Assembly: GCF_025950085.1 (NCBI RefSeq)
Contig: NZ_JAPDDS010000006.1
Location: 186,001-250,000, forward strand
Length of the DNA: 64,000 bases
Source: Luteolibacter flavescens
GTDB taxonomy: Bacteria; Verrucomicrobiota; Verrucomicrobiia; Verrucomicrobiales; Akkermansiaceae
Reading direction: 5' to 3'
Shown: one piece after another, positions 1 through 64,000 of the stretch
How the letters are laid out: the number at the start of each line of letters is the position of its first letter
How positions within the stretch are numbered: position 1 is the first letter of the stretch
The notes under the pieces: model-generated
The model's input: only the letters and a program-made list of their open reading frames with translations
What the model was told of the DNA's origin: nothing
Databases searched by the model: none
Position numbers and translations under genes: made by a program

Positions 1-1
1 C

Positions 2-127
2 GCGGCTTTGACGGCCATCGAGGTGGACACGCCATCCGAGCATCTTTTCTTGCGACGTCTCTCGCGTGCGCTGGATCTGGACGAGCAACTCGTCGCAACG
101 GTGCACGAGACGCTGGAGAAGGCATGA
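2..127 (+). CDS. C-terminal end of a DUF533/TerB-like protein (partial)
   Basis: An open frame enters from the left edge and ends at TGA 125-127. The visible 41 residues include AALTAIEVDTPSEHLFLRRL and end in a short amphipathic helix. This matches the C-terminus of the DUF533 (YebE, TerB-like) family, which ends in a similar IEVDTP...YL..LA..L segment. The family is a helical tellurite-resistance-like domain of unknown exact role. The start and most of the protein lie outside the window, so only the family tail is supported. Confidence 0.6.
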   Translation, partial: AALTAIEVDTPSEHLFLRRLSRALDLDEQLVATVHETLEKA

Positions 128-305
128 TGGTGTCCCGGGAGGGATTCGCGGAAAGAGGGGAGTTCTATCGCGCTCCGGTGTGCTGCAGGTTTGGCTGCTC
201 CGCGGGGTGATGGCGATGGATGCCATTCACCCGCGGGCAGCCTTTGAGATGAGACATGATCGGACCGTGGGATGATTCCATGAGTGACGGGGAGATCACT
301 GGGAA

Positions 306-623
306 TCAGCGGCCTCGATAGCCCGAGCGATGGCTTCCGTGGTCATGATGCCCATGGCCTCCATCGTGCCGGTCACGCCCATGATCGCCGCGGCGTGGGC
401 CGTGATCGTGGTGGCGATGGTCATCGCGCGAGGGGCGATGGCGATCGTATCGGTGGTCATGGCGATGGCCGTGCTGGTGACCGTGGCCATGATGATGGCG
501 GTCATTCCGGTGCTCGTACCGGTGATGGTGCGGCGGTGCCTCGTAGCGGCCTCCGGCATTCACGGGCAATGCCGTGGTGAAGGTCAGGGCGATGGCGCTC
601 AGTAGGATCGAGAGTGTTTTCAT
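306..623 (-). CDS. Histidine-rich exported protein
   Basis: A 105-residue protein starts at ATG 621-623, chosen because the following residues form a good Sec signal peptide (MKTLSILLSAIALTFTTALP, cleavage after VNA). The mature part is almost entirely His, Asp, Arg and Gly, with repeated HHH, HGH and HDH motifs, a composition seen in secreted metal-binding or metal-buffering proteins. Low-complexity DNA keeps several frames open here, so overlapping frames are probably shadows. No clear Shine-Dalgarno is visible. Metal binding is inferred from composition. It fits the neighbouring candidate zinc cluster, but a co-regulation box was not seen upstream. Confidence 0.6.
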   Translation of the reverse strand: MKTLSILLSAIALTFTTALPVNAGGRYEAPPHHHRYEHRNDRHHHGHGHQHGHRHDHRYDRHRPSRDDHRHHDHGPRRGDHGRDRHDGGHGHHDHGSHRSGYRGR

Positions 624-766
624 CGGTTGTATCGGTTGGTTTCGATTCGCCAATTCCGACGCAAGTCCGAGCGGATTTATTCAAAGGAGCGTTTAATTTG
701 TTAGATCCGGCGTCGCTGTTCTCCCGGGGAATAATCTGGCTCTCCGGTCCTCCTTCGGAGCTTCTG

Positions 767-2920
767 TTAGAACTCGTGCCTCACCCCGAGTGACACGCCG
801 CGGCCGGGCAGGGGAGCGACATCCTTGCGGAAGGAAGTGGAGACGCGCGCCTCTTCATTCAGCAGATTCGTGCCGCGGAGGAAGACGGTGAACTCATGCG
901 ACCTCACCGGCACCGTCCACGAGACATCGGCATTCACCAGCGTGTAGGAGCCGGTGGGCAGCTCGGGCCGCGGTGCGGGTTTCACGCGATCCTGCGCGGT
1001 CGCGTGCCGCACCTCGATGCCCGCGGTGAAGCGGTCGTCGCTCCACTCCAGCCGGGTGCCAAAGCGCAGCGGCGGCATGCGCGGGATCGGCTCGTTGTCG
1101 TCCTTGTTCTCCGCGCGGACGTAGTCGCTCATGAGCGAGAGCGTCAGGTGCTCGCGGATCGTCCAGTCGAGCTCCGCCTCGAAGCCCGTGAAGGTCGCGG
1201 CCCGCTCGATGTATTGGACCGCCCGGCCAAATCCTCCCGTCAGCTCCGGCGCTTCCTGGAGGAAGATGAAGTTGTCGAAATCGTAGTGGTAGCCATTCAG
1301 CCGGGCTTTCACCGGTCCCTTGTCCGCCTCGAGCCCCAGCTCGAAGCCGAGCGATTCCTCGGTGGACAACGGCGAGCCATCGAGGTCCCCGCCCACGAGG
1401 AAGCGCCCGATGCCGGCATTGTTCCAGAAGGCATAGCGCTCCGTCGCCGTGGGCAGCCGCTCGACGCGCGACACGATACCGGTGAGAGCCAACCGGTCGA
1501 GCGGGCCCGCGCCTTCTCGCGTCCAGGTGAGCGCGGCGGATGCGCTGTTGGAGAAGTCGTTTCCACCGCGCAGGTAGCCGGATTGCTCCAGGCTGTGATC
1601 GTGGATGCGGACCTTCTCTATCCGGTAGCCGAGTTGCCCTGCCCACTCGCCCTGCTCGTATTTTTCCAGGAGATACAGCCCCGCCTGATCCGTGCGAAAG
1701 GTGCTCCTCACCCGCTGCGGATCGGGCGGAGGGAAGACGGTGCGGACCGCGGTGAAATCCTCGGTGCCACCCGAAATGCCGATGATTCCCGTGAGCCGCT
1801 CATCGAGCGCGCGGTGATGCACGTCCACGCGGCCCTCGATGGCGTCCTTTTCAAAGGTGCTGTCGGCGAAATCACGCCCACGGTCCTTGCCCAGGCCCTC
1901 GAAGAGCTCCGCATGCCGATAGGCCCCGTAGGCGAGGCGCGTCTCGATCTTCGAGACCGGGCCGTGGTCGAGATCGATGCTGCCTTCCAGGTCGAAGCGG
2001 TCTTGAATCAGGTCCAGCGTGTAGTTCCCGTAGAGGTCCGTCGGGTCGCCCGGGTAGATCCACGGCACGCCGTAGCGCGTGTCAAATCTCGAGTACGACG
2101 CACCTAGTAGCAGCGGCAGCTTCTCCGGCAGCCAGGAAACACCGGCCGACCAGGTGGAGCCGTCGTGGCCGGAGTTCGGCAGCGTTCCATCGGGATTCGG
2201 CACGGGAATGGTGGTGCCGCTCGCCGGATCGTAGACACGGGGATTCTCCAGCTTCTCGTAGGCACCGCTGCGCGCCCGGCCGGGGATGGACAGGTCGCCG
2301 GAGTCGCGGGCGGATCCGGTGAAGCGGAAGACCAGCGGCCCGGTGAGGAGGGAGAGGTGACCCGCGCCGGAGAGGCCGTCGCCCTGCGTCTCGTAGCGGG
2401 TCTCCCAGCCGCCGGAGATCGCACGGTCCGGGCGCTCGCGTGCGAGCACTCGGCTGCGGGCATTCACCGCGCCGCCGATCGCCGAGTTCCCGTAGAGCAG
2501 GGAGGCCGGGCCGCGATGGATCTCCACGCTCTCCAGCAGGAAGGGCTCCAGCGCCACCCCGTGATCAGGACTCACGTCGGAGAGGTCGAAGGTGCCGAGG
2601 TCGTCGCGCAGCGTGCGGACTCGCACGCCCTCGAATCCGCGAACGACGGGCCGGCTCGATGCCGGGCCGAAGTAGCCCGAGGAAACGCCCGGCTCCCAGC
2701 CGATCGTCTCCCCGAGGGTCGCCGCCGCATTCCGCTGCAGGATCTCCTCCGGCACCGTACGCACGGATTGCATGGAAAACTGGCCGAGCGACGGCGGGCC
2801 GCTGGCATCAGCAGTCACGGTCATCTCCTCCATTTCAGCGGTCACGGTGAGCGGCTCCAGCAGATCCTGGCCGGATGCGGAGAGGATCAGCGGGAGGGTA
2901 ATTGCAGCGCGGAAGCTCAT
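767..2920 (-). CDS. TonB-dependent outer-membrane receptor, candidate zinc uptake
   Basis: A 717-residue protein with a signal peptide (residues 1 to about 18), an N-terminal plug domain (about 50-165, including SVEIHRGPASLLYGNSAIGG, the classic plug end) and a long beta-barrel ending in a typical aromatic C-terminus (GVSLGVRHEF). Such receptors import metal complexes or other ligands through the outer membrane using TonB energy. Its substrate is inferred from context: it is divergent from a choice-of-anchor M protein and close to an All3515-type protein, both families tied to zinc limitation, and a candidate operator lies in the shared promoter. A ZnuD-like role is therefore likely but not proven. 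Length is normal for the family. Confidence 0.88.
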   Translation of the reverse strand: MSFRAAITLPLILSASGQDLLEPLTVTAEMEEMTVTADASGPPSLGQFSMQSVRTVPEEILQRNAAATLGETIGWEPGVSSGYFGPASSRPVVRGFEGVRVRTLRDDLGTFDLSDVSPDHGVALEPFLLESVEIHRGPASLLYGNSAIGGAVNARSRVLARERPDRAISGGWETRYETQGDGLSGAGHLSLLTGPLVFRFTGSARDSGDLSIPGRARSGAYEKLENPRVYDPASGTTIPVPNPDGTLPNSGHDGSTWSAGVSWLPEKLPLLLGASYSRFDTRYGVPWIYPGDPTDLYGNYTLDLIQDRFDLEGSIDLDHGPVSKIETRLAYGAYRHAELFEGLGKDRGRDFADSTFEKDAIEGRVDVHHRALDERLTGIIGISGGTEDFTAVRTVFPPPDPQRVRSTFRTDQAGLYLLEKYEQGEWAGQLGYRIEKVRIHDHSLEQSGYLRGGNDFSNSASAALTWTREGAGPLDRLALTGIVSRVERLPTATERYAFWNNAGIGRFLVGGDLDGSPLSTEESLGFELGLEADKGPVKARLNGYHYDFDNFIFLQEAPELTGGFGRAVQYIERAATFTGFEAELDWTIREHLTLSLMSDYVRAENKDDNEPIPRMPPLRFGTRLEWSDDRFTAGIEVRHATAQDRVKPAPRPELPTGSYTLVNADVSWTVPVRSHEFTVFLRGTNLLNEEARVSTSFRKDVAPLPGRGVSLGVRHEF

Positions 2921-2954
2921 GCCTGCGGGTTGCTTATGATTTTGATTTACGAAT

Positions 2955-2969
2955 GCAATAAATTTGCGT
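2955..2969. promoter_or_regulatory. Candidate Zur-type operator between the receptor and anchor-M genes
   Basis: The 15-mer GCAATAAATTTGCGT contains the inverted repeat GCAA-N5-TTGC. A 13/15 identical copy lies at 6342-6356 in the next divergent promoter of the cluster. Both sit just upstream of genes whose families are associated with zinc starvation. The assignment to Zur is inference; the repeat and its position are seen directly. Confidence 0.5.
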
Positions 2970-2980
2970 CAAAGGGGCGC

Positions 2981-4663
2981 GTGACCCCGTTCCGGCTGCT
3001 TCCATTCGTCCTGCTGGCGCTCCCCGCGGCAGCGCTCACCCCGCCGACCGACCTGCTCTACGGTCACTACGAGCTGCACGTGGACTACGCCGTCACGCCC
3101 GGAAATCCCGACGCGGGGTGGCGTTTCTCGGTCTCCTACGACGAGGACGATGACTTCAGCACCGGCGCGGGTGTCGTCCGCCTGGACCCGGAGAGCACGG
3201 TCATCCTTGCCGCGCCGAGGACCGCGACCGCCGTCCCCAGCCCGGCCGGTGCCTTCGCCCGCTTCGGCCCGCCGGGCACCCCGCTCTGGGTCCTGCCGCA
3301 GAACAACGCCATCGGCACTCCCTTCCTCGGCGTGCGCACCACCATGTCCACGGGACTCTTCCAGGCGCGCGTGGGGAACAACTACAGCCCTAGTAGCCAG
3401 GGCAGCATCTCGTTGCGGCTGGTCTCCGTGGAGGGCACCGGGCCGGATGCCGGGGGGAAATTCGCCACTTGGAAAACGGAGTCCTTCGGCAGCGTGGTCT
3501 TCTCCTTCGATACCACGGACGGCATCGGCGCTGCGGAGGAAATCCCTACCATCCCGGTCTCCTCGCACACCCACTACAACTGGGCTTTCACGAAGCCAGG
3601 CCTCTACCGCGTGACCCTGGAGGCTAAGGGCAAGCTGATGCCCGGGCACGGCAATGTGATCACCTCCGCACGGAAGACCTTCCTCTTTGCCGTGCCTTTC
3701 TCCTCCCGCATCGCGGGCGTTGGTGAGCTCCGGGTGGTCGCGGAGGAAAGCGGACCGCCGCGGATGATCGCCGCCGATCCTGCGAATGGCGTGGCCTACA
3801 CGCCGGACCGTGCGATGCTGGAGACGGTCGCCGCGACCACCGCCGGATCGGCGCTGCCGGGTGCGCGGTGGCAGGCGAATCTGTCGCTGTCCACGATCGC
3901 CGCCGCCTTGCCAAATGGCGTGGGCATCGATCCTGCCGTGGCTTCCTCCGGGCTCGCCGCATCGGAGTGGTCGGATCTCGCTTGGAATGTCACCGGGGTC
4001 CGCGGGCCGGGAAATTTCGCGCTCATCGAGGGCGGGAGCGCCGCGGGATTCCCGCTGTCCTTGTCGGCGGGAAGTACGAGGAATCTGGTAGCAGCCTTCA
4101 CGGAGACCGGGATCTACCGCGTGACCGGCACCTTGTCCGGTTCGCGGGCTGGCGTTCCATTCACCACCGCGCCATATACGCTGACTTTCGGAGCAGGGCT
4201 GGGAGCAGACTTCACCTATGCGGCGTGGCAGGCGAGCTTCGAGCGGGCTGCCGGACTTCCTACGGGCTCGCTCGCCGATCCCGAGGCGGATCACGATGGC
4301 GACGGGCTCGCGAATGGCGTGGAGTTCGCCTTCTTCTGGCACGGTCTCGATCCCGCCCGCTCCGACGCGCATCTCATGCCGCTGCCCGCGCCCGGCGACG
4401 ATAGCTCGGCGGGCATCGGCTTCCTCCGCGACACCTACAAGGATCCGCTCGACGAGTCGTCGTGGGAGATCCGCGGCTCGCACAGTGCCGATCTTTTCAC
4501 GTGGCGCGTGCGCTCGTCGCGCATTCCCGGCTTTCCGCTGGGCATCTTCGAGACCGGGGCGGAGCAGGGGAATACGTGGTCCCGCATCATGCACCGCCGC
4601 CTGCGCGTCCTGCCGGCACCGCAGTCGCGGGGCTTCTTCCGCTTCGATGTCTCGGCTCCCTGA
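2981..4663 (+). CDS. Choice-of-anchor M domain surface protein
   Basis: A start at GTG 2981 is preferred: AAAGGGG lies just upstream and the next residues form a signal peptide (MTPFRLLPFVLLALPAAA). The 560-residue protein carries the motif HTHYNWAFTKPGLYRVTLEA near mature residue 190, the hallmark of the choice-of-anchor M/surface-anchored repeat family (TIGR03769-like), and a second weaker repeat ending GIYRVTGTLSG around residue 380. The C-terminus has a DHDGDGLANGVEFAF calcium-type loop. It is divergent from the TonB receptor and shares the candidate operator. Family members often accompany metal-uptake genes; a metal-capture role on the surface is inferred. The frame stays open far upstream antisense to the receptor, which is not coding. 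Confidence 0.85.
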   Translation: MTPFRLLPFVLLALPAAALTPPTDLLYGHYELHVDYAVTPGNPDAGWRFSVSYDEDDDFSTGAGVVRLDPESTVILAAPRTATAVPSPAGAFARFGPPGTPLWVLPQNNAIGTPFLGVRTTMSTGLFQARVGNNYSPSSQGSISLRLVSVEGTGPDAGGKFATWKTESFGSVVFSFDTTDGIGAAEEIPTIPVSSHTHYNWAFTKPGLYRVTLEAKGKLMPGHGNVITSARKTFLFAVPFSSRIAGVGELRVVAEESGPPRMIAADPANGVAYTPDRAMLETVAATTAGSALPGARWQANLSLSTIAAALPNGVGIDPAVASSGLAASEWSDLAWNVTGVRGPGNFALIEGGSAAGFPLSLSAGSTRNLVAAFTETGIYRVTGTLSGSRAGVPFTTAPYTLTFGAGLGADFTYAAWQASFERAAGLPTGSLADPEADHDGDGLANGVEFAFFWHGLDPARSDAHLMPLPAPGDDSSAGIGFLRDTYKDPLDESSWEIRGSHSADLFTWRVRSSRIPGFPLGIFETGAEQGNTWSRIMHRRLRVLPAPQSRGFFRFDVSAP

Positions 4664-4681
4664 TTTCCTGTTAGATCCATC

Positions 4682-5377
4682 ATGAAAACGACCATTCCCA
4701 CCCTCGCCATCGCGGCGCTCCTCGCGTCCCCGGCCCACTCCGCCCTCTACACCAGCGGCCATGCCGACTACGGCATCGGCTATGAAAACGGCGACTTCCA
4801 TTTCCACTTCCATGCCGAGGGCGCGACCGTCGATGGCATCGAGCGGGATGACGAGGAGTTCGACATTCCGGATGTGATCACGGTGGTCTCCTCCGGGGCC
4901 ATGCTATCGCTGCCGATCGACTTCGCTCCGCTGGGCGCACAGACCGGAGACATCATCTGGGTGCTGCCCGAGGTGGAGAACATGACGCTGCCCTTCCTCG
5001 GGCTGGCGACCGAGGAGCTGAGCACGTCCGAATGGGGCGACATCACCTTCAGCCTGGGTGCCGTCACTTCGCCGAGCGGGAATGGCGAGTTCGCGCTCTG
5101 GCAGTCCGGCTCCCTCGGCGATCTGCTGCTGCGCATGTCCACCTCCGATCCCAGCGCGGACGCGCTGACGCTGCTGCCCGGCAGCCATGCCCACTACAAC
5201 TACGGCTTCACCGAGGCTGGCATCTGGCAAATCGAGATGACCGTCAGCGGCACGCATGTCACGGATGGCTTCAAGAGCGCGACCGAGACGCTCACCTTCC
5301 ACGTCATCCCGGAGCCGTCGGTATTCCTGCTCGGCGGACTCGGCCTTGCCGGACTCGTGTTGCGCCGTCGCCGCTGA
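4682..5377 (+). CDS. Choice-of-anchor M protein with PEP-CTERM anchor
   Basis: A 231-residue exported protein with a signal peptide (MKTTIPTLAIAALLASPAHS) and the same HxHYNxxFTExGIWQI motif (HAHYNYGFTEAGIWQI) as the preceding gene. It ends in a complete PEP-CTERM sorting tail: IPEPS, a hydrophobic segment and RRRR. It follows the previous gene by 18 bp and is closed by a strong terminator, so the two probably form one operon. A PEP-CTERM tail directs processing by an exosortase at the cell envelope. Its probable role is a second surface component of the metal-responsive cluster. Confidence 0.87.
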   Translation: MKTTIPTLAIAALLASPAHSALYTSGHADYGIGYENGDFHFHFHAEGATVDGIERDDEEFDIPDVITVVSSGAMLSLPIDFAPLGAQTGDIIWVLPEVENMTLPFLGLATEELSTSEWGDITFSLGAVTSPSGNGEFALWQSGSLGDLLLRMSTSDPSADALTLLPGSHAHYNYGFTEAGIWQIEMTVSGTHVTDGFKSATETLTFHVIPEPSVFLLGGLGLAGLVLRRRR

Positions 5378-5396
5378 TTCCTTTCTTCATGCGAAA

Positions 5397-5431
5397 GCGG
5401 GTGCCCTGGCGAACCGGGGCACCCGCATTTT
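5397..5431 (+). terminator. Rho-independent terminator
   Basis: An inverted repeat pairs GCGGGTGCCC with GGGGCACCCGC and is followed by ATTTTT. It closes the anchor-M operon and also separates it from the convergent All3515-type gene that ends at 5446. Confidence 0.85.
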
Positions 5432-5445
5432 TCTAACAAGTCCGC

Positions 5446-6267
5446 TCAACGGCGGCGACGCACCAGCCCGCAAAGCACCGCCGCACCGGCGAGCAATGCC
5501 GACGACGGCTCCGGCACGGCATTGAAGCGGAACTCGAACTCACCCGAGTCACCGAAGATGCCCTCCTCGTCCACCAGCTTGAAGCGCGCGACGTAGTCAC
5601 CGGCGCCTGCATTCGCATCCAGCCAGAAGACCGGCGAGAAATTCACGCTCCCACCCAGATGAAGCTCATCGCCCGGATTCGTCAGCCCGATGCTGAAGGC
5701 CGAGTCGCTGCCGATATTCAGCCCCTCGGTCATCGAGACGAGCACGAGGTGGATGTCCGCGCCGCCCAAGCTGCCTGCATAGCGGCCCGCGGAGGAGTTG
5801 AAGAGATAGTTCTCCACCGTGCCCGCAGCGTGGCCGCTTAGCGAGCTGGTGTCGCCGAAGTCGATCAGGCTGAAGTGATTGCCCGGGTCTTCCAGAGCGA
5901 TGGTCACGCCGCTATAGAGTCCGCTGCCGGAGGTGAAGGTGAGCGGCGGATTGCTGCCCTCCGGCAGGTAGTTCGACGGGCTCTGCTCGATCACCGGCGA
6001 GACACCCGTCGTCGGTTGATAGCGGTAGATCCCCTTCGAGTGGTAGTGGCTGCTCGCGGGAGCGGATTCGTTAGGGTGGGCGTAGAGGAAAGTGAGACGG
6101 TTGTAGTTGGGATTCGCCATCCCGGCGAATTCACCGGAAGCGATCGTCTGCATGGTGTCCACGCCGACATAGTAGCTGACCACCGCGGCCTCGGCCGTGG
6201 CCAGGGAGAGGAGCACGCCGATGGCTGCGGTGGCGGGGATGAGACGGGATCGAAGGGTCGCTTTCAT
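5446..6267 (-). CDS. All3515-family PEP-CTERM protein (zinc-limitation type)
   Basis: Start at ATG 6265-6267 gives a signal peptide (MKATLRSRLIPATAAIGVLL). The mature N-terminus AVVSYYVGVDTMQTIASGEF and the following PNYNRLTFLYAH and SSHYHSKG segments match the All3515 family, described in cyanobacteria as Zur-repressed. The C-terminus VPEPSSALLAGAAVLCGLVRRRR is a PEP-CTERM tail. The paired histidines in SSHYHSKG are plausible metal ligands. The gene is divergent from 6436-7044, with a GCAA-N5-TTGC box between them, supporting the same regulation as the receptor. The family call rests on remembered motif similarity. Confidence 0.8.
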   Translation of the reverse strand: MKATLRSRLIPATAAIGVLLSLATAEAAVVSYYVGVDTMQTIASGEFAGMANPNYNRLTFLYAHPNESAPASSHYHSKGIYRYQPTTGVSPVIEQSPSNYLPEGSNPPLTFTSGSGLYSGVTIALEDPGNHFSLIDFGDTSSLSGHAAGTVENYLFNSSAGRYAGSLGGADIHLVLVSMTEGLNIGSDSAFSIGLTNPGDELHLGGSVNFSPVFWLDANAGAGDYVARFKLVDEEGIFGDSGEFEFRFNAVPEPSSALLAGAAVLCGLVRRRR

Positions 6268-6341
6268 GATGATGTGATGGAGTGAGGTGGCGCTCCGCAA
6301 CTCGCGGGGCCGTCAGGCTTTTACGTCTCATGTGTACTGAA

Positions 6342-6356
6342 GCAACAAAATTGCGT
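6342..6356. promoter_or_regulatory. Second candidate Zur-type operator
   Basis: GCAACAAAATTGCGT differs from the box at 2955-2969 at only two positions and keeps the GCAA-N5-TTGC inverted repeat. It lies between two divergent genes (5446-6267 and 6436-7044), so one regulator could control both directions. Confidence 0.5.
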
Positions 6357-6435
6357 TTGTAATTTTATGACGGCGTGATTTTCTGCGGGCGTCCCGACAC
6401 CCCACCGGTTGGCGGTGCTCATCCGATTCACGCCG

Positions 6436-7044
6436 ATGCCCTATTCCCTTGCCACTTCCCGCGGTCCATCCACGCGACCGAGCGCCCGCCTCGGCGGCCT
6501 GTGCAGCGATCTCGCCGCGGGCCTGCGCCAGCAGATGGTCTATTGGGGGCGCGATGTCGTGCATCCGCACGGAAATCTGCTGGCCGCGCAGGGCTTCCGG
6601 AAATCGAAGTCCCCTGGCTTGCAGACGAGCAGTTGCTACGCGCTGGAGTGGGAGGGCGGCCGCATCGAACTGCACGGCGCGTGCGCCGGATGGTTCCCGG
6701 AAGACGGGAGCGCGGGATTTCTCTTCATCCGCCCGCTCGGCAGAAGCCATGTGTGGAAGGGTGGCACCGCCCCCGTGCCGGGCGAGTGGCCTGCCGCGCT
6801 GCTGGACTCCACGGACTTCCCCCGCGTGCTGGATCTCGCGCGGCCCTTCCTGCGCTGGTGGATGGAGTCCGAGGCATGGATCCTCGATCTACTAGGTCCA
6901 TCGTACCGCGACTCCTGCCATCGCCATCTCAAGCGCCTGCCCAAGGGCCAGCCCTGGCTCCACCCGGCCGTCGCCATGGCCTGGGTCGCGCAACTCCACT
7001 CCAGCGGTCACGAAGCCCGCCGTGCCCGGAGATTCACGGCATGA
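6436..7044 (+). CDS. Uncharacterised cytoplasmic protein beside the zinc-type cluster
   Basis: A 202-residue protein starting at ATG 6436; a TTG nine codons upstream is possible. It has no signal peptide or membrane segment. Visible features are a conserved-looking core (QQMVYWGRDVVHPHGNLL, SSCYALEWEGGRIELHGACAGWF) and many Trp, His and Cys residues. I do not recognise the family. Its position opposite the All3515-type gene with a shared candidate operator suggests membership in the same metal-responsive group, perhaps as an intracellular metal-related factor. That is inference from context only. Confidence 0.65.
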   Translation: MPYSLATSRGPSTRPSARLGGLCSDLAAGLRQQMVYWGRDVVHPHGNLLAAQGFRKSKSPGLQTSSCYALEWEGGRIELHGACAGWFPEDGSAGFLFIRPLGRSHVWKGGTAPVPGEWPAALLDSTDFPRVLDLARPFLRWWMESEAWILDLLGPSYRDSCHRHLKRLPKGQPWLHPAVAMAWVAQLHSSGHEARRARRFTA

Positions 7045-7463
7045 AAGCGAGCCGGGACATCCGGCCCACATCTCACATTCGAGGTGTTCGGTGGTGAGAT
7101 GGTGTTTTTGTGAAATTAGCCGACTCCTGGAGGTTGTTGTAAAAAATCTACCTAGGTGTCGGATTCGAGGTTAGACCCGCGTTTTTCTCCAACTCGCGCC
7201 TTGGTGATGAAGCCGGGGCTCTAACTGGAAGCGTCGGAATGCCTTGTCTTTCTGATAGATCCGGGTGGTTTCCGGGAATGAGCCGGAGGAGCGTCCACTC
7301 GGTTTCGCGTCTAGGAATATTACCTACCCGGAATTTCGGAAAGTACCCTACGTAGATTCGTAATTCTTTGACTCTTGATTGCTAAGATCTCCGTGGCAAA
7401 CTTGCCACCTCTCCAGGATGCAACTCTCCCCAGCATTCAGAACACCCCAAAACCCGTCGCCCC
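7045..7463. other. Non-coding stretch without recognised features
   Basis: About 420 bp, visibly richer in A+T than the flanks, between two rightward frames. No convincing coding frame, tRNA or strong hairpin was seen. It probably holds the promoter of the small frame at 7464. Confidence 0.4.
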
Positions 7464-7796
7464 GTGCCAGCTGAAAAACTCATTCTGGCAGGGCGGCCTG
7501 CCGACGCGTGGAAGATGTTAGAAGACCTCCCCGCGCGCCTGAAATTCACTCCGCGTATCCTGCGGCAGAGGCTGTCCTGCGCGCTCGCGCTGGGATGGCA
7601 CCGCCGCGCGTGCATCCTCGAGGAGACGCTTTCTAAAAATATCGACCGCGACGCCATCTTGGATGCCGCACCGGATCAGCAGTGGGAAAGCCGCGCCCTG
7701 ACCCCGGTCATGAGCGCTCCAGCCAAGCAGCGGAGGAAGGAGTCGTGTGCCACCGACCCGCTTGTCGGGCCGATCCACAATTTTCTGCTCTGGTAA
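7464..7796 (+). CDS. Small TPR-like protein, possibly partial
   Basis: A 110-residue frame from GTG 7464; the true start is uncertain. The first part, DAWKMLEDLPARLKFTPRILRQRLSCALALG, is clearly related to EAWDFIEDLPPSMRTTFPIMRVRLRCALAME of the gene at 42634-43002. Both belong to a small helical repeat family common in Verrucomicrobiota, with the pattern EAW..LE.LP......vl..Rl. The remaining C-terminal half does not follow the family and may reflect decay. Function is unknown; family members are assumed to be protein-interaction scaffolds. Confidence 0.5.
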   Translation: MPAEKLILAGRPADAWKMLEDLPARLKFTPRILRQRLSCALALGWHRRACILEETLSKNIDRDAILDAAPDQQWESRALTPVMSAPAKQRRKESCATDPLVGPIHNFLLW

Positions 7797-7849
7797 GCGG
7801 ATCCCCCTGCTGATGAAGGGTCGGCTGGTCCGGTAGGCCGGAGGTCGTC

Positions 7850-8257
7850 TCAATTCAGCACATGCCACCGCTGGCCGCCGGACTGGCTCGGCAGGGTGGA
7901 AGATTGGCCACTGGCCTGACGAACCGTCCACTCCAGCGAGGGTGTATCCATGGCGAAGCTGTGCTCCCAGCGGGTGGGGAAGAGGGCCAGCGCATAGCGG
8001 TGGGTGCCCTCCACCTTCGCATGCACGAGGTGCTTCCCGTTCTCCTTGGTGACCGCTGTCACCAGCACCTTGCTGCCATCCGGGGTGAAGAGACTCTGCC
8101 CCACGGTGCCGTAGCCGGGATTGCGGGGCATCTCCACGGTGACCTCATGCCAACCCTCGGACCGGAGGCCCACTTCCGTGGAGACGTAGGTGCACGTAAC
8201 GATCAGTGCGCTCACCCCGAGGGTGGCGAGAGTCGGTTTGAACAACTGGACTGCCAT
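7850..8257 (-). CDS. Hypothetical protein with N-terminal membrane anchor
   Basis: Start at ATG 8255-8257 gives 135 residues. Residues 5-27 (LFKPTLATLGVSALIVTCTYVST) form one membrane segment or an uncleaved signal. The rest is a compact soluble domain rich in beta-type residues, which I do not recognise. It lies just downstream of the cytochrome operon on the same strand, separated by about 93 bp, so it may be the last gene of that transcript. Confidence 0.6.
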   Translation of the reverse strand: MAVQLFKPTLATLGVSALIVTCTYVSTEVGLRSEGWHEVTVEMPRNPGYGTVGQSLFTPDGSKVLVTAVTKENGKHLVHAKVEGTHRYALALFPTRWEHSFAMDTPSLEWTVRQASGQSSTLPSQSGGQRWHVLN

Positions 8258-8350
8258 TTCGCGGGGAAATAGCAGCCGTTGTTCCAATTCGTGCCGATTT
8301 CCGGGAACTTTCTCCGGAATTTGTGCGAGCCCGCCGCCGGGATAGTATGA

Positions 8351-10315
8351 TCAGGGCTTCTGGATGTAGTTCCAGATCGCCTCGAATTGCTTGTTGGCGT
8401 CGCCATCCAGCTCCGGACGCTGGGACTTTCCTTCGTCACTGTAGCGCGGCATTTTCGAGCCCGGGGTGACCGAGGTCGGATTGTCCATCCAGCGGATGTA
8501 CCACTCCTTGCGCAGGCGCTCGTGGCTCAGGGCGAAATTCACACCCTCCACCTCGAAGGCGGCGCTCGGCTTCACCGGGCCCACGCCGTGGCAGGTGGTG
8601 CAGCCGAAGCCTTCGCTGCTGGCGATCTTCTTGCCGATTTCGGCGAGCGCGGCGTCGATCTGGACGGGCTCCGCCTTGCCGGGCACCACGCCGTGGAGGC
8701 GGGCGAGACCATCGGCCAGGCCGGTGGCGTACGAGGTGTAGCCGGGCATCCGCATGTCCAGCCACGGGCGCGGGCGGCCGCCGGTCGGCTTGCCGGTCAG
8801 CATTCCCTCGATGTAGGACGAGTGAAGCATCTCGCCGATGTAGGTGAGGTGCGGGCGGGATTGGTCGAGCTTCTCATTCTCACCGGCCACGTGGGCGACG
8901 AGTGACTTCGTCTCGACGTGGCGGGTATCCAGCAGCGAGGCGTGGCCGTCCATGCCGTGGCAGCTCGTGCAATGCAGTGCCTTCACCTTCGACGCGGCAT
9001 ACTCGGATGGCACGTGGCGGGTCAGCGGCGCCATGCCCTTCTTCGAGAAGGCGACCAGCGCGGCGCGGTCGGCATCGTCCAGCGCCAGGCGCGGGGCCTT
9101 CGGTCCCGGGGTGGCGGAGACGCAGCCTGCGGCGGCCCAGTCCTTCTTGAAGATGGCGTCCGTGGTCGGCAGGGTCACATTCATGGCTCCGGTGCCGGCA
9201 TGGCAGGAGCCGCAATTCAGGGCGGTGGCGATCTCCATGCCCTTGGCAGGGTCGCCCTTCGGGAAGGTGGATGGCTTGCGCTCCGTCTTGGAGGACTCAT
9301 CCAGCAGGAAGGCCGCGATCTGGTCCGCCTCGGCATCGCTCAGCGCGAAGTCAGGCATGCCGATGTGGGCGTACCAGGCATCGGGCTTCTTCAGGAAGCC
9401 GGACAGCGCTCCGGGCTGGAACTTGAAAGCGACATTGGAAAGGGGCACCCGGTTCGGATCTCCCTCGCTGCCCGCCGGGGTGTGGCAGGCCACGCAGCCG
9501 AGACGGTGGAAGTGCTCGCCGCCCTTCTGGGCGAGGGCCTTGTCCGGGGCAGGGGGCGCTTCGCCCACCTTCTGGGTCATCAGCCAGGCGGCGAGGTCCG
9601 CGGCCTGCTGCTTCCCTGCGGGGGTCGATTCGTCGATCAGATCCGGCATCCGGGTGTCGTGGCGGAAGGCGGATGGATTCGCCAGCCACTCCGCGATCCA
9701 CTGCTCATTCAGGCGGGACCCGGACGCGAGAAGCATGGGGCCGAATTCCGTGAGCTCGGTCATGCCTGCCGCGCCCATGTGGCACTTCGAGCAGTGATTC
9801 TCCGCGAAGAGGAGCCGGCCCTTGCGGGCCAGGTCTTCTTCCATGGCCTCGGTCTTGAAGACCGTCGGCGGGACGCTCTGCTTCGGGAATGCGCGCTCCT
9901 CCCAGAAAAGGCGGAAGCGGCCGGATCCGTCGGCTTTCGAGCGGTAAACGATGGTGATGTCATGCTCCCCCTTGTTGAAGCGGGTGCTCTTCGAGGCGGT
10001 CGCGCCCAGCGTGCCGTCCTCGGTGTGCACTTCTTCGCCGTCGATGGTGAGCGTCGCCTTGCCCTCGCCCTCGAAGGAGAACGAAAGGCGCTGGCGCTCG
10101 GCCAGCACGAGCTTGCCCGTCCACGTCACGCTGAATTCACCTCCGGGGAGGAAGGGCGTCGGGGACTCGCCCGCCTTGACGTACAAGGCCGGCAAACGAT
10201 CGGCACGGGTGTCCTTCGCCCCGCCTGACTCGAAGGTCGCGGCGAGCTCGGCACGGGCGGACCCGGCCGTCAGGGCGGCGGACAGGACGGAAACGAAGAA
10301 GGGAACCTGTTTCAT
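8351..10315 (-). CDS. Exported multihaem cytochrome c protein with PA14-like domain
   Basis: A 654-residue protein from ATG 10313-10315 with a signal peptide (MKQVPFFVSVLSAALTAGSARA). Residues about 25-150 resemble a PA14-type beta-sandwich (LSFSFEGEGKATLTIDGEEV). Five CxxCH haem sites follow: CSKCH, CVACH, CGSCH, CTSCH and CTTCH. Such proteins are periplasmic electron carriers, common as partners of propeller dehydrogenases in the PVC group. It lies 80 bp downstream of the propeller gene (10396-12696) on the same strand, so the two probably act together in oxidation of an unknown substrate. Stop at 8351. Confidence 0.85.
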   Translation of the reverse strand: MKQVPFFVSVLSAALTAGSARAELAATFESGGAKDTRADRLPALYVKAGESPTPFLPGGEFSVTWTGKLVLAERQRLSFSFEGEGKATLTIDGEEVHTEDGTLGATASKSTRFNKGEHDITIVYRSKADGSGRFRLFWEERAFPKQSVPPTVFKTEAMEEDLARKGRLLFAENHCSKCHMGAAGMTELTEFGPMLLASGSRLNEQWIAEWLANPSAFRHDTRMPDLIDESTPAGKQQAADLAAWLMTQKVGEAPPAPDKALAQKGGEHFHRLGCVACHTPAGSEGDPNRVPLSNVAFKFQPGALSGFLKKPDAWYAHIGMPDFALSDAEADQIAAFLLDESSKTERKPSTFPKGDPAKGMEIATALNCGSCHAGTGAMNVTLPTTDAIFKKDWAAAGCVSATPGPKAPRLALDDADRAALVAFSKKGMAPLTRHVPSEYAASKVKALHCTSCHGMDGHASLLDTRHVETKSLVAHVAGENEKLDQSRPHLTYIGEMLHSSYIEGMLTGKPTGGRPRPWLDMRMPGYTSYATGLADGLARLHGVVPGKAEPVQIDAALAEIGKKIASSEGFGCTTCHGVGPVKPSAAFEVEGVNFALSHERLRKEWYIRWMDNPTSVTPGSKMPRYSDEGKSQRPELDGDANKQFEAIWNYIQKP

Positions 10316-10395
10316 CACAAAAAACAAATGGTGGGTGAGGCGGGCCGGACAATGGCCCGGCCCGTCTCAAATCTCCAACTATCAATCGGAGGGCT

Positions 10396-12696
10396 TTACT
10401 TGCCCATCGCGCGGACGGTGCAGTGGATGTCGCCCTGGAGGACTTCGCCATCGGCGTCCTCGAGGTCCCATGCCACCTTCAGCGACATCGAGGGCTTGTG
10501 GCCTTCGAGGTCGATTTCAACGGTCTTGCCATCCTTCAGCAGGCGAGCGGCGGTGACCTTCACGGTGTCACGCTTGTGGTGCTCCTTGGACTCCTTCTGG
10601 AGGGCCACTTCGCGGGCCGGCTTGTCGACATTGTCCACCGAGAACTCGCCGGAGCCGTATTGCGGGCCGCGGACGTAGTCCCAGCGCTGGGCCGAGTAGC
10701 TTTCCGGGTCGGTGGCGAGTTCTTCGTCCAGCTCGGTTTCGAAGTGGATGCGCACGCCCTTTTCGGTGATCTCGAGCTTGTCCGGGATGGTGACGGTCGC
10801 GCCGGTGTAGCGGACGCGCTGCACGGCGCACTCGGCGGCGGCATTCGTCTGCCAGCCGCGGAAGCCGGCCACGTAGAGCGAGCCGTCCTTGTGGAAGCGG
10901 GCGCGCATGGCGGAGGAGCCGAGCTTGGCCGGGATCTTCACCACGCCGCCTTGCAGCGTGTCACCCACGTCGGAGAAGAGCACGCGGTAGAGCGTGGACT
11001 GGCCGTAGGAAAGGTGGATCATCTCGCCTTCCTTCAGGCCGAATTTCACGCCCTTCGGCACCCAGACCTGGGAGCCGCCGGAGTTGTCCACGTCCATAGG
11101 CAGGTAGCAGAGCGGCTCGGTGTACTTGGCATCCTTCAGGCCCTGGCGGCTCGGCTCGGTGCCGAAGAAGAGCGGACGCTGGTCCTTCTTCATGTAGTTG
11201 ATCTTGCAGCAGGGCTGCCAGGATCCCTCGTTCTCACCGGTGGTGATCTCGCCATTCGGGCCGACACCCACGCCGCCCGGGGCGCGCAGGCCGGTCGCGA
11301 CCACCTCGAAGCTCGAGGCGTCCTTCGACAGGCGCATCACGGTGCCGTGGTGCGGGAAGATGGTGTCGAAGCCACGGCCGCCGGGGCGGACCGGTGCGGC
11401 CTTCGAGAAGTAGAAGTCGCCGTTCGAGTCGGTCTGGAGGTCGAAGGCGAACTCGTGGAAGTTCGGCGAAACGGCCACGCCATTGAAGAAGCACTCGAAG
11501 CGGTCGGCCTCGCCGTCCTTGTTCAGGTCGGACAGCTTCGTGATCTGGTCACGGCCGTGGACGAAGATGGCACCGTCGACGACCTTCACGCCGAGCGGCT
11601 CGAAGAGACCGGCGGCGTAGCGCTTCCACGCCAGCTTGCTCCAGTCGCCCTTCAGGCCCTTCACGACCCACACGTCGCCATTCCAGGTGGAGAGCGCGGC
11701 GCTGTCCTCGTCGATGAAGTCGAAGCCGCCGAAGCGGATGTTGGCCTTCCACGGATTGTCTTCCGGGAGGGTGAGGGTGTCGGTGACCCACGGCGACTTC
11801 TTGTCGGTGGAGACCTGGCCCTTGGTGGTGATGACGTCCTTCCAGAGGCCTTCGCCGCCCTTGGTGGCGCCGGTCACGTTGAAGGGGGCGACGGACTTGG
11901 CTGCACCGCCGCGTGCGTAGGAGATGGTGAAGGTGGTCGCCTTGTCGGAAGGAGCGAGCGTCGCGACGAGGCGGGAGGCCTTGTCGGCGGCGGGGGCGAG
12001 CACGGCACCGGTGCCGCCGGTGGCGACGGACAGGCCGGAAGCGGACTTCGCGCCGCCCTTTTCGGCGGTGAAGGCACCGCTGTCATCCGCGGCGATCAGC
12101 GAGAGCGGCTTGTCGTGCGCGGCCACTTCGAAGTGACGGACGAAGCCATCCGGGCCGGACTGGAGGTGCTCCAGCACGTGGGTGCCATTCACCGTGTATT
12201 CGAAGACGATACGGCTGCCGTGGCGGTAGAAGCCCTTGTACTGGGCGTGCGGGATGTTTCCGCAGGCGGCGGTCACCTGGCTGGCGTCGCGCTTCGCGGT
12301 GTAGAGCGTGAAGGACATGCTCGTGCGCTTGTCCTCGAAGCTGCCGGTTTCATTCGCCCAGCCCGGTCCGGGCACGGTGTTGAAAAGGAAGTCCTTCTCG
12401 TTCGCGGTCTTCACGAGCTGGCCGTGGGCACCGGTCCATGGCGTGCCGCCCCAGTGGACGCCGCCCTTGTAAACGGTGACGACGCGCAGGGTCTCGGTGT
12501 CGAAGAGGGCGCGATTTCCATCGCCCAGATCCACGAGAACGCCCTTCACGGCAGCGACTTGCTCCTGGCCGTCGAAGGTTCCGGCGAAGGAATTGGCCCA
12601 TGCCGGGCCGAGTTGCATTTCCTCATACCAGTTGGCGGCCTGTGAAGGCATGGCAGCGGCGGCGAGGACTATTGGTGCGAGGTGATACGGGCGCAT
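10396..12696 (-). CDS. Exported DUF6797-type beta-propeller protein
   Basis: A 766-residue protein starting at ATG 12694-12696 with a signal peptide (MRPYHLAPIVLAAAAMPSQA). The N-terminal part contains GVHWGGTPWTGAHGQL, typical of DUF6797. Residues about 300-620 form a six-bladed propeller with sugar-dehydrogenase-like motifs (GGRGFDTIFPHHGTVMRL, GLRAPGGVGVGPNGE). A beta-rich C-terminal domain follows. Related PVC proteins are thought to be periplasmic oxidoreductases or carbohydrate-binding factors. It is followed by a five-haem cytochrome that could accept its electrons. The substrate cannot be told from the sequence. Confidence 0.82.
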   Translation of the reverse strand: MRPYHLAPIVLAAAAMPSQAANWYEEMQLGPAWANSFAGTFDGQEQVAAVKGVLVDLGDGNRALFDTETLRVVTVYKGGVHWGGTPWTGAHGQLVKTANEKDFLFNTVPGPGWANETGSFEDKRTSMSFTLYTAKRDASQVTAACGNIPHAQYKGFYRHGSRIVFEYTVNGTHVLEHLQSGPDGFVRHFEVAAHDKPLSLIAADDSGAFTAEKGGAKSASGLSVATGGTGAVLAPAADKASRLVATLAPSDKATTFTISYARGGAAKSVAPFNVTGATKGGEGLWKDVITTKGQVSTDKKSPWVTDTLTLPEDNPWKANIRFGGFDFIDEDSAALSTWNGDVWVVKGLKGDWSKLAWKRYAAGLFEPLGVKVVDGAIFVHGRDQITKLSDLNKDGEADRFECFFNGVAVSPNFHEFAFDLQTDSNGDFYFSKAAPVRPGGRGFDTIFPHHGTVMRLSKDASSFEVVATGLRAPGGVGVGPNGEITTGENEGSWQPCCKINYMKKDQRPLFFGTEPSRQGLKDAKYTEPLCYLPMDVDNSGGSQVWVPKGVKFGLKEGEMIHLSYGQSTLYRVLFSDVGDTLQGGVVKIPAKLGSSAMRARFHKDGSLYVAGFRGWQTNAAAECAVQRVRYTGATVTIPDKLEITEKGVRIHFETELDEELATDPESYSAQRWDYVRGPQYGSGEFSVDNVDKPAREVALQKESKEHHKRDTVKVTAARLLKDGKTVEIDLEGHKPSMSLKVAWDLEDADGEVLQGDIHCTVRAMGK

Positions 12697-12901
12697 GAGT
12701 GTCAATTTACGTCGAGGGTTGGGGTCGGGTTTATGGGAATGGTACGGAAAGGTGTCAAAGTTCGTGCGGTTAGCCCGGAATATCGGTGCCGGGGGCCCCC
12801 ACTACGGCAATTTCCAATCAAGTTTCACATCAATTCCGTGCCACGGCCGATCGCGGGGAATTCCTCGACCGTCCGACGTTCGGGACTATGCTGCGGGCGC
12901 G

Positions 12902-13459
12902 ATGTGGGAGGCAATCACGCAGTGGTGGGAAGCATTCATGCACTGGGGCGGCTGGGGCACCGTGGGGAGCGGACTGGCATGGATCGTCACTTCTTGCCTC
13001 CTGATCGCCGGTTTGATCGGCTGCATCATTCCCATCCTGCCCGGTCACCTCATCCTCCTGATGGCCGCCATCGCCCACCGCCTGATGCTCGGGCGCGAGG
13101 AATCCGGCATGGAATGGTGGACCTTCGTCATTCTCACGCTGCTGATGGCGATCTCACAGGCCCTTGAATTCGCGGCCGGTGCGGCGGGCACGAAGTGGTT
13201 TGGTGGCACGAAATGGGGAGCCTGGGGCGCGCTGGTCGGCGGCATCGTCGGCATGTTCTTTTTTCCGCTCGGCCTCATCCTCGGCCCGCTCATCGGGGCG
13301 TTCGTCCTGGAAAAATGGGGCGCAAAGCAAGAGCTGAAGCCTGCCGCGGTCTCCGGCGTCGGCTCCGTGGTCGGCACCGTCGCCGGCATGGGCATGAAGC
13401 TCGCCATCGGGATCGTGATGATCCTGTGGTTCTTCATCGACTGCTTCTGGATCGGCTGA
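12902..13459 (+). CDS. DUF456 family membrane protein
   Basis: Start at ATG 12902; an upstream extension of the frame looks non-coding. The 185-residue protein has about four to five hydrophobic segments, including WIVTSCLLIAGLIGCIIPIL and a glycine-rich GALVGGIVGMFFFPLGLILG segment. This pattern is characteristic of DUF456, an inner-membrane family of unknown function. It converges with the following giant gene, whose stop lies four bases away. Confidence 0.8.
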   Translation: MWEAITQWWEAFMHWGGWGTVGSGLAWIVTSCLLIAGLIGCIIPILPGHLILLMAAIAHRLMLGREESGMEWWTFVILTLLMAISQALEFAAGAAGTKWFGGTKWGAWGALVGGIVGMFFFPLGLILGPLIGAFVLEKWGAKQELKPAAVSGVGSVVGTVAGMGMKLAIGIVMILWFFIDCFWIG

Positions 13460-13463
13460 GGCG

Positions 13464-16400
13464 CTACTCCGGGGTCACTTTCAGCCGGAGAAAGAGGCCG
13501 GGGCTTTCTCCGGGGAGCAGGGGATCGCGGACGATGATCGTTTCCGTGCCGTCTTCGTGGGGCTGGATGATCCAGTCCTCGGGCGGGACGGACTGCCAAG
13601 GCGGGGCCAGCGTGGTGCTGGACTCGACCTGATACGATACGCCGGGAAGGCCAGCGGGGCGCTTGAAGCTGAGCGCGAATCTCCCGTCGTGGGACCGGGG
13701 TCGGGGGAGCATCGCGGGCGTGGCCGCTGCGGGATCGAGCCCGAGCGCGTAGGCGAGGCCATTCGCGATGCCGCCGGGGAAGGGGACGGACTCGAAGCCG
13801 CTGACGAGCGGATCTGCCCGCTCCAGCGCACGGAAGCTGGCGAAGCGCCAGGCATCGAAGGGAGGATCGGAAATCATCACCGTGGCGGTCGTGCTCTCGC
13901 CCGCGACGTAGCCGGGGTCATCCAGGAGCGAGAGCGTGACGCTTTCCTCGCCCTCGGCGACCGGGTCGGCCACCGCGGTGACGGGCAGATCCAAATGGGC
14001 GGCTCCCGCGGGGATCGTAACCACGTCAGGCAAAGCAGCGAAATCCATGCCCGCTTGCGCGGTGCCGCTCATCCCCAGTCGGACCGCGAGGTCTTCCGTG
14101 AGTTTTCCCGCTCTGGAAATGCGGATCGTCGCCGGATCGTCCGCGCCTTCCGCCGTGGCGGGCGCCAGCGCGGCGAGGGAGACGGCGGTGCCGGCGGTCG
14201 AGGGGCCCAGCGGCTCGATGTCGATGAAGCAGATCTTGTTGCCCGCGGCACCCGGCGCGCTGCGGACCGTCAGGCGTCCATCGGCGAGCGCCACATCCTG
14301 CGTGCCCTCCACCCAGCGGTGGGCGGAGGTGGCGACGCCATTCACCACCAGCACCTCCTCCGCCTTGGTGAAGAAATTCCCGGACGTGCCGATTGCATCG
14401 CCCGAGACGATGTGGACTCGATAGCCGCCATTCGGCAGTTCGATTTCCCAGACGGCGTCCGGATTGCCGCTGTTCTGCAGGTGATTCAGCGTGTCGTAGC
14501 GCTGGTCTGGCGATGCGGAGGAATTCCGGTCGCGCGTCGCCGTGGTGGGCGCATTCCATCCGTAGGACCAGCCGTTCCCCCGGTCGCCAAAGACCTCGCC
14601 GCTGTCCACCAGATAGCCTTCCGGGATGGGGGCGCTCGCGGGCTGGAAATTCACCCGCACCGTCGGCAGCGGGGTGTGCGCCCTCGCCCGCACCGTGACG
14701 AGCCCGGTGACGGTGGTGAGTCCGGATGCGAAGCGGATGCGCGCGTGGAAGGAATGATCTCCCGCAGCCAGATCGCCCGAGGTGCCGGTGAATGGAGGGC
14801 TATTTGCTCCGTCGAGCACTTGCATGCCATGCAAGTATTCCACCGACGCCACCGGACCGAGGAAGTCCGTGACATGCACCGCCAGCGTGACCGGCGCGCC
14901 CACCGCGTAGAGTGCTCCATTCACCGGTTCGGTCAGGCGGACGAGCGGGCCGAAGTCGTGCGTGGAGTCTTCGTCGCCGAGCTGCAGCAGATAGGCGGCC
15001 AGTTCATCGCGCTGTGCCGGCGAGAGCTGTTGCGCCGCGCCGTGGACTTCGCCATTCATGAAGACGTCCGCGAGCGTTGCCGCCGATCCATCGTGGAGAT
15101 AGGGCGGGGTTTCCCACAGTCCTTTCAGCGTCGGCGTGTCACGGCTCCCTGCTGCTCCGACCGCGTGGAGCAGTCCCCCGGCGCTATCCGTGAAGGAGGA
15201 TCCGCCATGGCAGGCGTAGCAGCCGAGTTGGTCGAAGTGCTTCTTCCCCGTGACTGCCTCAGCCGTCAGCGATCCATCATGCGAGCGGTGCGGACTCGGG
15301 TGGATCGTCGTGAGCGACGACACATAGGCGGCGAGCGCGTCGAGATCCGCGCTCAGGCCTGCCTTCGGATCGCCGAGCGGCTGCGAGACCGTGCCGGTGG
15401 AAAACTGCTCATCGGTCAAGAAGCCCGAGCCGCCGAAGGCATCGCGGATATCGTGCTCGAAGTCCTGGATCTCGTCGAAATTCGCAGTCCAGTGGACCCG
15501 CCCGTGACCCAGTCCGGCGCGACCGTGCAGCGTGGTCGTATTCCGCAGGCCCTCGCCGCGGTCGGTGAAGTCCCACGTCCGCGCGTCGTGTCCGCCGTCC
15601 AGATGGCAGCTCGCACAACTGATGTATCCGTCGTGATTCATCCGGCGGTCCGTGGCGTCGTAGAAGATCCGCTTTCCCAGCAGGACATCGGGAGCCTGCG
15701 GCTCGTTCGCCACGGTCGGGACGATCGCCAGGCGCGGCGCGGCATTCGCGGAGGATGACGTGAGCGCCGAGACATCGTGGACGGCGATGGTGCGATCCAT
15801 GAAGTTCTGCACGTAGAGCTTCCCGCCTGCGGGATCGATCGCGAGTCCCTGCGGCGCGCGCCCCACAGTCTCGATGGCGGACACCAGATCGCCGGAGTAG
15901 GCATCGATCACATCGACGGAGTTCGACCCCTGAAGCGCGATGAAGGCGAAGTCGCCGCGCGGGCTGAAGGCGGTGGCCTGTGCCATGTCGCGGTCATTGA
16001 AATCGATCCGCCCGTTGGGGATCTCGGCATTCGTCGCGAGATCGATCCGCGAGACGATCGTGCGGACGGTGCTTTCAAAGGTGAGCGGCTGGCCGTCGCG
16101 TGCGAGGCCTCGGGCGATATTGTCCTTCTTCGACGGCAACCACAGTGAGTGGCCGTCGGGCGAGATGGCGGCGGCGCTCAGGTAGTTCGGGATGCCGCGG
16201 CCGCTCGCCTCGGTATCCGGCCCGGCGTCCGGCGCGAGCGGGATGGTCCTCACGACCGCAATGGTCGCCGGGTCGATCTCATGGACCTCGCCGCCTGCAT
16301 CGGAGGAAAGGAAGCGGGTCACGAAGATCCGCGCGGGATCGCCCCCGATCGCGATGCCCCGCAACGGCCCGCCGGGCATGATCGTGGCCAGGACCTCGCC

Positions 16401-18620
16401 GGTCGCGGGGTGGAGCTTCAGCAATTCTCCGGTTCCCTCCGTCGTCACCCACGCGGCACTGCCATCCGGGCTGAAGGCGATGCCGTAGGGTCGGCTCGCG
16501 CGTGGCAGCGCGATCTCCCTCCGCGCCGTGCCATCGGTGGCCAGCACGGAAATCGTCGCGTCTTCCTGATTCACCACCCACAGGTCCCCATCCGGTGCTC
16601 TGGCGAGGGTCCGAGGGTGTCGCCCCACCGGTGTCTCGTGGAGCTTCGCGAAGGTGGATGCATCGATGGCCGTGACCGTGTCGGCATCCGGATTCACGCA
16701 CCACACCTGCCCCGTGTCCGGCAGGTGGAGGATGGTCGAGGAGGCCACGGGCGCGGTCGGCATCAGCGGGCGATGGACGGTCTGCACCAGCGATCTCCCC
16801 CGGGTCATCGTGCCATTCGTCGCCTGCACCGTCACCGCGTAGTGGCCCGGTGCATCATACGTGTGGGTCGCCGCGGGATCGCTGGAGTAGGCCGTGGCGG
16901 GCGTGCCATCGCCGAAGTCCCAGGAATACTCCATCGTGCCCTGTCCCTCCGCGGTGGCGGTGAAGTTCACCGCTTCACCGGTCGTCGCCGGTCCGCTGGC
17001 GGATGCCGTCACGAGGATCGCGGCGAGCGAGGTGCCGGTGGAAAAAAGGCTGGTGTGTTCCGTGGCCAGGCCATTCCCCGCCCAATCCTTCACCCCGCCC
17101 GCGGGCAGATGGATCTGGTAGGCGGTATCGGGCTCGAGCGGCTCATCCGGCCAGAAATTCACGATGCCCGTCTGGTGGCTGTAGCGCCCCGTCAGCGGCT
17201 GCCCGCCCACCGGACGGATGACCACGGTGGTGGAGTCCACGGTGCGCAGGTCGATGGCATCGGTGAAGGTCAGGCCGACCCGGCTGGTCACAGCGCGGTT
17301 CAGCGAGTCGGGTGCGGGATTCACCATGTTCACCACCGGGCCGGTGGTGTCCGGCTCGGTCTGGTGGACGATGAGCGCGCTGCCGGAGTGATCGTTCCCC
17401 ATGAAGACCAGATTTCCCAGCGGCATCGCGAAGTCCCAGTCCGGCTGGCCGAAGCCGCTGGGCGCATGCGTCTGGACGGGCGTGAAGGGCGGCGCGCCCA
17501 CGTCGATCTTCCGGTAGCGGTTCGACGCGCCGTAGAGGAAGAAATTGTCCTGCACGACGCCGTAGCCGCCCTTCGAGGCACTGTTGGGGATCTCGCCTTC
17601 GAGGGTGATGTTCGTGGGGTCGGAGATATTCCACACGTCCGGGCTGGAGCGCGTGGTATAGATCCGGTGGCCATTCAGCATGCTGCTGTAGCCCGCGGGC
17701 TCGCTCACGTGATCGAGCAGCACGGGATTCGCCGGATCGCTGATGTCGAAGGTGGCGATGCCCGTTTTCGCGTCCGCGCTCGCGGGCTGGGAACCGGTGA
17801 CGACGAGCAGGTTTCCCACGGCGAAGACGACATTCGTCGCGTGATTGGCAAAGCCGAGCTCGCTGGTCGTGCGGCGGCTCACCAGCACCGGGCTAGCCGG
17901 ATCGCTCAGGTCCACCACGTAGAGGCCCGCGCTCGTGCCCGCGACGTAGGCGTAGCGGCCTCCCTGCCAGAAGACCCACCACGCCCGCGCCGCATAGTCC
18001 CCGCCATTCAGCCCGGGCAGCGGCATGCGGCTCACCCGTGTGGGCGCGGGCACATCCATCTCCGTGAAGTCCCACACCTGCAGCCCGGAGGAGTCGGGCC
18101 TGCGGATATTCTGCGTGACGCACACATAGTCCCGCCCTCCGAAGCGCGTGAAGGAGTAGCCGTGCGGCTCGCCGATCTGGCCCGGGTCATTCGGGCTGCC
18201 CGTGGCATAGTCCGGGTGATCCTGCGTGGTGAAGGTCAGCCGCACCGCCCGCGGGTCCGACACATCGTAGAAGGCGAATCCGCTTTCGTCGAATCCGCCA
18301 CCGCCATCCAGCGAGAAGGGCACCACCAGATAGCCCTTGTGCATCGAGACAAAGCCGTGGCCATGCGGCGCGCCGGTGCTCTTCTCAAAGCGCGCCACGG
18401 TGGACAGCAGCTCCTCCGGCGCAAAGGTGACATTTCCCAAGCCCGGGCCATCCGCCGCGGCGGGGCTCGGGATCAGGAACGAAAGCAGCGACAGGCAGGC
18501 ACAGGCACCCGCCAGCAATTTGCCGGCGGCCCTGCCATTCTCATGGCATCTGGAGATCACGGAGGGAGGCAGGTGGGGGGGGGAGTGAATCCGTGAGTGA
18601 ACGAATCTACCGAACATCAT
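13464..18620 (-). CDS. Giant secreted multidomain di-haem cytochrome protein
   Basis: A 1,718-residue protein; the start at 18620 is uncertain, since a GTG nearer the signal peptide (LLAGACACLSLLSFLIPSPA) is possible. In order: LVIVD-type repeats (about 60-430, YVVDLSDPASPVLV), a Big_5-like domain (about 440-540), a PKD domain (about 545-620, YSWDFGDGT), YVTN-type beta-propeller repeats (about 635-1000), a cytochrome region with CASCH and CYACH, a malectin-like beta domain (about 1340-1470) and a Calx-beta domain (about 1490-1590). The C-terminus ends without a PEP-CTERM tail. It resembles exported surface proteins of Verrucomicrobiota that combine adhesion-type domains with electron transfer. 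Function is inferred only at domain level. Confidence 0.8.
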   Translation of the reverse strand: MMFGRFVHSRIHSPPHLPPSVISRCHENGRAAGKLLAGACACLSLLSFLIPSPAAADGPGLGNVTFAPEELLSTVARFEKSTGAPHGHGFVSMHKGYLVVPFSLDGGGGFDESGFAFYDVSDPRAVRLTFTTQDHPDYATGSPNDPGQIGEPHGYSFTRFGGRDYVCVTQNIRRPDSSGLQVWDFTEMDVPAPTRVSRMPLPGLNGGDYAARAWWVFWQGGRYAYVAGTSAGLYVVDLSDPASPVLVSRRTTSELGFANHATNVVFAVGNLLVVTGSQPASADAKTGIATFDISDPANPVLLDHVSEPAGYSSMLNGHRIYTTRSSPDVWNISDPTNITLEGEIPNSASKGGYGVVQDNFFLYGASNRYRKIDVGAPPFTPVQTHAPSGFGQPDWDFAMPLGNLVFMGNDHSGSALIVHQTEPDTTGPVVNMVNPAPDSLNRAVTSRVGLTFTDAIDLRTVDSTTVVIRPVGGQPLTGRYSHQTGIVNFWPDEPLEPDTAYQIHLPAGGVKDWAGNGLATEHTSLFSTGTSLAAILVTASASGPATTGEAVNFTATAEGQGTMEYSWDFGDGTPATAYSSDPAATHTYDAPGHYAVTVQATNGTMTRGRSLVQTVHRPLMPTAPVASSTILHLPDTGQVWCVNPDADTVTAIDASTFAKLHETPVGRHPRTLARAPDGDLWVVNQEDATISVLATDGTARREIALPRASRPYGIAFSPDGSAAWVTTEGTGELLKLHPATGEVLATIMPGGPLRGIAIGGDPARIFVTRFLSSDAGGEVHEIDPATIAVVRTIPLAPDAGPDTEASGRGIPNYLSAAAISPDGHSLWLPSKKDNIARGLARDGQPLTFESTVRTIVSRIDLATNAEIPNGRIDFNDRDMAQATAFSPRGDFAFIALQGSNSVDVIDAYSGDLVSAIETVGRAPQGLAIDPAGGKLYVQNFMDRTIAVHDVSALTSSSANAAPRLAIVPTVANEPQAPDVLLGKRIFYDATDRRMNHDGYISCASCHLDGGHDARTWDFTDRGEGLRNTTTLHGRAGLGHGRVHWTANFDEIQDFEHDIRDAFGGSGFLTDEQFSTGTVSQPLGDPKAGLSADLDALAAYVSSLTTIHPSPHRSHDGSLTAEAVTGKKHFDQLGCYACHGGSSFTDSAGGLLHAVGAAGSRDTPTLKGLWETPPYLHDGSAATLADVFMNGEVHGAAQQLSPAQRDELAAYLLQLGDEDSTHDFGPLVRLTEPVNGALYAVGAPVTLAVHVTDFLGPVASVEYLHGMQVLDGANSPPFTGTSGDLAAGDHSFHARIRFASGLTTVTGLVTVRARAHTPLPTVRVNFQPASAPIPEGYLVDSGEVFGDRGNGWSYGWNAPTTATRDRNSSASPDQRYDTLNHLQNSGNPDAVWEIELPNGGYRVHIVSGDAIGTSGNFFTKAEEVLVVNGVATSAHRWVEGTQDVALADGRLTVRSAPGAAGNKICFIDIEPLGPSTAGTAVSLAALAPATAEGADDPATIRISRAGKLTEDLAVRLGMSGTAQAGMDFAALPDVVTIPAGAAHLDLPVTAVADPVAEGEESVTLSLLDDPGYVAGESTTATVMISDPPFDAWRFASFRALERADPLVSGFESVPFPGGIANGLAYALGLDPAAATPAMLPRPRSHDGRFALSFKRPAGLPGVSYQVESSTTLAPPWQSVPPEDWIIQPHEDGTETIIVRDPLLPGESPGLFLRLKVTPE

Positions 18621-18705
18621 CCGCGCGGAATCCGCCAGCCGTCATTTCGCCACGGCCGGCTGAAATTGGCTCTTCCCACCCGTGCGGGGTGCCCCTAGGG
18701 TCCCG

Positions 18706-19103
18706 CCGCCGCTCTCCGGGCGGTCACGGTCCTGCTTGCAGGGTCGAGGAAAGTCCGGACACCGCAGGGCAACGCGCCTCTTGAAAAAGGGGGACGGACG
18801 CGTCAAGGCGTCCGGACGGAAAGTGCAGCAGAGAGCATACCGCCGATGGCCCGCAAGGGCACAGGTAAGGGTGAAAGGGTGGGGTAAGAGCCCACCGCGT
18901 GTCCGGGCAACCGGCACGGCACGGCAAACCCCGCGTGGTGCAAGACAGAACAGGGGAAGGGTGCCCGCCCGTCGTATCCCCGGGTATTAGTCGCATCCCG
19001 CGCAAGCGGGAAGATCCTTGTTATCAGGGATTTAGAGAAATGATCGTCAATCTGGACATAGGGTCCAGAAAACAGAATCCGGCTTACAGGAGAGCGGCCC
19101 GCC
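18706..19103 (+). ncRNA. rnpB: RNase P RNA (hybrid host/phage gene)
   Basis: The RNA subunit of RNase P, which removes tRNA 5' leaders. Seen directly: GAGGAAAGUCCGGAC at 18746-18760 (conserved 5' P4 strand), AGAGAAAUGAUCGUC near 19034, ACAGAAUCCGGCUUA near 19072 (conserved 3' P4 strand), and a P1 stem pairing GCCGCTCTCC (18708-18717) with GGAGAGCGGC (19089-19098). Length of about 395 nt suits bacterial type A RNA. Positions 18883-19011 are identical to 59883-60011, and everything after 19011 differs from the displaced host tail. The gene is therefore a host 5' half joined to a phage-supplied 3' part. A T5 run at 19104-19108 follows the P1 strand and may terminate transcription. Confidence 0.93.
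18883..19011 (+). repeat. attL core repeat within rnpB
   Basis: A 129-bp segment identical to 59883-60011. It covers the middle to 3' part of RNase P RNA, and the strand exchange must have taken place somewhere inside it. On its left, the 5' half of rnpB is host DNA. On its right, the rest of the gene is phage DNA. Confidence 0.93.
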
Positions 19104-19182
19104 TTTTTCATCGACCATTTTTTCCGAGCTACTCGTAGATGGGGGAAAATGGGGATATGTGGGGTTAATGGGGTTGTTGTCG

Positions 19183-19201
19183 GGTGTAATGGGGTGTAAA
19201 T
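19183..19201 (+). promoter_or_regulatory. Candidate integrase arm-type sites, left end
   Basis: GGTGTAAT at 19183-19190 and GGTGTAAAT at 19193-19201 lie just before the integrase start, in a stretch full of TGGGG repeats. The same GGTGTAAAT occurs twice just inside the right end (59819-59827 and 59830-59838). Short direct repeats on both arms of an attachment site are typical of arm-type integrase binding sites; the assignment is inference. Confidence 0.5.
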
Positions 19202-19208
19202 TGGCCAA

Positions 19209-20441
19209 GTGGAGACGGTGACTTTTGGTACGGCAATTGTCCGGATTTACGGCCGGAGTAACGGCAAGTGGGAGGTGAAATGGCGAGAGGCAGGGCGCGG
19301 TCGCAGCACCACGAAGACGAACAAGGAGGAGGCGCTAGCAGTAGCTAAAGCCCAAGCGAGGAAGCTCGATGGCGCGTCCGGGAAGCAGTGGGTCACTGCC
19401 GGCGAAGCTGATCTTCTCAAGAAGGTGAAAGCGCTCGCAGGGGAACGCTCCCCGTTCATGTGGCTCGACAAGGTGGAAGAGGCAATCAACGCCTCGGGCG
19501 GACTCAGCGAACTTCATGAAGCAGCCAATTCTTATGCGCTGGCGAGAGCTAAAGAATTTGTCAGCCGTAGCTTTGCCGACCTGTATGACCGCTTGGAGGA
19601 CGAGTATCGATCTCACCGGCGAAGCGAAACTTGGAAAACGATTCGAACTGAACTCAAACCATTCAGAGACGAAATCGGATCTCTGCTCGTCGAAAGCATC
19701 AGCCCGGAAAATGTTGCCGAATGGTGCGGGCGGGGAAACCCATCTCCCAGGACATACAACAACCGGCGCTCGATTTGGGGCACTGCCCTTGGACGAGCGC
19801 GTGATCTCGGATGGATCAATCTTCACGCCCGCACCGCAGCTGAGATCTCGCCCAAGCGCCGTGAGGCGAAGAAATCACCAACTGTCTGGTCTCCCCAAAA
19901 TGGGCGTCAAATTCTCGCGCTGCTACGCGAGAAGCATCCTGATCTGGTCGCATATTTCGCCCTTCAATGTTGGGGTGGACTGCGGCCTTCCGAGGCACAG
20001 GACATCGAGTGGCGCGACATTGGCGAACCGAGTGGCTACATCCACGTGAGGCATGAAGTGGCCGGCAAATTAAGCGCAGAGCGGTTCGCTCCGATTCAGT
20101 CGAACCTGAAGGCGATTCTCGAATCCCTACCCGACATCGAGAATCGTCATTCCGAAGGTAGATCAGTCTATCATCGCCGCCGAGATATTGCGCGCTTGGC
20201 CACTTTTCCAGCTCCCTTGAACGCTGCGACAAGACTGGCTGAGGCTGTAATCGCTTCTGGAGTGGTGAACAAATGGCCAAACGACGTGTGTCGCCATTCC
20301 TTCTGCACCTACCGCCTCGCATCCACAAAAGCCATCGGGGCCGTTGCCGAGGAGGCGGGAAACAGTGAAGCAGTGATCCGAAACAACTACCGCAAGCCGG
20401 TGCCAAAGGAAATGGGCGAGGAATGGTTTGAGATCCTATGA
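19209..20441 (+). CDS. int: Tyrosine recombinase (phage integrase)
   Basis: A 410-residue protein from GTG 19209. The catalytic domain shows GLRPSEAQDIEW (first Arg), CRHSFCTYRL (His-x-x-Arg box, around residue 365) and the tyrosine in NNYRKPV near residue 395. An N-terminal beta region (GKWEVKWREAGRGRSTTKT) fits an arm-binding domain, followed by a SAM-like core-binding domain. It catalyses integration into rnpB and, with a directionality factor, excision. It sits about 105 bp from the end of the hybrid rnpB and is convergent with the RHH gene, whose stop codon abuts its own. Confidence 0.93.
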   Translation: METVTFGTAIVRIYGRSNGKWEVKWREAGRGRSTTKTNKEEALAVAKAQARKLDGASGKQWVTAGEADLLKKVKALAGERSPFMWLDKVEEAINASGGLSELHEAANSYALARAKEFVSRSFADLYDRLEDEYRSHRRSETWKTIRTELKPFRDEIGSLLVESISPENVAEWCGRGNPSPRTYNNRRSIWGTALGRARDLGWINLHARTAAEISPKRREAKKSPTVWSPQNGRQILALLREKHPDLVAYFALQCWGGLRPSEAQDIEWRDIGEPSGYIHVRHEVAGKLSAERFAPIQSNLKAILESLPDIENRHSEGRSVYHRRRDIARLATFPAPLNAATRLAEAVIASGVVNKWPNDVCRHSFCTYRLASTKAIGAVAEEAGNSEAVIRNNYRKPVPKEMGEEWFEIL

Positions 20442-20801
20442 TCAGGCCACCTTTCTCTGCTTACCGAGCAGATCTCGGAGCAGGGCCTCTGCCCCGCGCT
20501 CAATGGACTCCGTATCATCACGGACGAGGGCCTCTTTGACCCATTGGCGAAATCCTTGCGGCTTGGGAGGATCTTCCGACTCTGCCTTTACGCGGATCTC
20601 AGAGATTACCCGCTGACGGTCCTGCGAAGGGAGGGCTAGTATCTTGGTCGTGAGCGGGAAATCCCCACCACACAGCCCGTGGTAGATGATGAGATGGCGA
20701 ACGACCTGGTTGCGTGAAATGCCCATTCGCGAGGCGGTAGCATCAAGGATGGCAACTTCATCATTGGTGAGAGTGACGGAGGTTTTCACGTTGAGTTTCA
20801 T
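20442..20801 (-). CDS. Ribbon-helix-helix type DNA-binding protein
   Basis: 119 residues. The N-terminal VKTSVTLTNDEVAILDATAS followed by MGISRNQVVRHLI fits a beta strand plus two helices of the ribbon-helix-helix fold. The C-terminal half is charged and has no recognised domain. It lies in the leftward lysogeny block and converges exactly with the integrase. Its likely role is regulation of lysogeny or of int; the target is unknown. Confidence 0.65.
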   Translation of the reverse strand: MKLNVKTSVTLTNDEVAILDATASRMGISRNQVVRHLIIYHGLCGGDFPLTTKILALPSQDRQRVISEIRVKAESEDPPKPQGFRQWVKEALVRDDTESIERGAEALLRDLLGKQRKVA

Positions 20802-20924
20802 GCAGGCAGGTCAGGAGTGTTTAAGGATTCCAGAAGGGAGTGATGCGGAGAGTGACGCGATTGAGTAGACGGAGCAAGCTGTTAGTGTTCTGGTGAACAC
20901 ATGAAACGTGCCGCGCATCACTCC

Positions 20925-21293
20925 TCACCCTTCGTTGAACACCGTGGAATCCAGTTTTCTCAGTGCTTCCTGACGCCGGGAACGTTCCTCCGGAGTGATC
21001 GTGCTAACCGAATTCGGATTGACCGAAAACGAAGCCGAGCGGTCGGGCTTGGGGAGCCCGACCAGTTCTTTCGCGTAGCATCGGATATCCCAAACCCAGC
21101 GTAGAAGGGTCGAAATGATCCAAAGCCCGACAGCGGAAAAAACTGTAGAAACCGCAAAATAGACTGCGATTACCACATTACCGGCCAACACGGCAATGAT
21201 CGCCCCTGCTGCGAGTAGAATAGACACAAAGATATTGATAATGAGGAGGGCAGAGATGATGCCCGGTTCATCTGCGGAAGACCGTTCGTTCAT
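20925..21293 (-). CDS. Small membrane protein of the lysogeny block
   Basis: 122 residues with two hydrophobic segments (about 12-60: IISALLIINIFVSILLAAGA and VVIAVYFAVSTVFSAVGLWI) and a charged cytoplasmic tail. I do not recognise a family. Expressed from the same strand as the repressor, it could be a lysogen-expressed membrane protein such as a superinfection-exclusion factor. That is only inference from position and topology. Confidence 0.55.
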   Translation of the reverse strand: MNERSSADEPGIISALLIINIFVSILLAAGAIIAVLAGNVVIAVYFAVSTVFSAVGLWIISTLLRWVWDIRCYAKELVGLPKPDRSASFSVNPNSVSTITPEERSRRQEALRKLDSTVFNEG

Positions 21294-21348
21294 GCGGGCG
21301 ATGATATAAACAAATCCGAAATTCGTCTTCCGTAATTATCGCGAAGCC

Positions 21349-21699
21349 TTATTTCCCGGCATTATTCTTGCCGTTTTTTTGGGGGGAAGGGAGCTGGTCA
21401 AGAACGATGGATTCTAGGACTAAAGCCTTAAGTAGCTCTTCGCGACTCGCGAATCCGCGGCGGCTCTGAAGTTCGGAAAGCAACCTTCCCTCAAGAGGGG
21501 TGAGTGGGGTCACTGCGATCTCGCCGGCAATCAATCTCTCAACTGTTTCTGCTGCCTTCCCGTGAGGCTTGTTCCGACCGCTTTCCCAGTTATGGACGGT
21601 CGAAGCGCTGACGCCGCACAGCTCCCCAATCTCTTCGCGAGAAAGCCCCTTTTCCTTTCGCCAGGCACGAAGCGCACCGCCCTCAAAGTGTGAATCCAT
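21349..21699 (-). CDS. XRE-family phage repressor (CI/Cro-like)
   Basis: The frame is open further upstream, but ATG 21697-21699 is preferred because the region upstream carries the operators. The 116-residue protein contains a helix-turn-helix at about residues 9-55: LRAWRKEKGLSREEIGELCG then VSASTVHNWESGRNKP. The C-terminal part is short, with no peptidase domain, so induction by RecA self-cleavage is not expected. Three operator-like repeats lie in the intergenic region to the early operon and one lies inside the gene. It probably holds the lysogenic state by repressing the rightward early genes. Confidence 0.82.
   Translation of the reverse strand: MDSHFEGGALRAWRKEKGLSREEIGELCGVSASTVHNWESGRNKPHGKAAETVERLIAGEIAVTPLTPLEGRLLSELQSRRGFASREELLKALVLESIVLDQLPSPQKNGKNNAGK
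21439..21453. promoter_or_regulatory. Repressor operator copy inside the repressor gene
   Basis: TTCGCGACTCGCGAA is a perfect 15-bp palindrome around a central C. Its core CGCGACTCGC is identical to the three sites at 21721-21793. It lies in the 3' part of the repressor coding sequence and overlaps codons for FASRE, so the match could be partly chance. Confidence 0.5.
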
Positions 21700-21720
21700 A
21701 AAGTCGACTTTAGATAAAAA

Positions 21721-21793
21721 GTCGCGACTCGCAACTTTTTTGTTGCAGATGTCGCGACTCGCTACAAACGTCCCTTCATAAATCGCGACTCGC
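21721..21793. promoter_or_regulatory. Three tandem operator sites between repressor and early operon
   Basis: TCGCGACTCGC occurs three times, at 21722-21732, 21752-21762 and 21783-21793, with centres 30 and 31 bp apart (about three helix turns). The third copy is fully palindromic (TCGCGACTCGCGA). They lie between divergent genes, the repressor and the early operon, as expected for a phage immunity switch. Confidence 0.8.
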
Positions 21794-21810
21794 GAAAAAC
21801 CGCTCACCAC

Positions 21811-21990
21811 ATGAACTCCGTATTTGACCCGCAGATCCACCTCACGGCTTCGGATGAAACACGCCTTCGTCAGGCTGCGAAAGCACGTGGTCTCAAGCTT
21901 GGCGACTATATCGAAGCTGTCCTGAAACGCGCGCTGTTTTCCGAAGAAAGTACTCGAATCACCAGCACTGAGAAGGAGGTAGCCAAGTGA
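21811..21990 (+). CDS. Small first protein of the early operon
   Basis: A 59-residue protein from ATG 21811, directly behind the operators. It begins MNSVFDPQIHLTASDETRLR and continues with a short helix pair (QAAKARGLKLGDYIEAVLKR), which could be a small DNA-binding fold of MetJ/Arc type. Its stop overlaps the start of the next gene (GTGA), and that start's GGAGGT ribosome site lies within its last codons. A Cro-like or anti-repressor role is plausible from position only. Confidence 0.65.
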   Translation: MNSVFDPQIHLTASDETRLRQAAKARGLKLGDYIEAVLKRALFSEESTRITSTEKEVAK

Positions 21991-22244
21991 AGCTACTCCC
22001 GGTGGCGACGATTTGCCGATTCCTCGGGAAAGATCCAAAGGACGGGGAGCACCTGATCGAAAGTGGCTTGCCTGTCGCTAGAATTCCCGGCGAAGCGAAG
22101 AATACTCCACGCGTCGTCCCCGCTGCGTTCATCGGCTGGATCTCTGACCGACTGAGCGGGACCGCGAAGCCGGAGCACATCGAAAAGGACCTTCGGGAAT
22201 TTGTCGCGGAGGAGAACGCGAAGCGGGGAGGGGGCAAGCGGTGA
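21987..22244 (+). CDS. Small HTH/excisionase-like protein
   Basis: 85 residues from GTG 21987, with a strong GAAGGAGGT about 7 bases upstream. LLPVATICRFLGKDPKDGEHLIESGLPVARIPGEAK looks like a winged-helix selection domain of the excisionase/MerR type, where a hydrophobic pair and helix precede a short wing. It lies early in the rightward operon, where directionality factors and regulators are usual. The exact role is unproven. Confidence 0.6.
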   Translation: MKLLPVATICRFLGKDPKDGEHLIESGLPVARIPGEAKNTPRVVPAAFIGWISDRLSGTAKPEHIEKDLREFVAEENAKRGGGKR

Positions 22245-22816
22245 TGACGATGACCGATGCGCTGCGTCGCGATCTGGCGACCTCCATCGGGCTTGCCCGC
22301 GACGCGAGGGAGCAGGGTCTCCGGCATGCGGTGGCGGCGCACCTGCGGGTGATCCGCGAGACCCGCACGGCGATCCGCAAGCAGCGGAATCCCGGCCCCG
22401 ACCAAACGATTTGCCCCCGGTCGCTGGCACGACCGAGGGCTGAGCACGAGTGCCCCGCGAGGGGCGAAACGCAACACGAAATGAGCACGAAGAAACACAT
22501 GCGTCAATGCGCCCCGGGGCTGGCACCCCGGTCGCCCAAGGAGGATGCGGTCCGGAATGTCGCGGCGAGCCCGCGGTCCACGGACCGGCATTCCGAATCA
22601 CGAAGCCCGCTTCCCCGCGAGGGCGGATCGGCCGGTGAACCGCCGGAGCCGCTTTCCCCGGTCCAGTCGCTCGGCGACGCCGAGCTGAAGCACGCGATCC
22701 GCGAGCTGTCCGTCGTCCTGTCGCTGCAAGGCGCGGGCGAGGTGAGGCTGCGGTCGTTGAAGGCGGAACTCGAACGCCGTCGCGAGAAGCGCCGGGGAGA
22801 GGAGACCGCACGATGA
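22244..22816 (+). CDS. Early phage protein of unknown function
   Basis: 190 residues from ATG 22244, overlapping the preceding stop by one base. The two ends look like structured helices (RRDLATSIGLARDAREQGLR and AELKHAIRELSVVLSLQGAG). The middle is Arg/Pro/Glu-rich and probably disordered. I do not recognise a family. Tight overlaps on both sides support a real gene in a polycistronic early transcript. Confidence 0.6.
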   Translation: MTMTDALRRDLATSIGLARDAREQGLRHAVAAHLRVIRETRTAIRKQRNPGPDQTICPRSLARPRAEHECPARGETQHEMSTKKHMRQCAPGLAPRSPKEDAVRNVAASPRSTDRHSESRSPLPREGGSAGEPPEPLSPVQSLGDAELKHAIRELSVVLSLQGAGEVRLRSLKAELERRREKRRGEETAR

Positions 22817-23079
22817 TGTCCGCCGCCGACCATGAGCGCCGGGCGGGCGAATGCCGCACGCGGGCCGCACTGCTGGCGATCCTTTCCACCGTGCTGCTGG
22901 CCGCGGTCTTCGCCTTCGCTATCCACCAGGCTCCGGCGCTGGCGATCGGTGCGGCGATGGCCTTCGTGTGGGGGCTTTTCGCCGCCGCCACGCAGATGAA
23001 GGACGCGGCCCGCCATGAGGACGAGCACGTCGTCCTCGAACACCTCCGCCGCCAGCGGGAGCGGCGCGAGTCGATCTGA
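22813..23079 (+). CDS. Small two-helix membrane protein
   Basis: 88 residues with two adjacent membrane helices (about 20-57: LLAILSTVLLAAVFAFAIHQ and ALAIGAAMAFVWGLFAAATQ) and a charged C-terminal helix (DEHVVLEHLRRQRERRE). It overlaps the previous gene by four bases (ATGA). Function is unknown; early phage membrane proteins often alter host energetics or block superinfection, but nothing here decides that. Confidence 0.6.
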   Translation: MMSAADHERRAGECRTRAALLAILSTVLLAAVFAFAIHQAPALAIGAAMAFVWGLFAAATQMKDAARHEDEHVVLEHLRRQRERRESI

Positions 23080-23168
23080 TCCTTTCCCTCCTTTTCCCGC
23101 CTCCGGCCCCTGGCAGGGCCGCGGCGGGCGACCCGAAGCAAACACCCCCGGAAGACCGGGAACCACCC

Positions 23169-23834
23169 ATGAGCACGAGCACGAAAGCACAACGCAAACT
23201 GAACCTCTCCGCCCTCTGTGATGCGGACCAATACGAGCCGGTCGTGGCCGGCTGCCTCACCGACAAGCAGTCGAAGGCGCTGCCCCCGCGGCACCTGGCG
23301 AACTTCCTTTCGCTGGCCGCGGAACTCTTCCTCACCCACTACGACGGGATCTCGCATTCCTTCGAGATCAACAACGGGGCGGAGGTCTCTCTGAAGCTGC
23401 AGCTCGGTCCGCAAAAGGACGAGCTGAGGCTTTCCTACAAGCCCGCCAACGAGGTGAAGGACTCGGCGATGGCGACCGTCCCCGATCCCGACCAGGTGGA
23501 GATGGACTTTGCCAAGCCGAAGCCGAAGCCGCCGGAATCCGCTCCGGCACCTGCTACGGTCGTGGACGTGGCAGCCGTGCCGGAGCCCCTCCTGGGACTG
23601 CCCGCACCGGAGGAGACCGAAGAGGAAAAGCAGGCCTACCTGGACGGGCGCGAGGCCTCCGCGAACGGGCGGGCCTTCAGCACGAATCCGAACCTCTTCA
23701 AATCCGCCGCGTGGTTCGCGTGGGTGAAGGGCTGGGACGACGGGCGCAGGCGCTGCGAGGACCCGGATGAACAGGAAGAGGAAGCGCCACAGGAGCGCGA
23801 CACCCCTGACGAAGACGGCACCTCCTACCTCTGA
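23169..23834 (+). CDS. Early phage protein with C-terminal RMF-like domain
   Basis: 221 residues. The N-terminal 100 residues form an unrecognised domain (LANFLSLAAELFLTHYDGIS). A Pro/Ala-rich linker follows. Residues about 165-200 read AYLDGREASANGRAFSTNPN then AAWFAWVKGWDDG. This gly-rich, Asn-Pro, Trp-x-x-GW pattern is that of ribosome modulation factor/CrpP-like domains. Free RMF dimerises ribosomes. In phage proteins this small domain is of unclear use, possibly binding RNA or host translation. The domain call is by motif only. Confidence 0.65.
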   Translation: MSTSTKAQRKLNLSALCDADQYEPVVAGCLTDKQSKALPPRHLANFLSLAAELFLTHYDGISHSFEINNGAEVSLKLQLGPQKDELRLSYKPANEVKDSAMATVPDPDQVEMDFAKPKPKPPESAPAPATVVDVAAVPEPLLGLPAPEETEEEKQAYLDGREASANGRAFSTNPNLFKSAAWFAWVKGWDDGRRRCEDPDEQEEEAPQERDTPDEDGTSYL

Positions 23835-23845
23835 CCGCGACGACC

Positions 23846-24154
23846 ATGAATCCGGATATTTCCACCACGCCGGCGCTGGAGTCGGCCATCGCATCGCTGC
23901 CCGGCTGGTCGGTGTGCATCACCACCCGCAACTGGTTCCACGACGGCTCGGGCCGGACGGCCAGTTACGAGGCCTACGCCTGCCAGAAGGGCGGCGCGAG
24001 CGTGAGCAGCCACGGCAAGGCGACACCCGAGGAAGCGGTGAAGGACCTCGTCGCGCAGGCGAAGTCCTACGACCCCGTCGAGGACCTCAAGCGCCGCGCC
24101 ATGGCGCTCGGCATGTCCGTCGCCCCGCTGAACCCCACCAACCCCCATCCCTGA
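23846..24154 (+). CDS. Hypothetical early phage protein
   Basis: 102 residues starting at ATG 23846. LPGWSVCITTRNWFHDGSGR then TASYEAYACQKGGASVSSHG suggests a small alpha/beta domain with an antiparallel sheet. No family was recognised. It sits twelve bases after the preceding gene and just before the recombination module, in the same direction. Confidence 0.6.
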   Translation: MNPDISTTPALESAIASLPGWSVCITTRNWFHDGSGRTASYEAYACQKGGASVSSHGKATPEEAVKDLVAQAKSYDPVEDLKRRAMALGMSVAPLNPTNPHP

Positions 24155-24165
24155 CTTTTTTTCCG

Positions 24166-25083
24166 ATGTCCACATCATCCCTCATGATTTCCCCGGGCGA
24201 TGTCCCGGCCAAGGCCCCGGCTGCCCTCACCACCGCCATCGAAGCCCGCGAGGCCCAGAGCGTGCAGGTGGCGATGCTCGCCGCGAAGCGCTTCCCCCGC
24301 GACGAGCGGGCGGCACTCGACCGCGTGCTGAACTCCTGCTGCCGCGAATCCCTCGCCTCGGTGGCGATCTACCAGTACAGCCGCGGCGGCACGGACATCC
24401 AGGGTCCGTCGATCCGGCTCGCGGAAGCCATCGCCCAGCACTGGGGCAACATCGAAAGCGGCTGGCGGGAGATCGACCGCTTCAGGGACTCCGACGGCAT
24501 GGGAGTCTCGGTGATCGAGGCCTTCGCCTGGGATCTCCAGAGCAACTACCGGGTGCCGCGTGTCTTCAACGTCCGCCACTGGCGGGACACGAAGAATGGT
24601 GGCTACGCGCTGACCGATGACCGCGACATCTACGAGATGTGCGCGAACCAGGCATCGCGCCGGGTGCGTGCCTGCCTGCTGGCGGTGATCCCCGGCGACG
24701 TGGTCGAAGAGGCGCAGCGCCAGTGCGACGTGACGTTGACCTCGAAGGCGGACACCAGTCCGGAGGCGCAGAAGAAGATCCTCGCCGCCTTCGAGCCGCT
24801 GGGCGTCTCGCGGGCGCAGATCGAGGCGCGTATCCAGCGGCGGCTCGAATCGATCACCGCGGCGCAGGTGGTGCAGCTCCGCAAGGTGCTGGCCTCGCTG
24901 AAGGACGGCATGAGCAAGCCGGAGGATTGGTTCGAACCGGCGGACAAATCCGCCGCGGCTGCCGCCCTCGACGGCGGTCCCATCGATCCCTTCGCGAAGG
25001 CCAACCCGCCCGCCGATGCGAGCGCCCCGGTTGCCGCTCCCGCGGCTGCACCGGCGAAGGAAGAAACCGAATCCCTGATCTGA
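24166..25083 (+). CDS. Putative phage recombination protein upstream of the exonuclease
   Basis: 305 residues from ATG 24166. The core contains YQYSRGGTDIQGPSIRLAEA, AFAWDLQSNYRVPRVFNVRHW and CANQASRRVRACLLAVIPGD, a set of motifs seen in phage proteins encoded next to YqaJ-type exonucleases. The Pro/Ala-rich tail is probably disordered. By position it corresponds to a RecT/Erf-type single-strand annealing protein, but I could not see the defining motifs of those families, so the role is inferred. It is the first of three clustered recombination genes. Confidence 0.65.
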   Translation: MSTSSLMISPGDVPAKAPAALTTAIEAREAQSVQVAMLAAKRFPRDERAALDRVLNSCCRESLASVAIYQYSRGGTDIQGPSIRLAEAIAQHWGNIESGWREIDRFRDSDGMGVSVIEAFAWDLQSNYRVPRVFNVRHWRDTKNGGYALTDDRDIYEMCANQASRRVRACLLAVIPGDVVEEAQRQCDVTLTSKADTSPEAQKKILAAFEPLGVSRAQIEARIQRRLESITAAQVVQLRKVLASLKDGMSKPEDWFEPADKSAAAAALDGGPIDPFAKANPPADASAPVAAPAAAPAKEETESLI

Positions 25084-25092
25084 CCCCCGACG

Positions 25093-26043
25093 ATGAACCA
25101 CACATTTGAACTGATCCCGCTTTCCATCGAGACCCGCGGGGAGGTCATCGCGTCGAACGTCGATGAGTTCCGCGAGCTCGTCCGTGGCGCGCTTTCCAAC
25201 ATCAACCGCGACCTGAAGACCGACGAGGAATTCGGCCAGGCGGAACTCGACGTGAAGGCGCTGAAGGGTGCCGAGGACGGCGTGAGGTCCGCGAAGGAAA
25301 AGGCCATCGCCGATGCGGAGCAGCTCAACGCACTCTTCGTGGCCCTCGACGAGACGGCGGAGGAAATTCGCGCGCCCCGGCTGGAACTCGAGAAGCTGAT
25401 CGCCCGGCGCAAGGACGAGGTGAAGAACGAACTGATCACCGCGGCAATCGCCCGGCTCGACTGCGCGCCGCGGCTGCGGGCCGGGACATTCGGCAAGGGC
25501 CTCACCGAGTGCATCAAGGGCAAGCGCACGCTGGAGACCATGCGCAAGGCGCTGGACGTGGCCGTGACCACGCACAACGGGATGATCGGCCAGTGCCGCG
25601 TGGCCATCGACACCTTCATGTGGGATCATGGCAAGGAGCTGGTGCCCGATGCGGAGGACCTGGAGGTCCGCGGGCTGGAATACGTCCAGGGCGAACTTCG
25701 CCGCCGCCTCGACATGCGGCGTGCCGAGGCGGAGAAGAAGCGGCTCGCCGCCGAGGCCGAGAAGGCGAAGGCGGAAGTCGCGGAGATGAAGCGCAGCGTG
25801 GCGGAGTCGGGCAAGGCACCGCTGCCGCCCATCGGCTCGGTGCCCCGCAGCATGCCGCGCGCGTCGACGATGGCCCCGACGGAGCTCGAAGTCTCCGCCG
25901 AGTGGGAAGCCTTCCGGGCGAAGGTGCTCGCCGCCTTCAAGCCGGTGAAGGATGCCCGCGAGGCGCTCCGCTGCCCCGGCAATGTCACGCGCGCCGCGGG
26001 CTTCGCGGAGGCGGTGGGCAAGGCATGGAAGGAGGTCGCTTGA
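25093..26043 (+). CDS. Coiled-coil phage protein of the recombination module
   Basis: 316 residues, strongly helical and charged, with a long coiled coil at about residues 200-245 (RRRLDMRRAEAEKKRLAAEA). Between the two partners of a likely recombinase/exonuclease pair it resembles phage proteins that accompany RecT/YqaJ systems. Its last codons carry GGAGG, placed four bases before a TTG that starts the exonuclease, so translation of the two genes is coupled. The precise function is unknown. Confidence 0.7.
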   Translation: MNHTFELIPLSIETRGEVIASNVDEFRELVRGALSNINRDLKTDEEFGQAELDVKALKGAEDGVRSAKEKAIADAEQLNALFVALDETAEEIRAPRLELEKLIARRKDEVKNELITAAIARLDCAPRLRAGTFGKGLTECIKGKRTLETMRKALDVAVTTHNGMIGQCRVAIDTFMWDHGKELVPDAEDLEVRGLEYVQGELRRRLDMRRAEAEKKRLAAEAEKAKAEVAEMKRSVAESGKAPLPPIGSVPRSMPRASTMAPTELEVSAEWEAFRAKVLAAFKPVKDAREALRCPGNVTRAAGFAEAVGKAWKEVA

Positions 26044-26681
26044 AGATCTGGCCGGAAATGGAGCAGCGCACGGAGCAGTGGTTCCGTGCGCGGGCCGGGC
26101 GGCCGACCGCGAGCCAGTTCTCGCGGATCGTCACGCCGACCGGAAAGGACTCGGAGCAATGGGACGACTTCGCCCTGGAGCTGGTGGCGCAATGCATCCG
26201 CCCCGACGAGGTCGAGTGGACGGGAAACCGGCACACCGACCGCGGCGAGGAACTGGAACCGGCGGCGCGCGATCTCTTCCGCGAGATGATGGACCTCGAC
26301 GTGCGCGAGGTCGGCTTCATCACGCGGGCCGACGAGGTGATCGGCTGCTCGCCGGACGCGCTGGTCTATCAGCGCGGCGCGGCCCATCCGCTGGCCGGGC
26401 TGGAGATCAAGTGCCCGCTGGCGAAGCACCACGCGCGCTATCTCGTCGAAGGCGTGCTGCCCGATGCCTACCGCGCGCAGGTGCACGGCAGCATGGCGGT
26501 GACCGGCCTGCGTTGGTGGTATTTCATGAGCTACTGCCCCGGGCTGGTGCCCTTCGTCCTCCGGGTCGAGTGGGACAGCTACACCGACAAGCTGGCCGGC
26601 GCGCTCGACCGCTTCCTCGTGTTCTACGCGGAACGGCGGAAGCAGGTGCTTCCGGTGCTGCTGGGAAAGGAGGCTGCGTGA
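26040..26681 (+). CDS. YqaJ-type viral recombinase/exonuclease
   Basis: 213 residues. TTG 26040 is preferred as start because GGAGG at 26031-26035 is correctly placed for it, while ATG 26058 has none. Motifs of the lambda-exonuclease/YqaJ fold are clear: RAGRPTASQFSRIVTPTGK, NRHTDRGEELEPAARDLF, then GCSPDALV and LEIKCPLAKHHARYL (catalytic Asp, Glu-x-Lys). It should digest one strand of DNA ends for annealing-based recombination during phage replication. It overlaps both neighbours. Confidence 0.88.
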   Translation: MKIWPEMEQRTEQWFRARAGRPTASQFSRIVTPTGKDSEQWDDFALELVAQCIRPDEVEWTGNRHTDRGEELEPAARDLFREMMDLDVREVGFITRADEVIGCSPDALVYQRGAAHPLAGLEIKCPLAKHHARYLVEGVLPDAYRAQVHGSMAVTGLRWWYFMSYCPGLVPFVLRVEWDSYTDKLAGALDRFLVFYAERRKQVLPVLLGKEAA

Positions 26682-27676
26682 TCGACCTTTCCGACACCAT
26701 CACCTTGCTCTCGCTGGGAGCAGGAGTGCAAAGCACCACGCTTGCCTTGCTGGCCGAGGCCGGGGAGATCGAGCGGCCCGCCGCCGCGATCTTCGCCGAC
26801 ACTGGCGACGAGCCCGCGAAGGTGTATGAGCACCTGGAGCGGCTCCGCGGCATGATCTCCTTTCCGGTTCATATCGTCCGCGTTGGCAAGGGACTCGGGG
26901 CTGACTTCCTCGGTGCCCTTTCCAGCGAAACCGGGAGTTGCGGGCAGCCGCCGTTCTACGTCCGGGCTCCGGACATGACACCGGAAGAGATCGAGCATGT
27001 CCTGTGCATGCCGGAGCCGCGGCCCGAGGACTTCCCGGCGAGTGACGCCTTCTTCCTCAGCGCGGACGACTCGGAGCAGTGGGGGGAGAACGACGCCTTC
27101 GGGCAGGCGCTCTACAGCCATTGGGCGCTTCGCAACAAGGCGCTCAGGAAAGACGAGGGCGGCATGCTCTGGCGGAAGTGCACGACCGATTACAAGATCA
27201 TCCCGATCCGACGGAAGGCGCGCCTGATCATGGAGGCCGCGGGTGCCCGATGCATCGTACAGCAGATCGGGATCTCCACCGACGAGGCCGAGCGCGAGAG
27301 GACATCGGACGTGCAGTACATCCACAACGATCACCCCTTGCTGCGGCTCGGCTGGTCGCGTGCGAAGTGCGAGGCATGGCTGTGGGAGCGCTTCTCCATG
27401 CGGGTGCCCAAGAGCGCGTGCCGGTGGTGTCCCTACCGGTCCAATGCGGGCTGGCGGGCGATGAAGAAGGATGAGCCCGACGAGTTCGAGCTGGCTTGCC
27501 AATTCGACGAGGCGATCCGCGAGGCGCAGGGCAAGAAAGTGAACGGTGCCGGCATCATCGGTCGGCTCTACGTCCACCGGTCCTTCACGCCGCTGCGAAC
27601 GGCGAACCTGGCCGACCTGCCCGGCCAGCGTGATTTCGGCTTCGAGCAGGAGTGCCACGGGATGTGCGGACTTTAA
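26678..27676 (+). CDS. PP-loop ATPase / PAPS-reductase-family protein
   Basis: 332 residues from GTG 26678, overlapping the previous stop. The N-terminus LLSLGAGVQSTTLALLAEAG is a modified PP-loop (SxGxxS) that binds ATP pyrophosphate. A downstream LWRKCTTDYKIIPIRR segment and cysteines in CRWCPYRSN and the C-terminal CHGMC could ligate a metal or iron-sulfur cluster. Phages often carry this family in early operons. Proposed roles include sulfur transfer or nucleic-acid modification, but the substrate is not known. The frame is complete, with all PP-loop residues present. Confidence 0.8.
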   Translation: MIDLSDTITLLSLGAGVQSTTLALLAEAGEIERPAAAIFADTGDEPAKVYEHLERLRGMISFPVHIVRVGKGLGADFLGALSSETGSCGQPPFYVRAPDMTPEEIEHVLCMPEPRPEDFPASDAFFLSADDSEQWGENDAFGQALYSHWALRNKALRKDEGGMLWRKCTTDYKIIPIRRKARLIMEAAGARCIVQQIGISTDEAERERTSDVQYIHNDHPLLRLGWSRAKCEAWLWERFSMRVPKSACRWCPYRSNAGWRAMKKDEPDEFELACQFDEAIREAQGKKVNGAGIIGRLYVHRSFTPLRTANLADLPGQRDFGFEQECHGMCGL

Positions 27677-27677
27677 A

Positions 27678-28157
27678 ATGATTGCTTTCCATCTTCCCAT
27701 CACCCCGCCCAAGGCGACGAGCCAAGGCGCGGGGAAGCGGATCCTAGTGAAGGACGGCAAGCCGATGTTCTTCAAGAACAGGAAGGCGACCAGCGCGGAG
27801 AACGACCTCACCTTGCTCTGCTCGCGGCACGTGCCCCGCGAGCCGATGGACGGGCCGCTGAGCCTGAGCATCGACTTCGTTTTCCCGTGGCGTGCCTCGG
27901 AGCCGAAAAAGCGCATCGCCCTGGGGCGCGTGCCGCACACGTCCAAGCCCGACTGCTCGAACCTCGTGAAGATGATCGAGGACTGCCTGACCAGGCTGCA
28001 GTTCTGGAAGGACGACAGCCAGGTCGCCGACCTCCGCGTCACGAAGGCGTGGGGGAAGGCGGTGGGGATCTACGTGGCGATCCGGCCCCTCCCATCCGAA
28101 CCCGCACCGGCGGGCAGCCCCGGCAAATCCGACCCGACCGAACCCGTCCATGGCTGA
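27678..28157 (+). CDS. rusA: RusA-family Holliday junction resolvase
   Basis: 159 residues starting two bases after the previous stop. HTSKPDCSNLVKMIEDCLTR then FWKDDSQVADLRVTKAW is the signature of RusA, including the conserved aspartates of the active site. The enzyme cuts four-way junctions made by phage recombination and prepares DNA for packaging. The C-terminal 20 residues are Pro-rich and outside the fold. It overlaps the next gene by eight bases. Confidence 0.88.
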   Translation: MIAFHLPITPPKATSQGAGKRILVKDGKPMFFKNRKATSAENDLTLLCSRHVPREPMDGPLSLSIDFVFPWRASEPKKRIALGRVPHTSKPDCSNLVKMIEDCLTRLQFWKDDSQVADLRVTKAWGKAVGIYVAIRPLPSEPAPAGSPGKSDPTEPVHG

Positions 28158-28980
28158 CCTGCCATACCTGCAATTTTTCCCGGCCGACTGGCTGCAAGAT
28201 ACCCGTGTCCTGAGTCTCAGCGCGAAGGGCGCTTGGATCGACCTGCTCTGTGCAATGTGGACGGCGCGCGAACGCGGCCGCATCCGCATGCGTCTCCCTG
28301 CCTACGGGCGATTGATCGGCGCGACCGACGAGAGAACCGCACAGATCCTCGATGAGATCACCGACCTGGGCATCGCCGAGCGTGAGGACGGGGAAGACGG
28401 CACGATCACGGTGTGGTGCCGCCGGATGCTGAGGGATGCCGGGGAACTGGAAGCCCAGGCCGAACAGCGGAAGCAAAGCGCCGCGAATGCCGCGCGCGTG
28501 CGTTGGGGAAAGAAACCGCAATCCGGGCCGGATGCGTCGCGCATGCGACCCGCATCCGCAGCGCAATGCGAACCGGATGCCAATCCAGAAGCCAGAAGCC
28601 AGATGGTAAGTAAGCTAGACTACAACACCCGCGAGAACGATGCCACGGCACCGCCATCACCGGCAGCGTCCCCGCCGCATCCCGCGGTGATCCCCACCCT
28701 CGACGAGGCGAAGCGCTATGCCCTCTCGGCCCCGGTGCCGATCTCGGAGGATTGCGCGATTGCCTTCCACGACACCCAGCAGGCCGAGGGCTGGATCACG
28801 CGCAACGGGCATCCCATCGCGGACTGGCGGGCGGCATTGCGGCGCTATGCGAGCCGCTGGAACGAGTTCGAGAAATCAAAGTCGAGCCAGCCGCCGGCAT
28901 CCGGAGGGAATCCACGCCCCCGGCCCCCGGCGACGCCCGCATCGGGCTACGGCGAATCCACCGATCTCAGCGGCCTATGA
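28150..28980 (+). CDS. Phage replication protein with DUF1376-like N-terminus
   Basis: 276 residues. The N-terminal DLPYLQFFPADWLQDTRVLS and GAWIDLLCAMWTARERGRI are typical of DUF1376-like winged-helix domains of phage replication initiators. The middle is a disordered Pro/Ala-rich linker. The C-terminal AEGWITRNGHPIADWRAALR segment is common in such proteins and may contact the helicase loader encoded next. Stop overlaps the following start (ATGA). An origin inside this gene, as in lambda O, is possible but no iterons were recognised. Confidence 0.78.
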   Translation: MADLPYLQFFPADWLQDTRVLSLSAKGAWIDLLCAMWTARERGRIRMRLPAYGRLIGATDERTAQILDEITDLGIAEREDGEDGTITVWCRRMLRDAGELEAQAEQRKQSAANAARVRWGKKPQSGPDASRMRPASAAQCEPDANPEARSQMVSKLDYNTRENDATAPPSPAASPPHPAVIPTLDEAKRYALSAPVPISEDCAIAFHDTQQAEGWITRNGHPIADWRAALRRYASRWNEFEKSKSSQPPASGGNPRPRPPATPASGYGESTDLSGL

Positions 28981-29711
28981 GCACGACGGCATTCACGGAG
29001 GGAGACACCCTCGCAGGCTTCGCCAGCCGACTCGATGCGATGATTGCGGCCATGCCGGAAGACGATGCTGCCGGGGTAGAGAGCGCCGCTGCGGTGCCGA
29101 CGCCGCGTTGCACCTGGCACCCGATCTATTCGGCCCATGGCTGGCCGAACCGCTACACCGGCGAACTCGATGAAGCGACCGGCGGCGAATGGCTCGCATC
29201 GATCGCGCTGCTCCGCCCGGTGATCGAGAGCGGGGGCATCGGCCTGCTGCACGGCAAGCGCGGTGCGGGAAAGACGCGCATGGCGGCAGAGATCGCGCGC
29301 AGCGGTAGCTTCCCGCTGGATCGCACGGCGGGCGCGAAGCTCACCGGCGGGCCGGTGGAGGCGCGGCGCACGGCGGTCTATCGCACGGCCATGGGCTTCT
29401 TCCTCGACGTGAGGGCTACATACAAGAAGGACGCCCGGGAAACCGAGCGGGACGTGATCGAGGAGCTGAAGCGGCCCGGCCTGCTGGTCATCGACGAGCT
29501 GCAGGAGCGGGGAGAGACGGCCTTCGAGAACCGGCTGCTGACGCACCTGATCGATGCGCGCTACGGCGCGATGCTGCCGACGATCATCATCGCGAACCTG
29601 ACGGCGGCAGAACTCGGCGAGTCGCTCGGGGCCTCGGTCGTGGACCGGGTGTACGAGAATGGAAAGAGGATCGATTTCACATGGAACAGCTACAGGAGGG
29701 CGGAACGATGA
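28977..29711 (+). CDS. DnaC-like AAA+ helicase loader
   Basis: 244 residues with Walker A ([20 protein letters not shown], about 92-111), Walker B ([13 protein letters not shown]) and a sensor I region ([13 protein letters not shown]), as in DnaC/IstB-type ATPases. It should load the host replicative helicase at the phage origin together with the preceding protein. It is coupled to its neighbours by overlapping start and stop codons on both sides. Confidence 0.85.
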
Positions 29712-30163
29712 AGACCGAAGTGAATGCGGTGGACGGTGGTTTTTCGGGAGCGACGGAGGAGGAACTTTCCTTCGCGCAAATCCTGACCGCCCAACGGCTT
29801 GAGAAAATGATGACGGTCGCGGAGCTAGCCGCGGCAATCCACCGACCACCGAGGACGGTCGAGAACTGGCTGAGCGGGCTTCATGTGCCCGATGCTGAAG
29901 CTCGGAAAGCGGCACTCAATGCCCTTGGCTCGGCGGCTCCGTCCGCGCGTCGGCAGCGTGAGCTTCAACGGCTCCACGGCCTCACCTGGGACAAGAGCAA
30001 GCGGCGCTGGAAGCTCCGTCTCACGCTCGACATGGGGAAGAAGGTCGTCGGCAAGCGGATCACCGTGGCGCTGAAGACGGCGGACGAGGCCGTGGCGATG
30101 CAGAAGCGGGACGGGATCGTCGAGGCATACCGGCGGCTCGGGCTAACGATATCCCGGCGCTAG
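29708..30163 (+). CDS. Helix-turn-helix regulator at the end of the early operon
   Basis: 151 residues from ATG 29708. Residues about 25-70 ([32 protein letters not shown]) form an XRE-type helix-turn-helix. The C-terminal [19 protein letters not shown] and [14 protein letters not shown] resemble the three-strand AP2/arm-binding fold seen in integrases and some phage regulators. It could switch on late genes, being the last early gene before the structural modules. That role is inferred. Confidence 0.65.
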
Positions 30164-30402
30164 ATGACGTACGACGGCCCAATTTTCATGACCGTGCGTT
30201 AGGCTCTGTTAGGGAGGTCTTCATGAGCCGGATTAATATGTGAAAAAGTCAATGTTAGTCGGGCGATATGCACGCTTTCGGGCTATTTGCATCTAAGCGA
30301 AAATATCTTATGGTCAGTGACTAATATCGGTTGCGAGTTGTAGCTTATCGCAGAGGTTCACCCGCCTCATCAGGGCGTTTAAAGCCGTAACCAAAACCAA
30401 CC
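30164..30402. other. Promoter region of the PEP-CTERM moron
   Basis: About 240 bp of visibly A+T-rich DNA between the early operon and 30403. No coding frame was seen. Contrast with the surrounding GC-rich phage genes suggests a separately acquired unit with its own promoter. Confidence 0.4.
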
Positions 30403-31290
30403 ATGATGTCTCCTCGTTCATTGATTTTCCCCGCCATTGCCTCGGGCCTCCTCGCGACATCGGCTAGTGCCGTCACGATTTACACCATCGGCAGCGACAA
30501 CTCCTTTTACTCGTTCGACTCGGCAGTTCCTTCCGTGGTCACCCAAGTGGGTGCTGCCGGATCTGCCGCCGGCTATGTTGATCTCGATGTATATGGAGCG
30601 AATGGATCGCTGTATGGCATCACTGCCAGCGGATCAGGAGCCAGCATCAACCTCTCGACCGGAGCCAGTTCCGGAGGGTGGACCCCGAACACCAATCCGA
30701 TCACGGGTGCCGTCAATGCATTCGACTTCAATCCGGCTGCTGACCGAGTCCGTGTGATTTCCAATGGAGGAACCAACAACTATCGCGTCCAACCGGATTT
30801 CGCCTCCGCTCCTCAGACTATCACCAATCCGGGCGGGGTCACAGTGGATGGGGGATTCAATTTCACCTCCTCCACGGGTACGCTTCGCCCGGGAATTTTC
30901 GTTCTTGGGGCGGGCTACACCAACCCCGGTAATAATCCGGCCTCCACGATCCTCTATACGCTCTCCTCGGACGGCTTTCTGAATTCGCACACTACCCCCG
31001 CGGGATCATTCGGCGATGGTGTTGCCATCGGTGCCGCGGGCTTGGGATTCACTCCAACGGGTAGTGGCTTTGACATCGACCTAGAGGGGATCGGCTACGC
31101 AATCGCCAACTCGGACGGTGTGAGCAATCTCTACGCGATCGATCTCACGACTGGCGTGGGCACACTGGTGGGCGCTGTGGGCACTACCACCGGTCTCACC
31201 TTCAACGGATTGGCTGCGGTTCCAGAGCCATCGACCGCTCTCCTGGGCGCTTTGGCCGGTCTTGCTCTTCTTCGACGTCGCCGAATCTGA
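30403..31290 (+). CDS. PEP-CTERM exported protein with DUF4394 domain (prophage moron)
   Basis: 295 residues: signal peptide (MMSPRSLIFPAIASGLLATS), a DUF4394 domain formed by repeated short beta units (IYTIGSDNSFYSFDSA, LYGITASGSGASINLSTG, AFDFNPAADRVRVISNGG), and a PEP-CTERM tail (VPEPSTALLGALAGLALLRRRR). The product would be handled by the host exosortase and displayed or released. It has its own upstream A+T-rich region and its own terminator, so it can be expressed in the lysogen. A phage gene with this host-specific sorting signal probably changes the lysogen's surface. Confidence 0.85.
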   Translation: MMSPRSLIFPAIASGLLATSASAVTIYTIGSDNSFYSFDSAVPSVVTQVGAAGSAAGYVDLDVYGANGSLYGITASGSGASINLSTGASSGGWTPNTNPITGAVNAFDFNPAADRVRVISNGGTNNYRVQPDFASAPQTITNPGGVTVDGGFNFTSSTGTLRPGIFVLGAGYTNPGNNPASTILYTLSSDGFLNSHTTPAGSFGDGVAIGAAGLGFTPTGSGFDIDLEGIGYAIANSDGVSNLYAIDLTTGVGTLVGAVGTTTGLTFNGLAAVPEPSTALLGALAGLALLRRRRI

Positions 31291-31320
31291 ATGCCCTGAA
31301 AATTTCCGTGTTATTAGGGG

Positions 31321-31351
31321 AGCCTCACCGCAATTTGCGGTGGGGCTTTTT
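31321..31351 (+). terminator. Rho-independent terminator after the moron
   Basis: AGCCTCACCGC pairs with GCGGTGGGGCT (one wobble) across an AATTT loop and is followed by a T run. It insulates the moron from the methyltransferase gene. Confidence 0.85.
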
Positions 31352-31416
31352 CATTTCTTGAGAATGGGACCAGACCGAGCGCTCGTGAAATCCGCGTCAG
31401 ATCTAAAGGTGTTCAT

Positions 31417-32883
31417 GTGAACTCTTTGAATCCTTCCGTAGTTCCGCCCTTTCACTGCACCCATAGGGAATTGCGAGACCCATCGGCGCTGGTGGAGCAC
31501 CCGCGAAACCCGAATCGTCATCCGAAGAAGCAAATCGAGCTGCTGGCCCGGATCATCAGGCATCAGGGATGGCGGAATCCCATCGTGGTCTCGGCTCGCA
31601 GCGGGTTCGTGATCGCCGGGCACGGGAGACTGGCTGCGGCGCGGTTCCTCGGGCTGACCGCGGTGCCGGTGGACGTGCAGGAGTTCGAGACGGAGGCGGA
31701 CGAGTGGGCACATCTGGTCGCGGACAACCGCATCGCGGAACTGGCCAACATGGACGAGGCCGGGCTAGGGGAGTTGCTCCGAGATCTGGGCGAGGTGGAA
31801 GACTTCGATCTGGATCTGACGGGCTTCGACGATGAGGCGCTGGCCGACTTGATGGGTGATGGGTCTCCGGCGGAAGGGGAAGGGGCTGCCGATCCGGCAG
31901 TGACGGGGAGGGGGCTGGTGGGGGATTTCGGGGCCGCGCCTTTCTCGGTCTTCGATGCGCGCTCGGGTGCCTGGCTGGACCGGAAGCGGGCTTGGATCGA
32001 GTCGGGTATCGCCAGCTCGGAGGGGCGGGCCGAGGAGCTTGCTTTCTCGACCTCGTCGCAACCGCAGGAGACCTATGACCGGAAGGCGGCGGTGGAAGCC
32101 GCGGAGGGGCGGAAGCTGGGGTGGAAGGAATTCGCCCAGCGCTTCCCGGAGGCGATGAAGCAGACCGGCACGAGCATCTTCGACCCGGTGCTCGCGGAGA
32201 TCGCGCTGCGCTGGTGGTGCCCGGCGGGTGGACGCGTGCTCGATCCCTTCGCGGGGGGAAGTGTCCGCGGGCTGGTCTCGGCGAAGCTGGGCATGCACTA
32301 CACGGGGATCGATCTGCGTCCGGAGCAGGTGGAGGCGAACGAGCGCCAGGCGGCGGAGTTCGGTCCGGTGCCGGGATCGGCACGGTGGATCACGGGGGAC
32401 AGCCGCTGCTTGCCGGAGCTGATCGGGGAGGCGGAGCCCTTCGACTTCATGCTGAGCTGCCCGCCCTACTTCGACCTCGAGGTGTATAGCGAGCGTCCCG
32501 AGGACCTGAGCGCGCTGGGCAGCTACGCGGGATTCCTCGAGGCCTACCGCGAGATCATCCGGCATGCGTGCGCGCGGCTCGCGCCGGATGCCTTTGCCTG
32601 CTGGGTGATCGGGGACGTGCGGGATTCCCGCGGTTGGTTCCACGGGCTGACCGGCGACACGGTGCGGGCCTTCGAGGATGCCGGGATGCGGCTCTACAAC
32701 GATGCGATCCTGCTCACGCCGGCGGGCTCGCTGCCGATGCGCGTGCGCGGGCAATTTGAGAAGTCGCGGAAGCTCGGGAAGACGCACCAGTACGTGCTGA
32801 TCTTCGGCAAGGGAGATCCGGCGAAGGTGGCGGCACGGTGCACGCTGGCGCGGCTGCCGGAAGACGATGGCCAAAACGGCTGA
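31417..32883 (+). CDS. ParB-like/DNA methyltransferase fusion
   Basis: 488 residues from GTG 31417. Residues about 15-110 are a ParB-like domain (VIAGHGRLAAARFLGLTAVP). The C-terminal half is a DNA methylase with SAM-binding VLDPFAGGSVRGLVSAKLGM and catalytic LSCPPYF. This two-domain architecture is common in phages near the terminase. It probably methylates phage DNA against host restriction, or alters packaging. The target base and sequence cannot be read. It is the first gene of the packaging block, separated from the early genes by a moron. Confidence 0.85.
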   Translation: MNSLNPSVVPPFHCTHRELRDPSALVEHPRNPNRHPKKQIELLARIIRHQGWRNPIVVSARSGFVIAGHGRLAAARFLGLTAVPVDVQEFETEADEWAHLVADNRIAELANMDEAGLGELLRDLGEVEDFDLDLTGFDDEALADLMGDGSPAEGEGAADPAVTGRGLVGDFGAAPFSVFDARSGAWLDRKRAWIESGIASSEGRAEELAFSTSSQPQETYDRKAAVEAAEGRKLGWKEFAQRFPEAMKQTGTSIFDPVLAEIALRWWCPAGGRVLDPFAGGSVRGLVSAKLGMHYTGIDLRPEQVEANERQAAEFGPVPGSARWITGDSRCLPELIGEAEPFDFMLSCPPYFDLEVYSERPEDLSALGSYAGFLEAYREIIRHACARLAPDAFACWVIGDVRDSRGWFHGLTGDTVRAFEDAGMRLYNDAILLTPAGSLPMRVRGQFEKSRKLGKTHQYVLIFGKGDPAKVAARCTLARLPEDDGQNG

Positions 32884-33088
32884 GGAGTGCCTGCCTGCCC
32901 GCATCGATCAATGCGGCCGGATCCTGCCGGAGCTGCCGGTAGAAGTGCGGCTGCAGGATGGCGTCCTTTGCCCGGAGGATGTCGTCCCGGTGAAGGCCGA
33001 GATCAGGGAAGCGGGCGGCGAAACGAAGGGCGGCGTGCCAGTCGCCGGAGGCCATCAGATCGAGCAATTGCGACAGCTTGGTCCGCAT
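32714..33088 (-). CDS. Small conserved phage protein on the opposite strand
   Basis: Read leftward, the first 74 residues (LLDLMASGDWHAALRFAARF, then PHFYRQLRQDPAALIDAGRQ and LLSRFG) look like a small phage family I have seen with the same AAGDWxxALRxAAxFP...FYRQLGxDP pattern. That domain covers 32867-33088. The remaining C-terminal part runs into the 3' end of the methyltransferase and looks like a shadow tail. A rightward frame here (32867-33139) has no such support. Function unknown. Confidence 0.55.
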   Translation of the reverse strand: MRTKLSQLLDLMASGDWHAALRFAARFPDLGLHRDDILRAKDAILQPHFYRQLRQDPAALIDAGRQALLSRFGHRLPAAAPACTVPPPSPDLPCRRSARTGASSRASATSQIARARASAASPPA

Positions 33089-33135
33089 GGGGCAGGAGCT
33101 AAGGGAGTCGCGTGGAAGCTCAAGGGGATAGACCG

Positions 33136-33528
33136 ATGAAGAAGGGGAGACCGGCGAAGGAATTCGATCTCGCGGAGGTGGAGAAGCTCGGGATGCTGGG
33201 TGCCACGGCCGCGGAGATGGCGGCGTGGTTCAACGTGGGCGTGCGGACGGTGGAGCGCCGCATGGGGATGAAGGAGGGCGATTTCCGCCGCTCCTATGAC
33301 CGGGGCTTCGGGCGGCTCAAGATCTCCCTCCGCCGCCAGCAGATCGAGGCAGCGAAGGGAGGGAACGTCACGATGCTGATCTGGCTGGGCAAGCAGCTCT
33401 TGGAGCAGGCCGACAAGCGCGAGATAAAGGAGGAGGCGACCGTGACCCAGCAGGCGGGGCCGCTGGCGCTGACGCCGGAGGATGAGGCATTCCTGCGACG
33501 AAAAGCAGAAGCGCTGACCGGCATCTGA
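33136..33528 (+). CDS. HTH protein, terminase-associated
   Basis: 130 residues from ATG 33136. KEFDLAEVEKLGMLGATAAE and MAAWFNVGVRTVERRM form a helix-turn-helix similar to small terminase or homeodomain-like phage proteins; KGGNVTMLIWLGKQLLEQAD matches the C-terminal pattern of such proteins. It lies two genes before the large terminase. Since a second candidate small terminase follows, this may be a paralogue or a packaging accessory factor. Confidence 0.68.
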   Translation: MKKGRPAKEFDLAEVEKLGMLGATAAEMAAWFNVGVRTVERRMGMKEGDFRRSYDRGFGRLKISLRRQQIEAAKGGNVTMLIWLGKQLLEQADKREIKEEATVTQQAGPLALTPEDEAFLRRKAEALTGI

Positions 33529-33567
33529 GCAGCGGGGAGAACGGGAAGATGACCCGGAAAGGCAGTC

Positions 33568-33593
33568 GCCCCTCCCACACCCATGGGAGGGGC
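33568..33593 (+). other. Strong hairpin in the packaging block
   Basis: GCCCCTCCCA and TGGGAGGGGC form a 10-bp perfect stem with a six-base loop. No T run follows, so it is probably not an intrinsic terminator. It lies in the 210-bp gap before the small terminase and could be an RNA control element or part of a packaging site; both are guesses. Confidence 0.4.
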
Positions 33594-33738
33594 TATATGA
33601 CTACGTCGGCGGACCTTGTTGCAAGCAAGCCCAGCCGACGGGCACTCTCGGTCAACACGTCGCGGGGTCAAGGGACGGAAATCGTGGGGACCATCCACCC
33701 CTCTCGACTGGAATTGCACGACCCCGCCAGCTGTCGTT

Positions 33739-34305
33739 ATGGCAGGCCGGAAGAAAGCGAAGCAGGTGAAGCGGGGAAAACGTCCAGCGGGACGGCCGTC
33801 GCGGTATCGGGAGGAGTTTGCCGAGCAAGCGCGGAAGCTCTGCCGCCTGGGGGCGACGGACAAGGAGCTGGCCGAGTTCTTCGAGGTGGATGTGGCGACG
33901 GTGAACCGGTGGAAGCATCAGCATGCCCAGTTTCGCGAGTCCCTAAAAGACGGGAAATCGGCGGCTGATGCTGAGGTTGCGGACCGGCTCTATCAGCGCG
34001 CACTCGGGTTCAGCCATGCGGACACGAAGATCCTGCAGAACGATGGAGTGCCGGTGATCGTCCCGACGGTGAAGCACTACCCGCCGGACGTGGTGGCCTG
34101 CATTTTCTGGCTGAAGAACCGGAGGCCGGACCTGTGGCGCGACAAGGTGGGCATGGAGCACAGCGGACCGAATGGCGGTCCGATCCAGACCGAAGACGTG
34201 TTCCGTCCGTCACCGGAAGACGAGGAGGTCATCCGCCGCATCTCCGAGGCCCGTGAGCGGGTGAAGGGCGGTGATCACCAGGGCAACGGGGAAGGGGATG
34301 CGTGA
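33739..34305 (+). CDS. Terminase small subunit
   Basis: 188 residues from ATG 33739. The frame is open upstream, but coding character starts here. RLGATDKELAEFFEVDVATV then NRWKHQHAQFRESLKDGK is the DNA-binding helix-turn-helix, and ADRLYQRALGFSHADTKILQ with ACIFWLKNRRPDLWRDK is the usual core of small terminases of this type. It recognises phage DNA for packaging and recruits the large subunit, whose GTG start overlaps its stop. Confidence 0.85.
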   Translation: MAGRKKAKQVKRGKRPAGRPSRYREEFAEQARKLCRLGATDKELAEFFEVDVATVNRWKHQHAQFRESLKDGKSAADAEVADRLYQRALGFSHADTKILQNDGVPVIVPTVKHYPPDVVACIFWLKNRRPDLWRDKVGMEHSGPNGGPIQTEDVFRPSPEDEEVIRRISEARERVKGGDHQGNGEGDA

Positions 34306-35684
34306 AGACGCAGCGCACCATTCTCAGTCCGAGTGAATTCTCATGGTTCCAACTCTGTGAGAAAACGCTCTACGACTGGCAGATCGAGTGCCTTGAAGCC
34401 ATCGGCCTGCAGGAGCACGGCGGGCCTCCTGTCGCCATTGCCGCGGCGAACGGATCGGGGAAGACGGCCAAGGTGGTGGCGTCGGCCATCTGCTGGTTCC
34501 TGAGCCGGTATCCGCGCGGGCAGGTAGTGGTGACATCCGGCTCCTTTCGTCAGGTGGAGAAGCAGCTTTGGCCCGCGCTCCGCGTGCATCAGCGAAAATT
34601 CCCCGGATGGAATTTCCTCACCACCGAGATCAAGACGCCGGAGGGTGGCTTCGCCATCGGCTTTTCCACCGATGACGCCGGTAGGGCGGAGGGCTGGCAC
34701 CCGAAGATCAACCGGCAGACCGATCCGGTCTTCATCATCGTGGACGAGGCCAAGACGGTGCCCGATTCCGTGTTCGAGGCCTTCGACCGGTGCACGCGCG
34801 TTTTCCAACTCTGGGTCAGCTCGCCGGGCAAGCCGTGGGGGCAGTTCTACGAGGCCTTCCATGCGATGCGGAAACACTTCTGGGTCCGAAAGGTGCGGAG
34901 CGACGAGTGCCCGCACATCGACCCGGCGAAGCGGAAGCGGGACCTGGAGAAATACGGTCCGGACCATCCGGTCTACCGCTCGATGCATGATGCGGAATTC
35001 ACCGAGGATGCCGAGCGTCTCGTGCTCTCTCCCGACCTACTCACCAAGGCGCTGGACGGACAGCCGGTGCCGCACGAGGACGGCGAGGTGGTGGCCTTCT
35101 GTGACTTTGCGGCGGGCCGCGACGAGAACGTTCTGGCCGTGCGCCGGGGCAACACCGTCCGCATCGTGAAGGCGTGGGTGGAGAAGAACACCATGCAGGC
35201 CGCGCGCGAGTTCGTGCAGCTCTTCCGCCTGAATGCCCTTCACCCGGGCCAGGTGTGGGGCGATGCCGACGGCCTCGGCACGGCGATGATCGATGCGATC
35301 GAGGAGGAAGGGTTTTACATGAAGCGCTTCCACGGGGGCCAGGGCGCATCCGACCCCGACGAATACTCGAACCTCATCGGCGAGGTGTGGCACGTCGGCT
35401 GCCGCGAGATCGAGCGGGGAAGGATCAACCTCGGCGTGATCGACCCAGACACTTTCAAGCAGCTCACGACGCGGAAGAGCGAGTGGGCGGAGAACGGAAA
35501 GCTACGGGTGGAGAGCAAGGACCGGATGCGTGCCGAGGGAAGGAAGTCCCCGGACCGCGGTGACGCCATTCTCGGGGCCATCGTGTGCGGTGCCCGCCTC
35601 TCCGGTGTGGTCACCGGGCAGGCGGTCGATAGCAGCGAGGTGGAGGACTCCAACTTTGCCTCGTCCCATGTCGGGGGATGGTAA
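34302..35684 (+). CDS. terL: Terminase large subunit
   Basis: 460 residues from GTG 34302. The ATPase part has AIAAANGSGKTAKVVASAIC (Walker A, about 48-67) and TDPVFIIVDEAKTVPD (Walker B). The C-terminal nuclease part has VVAFCDFAAGRDENVLAVRR and VWGDADGLGTAMID, with the acidic residues of the RNase H fold, and SPDRGDAILGAIV near the end. It pumps and cuts phage DNA into the head. Complete and of normal length. Confidence 0.92.
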   Translation: MKTQRTILSPSEFSWFQLCEKTLYDWQIECLEAIGLQEHGGPPVAIAAANGSGKTAKVVASAICWFLSRYPRGQVVVTSGSFRQVEKQLWPALRVHQRKFPGWNFLTTEIKTPEGGFAIGFSTDDAGRAEGWHPKINRQTDPVFIIVDEAKTVPDSVFEAFDRCTRVFQLWVSSPGKPWGQFYEAFHAMRKHFWVRKVRSDECPHIDPAKRKRDLEKYGPDHPVYRSMHDAEFTEDAERLVLSPDLLTKALDGQPVPHEDGEVVAFCDFAAGRDENVLAVRRGNTVRIVKAWVEKNTMQAAREFVQLFRLNALHPGQVWGDADGLGTAMIDAIEEEGFYMKRFHGGQGASDPDEYSNLIGEVWHVGCREIERGRINLGVIDPDTFKQLTTRKSEWAENGKLRVESKDRMRAEGRKSPDRGDAILGAIVCGARLSGVVTGQAVDSSEVEDSNFASSHVGGW

Positions 35685-35742
35685 CCGGGACCACTCCACA
35701 TCGTGGATACCGGGAGATGACGGGCGCACGGTGTGATGCGTC

Positions 35743-36198
35743 ATGAACGAAACCAGTTCCCCACACTCCAATCAGACGCAGCTCAATGGTGAGCTGATCT
35801 CGGTGGTGCCGCCGCTCTGGCGCTCACAGCTTGTCCGCGTGCTCGAAGTGCTTGGCGTGGTCGCCATGTTCCTCGGCGGCGCGGAATTCCTCAGCTTGTT
35901 GAATTCTTTGCCCGATGGCGTGGCCCCGCAGTGGGCATTCCTCATCGGCGGAGTCGTTAACAAGTCAGCACGGCCTGCCATCGAGTTCTTCGGCGACTGG
36001 TTCGATGACGGCGAGCTGAACAAGTCGTTCAAGATCGGCCCGACGGTCGGACTGATCGCCGTGCTGTGCGCTCTCTCCGTCGGCCTCACCTCGTGCCAAC
36101 ACCTGGCAGGCACGCAGATCGGCTTCGACGAGAACGGGGCGCTGGTGGTGACCCCGCCGACGAAGCCCGTCGTGATCCCGCTGCAGGACGGCAAGTAA
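35743..36198 (+). CDS. Holin-like membrane protein with internal lipobox
   Basis: 151 residues with two hydrophobic regions: about 30-55 (VLEVLGVVAMFLGGAEFLSL) and 100-122 (VGLIAVLCALSVGLTSCQHL). The second ends in LTSC, which fits a lipoprotein signal. The C-terminus is short and polar. Position directly before the amidase indicates a lysis role as a holin. A holin joined to a spanin-like lipoprotein tail is an unusual possibility. Topology is inferred from hydrophobicity only. Confidence 0.6.
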   Translation: MNETSSPHSNQTQLNGELISVVPPLWRSQLVRVLEVLGVVAMFLGGAEFLSLLNSLPDGVAPQWAFLIGGVVNKSARPAIEFFGDWFDDGELNKSFKIGPTVGLIAVLCALSVGLTSCQHLAGTQIGFDENGALVVTPPTKPVVIPLQDGK

Positions 36199-36323
36199 GC
36201 CCGCGCCGCAGCACCTTTCCTTTCCAACCAAGCGAACCGCGGCCGGCCCTGCCCGCATCCAAACGAACGCCTCCCCCGACGGCCGGAACCAGGGGGAGGC
36301 GAAACCTTTTCCACGATCCCTCC

Positions 36324-36881
36324 ATGTCCACGAAGACCATCATCATCGATCCCGGGCACGGGATGAGCAACCGGCGGTCCGGAGTGTTCGATCCCGGAGC
36401 CGTCGCCGCCGGAGTGCGGGAGGCCGACATCGCGCTCGACTGGACCAACGAGCTGCGCGGCATCCTCCAGGCAGCCGGGCACAAGGTGGTGCGGACGCGC
36501 AGGGATCATGCTGACCCGGCCCCGGTTGGGAAGCGGGCGGGCATCGCGAAGCAGTATGGCGGGGAGGTAATGATTTCCTTCCACTGCAACTGCGCCGACG
36601 GCCGGGCGCACGGCACGGAGACCTTCTACAGGGGCGATGGGAACCGCGCTATGGCGGCCAAGCTCAACGAGGCGGTAGCGGAAGTGCTGGGGACGAAATC
36701 TCGCGGCGCGAAGACAGAGGCGCAGAGCCAGCATTCCTCGCTGGCCGTGCTTTCATTCAAGCAGTGCTACCTGGTCGAACTTGGCTTTATCGACAATTCG
36801 AACGACCGGGTGAAAATGCTGGATGCCGGGCTGCGCCGGAAGGCGTGCGAGGCGCTGGCGAAAATCCTTACCTCATCTTGA
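36324..36881 (+). CDS. N-acetylmuramoyl-L-alanine amidase (endolysin)
   Basis: 185 residues with the Amidase_3 signature: TIIIDPGHGMSNRRSGVFDP (zinc His), READIALDWTNELRGIL (zinc Glu), MISFHCNCADG (zinc His) and the catalytic Glu in CYLVELGFIDN. It cleaves the amide bond between N-acetylmuramic acid and the stem peptide to release phage from the host. There is no signal peptide, so exit through the preceding holin-like protein is expected. Confidence 0.9.
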   Translation: MSTKTIIIDPGHGMSNRRSGVFDPGAVAAGVREADIALDWTNELRGILQAAGHKVVRTRRDHADPAPVGKRAGIAKQYGGEVMISFHCNCADGRAHGTETFYRGDGNRAMAAKLNEAVAEVLGTKSRGAKTEAQSQHSSLAVLSFKQCYLVELGFIDNSNDRVKMLDAGLRRKACEALAKILTSS

Positions 36882-36883
36882 TC

Positions 36884-37147
36884 ATGGAAGTCCCACTTGG
36901 CTGGTTCTTGGCAACCATTGCTGCCTTGTCCGGGTGTATCTGCACCTTGGCGGGGATCATCTTCAGCTCGCTCAATGCCCGGATAACCTCGCAGTCGCGG
37001 GTGATCACTGATCAGGCGGTCCAGATGGAAGGATTGCGGAAGGACATTGAGCGGCTATCCGCAGGGTGCGGCGCTGCGTCCTGTCTGTGGGTCCATCGGA
37101 GACCTGCGATCATCGTTCCGCCGAGTGTATCGCCACCGGAGGCATAA
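36884..37147 (+). CDS. Small membrane/coiled-coil lysis-associated protein
   Basis: 87 residues from ATG 36884, two bases after the amidase. One membrane helix ([20 protein letters not shown]) is followed by a polar coiled-coil helix ([20 protein letters not shown]). This topology is like Rz-type inner-membrane spanins or XhlA-type proteins. The Cys- and Pro-rich tail is not typical. Role in lysis inferred from position and shape. Confidence 0.6.
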
Positions 37148-37307
37148 TATGCGGATGGCAATGACGGCGGTGAAAAGGTCGCATGCCATGCATCGGGGTT
37201 CGGATCGCTGCACAGCAAAAGCCGATCCTAGCAAGGACAATCGGGAATATCGGCATCTTGAATCAGTTCGGGTTGCTCCACCCATTCTGAGCCTCCCTAT
37301 TGGGCGG

Positions 37308-38480
37308 ATGAATTCGACACCGCCCCCAATGGGAATGATCCGAGCCTTCTTTTCCATGGAGTCAGCCTCAGGGCTGATTCTCATGGCTGTGGCGGCAATG
37401 GCACTTGTCGTGGCCAATTCGGCATTCGCGCCCTCCTATTTTGGGATTCTAAACAGCTATGCGGGTGGTCTAAGCATTCTTCATTGGATCAACGACGGAC
37501 TGATGGCGGTCTTCTTTCTTCTTGTGGGTCTGGAGATCAAACGGGAACTTCTTGAGGGCGAGCTTTCCACGTGGCAGCGCCGAGCGTTGCCGGGCTTTGC
37601 GGCCCTGGGGGGCATGATCGTGCCGGGAGCGGTCTACTACGCATGCAATCTTGCAGAGGGAGGGCAGGCGAGAGGATGGGCGATCCCCACAGCTACAGAC
37701 ATCGCCTTCGCGCTGGGGGTGCTTGCCTTGTTGGGATCGCGAGCTCCCGTATCGCTGAAGATTTTCCTCACTGCTCTGGCAATCATTGATGACCTCGGAG
37801 CGGTATTGATCATCGCGATTTTCTACACGAATGAGATCGATCTTCGTTTCTTGGGAGGCGCTGCAGCCACATTAGGTGTCCTTGGTCTGCTAAACTACCG
37901 AAATGTTACCTGGCTGAGCATCTATTGCGCACTGGGAATCGTGCTTTGGGCATGCCTTCTGAAATCCGGAGTCCATGCGACCCTCGCCGGCGTCCTACTA
38001 GCTCTCACCATTCCGCTTCGGTTATCGGCACAGGCCACAATCCAACCGCCTCTGAAGCGTCTGGAACACTCAATTCATCCATTCGTGGGTTTCCTCGTAA
38101 TTCCGATTTTTGGATTCGCGAATGCCGGCGTTTCCCTGACAGGATTCAGTCTCCCGGCGCTCGGTGAACCGGTATCCCTCGGCGTCGCCCTCGGCCTTTT
38201 TGCGGGAAAGCAGGTGGGCGTTTTTCTTGCCTCTGCTATAGCAATCAAGGCGGGCATTGCACGCCTTCCTGACGGAGCCAACTGGCGGCAGCTCTACGGT
38301 GTGTGCGCCCTTTGCGGGATTGGATTCACCATGAGCCTGTTCATAGGCCTTCTGGCATTCGATGCTCCGGATATTCAGAATCAAGTGAAGCTCGGCGTAA
38401 TGATTGGGTCGGCAGCGTCGGCGATCCTTGGTGCTGCTCTGCTGATTCCCAAGCGAGGCACTGATTTTAAGTTAAGATGA
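37308..38480 (+). CDS. nhaA: Na+/H+ antiporter NhaA carried by the prophage
   Basis: 390 residues from ATG 37308; ATG ten codons later is also possible. Similarity to NhaA is extensive: [40 protein letters not shown] with the ion-binding Asp, [20 protein letters not shown] with the paired Asp, [20 protein letters not shown] and [12 protein letters not shown]. About eleven to twelve membrane helices are expected. It exchanges Na+ for protons and aids salt and alkaline-pH tolerance. Base composition is lower in GC than phage structural genes. It opens the cargo block between lysis and portal genes. Confidence 0.93.
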
Positions 38481-38706
38481 TCTCGTCGCCCGCGAATTGA
38501 TCAGTTCATTCTAAATAGAATAGTTTTCGGGCAATCTGCGTGACGGCATGGCGCGTTCCGTGCGGTTCGCCCGAGTGAATACTGACACAACGGAGAGCGA
38601 ACTTATACGGGTCTAGGCAGATCTGCTTTTTTGGATGTGTGGCATTCTTCTAGCGAGACCCTCTGATCCTCCCCTGACGACATGGGCGGAAAATCACTAT
38701 ACTCCA
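38481..38706. promoter_or_regulatory. Promoter region of the ferritin-like cargo gene
   Basis: An A+T-rich gap of 226 bp with a 14-bp palindrome, ATTCTAAATAGAAT, at 38508-38521. It could be an operator for the ferritin-like gene. No coding sequence was recognised. Confidence 0.4.
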
Positions 38707-39648
38707 ATGAACGAGAACGTCCGTGAAATGAGCCCCATCACCCTCGATACGGTTGACGGCCGTCGCACCTTCCTCCGCCGCCTCAGCATGCTGGGAATCG
38801 GTGGCGCCGGCATTGTCGCTGCACCTTTCGCCAAGGCCGATCCCCGGCCGACGCCTTACAACAAGAAGGCGCGGACAGATGCCGCCGTGCTCAATTTCGC
38901 GTTGAACCTGGAATACCTCGAAGCCGAGTACTATCTGCGCGGCACTACCGGTCTTGGACTGGAGGGCGCTGTCATCGGCACCGATGGAGCAGGCACCGAG
39001 GGTGCCGTCACGGTGAAGCAGAATCCGAAGGTTGTATTCTCGACTCCGGCGGTCGAACAGTATGCGAACGAGATCGCGATCGATGAAGCCAACCATGTGC
39101 GCTTCCTCCGCGAAGTGCTCGGCGCATCGAAGTATGACCAGGTGGCACGGCCGCAGATCGATTTGTTGAACAGCTTTAACACGCTCGGCACGCTGCTGGG
39201 CCTGGAATCCTTCGACCCCTTCGCCAATGAAGTGAATTTCCTTCTCGGAGCATTCATCTTCGAGGACGTCGGTGTCACGGCCTACAAGGGGGCGAGCCCT
39301 CTTCTGACCAACAAGGTCTATCTGGAGGCTGCTGCCGGTATCCTCGGTGTGGAAGCCTACCATGCCGGCTCGATCCGCACGCTGCTCTACAGCCTGGGAA
39401 CCGATGTCCAGAACACCGCGAACGCCATCTCCGATATCCGCGCTTCCCTCGACAATCTCGCCTCTCCCAGCACTCCAAAGCTGGACCAGGGGATCAGGTT
39501 GAACAACGTGGCCAATATCGTGCCCGCAGATGGGAACTCCGTGGCATTCAGCCGCACCACGCGTCAGGTGCTCAATATCGTCTATGGTGCACCCAATGCG
39601 ACCTCCGGGCTCTTCTTCCCGGCTGGGTTGAACGGAAGCATCCGGTAA
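38707..39648 (+). CDS. Tat-exported ferritin-like (PCC13-62 type) protein
   Basis: 313 residues from ATG 38707. [20 protein letters not shown] is a twin-arginine signal. The mature part has the ferritin-like helices [38 protein letters not shown] and [20 protein letters not shown], with Glu and His of a di-metal site, as in the desiccation-related PCC13-62 family. Such proteins are linked to oxidative and desiccation stress. A phage-carried copy next to nhaA suggests lysogen stress tolerance. Substrate and activity are inferred. Confidence 0.87.
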
Positions 39649-40030
39649 GTTTCGACAGTTGTTCGGTTAGCTAAATCGGAAGGCACCATGGCTCACGCTG
39701 TGGTGCTTTTCAGTTTTCCGCAGTTTGGAAAACCTCAAGTCGATACGAAGTTCACCATGCAAATACTTCCTAGGGAAATAGGACAACGTTGAGCCCCCCT
39801 CCACCCAGAGGGGGGCTCTATGTCGGAATCCTACATGGGCCTGGGGTCCACAAGGATTCCTATCACCGTACGCTGTCTGTGAGCATCGACGGGCGAGCCT
39901 CCTTCGCACACCCGCCGACCCAAACTCACCATGTCCCAGTAAGCCGACAATTGAGTGCGTGCCACCGAAGGAATAGTCAGAGGAGAATTTTTCTTCTATC
40001 TCCCTCTTGTGGTCGCATCGCCGAGAATTT
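39649..40030. other. Non-coding stretch with a GC hairpin
   Basis: About 380 bp with no convincing gene. GAGCCCCCCT and AGAGGGGGGCTC pair at 39791-39818 with no T run. The hairpin probably ends transcription from one or both sides. Confidence 0.45.
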
Positions 40031-40288
40031 TCATCGCGAACTGTTTCTATCGGAGAGCGTGGATGTTCGAGCTGTCTCCTTCTCAATCCATTCCTTCACG
40101 AGTTCGGCGCACTCAAGGTATTCGACGTTCGAAGCCTCGGGGAACTCCTCGTAACGCAGCTCCGTAACTCCGTCGGCCATGCGAACATATACGAGGATCT
40201 TGGCCATTTCATTTGCCCACACGGGAACGGCGGCGGTTCCTTCATGGAGGAGCTGCAGGAGGCGGGCTTTCATGAGATCGCTAATCAC
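40031..40288 (-). CDS. Small hypothetical acidic protein
   Basis: 85 residues. The middle (MAKILVYVRMADGVTELRYE, EFPEASNVEYLECAELVKEW) looks like a small alpha/beta domain. No family recognised. It lies in the cargo block, opposite in direction to the genes on both sides. Confidence 0.5.
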   Translation of the reverse strand: MISDLMKARLLQLLHEGTAAVPVWANEMAKILVYVRMADGVTELRYEEFPEASNVEYLECAELVKEWIEKETARTSTLSDRNSSR

Positions 40289-40406
40289 GTCTTAATCTTG
40301 AGGCGGTCAAAGGACGATCTGAGATCCAGGCATTAGGTTTTTCCTAAGGGCGAGATCGAAAAATTAGCGTTGAACTTTGCTTGCGGGCCGTGGCGTTTCA
40401 GTTTGC

Positions 40407-41696
40407 ATGGCGGGGATGCTTTCGAGTTCCTCTGAGGCTGCCCGGGCTCTAACCCTACAGCGCTACAACATTCTGGACACGCCCCGTGAACTTGAGTTCG
40501 ACCGCCTCGTCGAGCTGGTATCCAAGGTGTTTCATGCTCCGATCGCCTTGATCTCATTCCTTGATGGTGAACGTCAGTGGTTCAAGGCAGAGGTTGGCCT
40601 TGGAATCGATTCAACCGAAATCGGATGCTCGATCTGCCGACATGCGGTGGAATCGGACGCCCCCGTCTTCGTGATCGGCGACACGCTGCTCGATGAGAAA
40701 ACGGCGGCTAACCGGTTGGTGACCGGCGAGCCCAAGGTGCGGTTCTACGCCGGAGCCTCGTTGATCACGCATGAAGGGGTGGGCGTAGGAACCCTTTGCA
40801 TTTTGGACTACGTGCCGAGGCAGCTAGATCCCCATCAGAAGGAATTGCTGGCCAGCCTGGCCCGGCAAGTCGTTCTGATGCTGGAAGCCCGCACGCGGTT
40901 GGAGATCCGTGACCTGGAAAACAATTTTCTTCGTGGTGAAGCCGTTGTCCGGGTTGAAGAGCTTCAAGCAGCTCAGAACGAGGGAGCCGATCTGAAGGTC
41001 AAATTGGCGGAGCGCAAGGACGTCCTCGCCATTGTGACGCACGATCTTCGAAGCCCCATGACTGCAATCACGCTGGTCGGGCATCTCATGAAGGAGATGG
41101 CCGCGCGAGAGCCGTCTCCTACCATCGAGAAGCTTTCCTCCTTGTTGGTCAGTGCATCCGACGACATGAGCCGCCTCGTCGCTGACCTCACCGACATCTC
41201 CGTGATCGAACAGGGGCAGCTTCGGATGAAGTTCGAAATATTTGCCATGGCCGATCTGGTGGAGAGCCTGAAGTTGAGCCACGCGATGCTTGCGGAGGAC
41301 GCGGGCGTACTGCTGAGGTTCGATCTGCCAGAGGTGTTTTCCCTGATGCTCAAGGGCGATCCCTATCGATTGCGGCAGGCGCTCAGCAACCTGGTGGGCA
41401 ACGCGATCAGATACACCCCAAAGGGCGAGACGATTGCCATCGGCTTCAACCGGTCGCACGAGGGCTTTTCCATTACAGTCACCAATCCGGGCGTGGGAAT
41501 TGCGCCGGAGTCCTTGGACAGGATCTTCGACCACTTCTGGAGCGAGGGTACAGGGCTGAAGCGCGGGCGAGGCATAGGACTGTCGATTGCTCGCGCCGTT
41601 GCCCGGGGCCACGGAGGGGAGATTTCCGTTTCGAGTGAAGTCGGCGGGCTCACCACCTTCAAGATGACGATTCCCAGCCGCGGGATCTCAGATTGA
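40407..41696 (+). CDS. GAF-domain sensor histidine kinase (cargo)
   Basis: 429 residues from ATG 40407. Residues about 10-165 are a GAF domain (YNILDTPRELEFDRLVELVS, ICRHAVESDAPVFVIGDTLL, GVGTLCILD). A helix leads to the H-box LAIVTHDLRSPMTAITLVGH (phospho-His, about 213) and an HATPase domain (LRQALSNLVGNAIRYTPKGE; GVGIAPESLDRIFDHFWSEG; GRGIGLSIARAVARGHGGEI). There is no membrane segment, so it senses a cytoplasmic signal. No response regulator is encoded next to it. A clean terminator follows. Confidence 0.9.
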   Translation: MAGMLSSSSEAARALTLQRYNILDTPRELEFDRLVELVSKVFHAPIALISFLDGERQWFKAEVGLGIDSTEIGCSICRHAVESDAPVFVIGDTLLDEKTAANRLVTGEPKVRFYAGASLITHEGVGVGTLCILDYVPRQLDPHQKELLASLARQVVLMLEARTRLEIRDLENNFLRGEAVVRVEELQAAQNEGADLKVKLAERKDVLAIVTHDLRSPMTAITLVGHLMKEMAAREPSPTIEKLSSLLVSASDDMSRLVADLTDISVIEQGQLRMKFEIFAMADLVESLKLSHAMLAEDAGVLLRFDLPEVFSLMLKGDPYRLRQALSNLVGNAIRYTPKGETIAIGFNRSHEGFSITVTNPGVGIAPESLDRIFDHFWSEGTGLKRGRGIGLSIARAVARGHGGEISVSSEVGGLTTFKMTIPSRGISD

Positions 41697-41700
41697 AATG

Positions 41701-41730
41701 AAGCCCCCGCGGTCGCCACCGCGGGGGCTT
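41701..41730 (+). terminator. Strong hairpin terminator after the kinase gene
   Basis: AAGCCCCCGCGGT pairs perfectly with ACCGCGGGGGCTT over a four-base CGCC loop. Only a weak T stretch follows. It starts four bases after the kinase stop. Confidence 0.75.
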
Positions 41731-41859
41731 GTGTCATCACCCAGGCGATCCTCCCAGATCCAGCCCGGTAGCACTCATGACACAGGTTGAAGCGTCGTCG
41801 GCTCGATAAAGTTTCTTTGCCGTGGATGGGAGAATTCCGAAGGGATCGTTCGGGAAAAC

Positions 41860-42141
41860 CTATGTGATACCACTTGTGGGTTCGCTCTGATCGGTGAGCA
41901 AGTAGGTTTTGCCGTCCTTCTGGCGCTCCAGCAGCCCGCGATCCACCAACCGGGAAAGACGATTCGAAACCATCACGCGGGTGGTGTGAGGGATGGGGGC
42001 TCGTCGGCCCATCGCCTTTCCGCTTCGCCGCGGGTGGCCATGCAGCTCCTGATAGATCAATTCGGATGAGCAGGTCCCGCCATGCCGCGATGCCAGATCG
42101 AGGATCGCCTTTTGCTGTGAGCTGAGTCGTAAACGGTTCAC
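41860..42141 (-). CDS. Winged-helix transcription regulator (cargo)
   Basis: 93 residues. LSSQQKAILDLASRHGGTCS, ELIYQELHGH and VSNRLSRLVDRGLLERQKDG then TYLL describe a winged helix of the MarR/PadR-like size. It faces the kinase gene. It may be a regulator of the cargo genes; no target site was recognised. Confidence 0.65.
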   Translation of the reverse strand: MNRLRLSSQQKAILDLASRHGGTCSSELIYQELHGHPRRSGKAMGRRAPIPHTTRVMVSNRLSRLVDRGLLERQKDGKTYLLTDQSEPTSGIT

Positions 42142-42633
42142 GGTTTAACTTGGGCTGCGGAGCGAGATCTAACGATTTTGTGAACTTCTTGCATCAACTG
42201 ACTTTATGTGTTCAATGGGCTTTCCCCCCCCTTGTGTGACGCTGGCTTGTGTGTGCGCCAGTCCGAGGTGCCCTCTCCAGGCGACGGAGAGGGCACCGAC
42301 GAAAGGTGCGCCCTCTCCGCGAACGGAAAGGGCGACGGGGAGGGCGGTCGTCGAGGCAGCATTCGATGTGCTAGCTATTCGGACCGTGTTTTCCAAAAGG
42401 CATGCAGGAACCCAGGAGCAAAGCCCGCTGCATACCGTCAATTTGACGGGGGGAGCTTACACAATGCACGGCAGCGCACATGCATTAATCGCGCGTCCGA
42501 TTGTAAAGCGGCGAAAAAGAGCCCCCGCAGGGACAGACCCGCGGGGGCTCTTGTCGGCACGCGGAGCAGCCCCCCGACTGTCCCAGATGCATGCGCTGAC
42601 GCTCCAGATTAGCTTGGAAACCTAAAATTTCTA
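42142..42633. other. Non-coding stretch with three GC-rich hairpins
   Basis: About 490 bp with no convincing gene. GGTGCCCTCTCC/GGAGAGGGCACC (42267-42297) is followed by a related hairpin GCCCTCTCCG/CGGAAAGGGC (42310-42333), and GAGCCCCCGC/GCGGGGGCTC lies at 42519-42550. The last resembles the terminator behind the kinase. The first two look like a tandem duplication. Confidence 0.5.
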
Positions 42634-43002
42634 TCAAAAAAGTGTCGAGAGGGCAGGGTCGATGAGGATCGCCTCGCGCTGCGCCGGCCAGATCTGAAGA
42701 GCAGCCCTTAAGAGCACCCGTGCACGCCTTTCATCACCGCGCAAAAGGTGGATCGCGGCGAGTTGCTGGAGGACCCCGGCCGAGTAGGCGGCGTCCTGCT
42801 CGTTGCCCGTTCCCAACATGACAGCGAGAGTCTCGGTCATGTCCCATGCCTCCATGGCCAAGGCACACCTGAGACGGACCCGCATGATCGGAAAGGTGGT
42901 CCGCATGCTCGGAGGAAGATCCTCAATGAAGTCCCACGCCTCGTAATGGAGCCCGAGCTCGGCGTAGCCCTCTGCTTCAGCGACGACGGCATCCTTTTCC
43001 AT
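42634..43002 (-). CDS. TPR-like protein of a Verrucomicrobiota-type family
   Basis: 122 residues. EGYAELGLHYEAWDFIEDLP and PIMRVRLRCALAMEAWDMTE followed by a second helical pair (GVLQQLAAIHLLRGDERRAR, VLLRAALQIWP) form two to three TPR-like repeats. It is a relative of the frame at 7464-7796 in the host flank. It starts one base after the upstream gene stops, so they form a pair. It probably serves protein-protein contact; function unknown. Confidence 0.75.
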   Translation of the reverse strand: MEKDAVVAEAEGYAELGLHYEAWDFIEDLPPSMRTTFPIMRVRLRCALAMEAWDMTETLAVMLGTGNEQDAAYSAGVLQQLAAIHLLRGDERRARVLLRAALQIWPAQREAILIDPALSTLF

Positions 43003-43003
43003 C

Positions 43004-43414
43004 TCAGCGGATTGCCTGTTCCCAGAGGAAGAACTCGTAGCGTAGAGAGTCCACGGTAGTGAGCCGGTCTTCGCTGTCGGCTTCGTCGAAATCGGCTTCC
43101 ACGAGCACGGACCCTTTCAGAAGTCCCTGGCGCTCACGTCCCATCTCCGTGCCATGGGGATTCACGCCGGCAAGGCGCTCCTCAAACATGACGCTGATAT
43201 CCACGTGCAGCGGGAGCACGACTTCTCTAGGAAGGTATGTATTCAGCTCAGACAGCTCGCAAGTAGCCACGGTTAGGGTGGTCTGAGTCATATCGTCGTC
43301 AAAGGCGACAACCGTGGAACCAATGCGATGATGGCGGAGGAACTCAATCAAACTTCCCCGGAATTCGTCCGTGCGGATCAGCCACTGGATGGGCTGCTTT
43401 TCGAATGCGCTCAT
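43004..43414 (-). CDS. Hypothetical cargo protein paired with the TPR-like gene
   Basis: 136 residues from ATG 43412-43414. Mixed alpha/beta composition (IQWLIRTDEFRGSLIEFLRH, GSTVVAFDDDMTQTTLTVAT), no signal or membrane segment. No family recognised. Translation is probably coupled to the TPR-like gene just downstream. Confidence 0.65.
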   Translation of the reverse strand: MSAFEKQPIQWLIRTDEFRGSLIEFLRHHRIGSTVVAFDDDMTQTTLTVATCELSELNTYLPREVVLPLHVDISVMFEERLAGVNPHGTEMGRERQGLLKGSVLVEADFDEADSEDRLTTVDSLRYEFFLWEQAIR

Positions 43415-43536
43415 GGGCCGGATATATCGAATGAAAATCCGTTTGGGTCAATTTCCAGCCTGCTTGTGGAGCCCTGGAAGGCCGGGACCAGTCATGCGAA
43501 CCGACAGGCGCTTGATGGGGCGGCAGGCTGCAGGGC

Positions 43537-45660
43537 ATGGGAAACACCTTTGCCCCGGTGGGTGCCGCGCTGCCGGCGCGGCGTGATGCGTTGCGGATCG
43601 AGGCTGCCGATGGCGGATCAATCCCGCGGTTCGATGGTGGCGGCGAGTCGATCATCGCTCCGAAGGCGCAGGACCGGCTGCTGGAACTGATCGAGCGGGA
43701 GCAGCTTCCGGCGGACGTGCGGCACACGCTGGCGGGGGCCTTGCAGGGCGATCTCTTCCGGCAGCAGCTCCTTTTCCAGGCGATGATCGACACCTGGCCG
43801 CGCCTCCAGAAGGCGCTGGCCGAGATCAAGCGGGCGGCGCGCAAGGCTCCATGGCAGGTGAAGGCATGGGCGAACCGCGGAGAGAAGCCGACGGCGGGGG
43901 CGGAGGCGCTGGCGAAGGAGGTGGAGTCGGCCGTCTGGTCGATGCGCCCCGATCCGGTCCGCGGGCTCAAGGGATTCGAAGGCATGGTTGAGGAACTGGC
44001 GATGGGCTACTTCCTCGGGCACCAGGTGATGGAGGTTCATTGGGCACGCGACGGCTCCACCTGGCGGCCCGCCTCGGCGAAGGTTTCCCCGCCGCGGTTC
44101 TACGGGTATTCCCAGACGTGGGACGGGGAGGACCGGCTGATGCTGGACCGGACGGGCGGCATGGGGGCGCTGCAACTCGAGGATTTCCCCGAGCATCGGT
44201 TCCTCATCGCGGTGAATGGCGGGCACTCCGGGCATGCGGCGGTCTCGGCCCCGCTCCGGGCGCTCGCGACCTACTGGCTGGCCGCGGTCTATGGACTGAA
44301 GTGGCTGATCCAGTTTGCCCAGCTCTGCGGCGTGCCGTTCCGCTGGGCCGAGTATGCCGGCGAGCCGGACCGGGTGAAGGTCACGCAGATGCTGGAAAAG
44401 ATCGGCTCCGCGGGGTGGGGGGCATTTCCCGCGGGCACCAAGCTCAACTTCGTGGAGTCGCGCCGGTCTGCCGAGCAGCTACCGACGAAGGTGCTGATCG
44501 ACCTGGCCGACGAGCAGTGCGACATCTTCATCCTCGGCCAGACGCTCACCAGCTCCGCCGGGGACAAGGGCAGCCAGGCGCTCGGGACGGTGCACGAGAC
44601 GGTGCGCCAGGACGTGATCGAAGGTGTGTGCGACTTCGTCGGCGAGGTGCTCACCCACCAGCTCGTGCCGTCGCTCGTCACGCTCAACCACGGAGCGGCC
44701 CGCGGGGACATGCCGGGCATCTGGGCGGTCTTCGAGAAGGCGAAGGACGAGAAGGCCAAGGCGGAGCGGATGGAAGCGCTCAAGCGGCTGGGCCTGCCGG
44801 TGGAACGGCAATGGGCCTACGATGACCTCGGCGTGCCGATGCCGGCACCCGGCGCGGAACTGCTTTTCGAGGAGGCTGCCGCGGGATCGGACGGTGTGAA
44901 AGGTGATCCTGCCAAGGGGCCGATTCCACCGGAGGATGACAAGGAGCGGCTGGAAGCGCGGGATGGCTGGGAAGCCTTTGCGGCGGACAGCGGCACGCTC
45001 GGGATTCCCCGGGCCGAAATGCCGCAGATCCGGGCGGGCGACCGCGCGGCCATGGTGCAGTTCCTGCGCGCGCGTGGGATCACGTCCGCGGAGGAGACCG
45101 TCGATCCCGCCGCGCTCATGGCCACGCAAGCGGAATACTCGCCCGCGAAGGTGGCGGCGGCGAGGGGATACCGCGGCGGCAGCCGGGCGATCCTGATTTC
45201 GCAGGACGATCACGTGGTGGACGGGCATCACCAGTGGCTCGCGGCACTGGAGAAGGGCGAGCCGATCCGGGTGATTCGCCTGATGGCTCCCGTGACGCGC
45301 ATCCTGATGATGGTCCATCGAATGCCGAGCACCCGGGTGGAAGCCTCGTTGCGGGAGGACCTGGACGATGGTCGCCCGAAGATGCTGACCGTGGACCGGC
45401 TCTCATCCGCCGTGCTCGAAGGGCTGACCGGGGTGACCGCCGATTGGCTCGGTCCGGTGCGCCCTTTCTTCGACCGGCTGGCCGCGCTGGCGATGGCGAA
45501 GCAAGTGACCGACGACGACTTTTTGGCGGCCCTAGAAAAAGCGGGACGCGAGCTGCCGGAACTCTTCGACGTGCTCGACAAGCAGGCCCTGCAGGAGGCC
45601 TTCGACGATGCGATCGGAAGCGCGATGCTGGCGGGGAGCACGAGCCGCTACGAACGATGA
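43537..45660 (+). CDS. Portal protein (DUF935, Mu gp29-like) with ParB-like segment
   Basis: 707 residues from ATG 43537. Residues about 35-430 match DUF935 portals: FRQQLLFQAMIDTWPRLQKA, YFLGHQVMEVHWARDG, LIQFAQLCGVPFRWAEY and CDIFILGQTLTSSAGDKGSQ. About residues 525-595 (EYSPAKVAAARGYRGGSRAI, LISQDDHVVDGHHQWLAAL) look like a ParB/Srx-type insertion. A helical C-terminus (ALEKAGRELPELFDVLDKQA) closes it. The portal forms the ring through which DNA enters the head. Its length exceeds usual DUF935 portals because of the extra part. Confidence 0.85.
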   Translation: MGNTFAPVGAALPARRDALRIEAADGGSIPRFDGGGESIIAPKAQDRLLELIEREQLPADVRHTLAGALQGDLFRQQLLFQAMIDTWPRLQKALAEIKRAARKAPWQVKAWANRGEKPTAGAEALAKEVESAVWSMRPDPVRGLKGFEGMVEELAMGYFLGHQVMEVHWARDGSTWRPASAKVSPPRFYGYSQTWDGEDRLMLDRTGGMGALQLEDFPEHRFLIAVNGGHSGHAAVSAPLRALATYWLAAVYGLKWLIQFAQLCGVPFRWAEYAGEPDRVKVTQMLEKIGSAGWGAFPAGTKLNFVESRRSAEQLPTKVLIDLADEQCDIFILGQTLTSSAGDKGSQALGTVHETVRQDVIEGVCDFVGEVLTHQLVPSLVTLNHGAARGDMPGIWAVFEKAKDEKAKAERMEALKRLGLPVERQWAYDDLGVPMPAPGAELLFEEAAAGSDGVKGDPAKGPIPPEDDKERLEARDGWEAFAADSGTLGIPRAEMPQIRAGDRAAMVQFLRARGITSAEETVDPAALMATQAEYSPAKVAAARGYRGGSRAILISQDDHVVDGHHQWLAALEKGEPIRVIRLMAPVTRILMMVHRMPSTRVEASLREDLDDGRPKMLTVDRLSSAVLEGLTGVTADWLGPVRPFFDRLAALAMAKQVTDDDFLAALEKAGRELPELFDVLDKQALQEAFDDAIGSAMLAGSTSRYER

Positions 45661-46346
45661 TCGAGATCAAGGTCAACGTCGCCGACGGGGTGAGCGCGGT
45701 GCTCGCCTCGATCATTTCCGCGCTCACCACTCCGGAGATGGCGGAGCTCAACGAGGTGGGCGGTCGTGCCGCGTCGGAAGCGGCGCGGAAGTTCTCGCAG
45801 GAGTTCGACCGGGCGGGCGGCTGGCGGACATCGGCGTATCGCACGAGTTCCGGCCCGTCGCGGTTCGGGGCGGACGTGGCGGCGGGGTGGCATTTCCTCA
45901 CCGCGGATCCGAGCGGGGCGGTGATCTACAACGATGCCGACCACTATGCTTTCCGCGTGCGCGGGGGCACGATCCGCCCGAAGCGGGTGAGCCGCCTGAC
46001 GATCCCGCTTGTGCCCGAGGCGAGGGGGCTGCGGGTGGCGACCTACGTCCAGAACACCGGGCGAAGGCTCTTCACGATCCCGGGCCGCAACGCGCTCTTC
46101 GAGCGGGTGGACCGTGACGGCACCACGGGCGAGCGGGTGATCTCACGGACCCGGGGGAGGCACCGCGACGGCAGCGTCGAGATGATCCGCCGGAAGGGCG
46201 GCATCCGCGCCGTCTATGCGCTGCTGGCGAGCGTGACGCTTCCGCCGATGCCCGAGGCCGCGCCGCCGGATGAACTCCTCATTGTTTCCTTCTCCACCGC
46301 CTGGCGCAACGAGCTGGCGGACCGCATCGAACGAATCACCTCATGA
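45657..46346 (+). CDS. Phage virion morphogenesis protein
   Basis: 229 residues from ATG 45657, overlapping the portal stop (ATGA). MIEIKVNVADGVSAVLASII, then GGRAASEAARKFSQEFDRAG, FGADVAAGWHFL and NDADHYAFRVRGGTIRPKRV resemble gpG/gp10-like head completion proteins of Mu-like phages. It lies between portal and the MuF-like gene. The family assignment is moderate. Confidence 0.68.
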   Translation: MIEIKVNVADGVSAVLASIISALTTPEMAELNEVGGRAASEAARKFSQEFDRAGGWRTSAYRTSSGPSRFGADVAAGWHFLTADPSGAVIYNDADHYAFRVRGGTIRPKRVSRLTIPLVPEARGLRVATYVQNTGRRLFTIPGRNALFERVDRDGTTGERVISRTRGRHRDGSVEMIRRKGGIRAVYALLASVTLPPMPEAAPPDELLIVSFSTAWRNELADRIERITS

Positions 46347-47188
46347 TCGACACACCGACATTCTTTGAGGAGGCGCTGCGCTTCCTGTTGGAAAAGAACC
46401 CGCATCCGGAGGAATGGGACGCGGCGGATTGGGCTGCGGAGCGGCCGGCGGTGCGGGTTCGCTCGTTCTTCGCGTCGCGGGTGGAAAGCGCGCGGTTCCT
46501 GGACCGGGCGCAGGGGCTGATCTTCGACTATCTGGCGAAGGTGCGTGACGAGGTGATGACCCCGGACGGCGAGCACACGACGGCACTGCGGGTGGGCGGG
46601 CGCGAGGACTTCGTGATGCTGATGCGGCGCTTCATGATCGAGGAGGGGATGGCGCGCGAGGAGGAGTTCAAGGGCGTGGTGCAGGGCGACGTCGAGGATA
46701 TCCGCAGCGTCTCGCGGCTGCGCCTGATCTTCGACACGAACGTGCGCCAGGCCTACGGCTACGGGCAGTGGCGACAAGGGATGAAGCCGGTCGTGCGGAG
46801 GTCGTTTCCCGCGGCGCGGTTCGTGCGGGTGAGGGGCGTGCTGGAACCGCGGAAGCGGCATCTGGCGCATGAGGGCGAGGTGCGCCTGAAGACGGACGTG
46901 GATTGGTGGGCGAAGTACCAGAACGACCCGAAGATCGGCGGATTCGGCGTGCCGTGGGGGCCGTATGGCTTTCACTCCGGCATGGGACAGGAGGATGTGT
47001 CGCGGGAGGAGGCGACGAAGCTGGGGCTTTTCAACAGGCAGCCTCAGGACAATCAGCCGGAGACTCGTCCGGTGGAACAGCCGGAGAAGCCGCTGCCGGG
47101 GTTGAATGAGGGGCTCCAGGCGAGCGTCCGGGGGATGGACCCGGAGGTGAGGAGGAGGTTGTTGGAGGAGTTGAGGGGTGGGGCGTGA
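46343..47188 (+). CDS. MuF-like head morphogenesis protein
   Basis: 281 residues from ATG 46343 (four-base overlap with the previous gene). SRLRLIFDTNVRQAYGYGQW RQGM is the hallmark of the MuF/SPP1 gp7 minor head protein family. The C-terminal region (Gln/Pro-rich, then a short helix LNEGLQASVRGMDPEVRRRL) has no toxin domain. MuF proteins are injected or inner-head components linked to the portal. Confidence 0.83.
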   Translation: MIDTPTFFEEALRFLLEKNPHPEEWDAADWAAERPAVRVRSFFASRVESARFLDRAQGLIFDYLAKVRDEVMTPDGEHTTALRVGGREDFVMLMRRFMIEEGMAREEEFKGVVQGDVEDIRSVSRLRLIFDTNVRQAYGYGQWRQGMKPVVRRSFPAARFVRVRGVLEPRKRHLAHEGEVRLKTDVDWWAKYQNDPKIGGFGVPWGPYGFHSGMGQEDVSREEATKLGLFNRQPQDNQPETRPVEQPEKPLPGLNEGLQASVRGMDPEVRRRLLEELRGGA

Positions 47189-47265
47189 TGAACCAACTTG
47201 CCACGATTTCGTAAGACTGGTTAGAGTATCTCTATACGCCACGCACTTCCACGTGCAGCTTCCCA

Positions 47266-47784
47266 ATGGACTCAAAGGAAACGATCATTCACATCGACTG
47301 GAGCGGGCCATACAGCTTGGACGACGTAGCAAAATTTAATGGCCCGGAGGACTGGGGGGTCTATCAGATCTACGGCAGCCATCCCGTCTATGGTAGCGGC
47401 GCTTTGTTGTATATCGGTAAAACCGAGAGTGACCCTTCTGGATTTGCGGGGCGCGTTCCCCGCAGTGCCGGTTGGTCGCACCTGAATCCGGATTCAGCGA
47501 GGATCGAGATCTATCTCGGAAGGCTATTCGGGCTGACCATGCCCGACAACGCGACTTGGGAGCGTTATATTGGCTATGCCGAACGGCTTCTGATTTACGC
47601 ACATACCCCAGCGCGTAATCTCAGGTGGGAGCTGATTCCTTCCGATCCAGATCTGTTTCGAGTCCACGTTGTGAATTGGCGGCAATACCGCGACCTGCTC
47701 CCCGAAGTCTCTGGTGCCAAATGGACAGATCGTTTCGACGATGTTCCATATGATAGCCATTTCAGCGTAGAGCGGCTTGAGTAA
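47266..47784 (+). CDS. GIY-YIG-like nuclease domain protein inserted in the head module
   Basis: 172 residues. DWGVYQIYGSHPVYGSGALL and YIGKTESDPSGFAGRVPR contain the spaced G-V-Y and Y-I-G motifs with a following Arg, as in GIY-YIG nucleases. A Glu in YAERLLIYAHTPARN could be the catalytic metal ligand. The gene is more A+T-rich than its neighbours, preceded and followed by non-coding gaps, which fits a mobile insert such as a homing-type nuclease or a defence-related moron. Activity is not proven. Confidence 0.65.
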   Translation: MDSKETIIHIDWSGPYSLDDVAKFNGPEDWGVYQIYGSHPVYGSGALLYIGKTESDPSGFAGRVPRSAGWSHLNPDSARIEIYLGRLFGLTMPDNATWERYIGYAERLLIYAHTPARNLRWELIPSDPDLFRVHVVNWRQYRDLLPEVSGAKWTDRFDDVPYDSHFSVERLE

Positions 47785-47916
47785 AAAGCTGCTTGGGTTG
47801 AATCCTACATGTAAGCTGAAGCGCACGGATGGGGCCGAACGTCCTTTGATCCGCGCGACCTGATAGGGACCACTGCCCCGCGTGGCGGCGGAATCCCTGC
47901 GCCGGATGATGGGTTC

Positions 47917-48975
47917 ATGTCCATCCTCATCATCGCTGCACTGGCGAACTCGCTCGATACGGTCGCGCCGGAAGAGATCGTCTACCTGCCCGAAGGCGAG
48001 CACGAGATCACTCCCTTCGTCGACGGGAAGCCGAAGAAGGTGACCGTGCGCGTGCCGGCGTCGAAGGGCGCGGAGATCGCCGCCTCGCTGCAGTCGGCGC
48101 TTTCCGTGCGCGAAAGGTCGAACGTGCGGCCTTGGTTCGACTTCGAGCACAAGGCCGGGGTGGCGAGTGCCCTGCCGAAGTCCTTCCGGTATGAGCCGGG
48201 CAGGGGAGTGGTGGCGGCCGTCGAGTGGACGGGCGCGGGCAAGGCGGCCATCGAGGGCAAGGACTTCTCCTACTTCTCGCCGACTTTCCTGATGAGCAAG
48301 GACGGCATCCCCGACGGATTGCCGCTGCGGGGACCACTGGGGGCTCTCGTGAACGAGCCCGCCTTCCGGGAGATTCCGCGTATTGCCGCATCGGATGCGG
48401 TTGATCCAACCGAAGAAACCAACGCCATGTCACAGCTCCTCATCCTCGCGTCGTGCGGCCTGCTAACCCAGGCGGAAGCCGCGCTCCCCAATGCCGCGGA
48501 ACTCGCCAGCCAGCGGGTGGCCGCGATGAACGGCCAGTCCGACAAGCTCAAGGAGATCGAAGCCAAGATCTCCGGACTCGAAAAGGAACGCGACGACGCC
48601 AAGGCGGAGGTCGAGCGGATGAAGACCGAAGCTTCCGATGCCCGCAAGTTGCGCGCCAAGGCACTGGTGGAAGCCGCCCAAGCGGACGGCCGCATCGCCG
48701 CGAAGGACGAGGCGACGGCCGGCAAATACCGCTCGCGGATCGAGGCGGGCGACACCTTCGCCGAGGAAGTCCTCGCCGGGCTCCAGAAGCTCCACACGGA
48801 CCTCAACAAGCCGATCATCCAGGCCGGTGCCACCGTTCGCACGCCGGGGACGGTCGATGCCAAGGCGCAGGCACTCATCGCCGCCGGGGAAGCGAAGGAC
48901 ATCGACGAGGCGCGCGGCCTGGTCTTCGCCAGCGATGCCAGCGCCTACAGCGAATATCTCGCGAGCCTGAAGTGA
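47917..48975 (+). CDS. Head maturation protease/scaffold (Mu gpI-like)
   Basis: 352 residues from ATG 47917. The first half has VRPWFDFEHKAGVASALPKS and GKDFSYFSPTFL, typical of Mu I-type proteases. The second half is a helical, charged scaffold (KLKEIEAKISGLEKERDDAK). An in-frame ATG at 48427 (MSQLLILASC) could start a separate scaffold product, as in Mu. It should process and assemble the capsid encoded two genes later. Confidence 0.82.
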   Translation: MSILIIAALANSLDTVAPEEIVYLPEGEHEITPFVDGKPKKVTVRVPASKGAEIAASLQSALSVRERSNVRPWFDFEHKAGVASALPKSFRYEPGRGVVAAVEWTGAGKAAIEGKDFSYFSPTFLMSKDGIPDGLPLRGPLGALVNEPAFREIPRIAASDAVDPTEETNAMSQLLILASCGLLTQAEAALPNAAELASQRVAAMNGQSDKLKEIEAKISGLEKERDDAKAEVERMKTEASDARKLRAKALVEAAQADGRIAAKDEATAGKYRSRIEAGDTFAEEVLAGLQKLHTDLNKPIIQAGATVRTPGTVDAKAQALIAAGEAKDIDEARGLVFASDASAYSEYLASLK

Positions 48976-49024
48976 TCCGCCGGTCCGACACCCTCATCTA
49001 ACAATACTCTCTTTCGATCCCGTC

Positions 49025-49426
49025 ATGGAGACCTACACCGACACTCCCTACAAACCCTTCAAGGAAGAGGTGGCCGACGCCCTCCTGAACAAGGAACACT
49101 TCCTCGTCGCGCTCGGCACCGCTCCCGACACGGTGAAGCTGGCCACCAGCACCGATGACGCCATCGGCGTGCTCTTCGAGAAGAGCGCGGGCAATCCCCA
49201 CGTGAACGTCCGCCTGCTCGGCAAGGGCGGGTCGGTCAAGGTGAAGGCCGGCGGCGTGATCGCCAAGGGTGCGCGCGTCATCTGGGGCGCGGGCGGCAAG
49301 GTCGTCACCGTGCCCGCCGCGGCGGGAACCTACCGCACCGTCGGCATCAAGCTCACCCAGGGCAACTCGGCCGACAACGACGTGATCGAGCTGCTCGACA
49401 CCATCGAGACGCGCGTCGTCGTCTAA
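49025..49426 (+). CDS. Capsid decoration/stabilising protein
   Basis: 133 residues. VADALLNKEHFLVALGTAPD and VKVKAGGVIAKGARVIWGAG then TYRTVGIKLTQGNSADNDVI, with VIELLDT near the end, are typical of DUF2190-like decoration proteins, a small beta fold that trims the capsid. Position between protease and capsid supports this. Confidence 0.78.
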   Translation: METYTDTPYKPFKEEVADALLNKEHFLVALGTAPDTVKLATSTDDAIGVLFEKSAGNPHVNVRLLGKGGSVKVKAGGVIAKGARVIWGAGGKVVTVPAAAGTYRTVGIKLTQGNSADNDVIELLDTIETRVVV

Positions 49427-49451
49427 CACCCAACCTCCCTCATCCTGACCC

Positions 49452-50375
49452 GTGAAAACGCCACTTCTCAATCCCGTCCTCACCGGCCTCGCCTCGCGCT
49501 TCATCGCGACCCAGCCGACCGTGGGACTGCGCATCGCCCCGGTGCTCAATTCCCAGATCCACGCCGCGCAGTACTACGTGTATGACCCGGCGAACCACTA
49601 CAACGTCCCTACGAACATCCAGCGTGCGCCCAGTTCCCCCTTCAAGCGGCTGAAGTCCTCGTTGTCCTCGGACACCTTCCTCTGCAAGGACTACGGCGTG
49701 GAGGAGCCCATCGACAAGATGCAGCTCCAGATGTTCTCAAGCATCTTCGCCGCGGACCGCTCCGGGATGGACCGGGCGGTGAACGTCGTGCTGCTCAACC
49801 ACGAGATCCGAGTGCGCGACATGGCGCGCGGCGTGACTCAGACCTCCACCCCGGCGGTGAAGTGGAATGCCCAGGCCAACACCACCATCGTGGGCGACAT
49901 CGAAATGGCGAAGGCGGTGATCCGAGCGCAGATCGGCGTGATCCCGAACATGCTGACGCTGCCCTACGACGTCTTCGTCGCGCTTCGCCAGGCACCGGAG
50001 TTGCGCGCCTACTACCAGAACACCGACGGGCTCGTGACCATCGAGCAGATGAAGGTGCTCTTCGGCGTGGAGGAGATCGTGGTCTCCGGCGCGATCATCA
50101 ACGGCGCGAACGAAGGCCAGGCCGCCTCGCTGGCGGACATCTGGACCGACGAGGCCTTCCTCTCCTACTCGAAGCCGAGCCCGGACGTGAAGGCGCTGAA
50201 CTTCGCCCGGACCTTCAACTGGACCGCCGCCGACGGCAGCGGCCCGGCGGGAGTCTCGACCTTCACCTACGACGAGAACGAGATCGACTCGCGCGTGGTC
50301 CGCGCCCGGCAGTTCACCGATGAAAAGGTGATCGCCGCCGGTGCCGGGTATTACTTCTCCAACGTCCTCAACTGA
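49452..50375 (+). CDS. Major capsid protein (Mu-like)
   Basis: 307 residues from GTG 49452. PVLTGLASRFIATQPTVGLR and IAPVLNSQIHAAQYYVY form the N-terminal part, and PNMLTLPYDVFVALRQAPEL with IEQMKVLFGVEEIVVSGAII are typical of capsid proteins of the Mu gpT/E-type fold. The C-terminal EIDSRVVRARQFTDEKVI segment completes the shell domain. Directly after the decoration gene. Confidence 0.83.
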   Translation: MKTPLLNPVLTGLASRFIATQPTVGLRIAPVLNSQIHAAQYYVYDPANHYNVPTNIQRAPSSPFKRLKSSLSSDTFLCKDYGVEEPIDKMQLQMFSSIFAADRSGMDRAVNVVLLNHEIRVRDMARGVTQTSTPAVKWNAQANTTIVGDIEMAKAVIRAQIGVIPNMLTLPYDVFVALRQAPELRAYYQNTDGLVTIEQMKVLFGVEEIVVSGAIINGANEGQAASLADIWTDEAFLSYSKPSPDVKALNFARTFNWTAADGSGPAGVSTFTYDENEIDSRVVRARQFTDEKVIAAGAGYYFSNVLN

Positions 50376-50383
50376 TCGCCGCC

Positions 50384-50593
50384 ATGCAATACGAGGTCAT
50401 CGATCCGAAGGGCATCCATGTGGACGGACGCAACGTCCAGCGGGGGAGGGTGATTCCGATCCCGGAAGGCGCGGCGCTGAATGCCTTCCTTCACTTCAAG
50501 CAGGTGAGGAAGCGCGAGGAAAAGCCCGCCAAACCGGCGGATGGCCCACCGGCCCCGCCGCCCGGCAAGGAGGCTGGGAAGCAGGAGAAGTAA
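50384..50593 (+). CDS. Small head-associated protein
   Basis: 69 residues. A short beta-type N-terminus (MQYEVIDPKGIHVDGRNVQR) is followed by a Lys/Pro-rich tail (KPAKPADGPPAPPPGKEAGK). It follows the capsid gene by eight bases and is closed by a terminator, so it is probably the last gene of the head transcript. Function unknown. Confidence 0.65.
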   Translation: MQYEVIDPKGIHVDGRNVQRGRVIPIPEGAALNAFLHFKQVRKREEKPAKPADGPPAPPPGKEAGKQEK

Positions 50594-50617
50594 CCGGTTG
50601 TTGTTTGTGTGTGTTCA

Positions 50618-50647
50618 ACCCCCGTCCGATGCCAGTCGGACGGGGGT
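50618..50647 (+). terminator. Terminator after the head genes
   Basis: ACCCCCGTCCGAT-type stem pairs perfectly with its complement over a short loop (13-bp stem). It is followed by AATGTTT, a weak T stretch. It also ends the leftward moron at 50680. Confidence 0.75.
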
Positions 50648-50679
50648 AATGTTTCCTGCAGAACGTCTAATAATTCCAG

Positions 50680-51141
50680 TCATTCTTCCGGATCATCGTC
50701 CTCCTGTTCCACAGATTCCTCCTGCGTCCAAGGTTGGGTGGAGGTGGATTCAATTGGAGCGTCCGATTCTACTTTGATCTCAAAGTAATCGCGGAGGAAT
50801 TGCACGATTTTCCCAGCATTGATGCTTTCGACCAACACTCCTTTTCCTGCAGGATTGTCGATGATTATGACCCCGCCAGGAGCATGGCCTTTCTCAGCCA
50901 AGCAAATATACTTCCACTTGCTTTTCCAAACAGGGTTCGATTCTCCCTTGATAAGGACAACTCCTTGAGGCTTGAATTCTCTGAATGGAGTGCAGTTGTG
51001 GCTTGATATTTTATATCTTGATCCTTTCTTTGTTTGTCCGGCTTTCACTCTGAAAAACTTGAATCCTTCCTTGGTTTGTACGTGGATTTCAAGATCCGAG
51101 CCGGAAGTGTTAACGACATAAAGAGTGCCTCGTACTGACAT
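50680..51141 (-). CDS. Leftward moron between head and tail genes
   Basis: 153 residues from ATG 51139-51141. MSVRGTLYVVNTSGSDLEIH, VQTKEGFKFFRVKAGQTKKG and HAPGGVIIIDNPAGKGVLVE suggest a beta-rich domain with an acidic tail (EQEDDDPEE). The gene is clearly A+T-richer than the flanking head and tail genes and on the opposite strand, so it is probably expressed from the prophage. No family recognised. A role in exclusion or host change is only a guess. Confidence 0.65.
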   Translation of the reverse strand: MSVRGTLYVVNTSGSDLEIHVQTKEGFKFFRVKAGQTKKGSRYKISSHNCTPFREFKPQGVVLIKGESNPVWKSKWKYICLAEKGHAPGGVIIIDNPAGKGVLVESINAGKIVQFLRDYFEIKVESDAPIESTSTQPWTQEESVEQEDDDPEE

Positions 51142-51317
51142 AATTGGTGGCTTTCTGATTTTTGATTTTTGAGTCAGTGGCATGAGTGATGTGGTTAGGT
51201 GATTTGTCGACACAAATTCGCTGTGGAGGGAAATAAGAGTGTTAAGGGTAATAGGAAGGCTATCGGGGACCACTCGACCGGATGGCCGCCGTGTAAGGAT
51301 GGGCAAACCATGCGCTC

Positions 51318-51776
51318 ATGCCTTGGGTGCCATTCACGGAAGCCGATGTGACCTCGCGTCTTGCCGCGCGCGAGATCGAGGTCTATGAGGCGACCTCGCG
51401 CCGGGAGTATCCGGAGGAGGGCGGCGAGGCGGAGGTTCCTGTTCTTTCCCCCGAGCGCCTGCCGCAGATCGTTGAGCAGGTTTGCAACCAGTTCCGGGGC
51501 GCGATCCGGGGCAATCCGCTTGTTTCCGTGCTCGGACCTGCCGGGACGCTGCCGGACTTCTGCATCGCCCATGCGGCGGTGATAGCCCGCGTGGCCCTGG
51601 TGGGCATGAATCCCGTGCCGGAGGGGATGACCGACCCGAGGCGCGATGAATACCGCGAGGCGAACTCTTTCCTCAGGTCGCTGAGGACCGCCCCGGCGGC
51701 GATGTTTGACGATGCGGATCCAGCCCCGGCTCCGGCGTGCCCGGCCTTCGGCGGAAACCCCTACCTCGACTTCTGA
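51318..51776 (+). CDS. Head-tail joining protein (Mu gp36/DUF1320-like)
   Basis: 152 residues. FTEADVTSRLAAREIEVYEA and VEQVCNQFRGAIRGN then HAAVIARVALVGMNPVPEGM follow the pattern of Mu gp36-like head-completion proteins. It comes first in the tail module and its stop overlaps the next gene. Confidence 0.68.
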   Translation: MPWVPFTEADVTSRLAAREIEVYEATSRREYPEEGGEAEVPVLSPERLPQIVEQVCNQFRGAIRGNPLVSVLGPAGTLPDFCIAHAAVIARVALVGMNPVPEGMTDPRRDEYREANSFLRSLRTAPAAMFDDADPAPAPACPAFGGNPYLDF

Positions 51777-52198
51777 TGTCCCGCCTCCGCACGCTCGCGC
51801 ACGCGATGAAGGCCCGGATCGAGGAGATTCCCGATCTCGCGGGCAGTGTCGTCGTCTTCCACCGGTCGAACGTCGAGACCGAGTTCGAGAAGCGCATGGC
51901 CAAGACGCGCGGGCGATGCGTGGTGATCCGCCTTATCCGCGGGAAGAACCAGACCCGCGACAAGGTGAAGCCGCGCTTCCGCGGCACCTATTCGGTCACG
52001 CTCTTCACCGTCCCCGTGCTCACCCAGAAGGACGCGAACAACTCCGACGCCCTGATGGAACTGATCGTCGGCAAGCTCCACGGCTGGTGGCCGGCGGCGG
52101 TGCCGTCGAACGGCTCCATCTGGCTCGACTGCGACTCCATCACCTACCCGGAAGACACCGAATACGACGTTTCGGTGCTGACCGTCGAAACCCCGTGA
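51776..52198 (+). CDS. Tail-completion-like protein (Mu gp37-like)
   Basis: 140 residues from ATG 51776. MSRLRTLAHAMKARIEEIPD, then RCVVIRLIRGKNQTRDKV and FRGTYSVTLFTVPVLTQKDA, resemble small head-tail or tail-completion proteins of Mu-like order (gp37). The stop of the preceding gene overlaps its start by one base. Assignment from position and shape. Confidence 0.6.
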   Translation: MSRLRTLAHAMKARIEEIPDLAGSVVVFHRSNVETEFEKRMAKTRGRCVVIRLIRGKNQTRDKVKPRFRGTYSVTLFTVPVLTQKDANNSDALMELIVGKLHGWWPAAVPSNGSIWLDCDSITYPEDTEYDVSVLTVETP

Positions 52199-52203
52199 AT
52201 GCC

Positions 52204-52395
52204 ATGAACGAACCATCCAAGGAACCGGCACCAGTGCCGGTGAAACCCGCCCTCCTGCGCTGCACCGTGCTCATCACCGGAACCCTGATCGGCAGGCTGC
52301 AGGTGGCGAAGGGCCACCGCTGCCAGCTCCCCGCCGAGCAGGCCAAGGTGCTCGCCTCGCTCACGCCGCCCGCCGTCCGGATCGACGGTGTCTGA
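52204..52395 (+). CDS. Small tail-module protein
   Basis: 63 residues from ATG 52204. Pro-rich N-terminus (MNEPSKEPAPVPVKPALLRC) then a compact domain (VLITGTLIGRLQVAKGHRCQ). It lies five bases behind the preceding gene. No family recognised. Confidence 0.55.
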   Translation: MNEPSKEPAPVPVKPALLRCTVLITGTLIGRLQVAKGHRCQLPAEQAKVLASLTPPAVRIDGV

Positions 52396-52416
52396 TACCC
52401 CAACGAAACGACCACC

Positions 52417-53016
52417 ATGCCCTCGAAATTTGGAACCCTCGCCGAGCGCCTTGTCGGTGCCCGTTTCTGGTTCGTGCCGGATGGCTCGAACCTCGGCACC
52501 GAAGTCGCGCCGGAGATCACCGGACCCACCGCCAAGCCGGCCGACGATGCCGATTGGACGGACTACGACATGGGCCGCGCGACAAGCGCCGCCTACGATC
52601 CGACCAACCAGGAGCGGCAGCGCGAATGGTTCAGCCCGGAGAAGATGAAGTACATCCAGCGGACCGACCGCCAGGTGCTGGCCGACGCCTTCAACCTGAC
52701 GATGGTCGATTACGCGTCGAACCTCTTCGACGAACTGATGTTCGGTCTCACGGCTCCGATCGTTGCCGGTGAGGCACAGGGGATCTTCGCCTCGGGCAGC
52801 CGGCACAAGGACGGGTGGGTGAGGCTCAAGCGCTGGAACGATGACGGCAAGCTGCTCGTGACCGCGGAGTTTCACGTGAGGCTGACCATCCAGACCGCGC
52901 CAACCGACTCGAGCGAACCCGGCTCGCCGGTGTGGCGCATCGAGCATCTGGGCGACGCCACGGCCGCGCTGGAGACCTTCATCAGCGGCGTGCCGGACGA
53001 AGAGGAGGGCGGCTGA
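52417..53016 (+). CDS. Probable major tail tube protein
   Basis: 199 residues. MPSKFGTLAERLVGARFWFV, WTDYDMGRATSAAYDPTNQE and FNLTMVDYASNLFDELMFGL with a beta-rich end suggest a tail tube subunit. In siphovirus gene order the tube is placed just before the tape measure and its chaperones, as here. The identification is by position and general fold. Confidence 0.6.
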   Translation: MPSKFGTLAERLVGARFWFVPDGSNLGTEVAPEITGPTAKPADDADWTDYDMGRATSAAYDPTNQERQREWFSPEKMKYIQRTDRQVLADAFNLTMVDYASNLFDELMFGLTAPIVAGEAQGIFASGSRHKDGWVRLKRWNDDGKLLVTAEFHVRLTIQTAPTDSSEPGSPVWRIEHLGDATAALETFISGVPDEEEGG

Positions 53017-53035
53017 TCCGAATCGAGATCCTGCG

Positions 53036-54229
53036 ATGAGGCACTCGTCATGGCGCATCACCTGGAATCCCCTCGGCACCTCGCCGAGGGTGATGCTGGA
53101 TTTTGACGATCTGATGGACCGGGAGATCGCCATCGACGGGTCGCAGCTTTCGGCGGTCGGCACCTTCGATTTTGCGTTGTCGGCTACTCAATCGGCCCGG
53201 GGTAACCGCCGCCGCCGGGTGGAGTTCGGCAAGCGGATCGCCCACGACAGCGATGCTGCTTCCTGGCACGAGTGCGCGACGCAGCTCGCCGCAGGTCCAT
53301 GGGGTGGCGATGCGGCGGGAATCATCGAGATCCGTCCGCGTGTCGGTCCGGTGCTCTTGCTCCGCGCCGCGCTGCTCTCATCGACCCACGAGCCGGCCAC
53401 CGATGCGGCCATCGCGGAGAGCCTACACGAGTGGTCCTTCCGCTGCACGCGCCTGCCGCTGACCATGGGTGACGGAATCACCATTGGCGGCGGATGGTAT
53501 AACCCGCCGGGCGGTGGCATCACCGTCGTCATCCCGCCGGGCAGCGGCATCGGGCCGGGTACCATTGTGGAAGTCATCATCCCGGGTGTGCCGCCGGGAT
53601 ACTATCCCGTGACGGGTGTGACGCCCGGAGGAGGTGGCAGCGGAGGCGGTGGCACGCCGGGCGATCTCGTGACCATCGGAGCCCCGCGCGATCCCGAGAG
53701 CGGGGAGGACGATGAGGAGCCGCATCAGTTCAACATCACGCATGCGGCGGACGCAGCAGGTCCGGGAACATCCTTCATCTGCACCGCGTGGCGCACCATC
53801 GTAGTGACCAACGTGGTGCCCATCGAGGTATTCGCGTGGCGCAGCTCCAGCCCGCTGGGTGTGTGGGAAACCTTGCATCCAGGGACGACGGAGCTGGTCG
53901 GCTCGACCGGCACCTTCGTGCGGCACATCTGGCCGCCTGCGGCGATCGAGGGCAACTGGTCGGGACTATCCTCCACGTCGGGGCCGCGGCCCATCGAGTT
54001 CGGGCGGGCCGCTGGAGTGTTCTTGTGGCGGCGAGGCGGAGAGATCACGCCGCGCACCATTTACGTCCCGATGCAGGCGAAGGGCGAGGTGAGCTATCAA
54101 CACGGCCACGCCGGTCATGTGGTGCTCAAGATCCCTAGCTTGCCCGTCAGCATCAATGCCGCCGGTGTGCCGGTGGCACCGGGGAGTATCGACGGCGGGA
54201 CCATCAGGAAAGTGGAGGTGGTGCCGTGA
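53036..54229 (+). CDS. Large tail protein with glycine-rich linker
   Basis: 397 residues. The N-terminal MRHSSWRITWNPLGTSPRVM region and the C-terminal beta domain (IEVFAWRSSSPLGVWETLHP; GRAAGVFLWRRGGEITPRTI) are separated by a long Gly/Pro linker at about 155-215 (GGITVVIPPGSGIGPGTIVE, GGGGSGGGG). A two-domain tail tube or tail-tip decoration protein is likely. The linker DNA is repetitive GC-rich sequence. Confidence 0.6.
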   Translation: MRHSSWRITWNPLGTSPRVMLDFDDLMDREIAIDGSQLSAVGTFDFALSATQSARGNRRRRVEFGKRIAHDSDAASWHECATQLAAGPWGGDAAGIIEIRPRVGPVLLLRAALLSSTHEPATDAAIAESLHEWSFRCTRLPLTMGDGITIGGGWYNPPGGGITVVIPPGSGIGPGTIVEVIIPGVPPGYYPVTGVTPGGGGSGGGGTPGDLVTIGAPRDPESGEDDEEPHQFNITHAADAAGPGTSFICTAWRTIVVTNVVPIEVFAWRSSSPLGVWETLHPGTTELVGSTGTFVRHIWPPAAIEGNWSGLSSTSGPRPIEFGRAAGVFLWRRGGEITPRTIYVPMQAKGEVSYQHGHAGHVVLKIPSLPVSINAAGVPVAPGSIDGGTIRKVEVVP

Positions 54230-54642
54230 TCAGCGCCGCGTGCAAGATCGAGTTCGTCCCCGCCGGGCAACCGGCCATCGTGCTGGTGGACGTGGACGGA
54301 TGGCTTGAGGCGCTGCCGCGCTTCGTCGCGAGACAGAATCTCTACGAGCCCGATGGCATCGCCCTGGCTGATGGCTTCATCAAGCCGCTGGGCGGCGTGC
54401 AGGTGGACATCAGCTTTACGACCATCACCGAGCCCGCGACCGCGAGCGACATGTGGGCCGCCTTCTTGGACTGCCTGCCCCCGGTGCTGACCGGGGCGCT
54501 CGTCATCACGGGCGGCGGCAAGGTCACGACCTTCGCACCTGCGGTGATGACCACCACGACGCCCGCGCTGCCCGGGCCGGATGCGACGGTGATCAAGCGA
54601 TACCAGATCCAAGCGCCGCTCCCCGTGACGGAGGGTACCTAA
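54226..54642 (+). CDS. Small tail protein before the tape measure
   Basis: 138 residues from ATG 54226, overlapping the previous stop. FVPAGQPAIVLVDVDGWLEA and DISFTTITEPATASDMWAAF look beta-rich. Position suggests a tail assembly protein. No frameshift-type G/GT chaperone pair was recognised. Confidence 0.55.
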   Translation: MISAACKIEFVPAGQPAIVLVDVDGWLEALPRFVARQNLYEPDGIALADGFIKPLGGVQVDISFTTITEPATASDMWAAFLDCLPPVLTGALVITGGGKVTTFAPAVMTTTTPALPGPDATVIKRYQIQAPLPVTEGT

Positions 54643-54656
54643 ACAGAAGCAAAGCC

Positions 54657-56573
54657 ATGGCAGAGAAGAGGGAGTTCACGTTTCACATCAAAACGCTCGG
54701 TGACCCGAGCGGCGCGAAGGATGTCGAACAGGCCATCGACAGTGTAGTCGATGCTGCCGAGGCGCTCGACTCGGGCGCAGGCGGTGGTGCGATCGTGCTG
54801 GATCGCAACCTCGACAACACGACCGACGCCGCCAACCATGCCGCTACCGCCATCGTGAAAGTAGGCGACGCCGCGGACTCCTTGGGCACCAGCACGAGCG
54901 GGAAAACGCTTACTTTTGAACGGAATCTCAGGAGAACGGGCGACGCTGCGACCGACACCGAGAAGAGGATCGCGGAGCTTGAGCGCACGGTGAAACAGCT
55001 CAACGCGGAACTGGCGAGAAGCGCCTCCAACTCTGCAAACCAAGCCGCCGGTTTCAGGAGGGTCGGCGAAAGTAGCGACCGCCTTGGCGAGTCATTCCGG
55101 CGGCAGCGGGTCGCTGGCGAGGCTGCCACAAAATCCACCGGCGCGCTGGGTCAGAAGGTTACGCAGGCCGGTTATCAGATGCAGGACTTCGCCGTGCAGG
55201 TCGGCGGCGGCACATCGGCACTAACAGCACTGGCACAGCAGGGCTCCCAGTTCCTAGGGGTCTTCGGCCCGAAGGGTGCGATTGCGGGCGCTGCATTGGC
55301 GATTGGAGTCGTCGTTGCTCAATTGATCCGGGCATCCAAGGGAACCAAAAATGCGAAGGAAGATGCCGACGATTGGGTGGAGTCCCTAAAGTCGGTTCAG
55401 AAGATCTTCCAAGACATGGAGACTGTCGGGCTTGAGGAGCAGTCGCGAAAGCTGGAGGAAAGCGCACGAAGGTATGCAGACGAGATTGCGAGCATCAACG
55501 CAGCCGACCGGCGGGCCATCGGTGCAGAAGGTGTGGCGGCTCGGAGAATTGAAGGAGAGAGGCTGGTCGCCTTGGCAAACAATCGGCTCGAGATCGCGCG
55601 AACTGAGTCGGCTCTCTTGAGGGCCACTGCCGAGGAGGCCACTCGACTCGCGGAACGTCGGAAACGATTGGCCGAGGAAACTGCCGAGATCGAACTAGCA
55701 ATTCTCGAGCGGCGTCGTGAATTGGATCTGCAGCGGGCGCGGCGAAGTTTGGTCGCGGCTGAGCGTAACGACAGCTCAGCGAAGGACTTCGAGGCGAGGG
55801 CGCGGGCCACATACAATAAGGTGGCAGCGGAGCGGGAGGAATTGTTTCGTCTAGCCCAGGAAGCCGCACAGGCCCGCTTCGCTGCAATTGCCGAGCTCCG
55901 CAACGAGATCAAGGCTATGATCCAGGAGATCGAGGCTATCGAGTCTGAGCCTTTCGTTTCAGCCGCAGTGGCCGCTCGCCGTTCCTCGAGGAAAGACGAT
56001 TTAAGGAAGCAGATCGAACTGAATGAGGTCGGCATTGGATACGCGCTTTCGCCAGGGTCTGAGGAGCGGGATGCAAAAGCAAAGGGCGACGCGCTCGTCC
56101 CTAAATTGTCAAACGCGGCGGATGCGTTGAAGGCTGCGAGCGAGGAACAACGGAAAACTTCCGCGTCCGTTGCCGATGCTATGCAGGCCCTCAAGGATCT
56201 TCGTGATTCTCAGTCGGTGGATCGCGACAGTGAACGCCAAGTCCGTGAGGCTGAGAAGCAGATCGAGGCGGAGAAAGGTCCGGACACGAGCAAGGGTGTG
56301 GAGGCACTAAGCGCGCTGACCAAGCAGCTCGATGGCATCCCCGAGCTGGCCGGGGTCACCGAGAAGATCAATTCCTTCATCGCGGACAAGACGCTGACGG
56401 GCGAGGAGCTGGTGAAGTCGCAGGTGCTGATCAGCCAATACTTCGCGAAGATTGCGAATCTTGGTGCCACCCAGAATGCCGCGATCCGCGAGGCGCGGGA
56501 CAGGGTGGATGACCTGGAGCGCGAAGTCCGCACGCTGCGGGCCAACCAACGGAACACCGTCCCCGCGAACTGA
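54657..56573 (+). CDS. Tail tape measure protein
   Basis: 638 residues from ATG 54657. Long helical, charged sequence with repeated coiled-coil segments (RRYADEIASINAADRRAIGA; EEATRLAERRKRLAEETAEI), an internal hydrophobic stretch (GAIAGAALAIGVVVAQLI, about 205-222) and MQDFAVQVGGGTSALTALAQ QGSQFLGVFGPKG, typical of tape measure proteins. Its length sets the tail length. Presence without sheath genes shows a siphovirus-type tail. Confidence 0.87.
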   Translation: MAEKREFTFHIKTLGDPSGAKDVEQAIDSVVDAAEALDSGAGGGAIVLDRNLDNTTDAANHAATAIVKVGDAADSLGTSTSGKTLTFERNLRRTGDAATDTEKRIAELERTVKQLNAELARSASNSANQAAGFRRVGESSDRLGESFRRQRVAGEAATKSTGALGQKVTQAGYQMQDFAVQVGGGTSALTALAQQGSQFLGVFGPKGAIAGAALAIGVVVAQLIRASKGTKNAKEDADDWVESLKSVQKIFQDMETVGLEEQSRKLEESARRYADEIASINAADRRAIGAEGVAARRIEGERLVALANNRLEIARTESALLRATAEEATRLAERRKRLAEETAEIELAILERRRELDLQRARRSLVAAERNDSSAKDFEARARATYNKVAAEREELFRLAQEAAQARFAAIAELRNEIKAMIQEIEAIESEPFVSAAVAARRSSRKDDLRKQIELNEVGIGYALSPGSEERDAKAKGDALVPKLSNAADALKAASEEQRKTSASVADAMQALKDLRDSQSVDRDSERQVREAEKQIEAEKGPDTSKGVEALSALTKQLDGIPELAGVTEKINSFIADKTLTGEELVKSQVLISQYFAKIANLGATQNAAIREARDRVDDLEREVRTLRANQRNTVPAN

Positions 56574-58474
56574 TGGCAGTCATATGGACAATCGTCGGGC
56601 AGGCGGGCAAGGCGGTCGATGCCACGCCGCGCACGCTGGAGGCCCTGAGCGCGGAGGGGGCCATCGTTCACTTCGAATCGCTCGCGCCCTGCACCATGGA
56701 GTGGGGCGTGTGGCTCTCGTCGCTGGCCGATGCGGCGGCGGCGCTCATCCCGGAACTGGGCCAGACGATCACGCTGCTTCGCAACGGCTCGCGCTACTTC
56801 ACCGGCACAGTGACAGGACGCGACCCGGAACTCACGCCGGGCAGCTACGGGTGGCAGATCACCGTGTCCGGCCCGGTGTGGTGGCTGCAACAGCTCCTGC
56901 TCTCCAGCGACGTGGAAGACCAGGCGGGTGATGATGACGAGCGCGCGGTGTATGTCTTTCCCACCGGCTCACCCCGATCCCATCTCATCGCCCTCGCCCA
57001 ACGTGCGATTGACCAAGGTGCGCCGATCTCCATCGGCAGCATCGCGAGCGCCTTCCCCGTGCCGCGGCTGAGCCTGCGCAACGGCCCGATCAGCGATGCG
57101 ATGGGGCACGTGATGCGCTGGCTGGCAGATGGGATCGTGTATGTGGATTACACCGCTCCGGGTGAGCCCGCCGTGTGCATGCAGCGCCGCGCAGCAGCAG
57201 AGACGGTGACCATTTCGCCCGCCGCGGTGATGCCACGGGTGCGGGTGCAGCCGCGGGTGGAGCTGAAGGCGGAGCAGGTGAAGGTCTTTTCCGCCAAGCG
57301 CTCCACCGTGGGGCTGAAGAGGCTGACGGTATGGGACACGCAGACGGCGGGAGCGCCATCGAGCGGCCTGCCTGCGCGGCAGCCTGTCGTGGTCAGCGGG
57401 CCGGAGAAGGTGTGGGACGTGCTGCCCCAGGACTTCACGGACAGCGTGGTCGTGAGGTCGGCACCGGTGACGACGAGCGGCGAGGTGCCCATCGAAATGC
57501 TGTGGCGGTATGACGAGCGGCTCCGCGCGAGCGGGGCGGTGCCGGGCTTCACCCGCGTGGGCCTGTGGTCCGAGGCCAACTTCCACTTCGGCTACAAGTT
57601 CGCGCTCACGGGCATCGACACGCGGATCACCGACGCGGAGGGCAATGCGATTCCGCTCGCCTACTCGCACTATCTGACCGCGGGGGAGCCCCGCGATTGG
57701 TGGACGAAGGACGGCATCGAGCATGTGATGGTCCGGGTCACGGCGACGATATCGACCTACGCGGTCACCGGTCAGACCGAGGAGCCCGAGGTGCCGAAGT
57801 GGTATGAGCTGATCGGCGGCAAGTATGAGTCGTATCTCATCACCAACGCGCCGCCGCCCGCGCGCCTCAAGCACGTGTGGTCCACCACGGTGAGTGTGAG
57901 CGTGCCCTTCGTGAAGACGGCGTGGACGGCTGACACGACGCTCATTCGCGCGGAAGACTATGCCTTCGTGCAGCCGCCCGCGGGCCTCGCGGCGAACCTG
58001 CTCGCCACCCAAAACTGGCTGCCCTACGAGGGCTCGGTTTCCTACGTGACGACCGAGATCCCTGCCGGGCACCACGTCGGCAAGCGACTCAATGTTTCCG
58101 GCAGCCTGCCCGAACTGGCGAACATGGGTGCGCTGATCTCCGGCCACTCCGTGCGGCTCGCGACCGGAGAGCACATGCTGAGGCTGGGCGCGCCGGAGAG
58201 GCTCGGCTACAAGGACCTGGTCGCACGCTTCCGGCAGACGGGCGCGGACAACATCGTGTGGCTGGTGGATCAGGTCAGCAGCGACCCGGGCAGCAACCCG
58301 CCGCCCGATCCCGGGCTGGAGATCCCGACCGGGCCGCCGAATGCGATTCTCTTCAATGGCCAGCCCCTTATGTGGGATGGCGAATACCTCGTGTGGACGG
58401 CGGGCTCGGCCCTCACCTACGAGGGCAACCGCCTGCTCTATCAGGGGCAGTTGCTGCGATATCCCATCACCTGA
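56573..58474 (+). CDS. Tail hub/baseplate protein
   Basis: 633 residues from ATG 56573 (one-base overlap with the tape measure stop). TPRTLEALSAEGAIVHFESL, IPELGQTITLLRNGSRYFTG TVTG and RHSVRLATGEHMLRLGAPER-like parts point to a beta-rich hub protein of the gp44/gpD family. It joins the tail tube to the fibre proteins that follow. The C-terminal (NAILFNGQPLMWDGEYLVWT) may be a carbohydrate-binding or repeat-type module. Confidence 0.65.
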   Translation: MAVIWTIVGQAGKAVDATPRTLEALSAEGAIVHFESLAPCTMEWGVWLSSLADAAAALIPELGQTITLLRNGSRYFTGTVTGRDPELTPGSYGWQITVSGPVWWLQQLLLSSDVEDQAGDDDERAVYVFPTGSPRSHLIALAQRAIDQGAPISIGSIASAFPVPRLSLRNGPISDAMGHVMRWLADGIVYVDYTAPGEPAVCMQRRAAAETVTISPAAVMPRVRVQPRVELKAEQVKVFSAKRSTVGLKRLTVWDTQTAGAPSSGLPARQPVVVSGPEKVWDVLPQDFTDSVVVRSAPVTTSGEVPIEMLWRYDERLRASGAVPGFTRVGLWSEANFHFGYKFALTGIDTRITDAEGNAIPLAYSHYLTAGEPRDWWTKDGIEHVMVRVTATISTYAVTGQTEEPEVPKWYELIGGKYESYLITNAPPPARLKHVWSTTVSVSVPFVKTAWTADTTLIRAEDYAFVQPPAGLAANLLATQNWLPYEGSVSYVTTEIPAGHHVGKRLNVSGSLPELANMGALISGHSVRLATGEHMLRLGAPERLGYKDLVARFRQTGADNIVWLVDQVSSDPGSNPPPDPGLEIPTGPPNAILFNGQPLMWDGEYLVWTAGSALTYEGNRLLYQGQLLRYPIT

Positions 58475-58483
58475 TCCAAAATC

Positions 58484-58927
58484 ATGGCAATCGAACTGAA
58501 TGGAGCGCCGGAGGCGGTCGTGGGACCGATCCGCGATGCGCTGCTGGCCGCCGCAAAAGGACAGCCGAATGCTTTCGGCGCGAAGCAGACCTTTGGCCGC
58601 GGGGTATCCCTCACGGGGCTGGCCCTGACGGATGCCGCCAACATCCAATGGGATCTCGCCCTCGGCGGATTCGCGGCAGTCACGCTGGCCGGAAATCGCA
58701 CGCTGGAGCTGCTTAACCTGGCCCCCGGCGTCCACCGGCTGCGGGTGACGCAAGGCGTCGGCGGGAACCACACGCTTGCGTTCGCGGCGGGGGTCACGGT
58801 GCGGACCCCGGGCGGGACCGCGATCACGCTATCAACGGCAGCCGGGGCCGTCGATTGGCTGACCATCCTGCACGTCGGCGGCACGACCATCGACGTGATT
58901 ACAGAGCCCGGCTTCCAGGCGATCTAA
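58484..58927 (+). CDS. Beta-rich tail fibre-like protein
   Basis: 147 residues from ATG 58484. IQWDLALGGFAAVTLAGNRT and GVHRLRVTQGVGGNHTLAFA are repeated beta units common in phage fibre and tail-tip proteins. Located after the hub and before the larger receptor-type protein. Precise function unknown. Confidence 0.65.
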   Translation: MAIELNGAPEAVVGPIRDALLAAAKGQPNAFGAKQTFGRGVSLTGLALTDAANIQWDLALGGFAAVTLAGNRTLELLNLAPGVHRLRVTQGVGGNHTLAFAAGVTVRTPGGTAITLSTAAGAVDWLTILHVGGTTIDVITEPGFQAI

Positions 58928-58942
58928 CCTCACTTTCCGACC

Positions 58943-59773
58943 ATGGCTGACATTGAAATCACCTCTGCCGATCCGGCGACCATCGCGGGCATCCGCGCTG
59001 CCCTGGGCGCGCCCGATGCGGCGCGCACGCTCCGATTTCCCGACGCCGAAGTAGCGCCGCCGAGCCCGGTGCTACCGAGCGCTGCAACCCGCGCGAGCAA
59101 GCTGCTCGGCTTCACTTCTGGCGGAGCGCTGGAGGCGACGACCGGCGGGGGTGGCGGCGGCGGGCAATTCGTCGCTCCACTCGTGTCGAGCTTCACCGGC
59201 GGCTGGGTGAACCAGGGCACAGCGACGGCGACGGACATCGCGGCGGGCGGCCTGCTCGGTGGGCTGGCTCAACTGCGGATGTTCAAGATCGCGGCCGCTG
59301 CCGGAGAACAGGTGACCGCGCTAGTGAAGCCGCTGAGCGGGGCCTCCGCATGGTCCTACACGGCGGTCCTGTCTTGTCGCCTGCCTGCGACCGGAAACCA
59401 CTGCATGGGCCTTCTCCTCCGCGAATCCTCGTCGGGGAAGCTGATCCTCTACCCGATGCGGAACGAGGCTTTCCAAGTCATGAAATTCAACAGTCCCACC
59501 TCGTGGTCAGCCATGGGCGGCGCGGCGGAAATGTCGGATATCCTCCCGGGATTCGGGCGGACCAATCCACCGCCTTCCGTGTGGGTCTTCCGCCTGGTCT
59601 GCAACGGCACCAACATTGTCTTCAGCGTGTCGCCGGACGGGCAGTTGTGGACGCAGGTCCACAGCGCGGTCAAAGCGGACTTCATGGTTCCGAACCAGGT
59701 CGGCCTATTCATCGACCCCATCACCAACCCCGGCAGATCGGACCTGCGATGCTTTCACTGGGAGGAGTCGTGA
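58943..59773 (+). CDS. Tail fibre/receptor-binding-like protein
   Basis: 276 residues. The N-terminus carries a hydrophobic-free Gly-rich hinge (ATTGGGGGGGQFVAPL), and the rest is a beta-sandwich resembling concanavalin/LamG folds: WSYTAVLSCRLPATGNHCMG, LLLRESSSGKLILYPMRN and GTNIVFSVSPDGQLWTQVHS with a terminal RCFHWEES. It is the last phage gene before attR. A role in recognising the host surface is inferred from position. Confidence 0.65.
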   Translation: MADIEITSADPATIAGIRAALGAPDAARTLRFPDAEVAPPSPVLPSAATRASKLLGFTSGGALEATTGGGGGGGQFVAPLVSSFTGGWVNQGTATATDIAAGGLLGGLAQLRMFKIAAAAGEQVTALVKPLSGASAWSYTAVLSCRLPATGNHCMGLLLRESSSGKLILYPMRNEAFQVMKFNSPTSWSAMGGAAEMSDILPGFGRTNPPPSVWVFRLVCNGTNIVFSVSPDGQLWTQVHSAVKADFMVPNQVGLFIDPITNPGRSDLRCFHWEES

Positions 59774-59818
59774 GTAAAAGTGCTCATTTCTGACCAACAG
59801 TAATCTGAAGATGGAGTT

Positions 59819-59838
59819 GGTGTAAATGCGGTGTAAAT
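59819..59838 (+). promoter_or_regulatory. Candidate integrase arm-type sites, right end
   Basis: GGTGTAAAT occurs at 59819-59827 and again at 59830-59838, spaced 11 bp. The same 9-mer lies at 19193-19201 before the integrase gene. In the circular phage form both arms flank attP. Assignment as arm sites is inference. Confidence 0.5.
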
Positions 59839-59882
59839 GAGCGCGGGGTGAAAAATCCTTAATCCTACAAGAGGTGTTGAGT

Positions 59883-60011
59883 GGTAAGAGCCCACCGCGT
59901 GTCCGGGCAACCGGCACGGCACGGCAAACCCCGCGTGGTGCAAGACAGAACAGGGGAAGGGTGCCCGCCCGTCGTATCCCCGGGTATTAGTCGCATCCCG
60001 CGCAAGCGGGA
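59883..60011 (+). repeat. attR core repeat
   Basis: Perfect 129-bp copy of 18883-19011. The phage lies on its left and the displaced host rnpB 3' end on its right. Confidence 0.93.
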
Positions 60012-60098
60012 GTCCGCTCCGGCGGACAGAGAAATGATCGTCACCCCCGGACACAGGGTCCGGGGACCACAGAATCCGGCTTACAGGAGAGCGGCCCG
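59883..60098 (+). pseudogene. rnpB: Displaced 3' half of the original host rnpB
   Basis: This segment carries the conserved 3' P4 strand ACAGAATCCGGCTTA and the P1 3' strand GGAGAGCGGC (60086-60095), but no 5' half. The hairpin at 60012-60027 (GTCCGC-TCCG-GCGGAC) and that at 60045-60065 (CCCCGGAC-ACAGG-GTCCGGGG) differ in sequence from those of the phage-derived tail at 19012-19033 and 19051-19069, but fold alike. On excision it would rejoin the 5' half. It is non-functional as it stands. Confidence 0.9.
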
Positions 60099-60217
60099 TC
60101 TCCTTCCAGAATCAAGAGCAGTTCCGAGGGTGTTGAGGCGACTGCGAACGCCCGCTTGCCCGGCCTCTACTTGGAGTGCCTCGCCCTCCATGGCGTGAGC
60201 ATGCCAAGCCCATTTCT

Positions 60218-60601
60218 TCAGTGATCATAAAGATCGGCCCAAAATACCCAGACTAGGATCAACAGGAAGCCGATCGACGATATGCGATCCGTCGCTGATG
60301 CGCCCCATAGAAAAACAGCCCAGAGGGAGAAGATCACAATCACCGCCATTCCCACGATTGAAAGGGGCTTGAACCACCGCTTGTGGTAGCCGAACACGGC
60401 TGCGATCCAGCAACAAAGAAAGCCGACAAACCCACCGGTGATTATCGGGTGGAGAAACAGGCTGCCACTAAGATGTGAAAATATCATGGTGGTCACAATC
60501 GTGAGCGCCCCGGTGGACAGGAACCCGATGGAGTAGAAAATGATGAGCGCGGGTCGCAGAGGGTGGTTTTTTACCTGATGATCGGACACTTGATTGGTCA
60601 A
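60218..60601 (-). CDS. Small four-helix membrane protein
   Basis: 127 residues with about four hydrophobic segments (LIIFYSIGFLSTGALTIVTT, FVGFLCCWIAAVFGY, IVGMAVIVIFSLWAVFLWGA, IGFLLILVWVFWADL). No family recognised. A host gene that originally lay downstream of rnpB. Confidence 0.6.
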   Translation of the reverse strand: MTNQVSDHQVKNHPLRPALIIFYSIGFLSTGALTIVTTMIFSHLSGSLFLHPIITGGFVGFLCCWIAAVFGYHKRWFKPLSIVGMAVIVIFSLWAVFLWGASATDRISSIGFLLILVWVFWADLYDH

Positions 60602-60709
60602 AGGTTGAAGGTTTGAAAAGTGGGCCAGGATGTCTTGCTCTCGGCTCTCCTGGGGACGCCGGGCAGATATTCCTCCTGATTCAGCGATTGGTCATTGTAG
60701 CGATTTGAA

Positions 60710-61153
60710 TCATTGCCCCGTCTCCTGATCCGTGCCCGGAACTACTGCTGGCGCAGTAATTTGCTCGCTGGCCATCCATTCGGACCAGCCGTCCAGCCCG
60801 TATTTCGCGATCGCCTGCTCTTTGCTCAGGGGGCTCGTATTACATTTCAGATGCCGTTCTCCATCCGGCAGCCATTCGAATTGATGGGTCATGTCGTTGT
60901 GTGCCATCGCGCGGGTAGGACCCTTCTCGGGAGTCCATCCCTCGGCGAGAGCCCACCGGATGGCAGCCACCACCGAAGCCGGCCTGATCTCGAATTCCCA
61001 AGGCCGGGGATCGATGAACAGGACGAAGGGCTGTCCCTCACGGCCAACGGTGAAAACGTCCGCGCTGCAGAGCGGGCAATGCGCGCTGTAGTGCCACAGG
61101 AAAGTGGAGCCGTCCACTACCAGAGTCCTCGTTCCTTTCCTAGGCCAGGCCAT
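60710..61153 (-). CDS. Hypothetical protein with CPLC motif
   Basis: 147 residues from ATG 61151-61153. MAWPRKGTRTLVVDGSTFLW HYSAHCPLCSADVFTVG shows a short beta hairpin and a zinc-type CxxC. The following FIDPRPWEFEIRPASVVAAI RWALAEGW pattern is found in small proteins of Planctomycetes/Verrucomicrobia. Function unknown. Confidence 0.65.
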   Translation of the reverse strand: MAWPRKGTRTLVVDGSTFLWHYSAHCPLCSADVFTVGREGQPFVLFIDPRPWEFEIRPASVVAAIRWALAEGWTPEKGPTRAMAHNDMTHQFEWLPDGERHLKCNTSPLSKEQAIAKYGLDGWSEWMASEQITAPAVVPGTDQETGQ

Positions 61154-61258
61154 GTGAGTCGTGATTTCGGGAGAAGGTTGGAGAGACAAGGAAAAGTGCG
61201 TGGCACCATTGCAAATGGACGACCTGTCACATTCGCAATGTGGGAAAGATGGCGGGAA

Positions 61259-61624
61259 TCAATGCGGCGCATTGTCGTTGTCTGGTGATGCACCTTGTCG
61301 TTCTCGTTTGCTCTTACGCAAGCGGGACAGAGCCTCGGGAGCCAGCAATCCCATGGTAACCGAGAATACTGCTACGGATGCCATCATTTGGATCCGGCCG
61401 CAGTCGCCCTTCCGTGCACTGATCGTCCACGCGGGATGAAGGGCGAATAGGAGAAGGCAGGCATAGGCTGACCCATTCCAAAAAGGCCTGGGGCGCAGCC
61501 AAAACAGATATGCCGCAGCCAGACCCGTGACGAAGGCGGAAAAATATCCGAGGGCGATGTTTTGAGCAATCGTCTGTGCTGCGCCGGGTCCGCTGCACGC
61601 CACAATACAGGTTTCGAGAGACAT
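61259..61624 (-). CDS. Small membrane protein
   Basis: 121 residues from ATG 61622-61624 with three hydrophobic segments (IALGYFSAFVTGLAAAYLFW, GSAYACLLLFALHPAW, MMASVAVFSVTMGLL) and a charged tail (LRKSKRERQGASPDNDNAPH). No family recognised. Confidence 0.6.
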   Translation of the reverse strand: MSLETCIVACSGPGAAQTIAQNIALGYFSAFVTGLAAAYLFWLRPRPFWNGSAYACLLLFALHPAWTISARKGDCGRIQMMASVAVFSVTMGLLAPEALSRLRKSKRERQGASPDNDNAPH

Positions 61625-62029
61625 CAAGGTTTTGGCAGTTTGAGGCCCGGACAAGTCCTACCACAAAATCGCCGAATGCTGTTCAAAATATTTCAAGCAT
61701 GAGAGATCGGTCTCGGAGCGCTACGATCTACGGCAATCGTAGGAGATCGATGATCCCGCCCGGCGACCGGTATTCTGTTAGATCGGCCTCGGACGGCAGG
61801 TACCTTTTTCGCGTAGGGTGGGTCGGGCGATCCTCCGGGAGAGAAGACCTGCTTGGAATGGTAAGTCGCTAGGGTTCCTGCCGTTGGCGGAATCGCGACC
61901 ATGCGGGGCAAGAGAGCGGGTCTCTAACTGGTCCGGATGGGGTGGTTTTTTGTCGTTGACCATCAGGTTTCGCGAACCTTTGGAATGCCGCGCATTTTAC
62001 TTGCCCCTACATCTGTCCCTTACGCCTGC
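61625..62029. other. Non-coding stretch before the PEP-CTERM gene
   Basis: About 400 bp without a convincing gene. It probably holds promoters for the divergent genes on both sides. No strong hairpin or repeat was seen. Confidence 0.4.
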
Positions 62030-62617
62030 ATGACTAAAACGACCTCTTCCCGCTTCCTTGCCGCAATGGCTTCGCTCTTCCTCGCCGCTTCGGCTTCCGG
62101 CGCGACGATCGCGGGCTACGCTCCCACCACCGGCCTTACCTCGACCTATGCCCGCCATGGCATCTCCTTCACCACCGCGGATGACGGCACCGCGGACAAG
62201 CTGGAGACCATCGCCTTCTTCAATGGTTCCACGGTCTCCGGCAACGGAATGCTCTACCTCTTCACGTCGGCTTATCTTGATGCGCCGATCAATATCGAAG
62301 GTGATGTCGGCGCCATCGCGTCGGCGGCCTTCGTTGCCGGCGTGGGCTTCGACTTCTCCACGTCGAATATCACGCTGCTTCCCAATACCACCTACTTCGC
62401 CTACTCGCGGGCAGGTTTCTATGTCTCCACCACCACCGGCAATGGCTATGCCGGAGGCGCACATTTCCAGGCTGGAAACAATTTTGATGCCTATGTCGGC
62501 TCGACCGGTCGCGACGCTGCCTTCCTGGTGACGGGCACCGCGGTGCCGGAACCGGGCAGCCTCGCCCTGGTCGCCGGTGGCCTGCTCGCCGCAGCAGCGC
62601 GCCGCCGCCGGAAGTGA
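62030..62617 (+). CDS. PEP-CTERM exported protein
   Basis: 195 residues from ATG 62030; the open frame upstream is not coding. Signal peptide (MTKTTSSRFLAAMASLFLAA), a beta-rich domain of the choice-of-anchor R type (ISFTTADDGTADKLETIAFF, ITLLPNTTYFAYSRAG), and a PEP-CTERM tail (VPEPGSLALVAGGLLAAAAR RRRK). The clean terminator shows a single-gene transcript. Function at the envelope is unknown. Confidence 0.83.
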   Translation: MTKTTSSRFLAAMASLFLAASASGATIAGYAPTTGLTSTYARHGISFTTADDGTADKLETIAFFNGSTVSGNGMLYLFTSAYLDAPINIEGDVGAIASAAFVAGVGFDFSTSNITLLPNTTYFAYSRAGFYVSTTTGNGYAGGAHFQAGNNFDAYVGSTGRDAAFLVTGTAVPEPGSLALVAGGLLAAAARRRRK

Positions 62618-62634
62618 GTTCCGCTTTACCCACG

Positions 62635-62668
62635 GCAGGGAAAGGCACTCGCCTTTCCCTGCATTTTT
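62635..62668 (+). terminator. Rho-independent terminator
   Basis: GCAGGGAAAGG pairs with CCTTTCCCTGC and is followed by ATTTTT, closing the PEP-CTERM gene. Confidence 0.88.
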
Positions 62669-62756
62669 GCCCGGGTCTGAGGGGCATCGTCCCTGCTCGT
62701 GCGTTCAAACCAGCTTGATGTCGGATTCCCTGAGAGGTTGCTTGGACAGGGAATAG

Positions 62757-63023
62757 ATGCTGACCGAAGAACAAGCGATGGAGGTGGCGTGGAGACTTGC
62801 CGAATCAGCGGCGACGCATCTCCGTTTTCCTCTCCGTTCCGAGCCGACGAGGGTTTCCCTCGATGATCACTCCGGCGGTCACGAAGCTCTCGGGATCTCC
62901 ACGAGTTTCTGGGCCTTCATTTTCCGGATGGAAGTGCCCGAGGGAAGCATGATTCACCCTGACTTCGTCCACATCGTGGTCGATCCTCTCACCGGCAATG
63001 CTGCCTTTCTCCCGCTCTTGTGA
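62757..63023 (+). CDS. Small hypothetical protein
   Basis: 88 residues from ATG 62757. MLTEEQAMEVAWRLAESAAT, SFWAFIFRMEVPEGSMIHPD and FVHIVVDPLTGNAAFLPLL read like a compact alpha/beta domain, of the type seen in peptidase-propeptide-like or immunity-like small proteins. No family recognised. Confidence 0.6.
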   Translation: MLTEEQAMEVAWRLAESAATHLRFPLRSEPTRVSLDDHSGGHEALGISTSFWAFIFRMEVPEGSMIHPDFVHIVVDPLTGNAAFLPLL

Positions 63024-63065
63024 TGGGTTCTTCCAAGATGCCGCCGCTGGTGATCGAGCGGCGAA

Positions 63066-63626
63066 TCACGGTTTGCCCGTGATCCTCCGGTCAGTGTTTT
63101 TCTTGCAGGTGGGGCATACCCAAACGACATGCCTCAAGCTGGGGTCATCGTGAGCCCTGAAGTAACCGTCGTTCTTGTTGTTCTTGCTGTTGGATGGAAA
63201 GCCTGGCGCACCTACCGGAACTTCGACGGTTCTTGCCATAGACGCTTTGTGAGTGTCGCAGACGGATGAGTCATGGACCAACTTTTCACCTTCGTGGATC
63301 CTGATCGCGATAAAGCGGTGCGGGTGGTCGGGGTGTCCAATGGTGGAGCATTCCAAGAGATCAACATCATAGGAAGTGCCGCTTTTGAAGCTCGGGTTGT
63401 CGAGCTTGATGCTGGCATGGATCAGTTTGCCGCATTCCGGCTGTATTTGAAGCACCTCGGTTTTGGCGTCGTAGGAGAGATGGCCTCTCGTGCGGATCGG
63501 GGCTTCCCGGATCTTGTAGGAGCGGACATCGAATTCCTGACCCTGGCCGGAGGATGTTGTGGCGAAGCGGGTGCCGCTGCATGAACAAATTGCCAGAATG
63601 AAAAGGATCGCCGACGACCTTTTCAT
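63066..63626 (-). CDS. Lipoprotein of unknown function
   Basis: 186 residues from ATG 63624-63626; the frame is open upstream, but this start gives a lipoprotein signal (MKRSSAILFILAICSCSGT, lipobox ICSC). The mature part (GHLSYDAKTEVLQIQPECGK, YDVDLLECSTIGHPDHPHRF) ends with a CPTC zinc-type motif. Two Cys pairs suggest disulfides or a metal site. No family recognised. Confidence 0.65.
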   Translation of the reverse strand: MKRSSAILFILAICSCSGTRFATTSSGQGQEFDVRSYKIREAPIRTRGHLSYDAKTEVLQIQPECGKLIHASIKLDNPSFKSGTSYDVDLLECSTIGHPDHPHRFIAIRIHEGEKLVHDSSVCDTHKASMARTVEVPVGAPGFPSNSKNNKNDGYFRAHDDPSLRHVVWVCPTCKKNTDRRITGKP

Positions 63627-63826
63627 CAATACAGGAGGTCTCATGGCTATATGTTTATCGGGGGGGCTCGATGGAGAGATTCTCTCCGAGACAGCTAGTG
63701 GCAAGTCTCGACTGGTCACGACGGCAGGGACTCGAAATGGTTCCGATTCGTGCGGCATGAAGGGGGCGCCTGATCACGATAGAACTCTCGCCGACCGACA
63801 ATTGGCCCCAATATCCGTATTGCGTA

Positions 63827-64000
63827 TCAAGACTGCTTTTCGACTCGCGTCTTCGATTTGCGCGAAGCCGGTTTAGCCCTCTTCGAGCGCCGCCAGTCGC
63901 GAGCTATCTCCGCCTGCCGTTTCTTGAGATCTCCTGGCGCGCTAATCCCGAGCTTGTCCAAGAGTTCATTCTCAACGGGGGTCCGTTCATGATGCATGGG
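63827..64000 (-). CDS. Basic hypothetical protein (partial or starting at 63997)
   Basis: A leftward frame enters from the right edge and stops at TGA 63827-63829. It reads MHHERTPVENELLDKLGISA from an ATG at 63995-63997, followed by a Lys/Arg-rich tail (KKRQAEIARDWRRSKRAKPA). It may start at that ATG or be the end of a longer gene. Function unknown. Confidence 0.45.
   Translation of the reverse strand, partial: PMHHERTPVENELLDKLGISAPGDLKKRQAEIARDWRRSKRAKPASRKSKTRVEKQS

Follow-up and report, generated by a model that had tools for sequence, protein, structure and literature searches.

The RNase P RNA gene rnpB was found to be split by a 41.0-kb tyrosine-integrase prophage in the 64-kb window (the whole stretch of DNA that was analysed, from Luteolibacter flavescens), with a left and a right copy of the gene at the two ends of the element. 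The left copy (18708-19102, + strand) is a full-length RNase P RNA gene, matching positions 1-367 of the RF00010 model with 210.9 bits against a cut-off of 100, and the right copy (59883-60097) is a 5'-truncated orphan that holds the 3' part. The two share a perfect repeat of 129 bp (18883-19011 and 59883-60011, both + strand, exactly 41,000 bp apart), and their last ~30 bp are also identical. The layout is that of gene-restoring integration, with an intact target at one end, a displaced fragment at the other and the element between them, and the tyrosine integrase (19209-20441, + strand; phrog_1 7.7e-25; PF00589 1.4e-5, just under the curated cut-off) adjoins the restored gene. A temperate phage very probably uses rnpB as its attachment site, the gene being restored with the phage 3' part and the host's own being displaced. 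RNase P RNA is an essential ribozyme of tRNA maturation, and the cell most likely depends on a version of it that is part host and part phage, as far as can be read from the sequence.

Both rnpB copies lie on one contig of 370 kb. A genome-wide RF00010 search found matches at two places only, both at the ends of the element, with the left copy as the sole full-length gene found; the assembly (71 contigs, 97.5% complete) leaves room for an unseen second rnpB. The same search found no separate full rnpB inside the element, and a tRNA/tmRNA search of the window found none. A single rnpA match per genome was obtained in 18/18 genomes of the genus. Gene calls were made by PHROG and Pfam matches on 20 chosen ORFs rather than on all ORFs, and gave a tailed-phage gene set on the + strand, comprising, besides the integrase, a portal protein (43537-45660; phrog_113 4.6e-62), a head maturation protease (47917-48975; phrog_328 7.6e-24), a major head protein (49452-50375; phrog_1005 3.3e-52) and tail genes, with a tape measure protein (54453-56573; phrog_1538 9.2e-10). 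No terminase was named among these 20 ORFs.

In the proposed mechanism, the phage site would carry the last ~217 nt of an rnpB gene, and the tyrosine integrase would recombine this site with the host rnpB, with the 7-nt L13 loop or its vicinity as the likeliest crossover point. In the lysogen, the host 5' half (18708-18882, + strand; within the RF00010 match and outside the repeat) would be joined to the phage 3' half, and the host 3' half would be moved 41 kb away; excision may reverse this. The phage tail would have to work, since the cell cannot do without RNase P RNA and the search found no other full-length copy. Selection would then have kept the conserved strands and all the helices of the phage tail, while P20 and P19 drifted and stayed paired on both sides.

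Both repeats start at the L13 loop, where a 7-nt GTAAGAG lies between 6-bp arms (GGTGGG/CCCACC); the left repeat, the core side of attL, runs from this loop to the end of the P18 hairpin, and the right repeat is the core side of attR. At tRNA genes, integrases cross over in a loop flanked by inverted arms, such as the anticodon loop, and the L13 arrangement in the repeats of the window and of a second genome (Haloferula luteola, G016) is like an anticodon loop. The crossover could also lie elsewhere within the 129-bp repeat. In the left copy of G016 the base at offset 84 departs from the other rows of the genus, the right copy having the usual base, and if the left copy there is the phage's, the crossover lay to the left of offset 84. 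The 129-bp identity between phage and host is longer than the integrase should need, and counts against the proposed mechanism.

Short repeats beside the two ends are probably the arm-type sites of the integrase, to judge from their placement. The motif GGTGTAAW occurs 6 times in the 64-kb window against 0.64 expected, and 4 of the 6 form two pairs within ~330 bp of the repeats (19183 and 19193; 59819 and 59830), the left pair being two GGTGTAA repeats (19183-19200, + strand) and the right pair two GGTGTAAA repeats (59819-59837, + strand). In G016, GGTGTAAAW forms a pair next to the right repeat and has a single copy near the left one (5/200 shuffles also had such a copy), and none was found in the 20 kb searched between the repeats. 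The right-hand pair stands 45-46 bp from the repeat in both the window and G016.

Among weaker relatives of the integrase, an RNA gene was found beside the integrase at 3/6 loci, namely tRNA-Gly (L102), tmRNA (L103) and tRNA-Pro (L055); at L104, L105 and L054, the last two being the same place, no tRNA or tmRNA was found in the stretch covered. The rnpB integrases look like a branch of RNA-gene integrases with a changed target. A single-protein search of viral contigs with the integrase found nothing, and a two-row alignment found only the Haloferula prophage itself; against phage records, blastn with the rnpB tail found nothing and tblastn with the integrase gave two matches with identities of no more than 26%. 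One viral contig was matched by the major head protein and two by a tail protein. The tail model gave no match on the parts of these three contigs that were covered (4.9/17.3, 17.4/26.6 and 13.6/36.5 kb), and a short-motif scan of the same parts gave one lone match in each of two. No free phage genome with this attP was found in the viral contigs and phage records searched, and it is from the two element ends that attP would appear to carry an rnpB 3' fragment.

The helix names P18, P20, P19 and P4 and the loop name L13 were assigned by position. In a table of PMC2858038, P13, P18, P19 and P20 are given as present in bacterial type A RNase P RNA. The P18 hairpin (18996-19011, GCAA loop) is the same in both copies; it is followed in the left copy by phage-type hairpins P20 (19012-19033, 9 bp) and P19 (19051-19069, 7 bp), and in the right copy by the presumably native, displaced P20 (60012-60027, 6 bp) and P19 (60045-60065, 8 bp), all on the + strand. 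The positions of the last four hairpins in the sequence-only reading proved exact, with pairing of 9/9, 7/7, 6/6 and 8/8. Letter shuffling of the same segment gave such a hairpin with a probability of 0.002 and 0.004 for phage P20 and P19, and 0.022 and 0.001 for host P20 and P19. With dinucleotide shuffles, the P18+P20 stretch had z values of -5.2 (phage) and -3.9 (host), and the P19 stretch of -3.7 and -2.1, respectively.

That reading had also held that both hairpins change on both strands at once while the stretches between them stay identical, and this was confirmed: 6 double-sided pair changes were counted over P20 and P19, and the P20-P19 spacer and the gene end do not differ between the two alleles of the window, with the perfect 129-bp repeat preceding them. 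Counted from the loop, P20 has 4 pairs with double-sided change, 1 with one-sided change and 1 unchanged (6 comparable), and P19 has 2 pairs with double-sided change and 5 unchanged. The difference in P20 length (9 vs 6 bp) amounts to wholesale replacement, and the pair count depends on the loop-anchored alignment. The 5' arm of the phage P19 pairs 7/7 with the 3' arm of the host P19 if G-U is allowed. Over 36 aligned tails, 20 of 33 consensus pairs were changed on both sides and 96.2% of cells were paired (0/500 shuffles equal), the consensus structure being derived from the same alignment, which favours the covariation score. The P18+P20 hairpins are absent from 6/36 tails, and the hairpins that differ here are hypervariable across the family. 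Compensatory change is the usual mode of these helices across the family and is not special to the phage/host pair; it shows that both tails have passed through selection as RNA. The earlier claim that such change marks the phage tail as a selected part of a working ribozyme held up as regards the hybrid and the equal model scores, but the special status given to it was lost to the family-wide covariation. Single-sequence folding is no general test here, because ViennaRNA missed the expected P18+P20 hairpins in G007 and the expected P19 hairpin in G009, both relatives from the genus.

Covariance scoring had been set beforehand as a test of the hybrid, which did not score poorly (210.9 bits against the cut-off of 100), and the two tails scored alike, with 153.7 bits for the phage tail and 153.6 bits for the host tail of the window under R2, a tail covariance model made from the tails of 32 relatives with the four test tails excluded. 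With the Rfam model on the 3' parts alone, the phage tail had 78.3 bits and the displaced tail 67.8, the latter match ending before the gene end. For Haloferula luteola, R2 gave 144.8 bits for the displaced tail and 131.2 for the phage tail, which fits less well there. The set of relatives' rnpB comprised 45 sequences (29 from search loci and 16 by place), a partial one from G006 being unused. Anchor patterns failed for 7, of which L036 and L042 were added by hand-set coordinates and L006, L012, L016, L028 and L031 were omitted; 38 passed the anchors, and L004, L014, L019, L021, L022, L023 and L025 were not put into alignment A2, which consists of 32 relatives and the four test tails. L012 and L016 are possibly in the wrong orientation in the rnpB identity alignment.

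Helices P1, P2 and P4 span the junction, each with its 5' strand from the host and its 3' strand from the phage. The 3' strands of P4 and P1 in the phage tail (19072-19099, + strand) must pair with host 5' strands, and their counterparts in the displaced host 3' end lie at 60069-60097 (+ strand). In P1, CTCTCC stands with GGAGAG in the window and CTCCCC with GGGGAG in G016; each phage evidently carries the version of the P1 3' strand that fits its own host.

The second case is that of Haloferula luteola YC6886 (G016, NZ_JACHFD010000006.1; Verrucomicrobiales, the same genus as the window's genome), where an element of 39,608 bp, listed as a virus in IMG/VR, occupies the same place, the L13 loop, in rnpB. 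This second prophage is diverged, with an integrase 59% identical to that of the window; its structural genes are in the same order, and 54% of the window element is covered by tblastx matches, of which many short ones are weak. Its repeat starts at the same GGTAAGAG as that of the window and has one mismatch in the first 114 bases. Between its phage and displaced tails, 2 pairs of P18 and 4 of P20 are changed on both sides, and the P19 pairs are unchanged.

In a survey of 260 genomes of the family with tail model R1 and stricter filters, a tail was found in 233 and two tails in 6. A split rnpB was found in 2/260, the window's genome (G000) and G016, which were also the only ones among the same 260 with strong integrase matches (863 and 851 bits; next 223 bits). 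The other four genomes with two tails were rejected: in G163, two different rnpB copies lie on separate contigs and extend past the tail, and in G180, G205 and G249 the tail pieces are at contig ends. Contigs break inside the rnpB tail in these three genomes (L112/L118 in G205, L115/L120 in G180 and L117/L121 in G249), a pattern that would be expected if the sample holds two continuations. A further genome, G092, was taken for a local duplication, with two tail copies 10 kb apart and no integrase recognised among ORFs judged by eye. Repeats of the rnpB 3' end in G092 (L092) lie at 1224-1649, about 9800 and 11836-11967, and the third tail copy was detected only via its translation in an ORF.

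The native tail, now displaced, is most likely that of the right copy, because the nearest relatives, G009 and G007, have tails of the right type; the left gene would then consist of the host 5' half and the phage 3' part. For a host gene that lies ~6 kb upstream of rnpB, identity was 90% with G009 and 86% with G007, and did not exceed 80% in any other genome of the genus with a match. In blastn of the 16S rRNA region, the three alignments longer than 3 kb gave 94.6% for G009, 94.2% for G007 and 92.3% for G015; the remaining ones, of 1.5-2.2 kb, gave 90.4 to 93.7% and are not comparable with those. Tail identity to the right and the left copy was 0.82 vs 0.63 for G009 and 0.84 vs 0.69 for G007. 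The host tail has 14 differences to G009, 15 to G007 and 22 to G012, and G007 is the nearest neighbour of the right copy in the tail tree. The view of the left gene as a host/phage hybrid was thus borne out, this gene being the only full-length rnpB found and the genome having one rnpA match.

An origin of the phage tail in another host lineage, as had been proposed, is possible and was weakly supported. The tail tree places the left copy together with G012 and the two tails of G016, at a fork with support 77/98 that the program marks as weak, but the preceding 129 bp are identical to the host. Phage and host tails of the window have 23/93 differences, which is within, and near the top of, the range (1/92 to 25/92) for those species of the genus that have no more than 3 base differences in the core; between-species differences include 25 for G009/G012, 1 for G004/G011 and 5 for G003/G015. 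The resident rnpB tail of G012 (L044) resembles the phage tail of the window (79% over 94 columns), and no similarity to either prophage was found in the 4.5 kb downstream of the G012 rnpB.

Two readings of the history of the phage tail were considered, each of them rather unlikely. The phage group may carry its own evolving RNase P 3' domains, G012 and the displaced tail of G016 now holding resident alleles of phage type; if true, lysogeny is an allele swap of an essential ribozyme, and phages have reshaped the ribozyme of their hosts. Alternatively, and with about the same low probability, the phage tail would be a recent pick-up from a host of this lineage with recombined hairpins, without long selection on the phage copy, a history compatible with rnpB as attachment site. 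It would account for the identity of 129/129 bases before the hairpins and for the unchanged P19 pairs of G016, but P20 in both phages and P18 in G016 have been replaced and are still fully or nearly paired, which needs passage through a functional RNA.

If the crossover fell within the conserved 3'-terminal block of rnpB, the left gene would be wholly host-made and the right partial copy phage cargo. This is improbable, although the last ~30 bp are identical in both copies, the core in actinobacterial phages appears to be just that 3' end, and the left tail has its nearest neighbour in G012, another species of the genus. G009 and G007, the nearest relatives, have tails that match the right copy, the early mismatch in G016 departs from the genus rows in the left copy and not in the right, and a promoterless phage fragment should not keep perfect compensated hairpins together with 129 bp of identity to the host. 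Even less credible is a second tail made by assembly error, contamination or simple duplication. The genome is a draft of 71 contigs, and contigs break inside the rnpB tail in three other genomes of the family; however, both copies are on one 370-kb contig with phage genes and an integrase between them, and the same layout with a different phage, listed as a virus in IMG/VR, is found in the genome of a named strain (Haloferula luteola).

Phage integration into RNA genes is well known for tRNA and tmRNA. No report of rnpB as a phage attachment site was found in the open-access literature searched, subscription papers being mostly outside the search. In Islander elements, as described in PMC4383910, a target tRNA or tmRNA gene is regenerated by an element-borne fragment, the displaced fragment lies at the other end, and the integrases are tyrosine integrases. 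The rnpB prophage is alike in restoring its target, displacing a fragment and having a tyrosine integrase. It differs from those elements in its target, the RNase P ribozyme gene, which lies outside their tRNA/tmRNA definition, in the replacement of up to 217 nt (about 55%), and in phage and host versions that differ in sequence in helical parts. In the tRNA-dependent lysogeny of mycobacteriophages, according to PMC10865867, the target is not rebuilt, the core is short (~10 bp) and the phage carries a separate tRNA gene. An essential RNA gene is targeted in both systems, and survival of the lysogen depends on RNA sequence supplied by the phage; here, in contrast, the target is rebuilt, RF00010 matches occur only at the element ends with no separate full rnpB found in the element, and no tRNA was found. 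The left gene fits RNase P RNA class A (RF00010), matching the whole model above the gathering score, and departs from the norm of that class in being composed of host and phage parts, with P20 and P19 that differ from the native allele. The case is one of gene-restoring integration in which RNase P RNA is an unusual target and the replacement is unusually long, diverged in sequence and kept in structure. By exchanging about half of the RNase P RNA, such a phage makes natural chimeric ribozymes from two species, with which to explore how far this RNA tolerates exchange, which of its helices are important and whether phages are able to tune an essential ribozyme of their hosts. rnpB also joins the list of places in which to look for prophages.

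A second phage lineage seems to target rnpB as well, in this case at the extreme 3' end. A common 3' motif of RNase P RNA matched 92 stretches in viral contigs; among the 80/92 that were checked, 2 (L142 and L199) had an integrase-like ORF within the span viewed, as recognised by a crude tyrosine recombinase motif. L142 has a nuclease gene, a complete rnpB, an integrase that lies 64 bp beyond the first base of the 3' motif and then a terminase (rnpB-integrase region at 7360-7790 and 6152-7342), and L087, from a separate viral-contig scan, has an rnpB tail, an integrase and a head protein (1-1468). Among 12 loci with relatives of the L142 integrase, which include L142 and L087 themselves and of which 2 end within 60 bp of the integrase, 4 have rnpB 3'-end sequence beside the integrase (L142, L087, L257 and L258). 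The 3'-end match was 24/26 in L257 (near 7131) and 21/26 in L258 (near 2271), the best in 30 shuffles being 19 and 18, respectively. In both, only the ~24-nt 3' end of rnpB stands beside the integrase, like an attP core, and no rnpB was found further upstream in the ~420 bases viewed. These four phages look actinobacterial on a reading of their sequences.

The two phage-collection matches to an actinobacterial rnpB tail, the phage-labelled faecal scaffolds L217 and L216 (MT836823.1 and MT835553.1) with RNase P RNA, were dropped, as they look by eye like pieces of bacterial chromosome. Likewise, 15 matched records of a plasmid collection were taken for chromosome-like replicons from their size and name. 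The viral contigs L083 (9376-9703), L086 (1687-2014) and L084 (2968-3382) have large tRNA arrays with a full RNase P RNA among their genes (264-266 bits). The viral contig L088, of 191 kb, has a tRNA array and a short RNase P RNA of 207 nt (10596-10802; 118.5 bits), which probably lacks much of the middle of the molecule.
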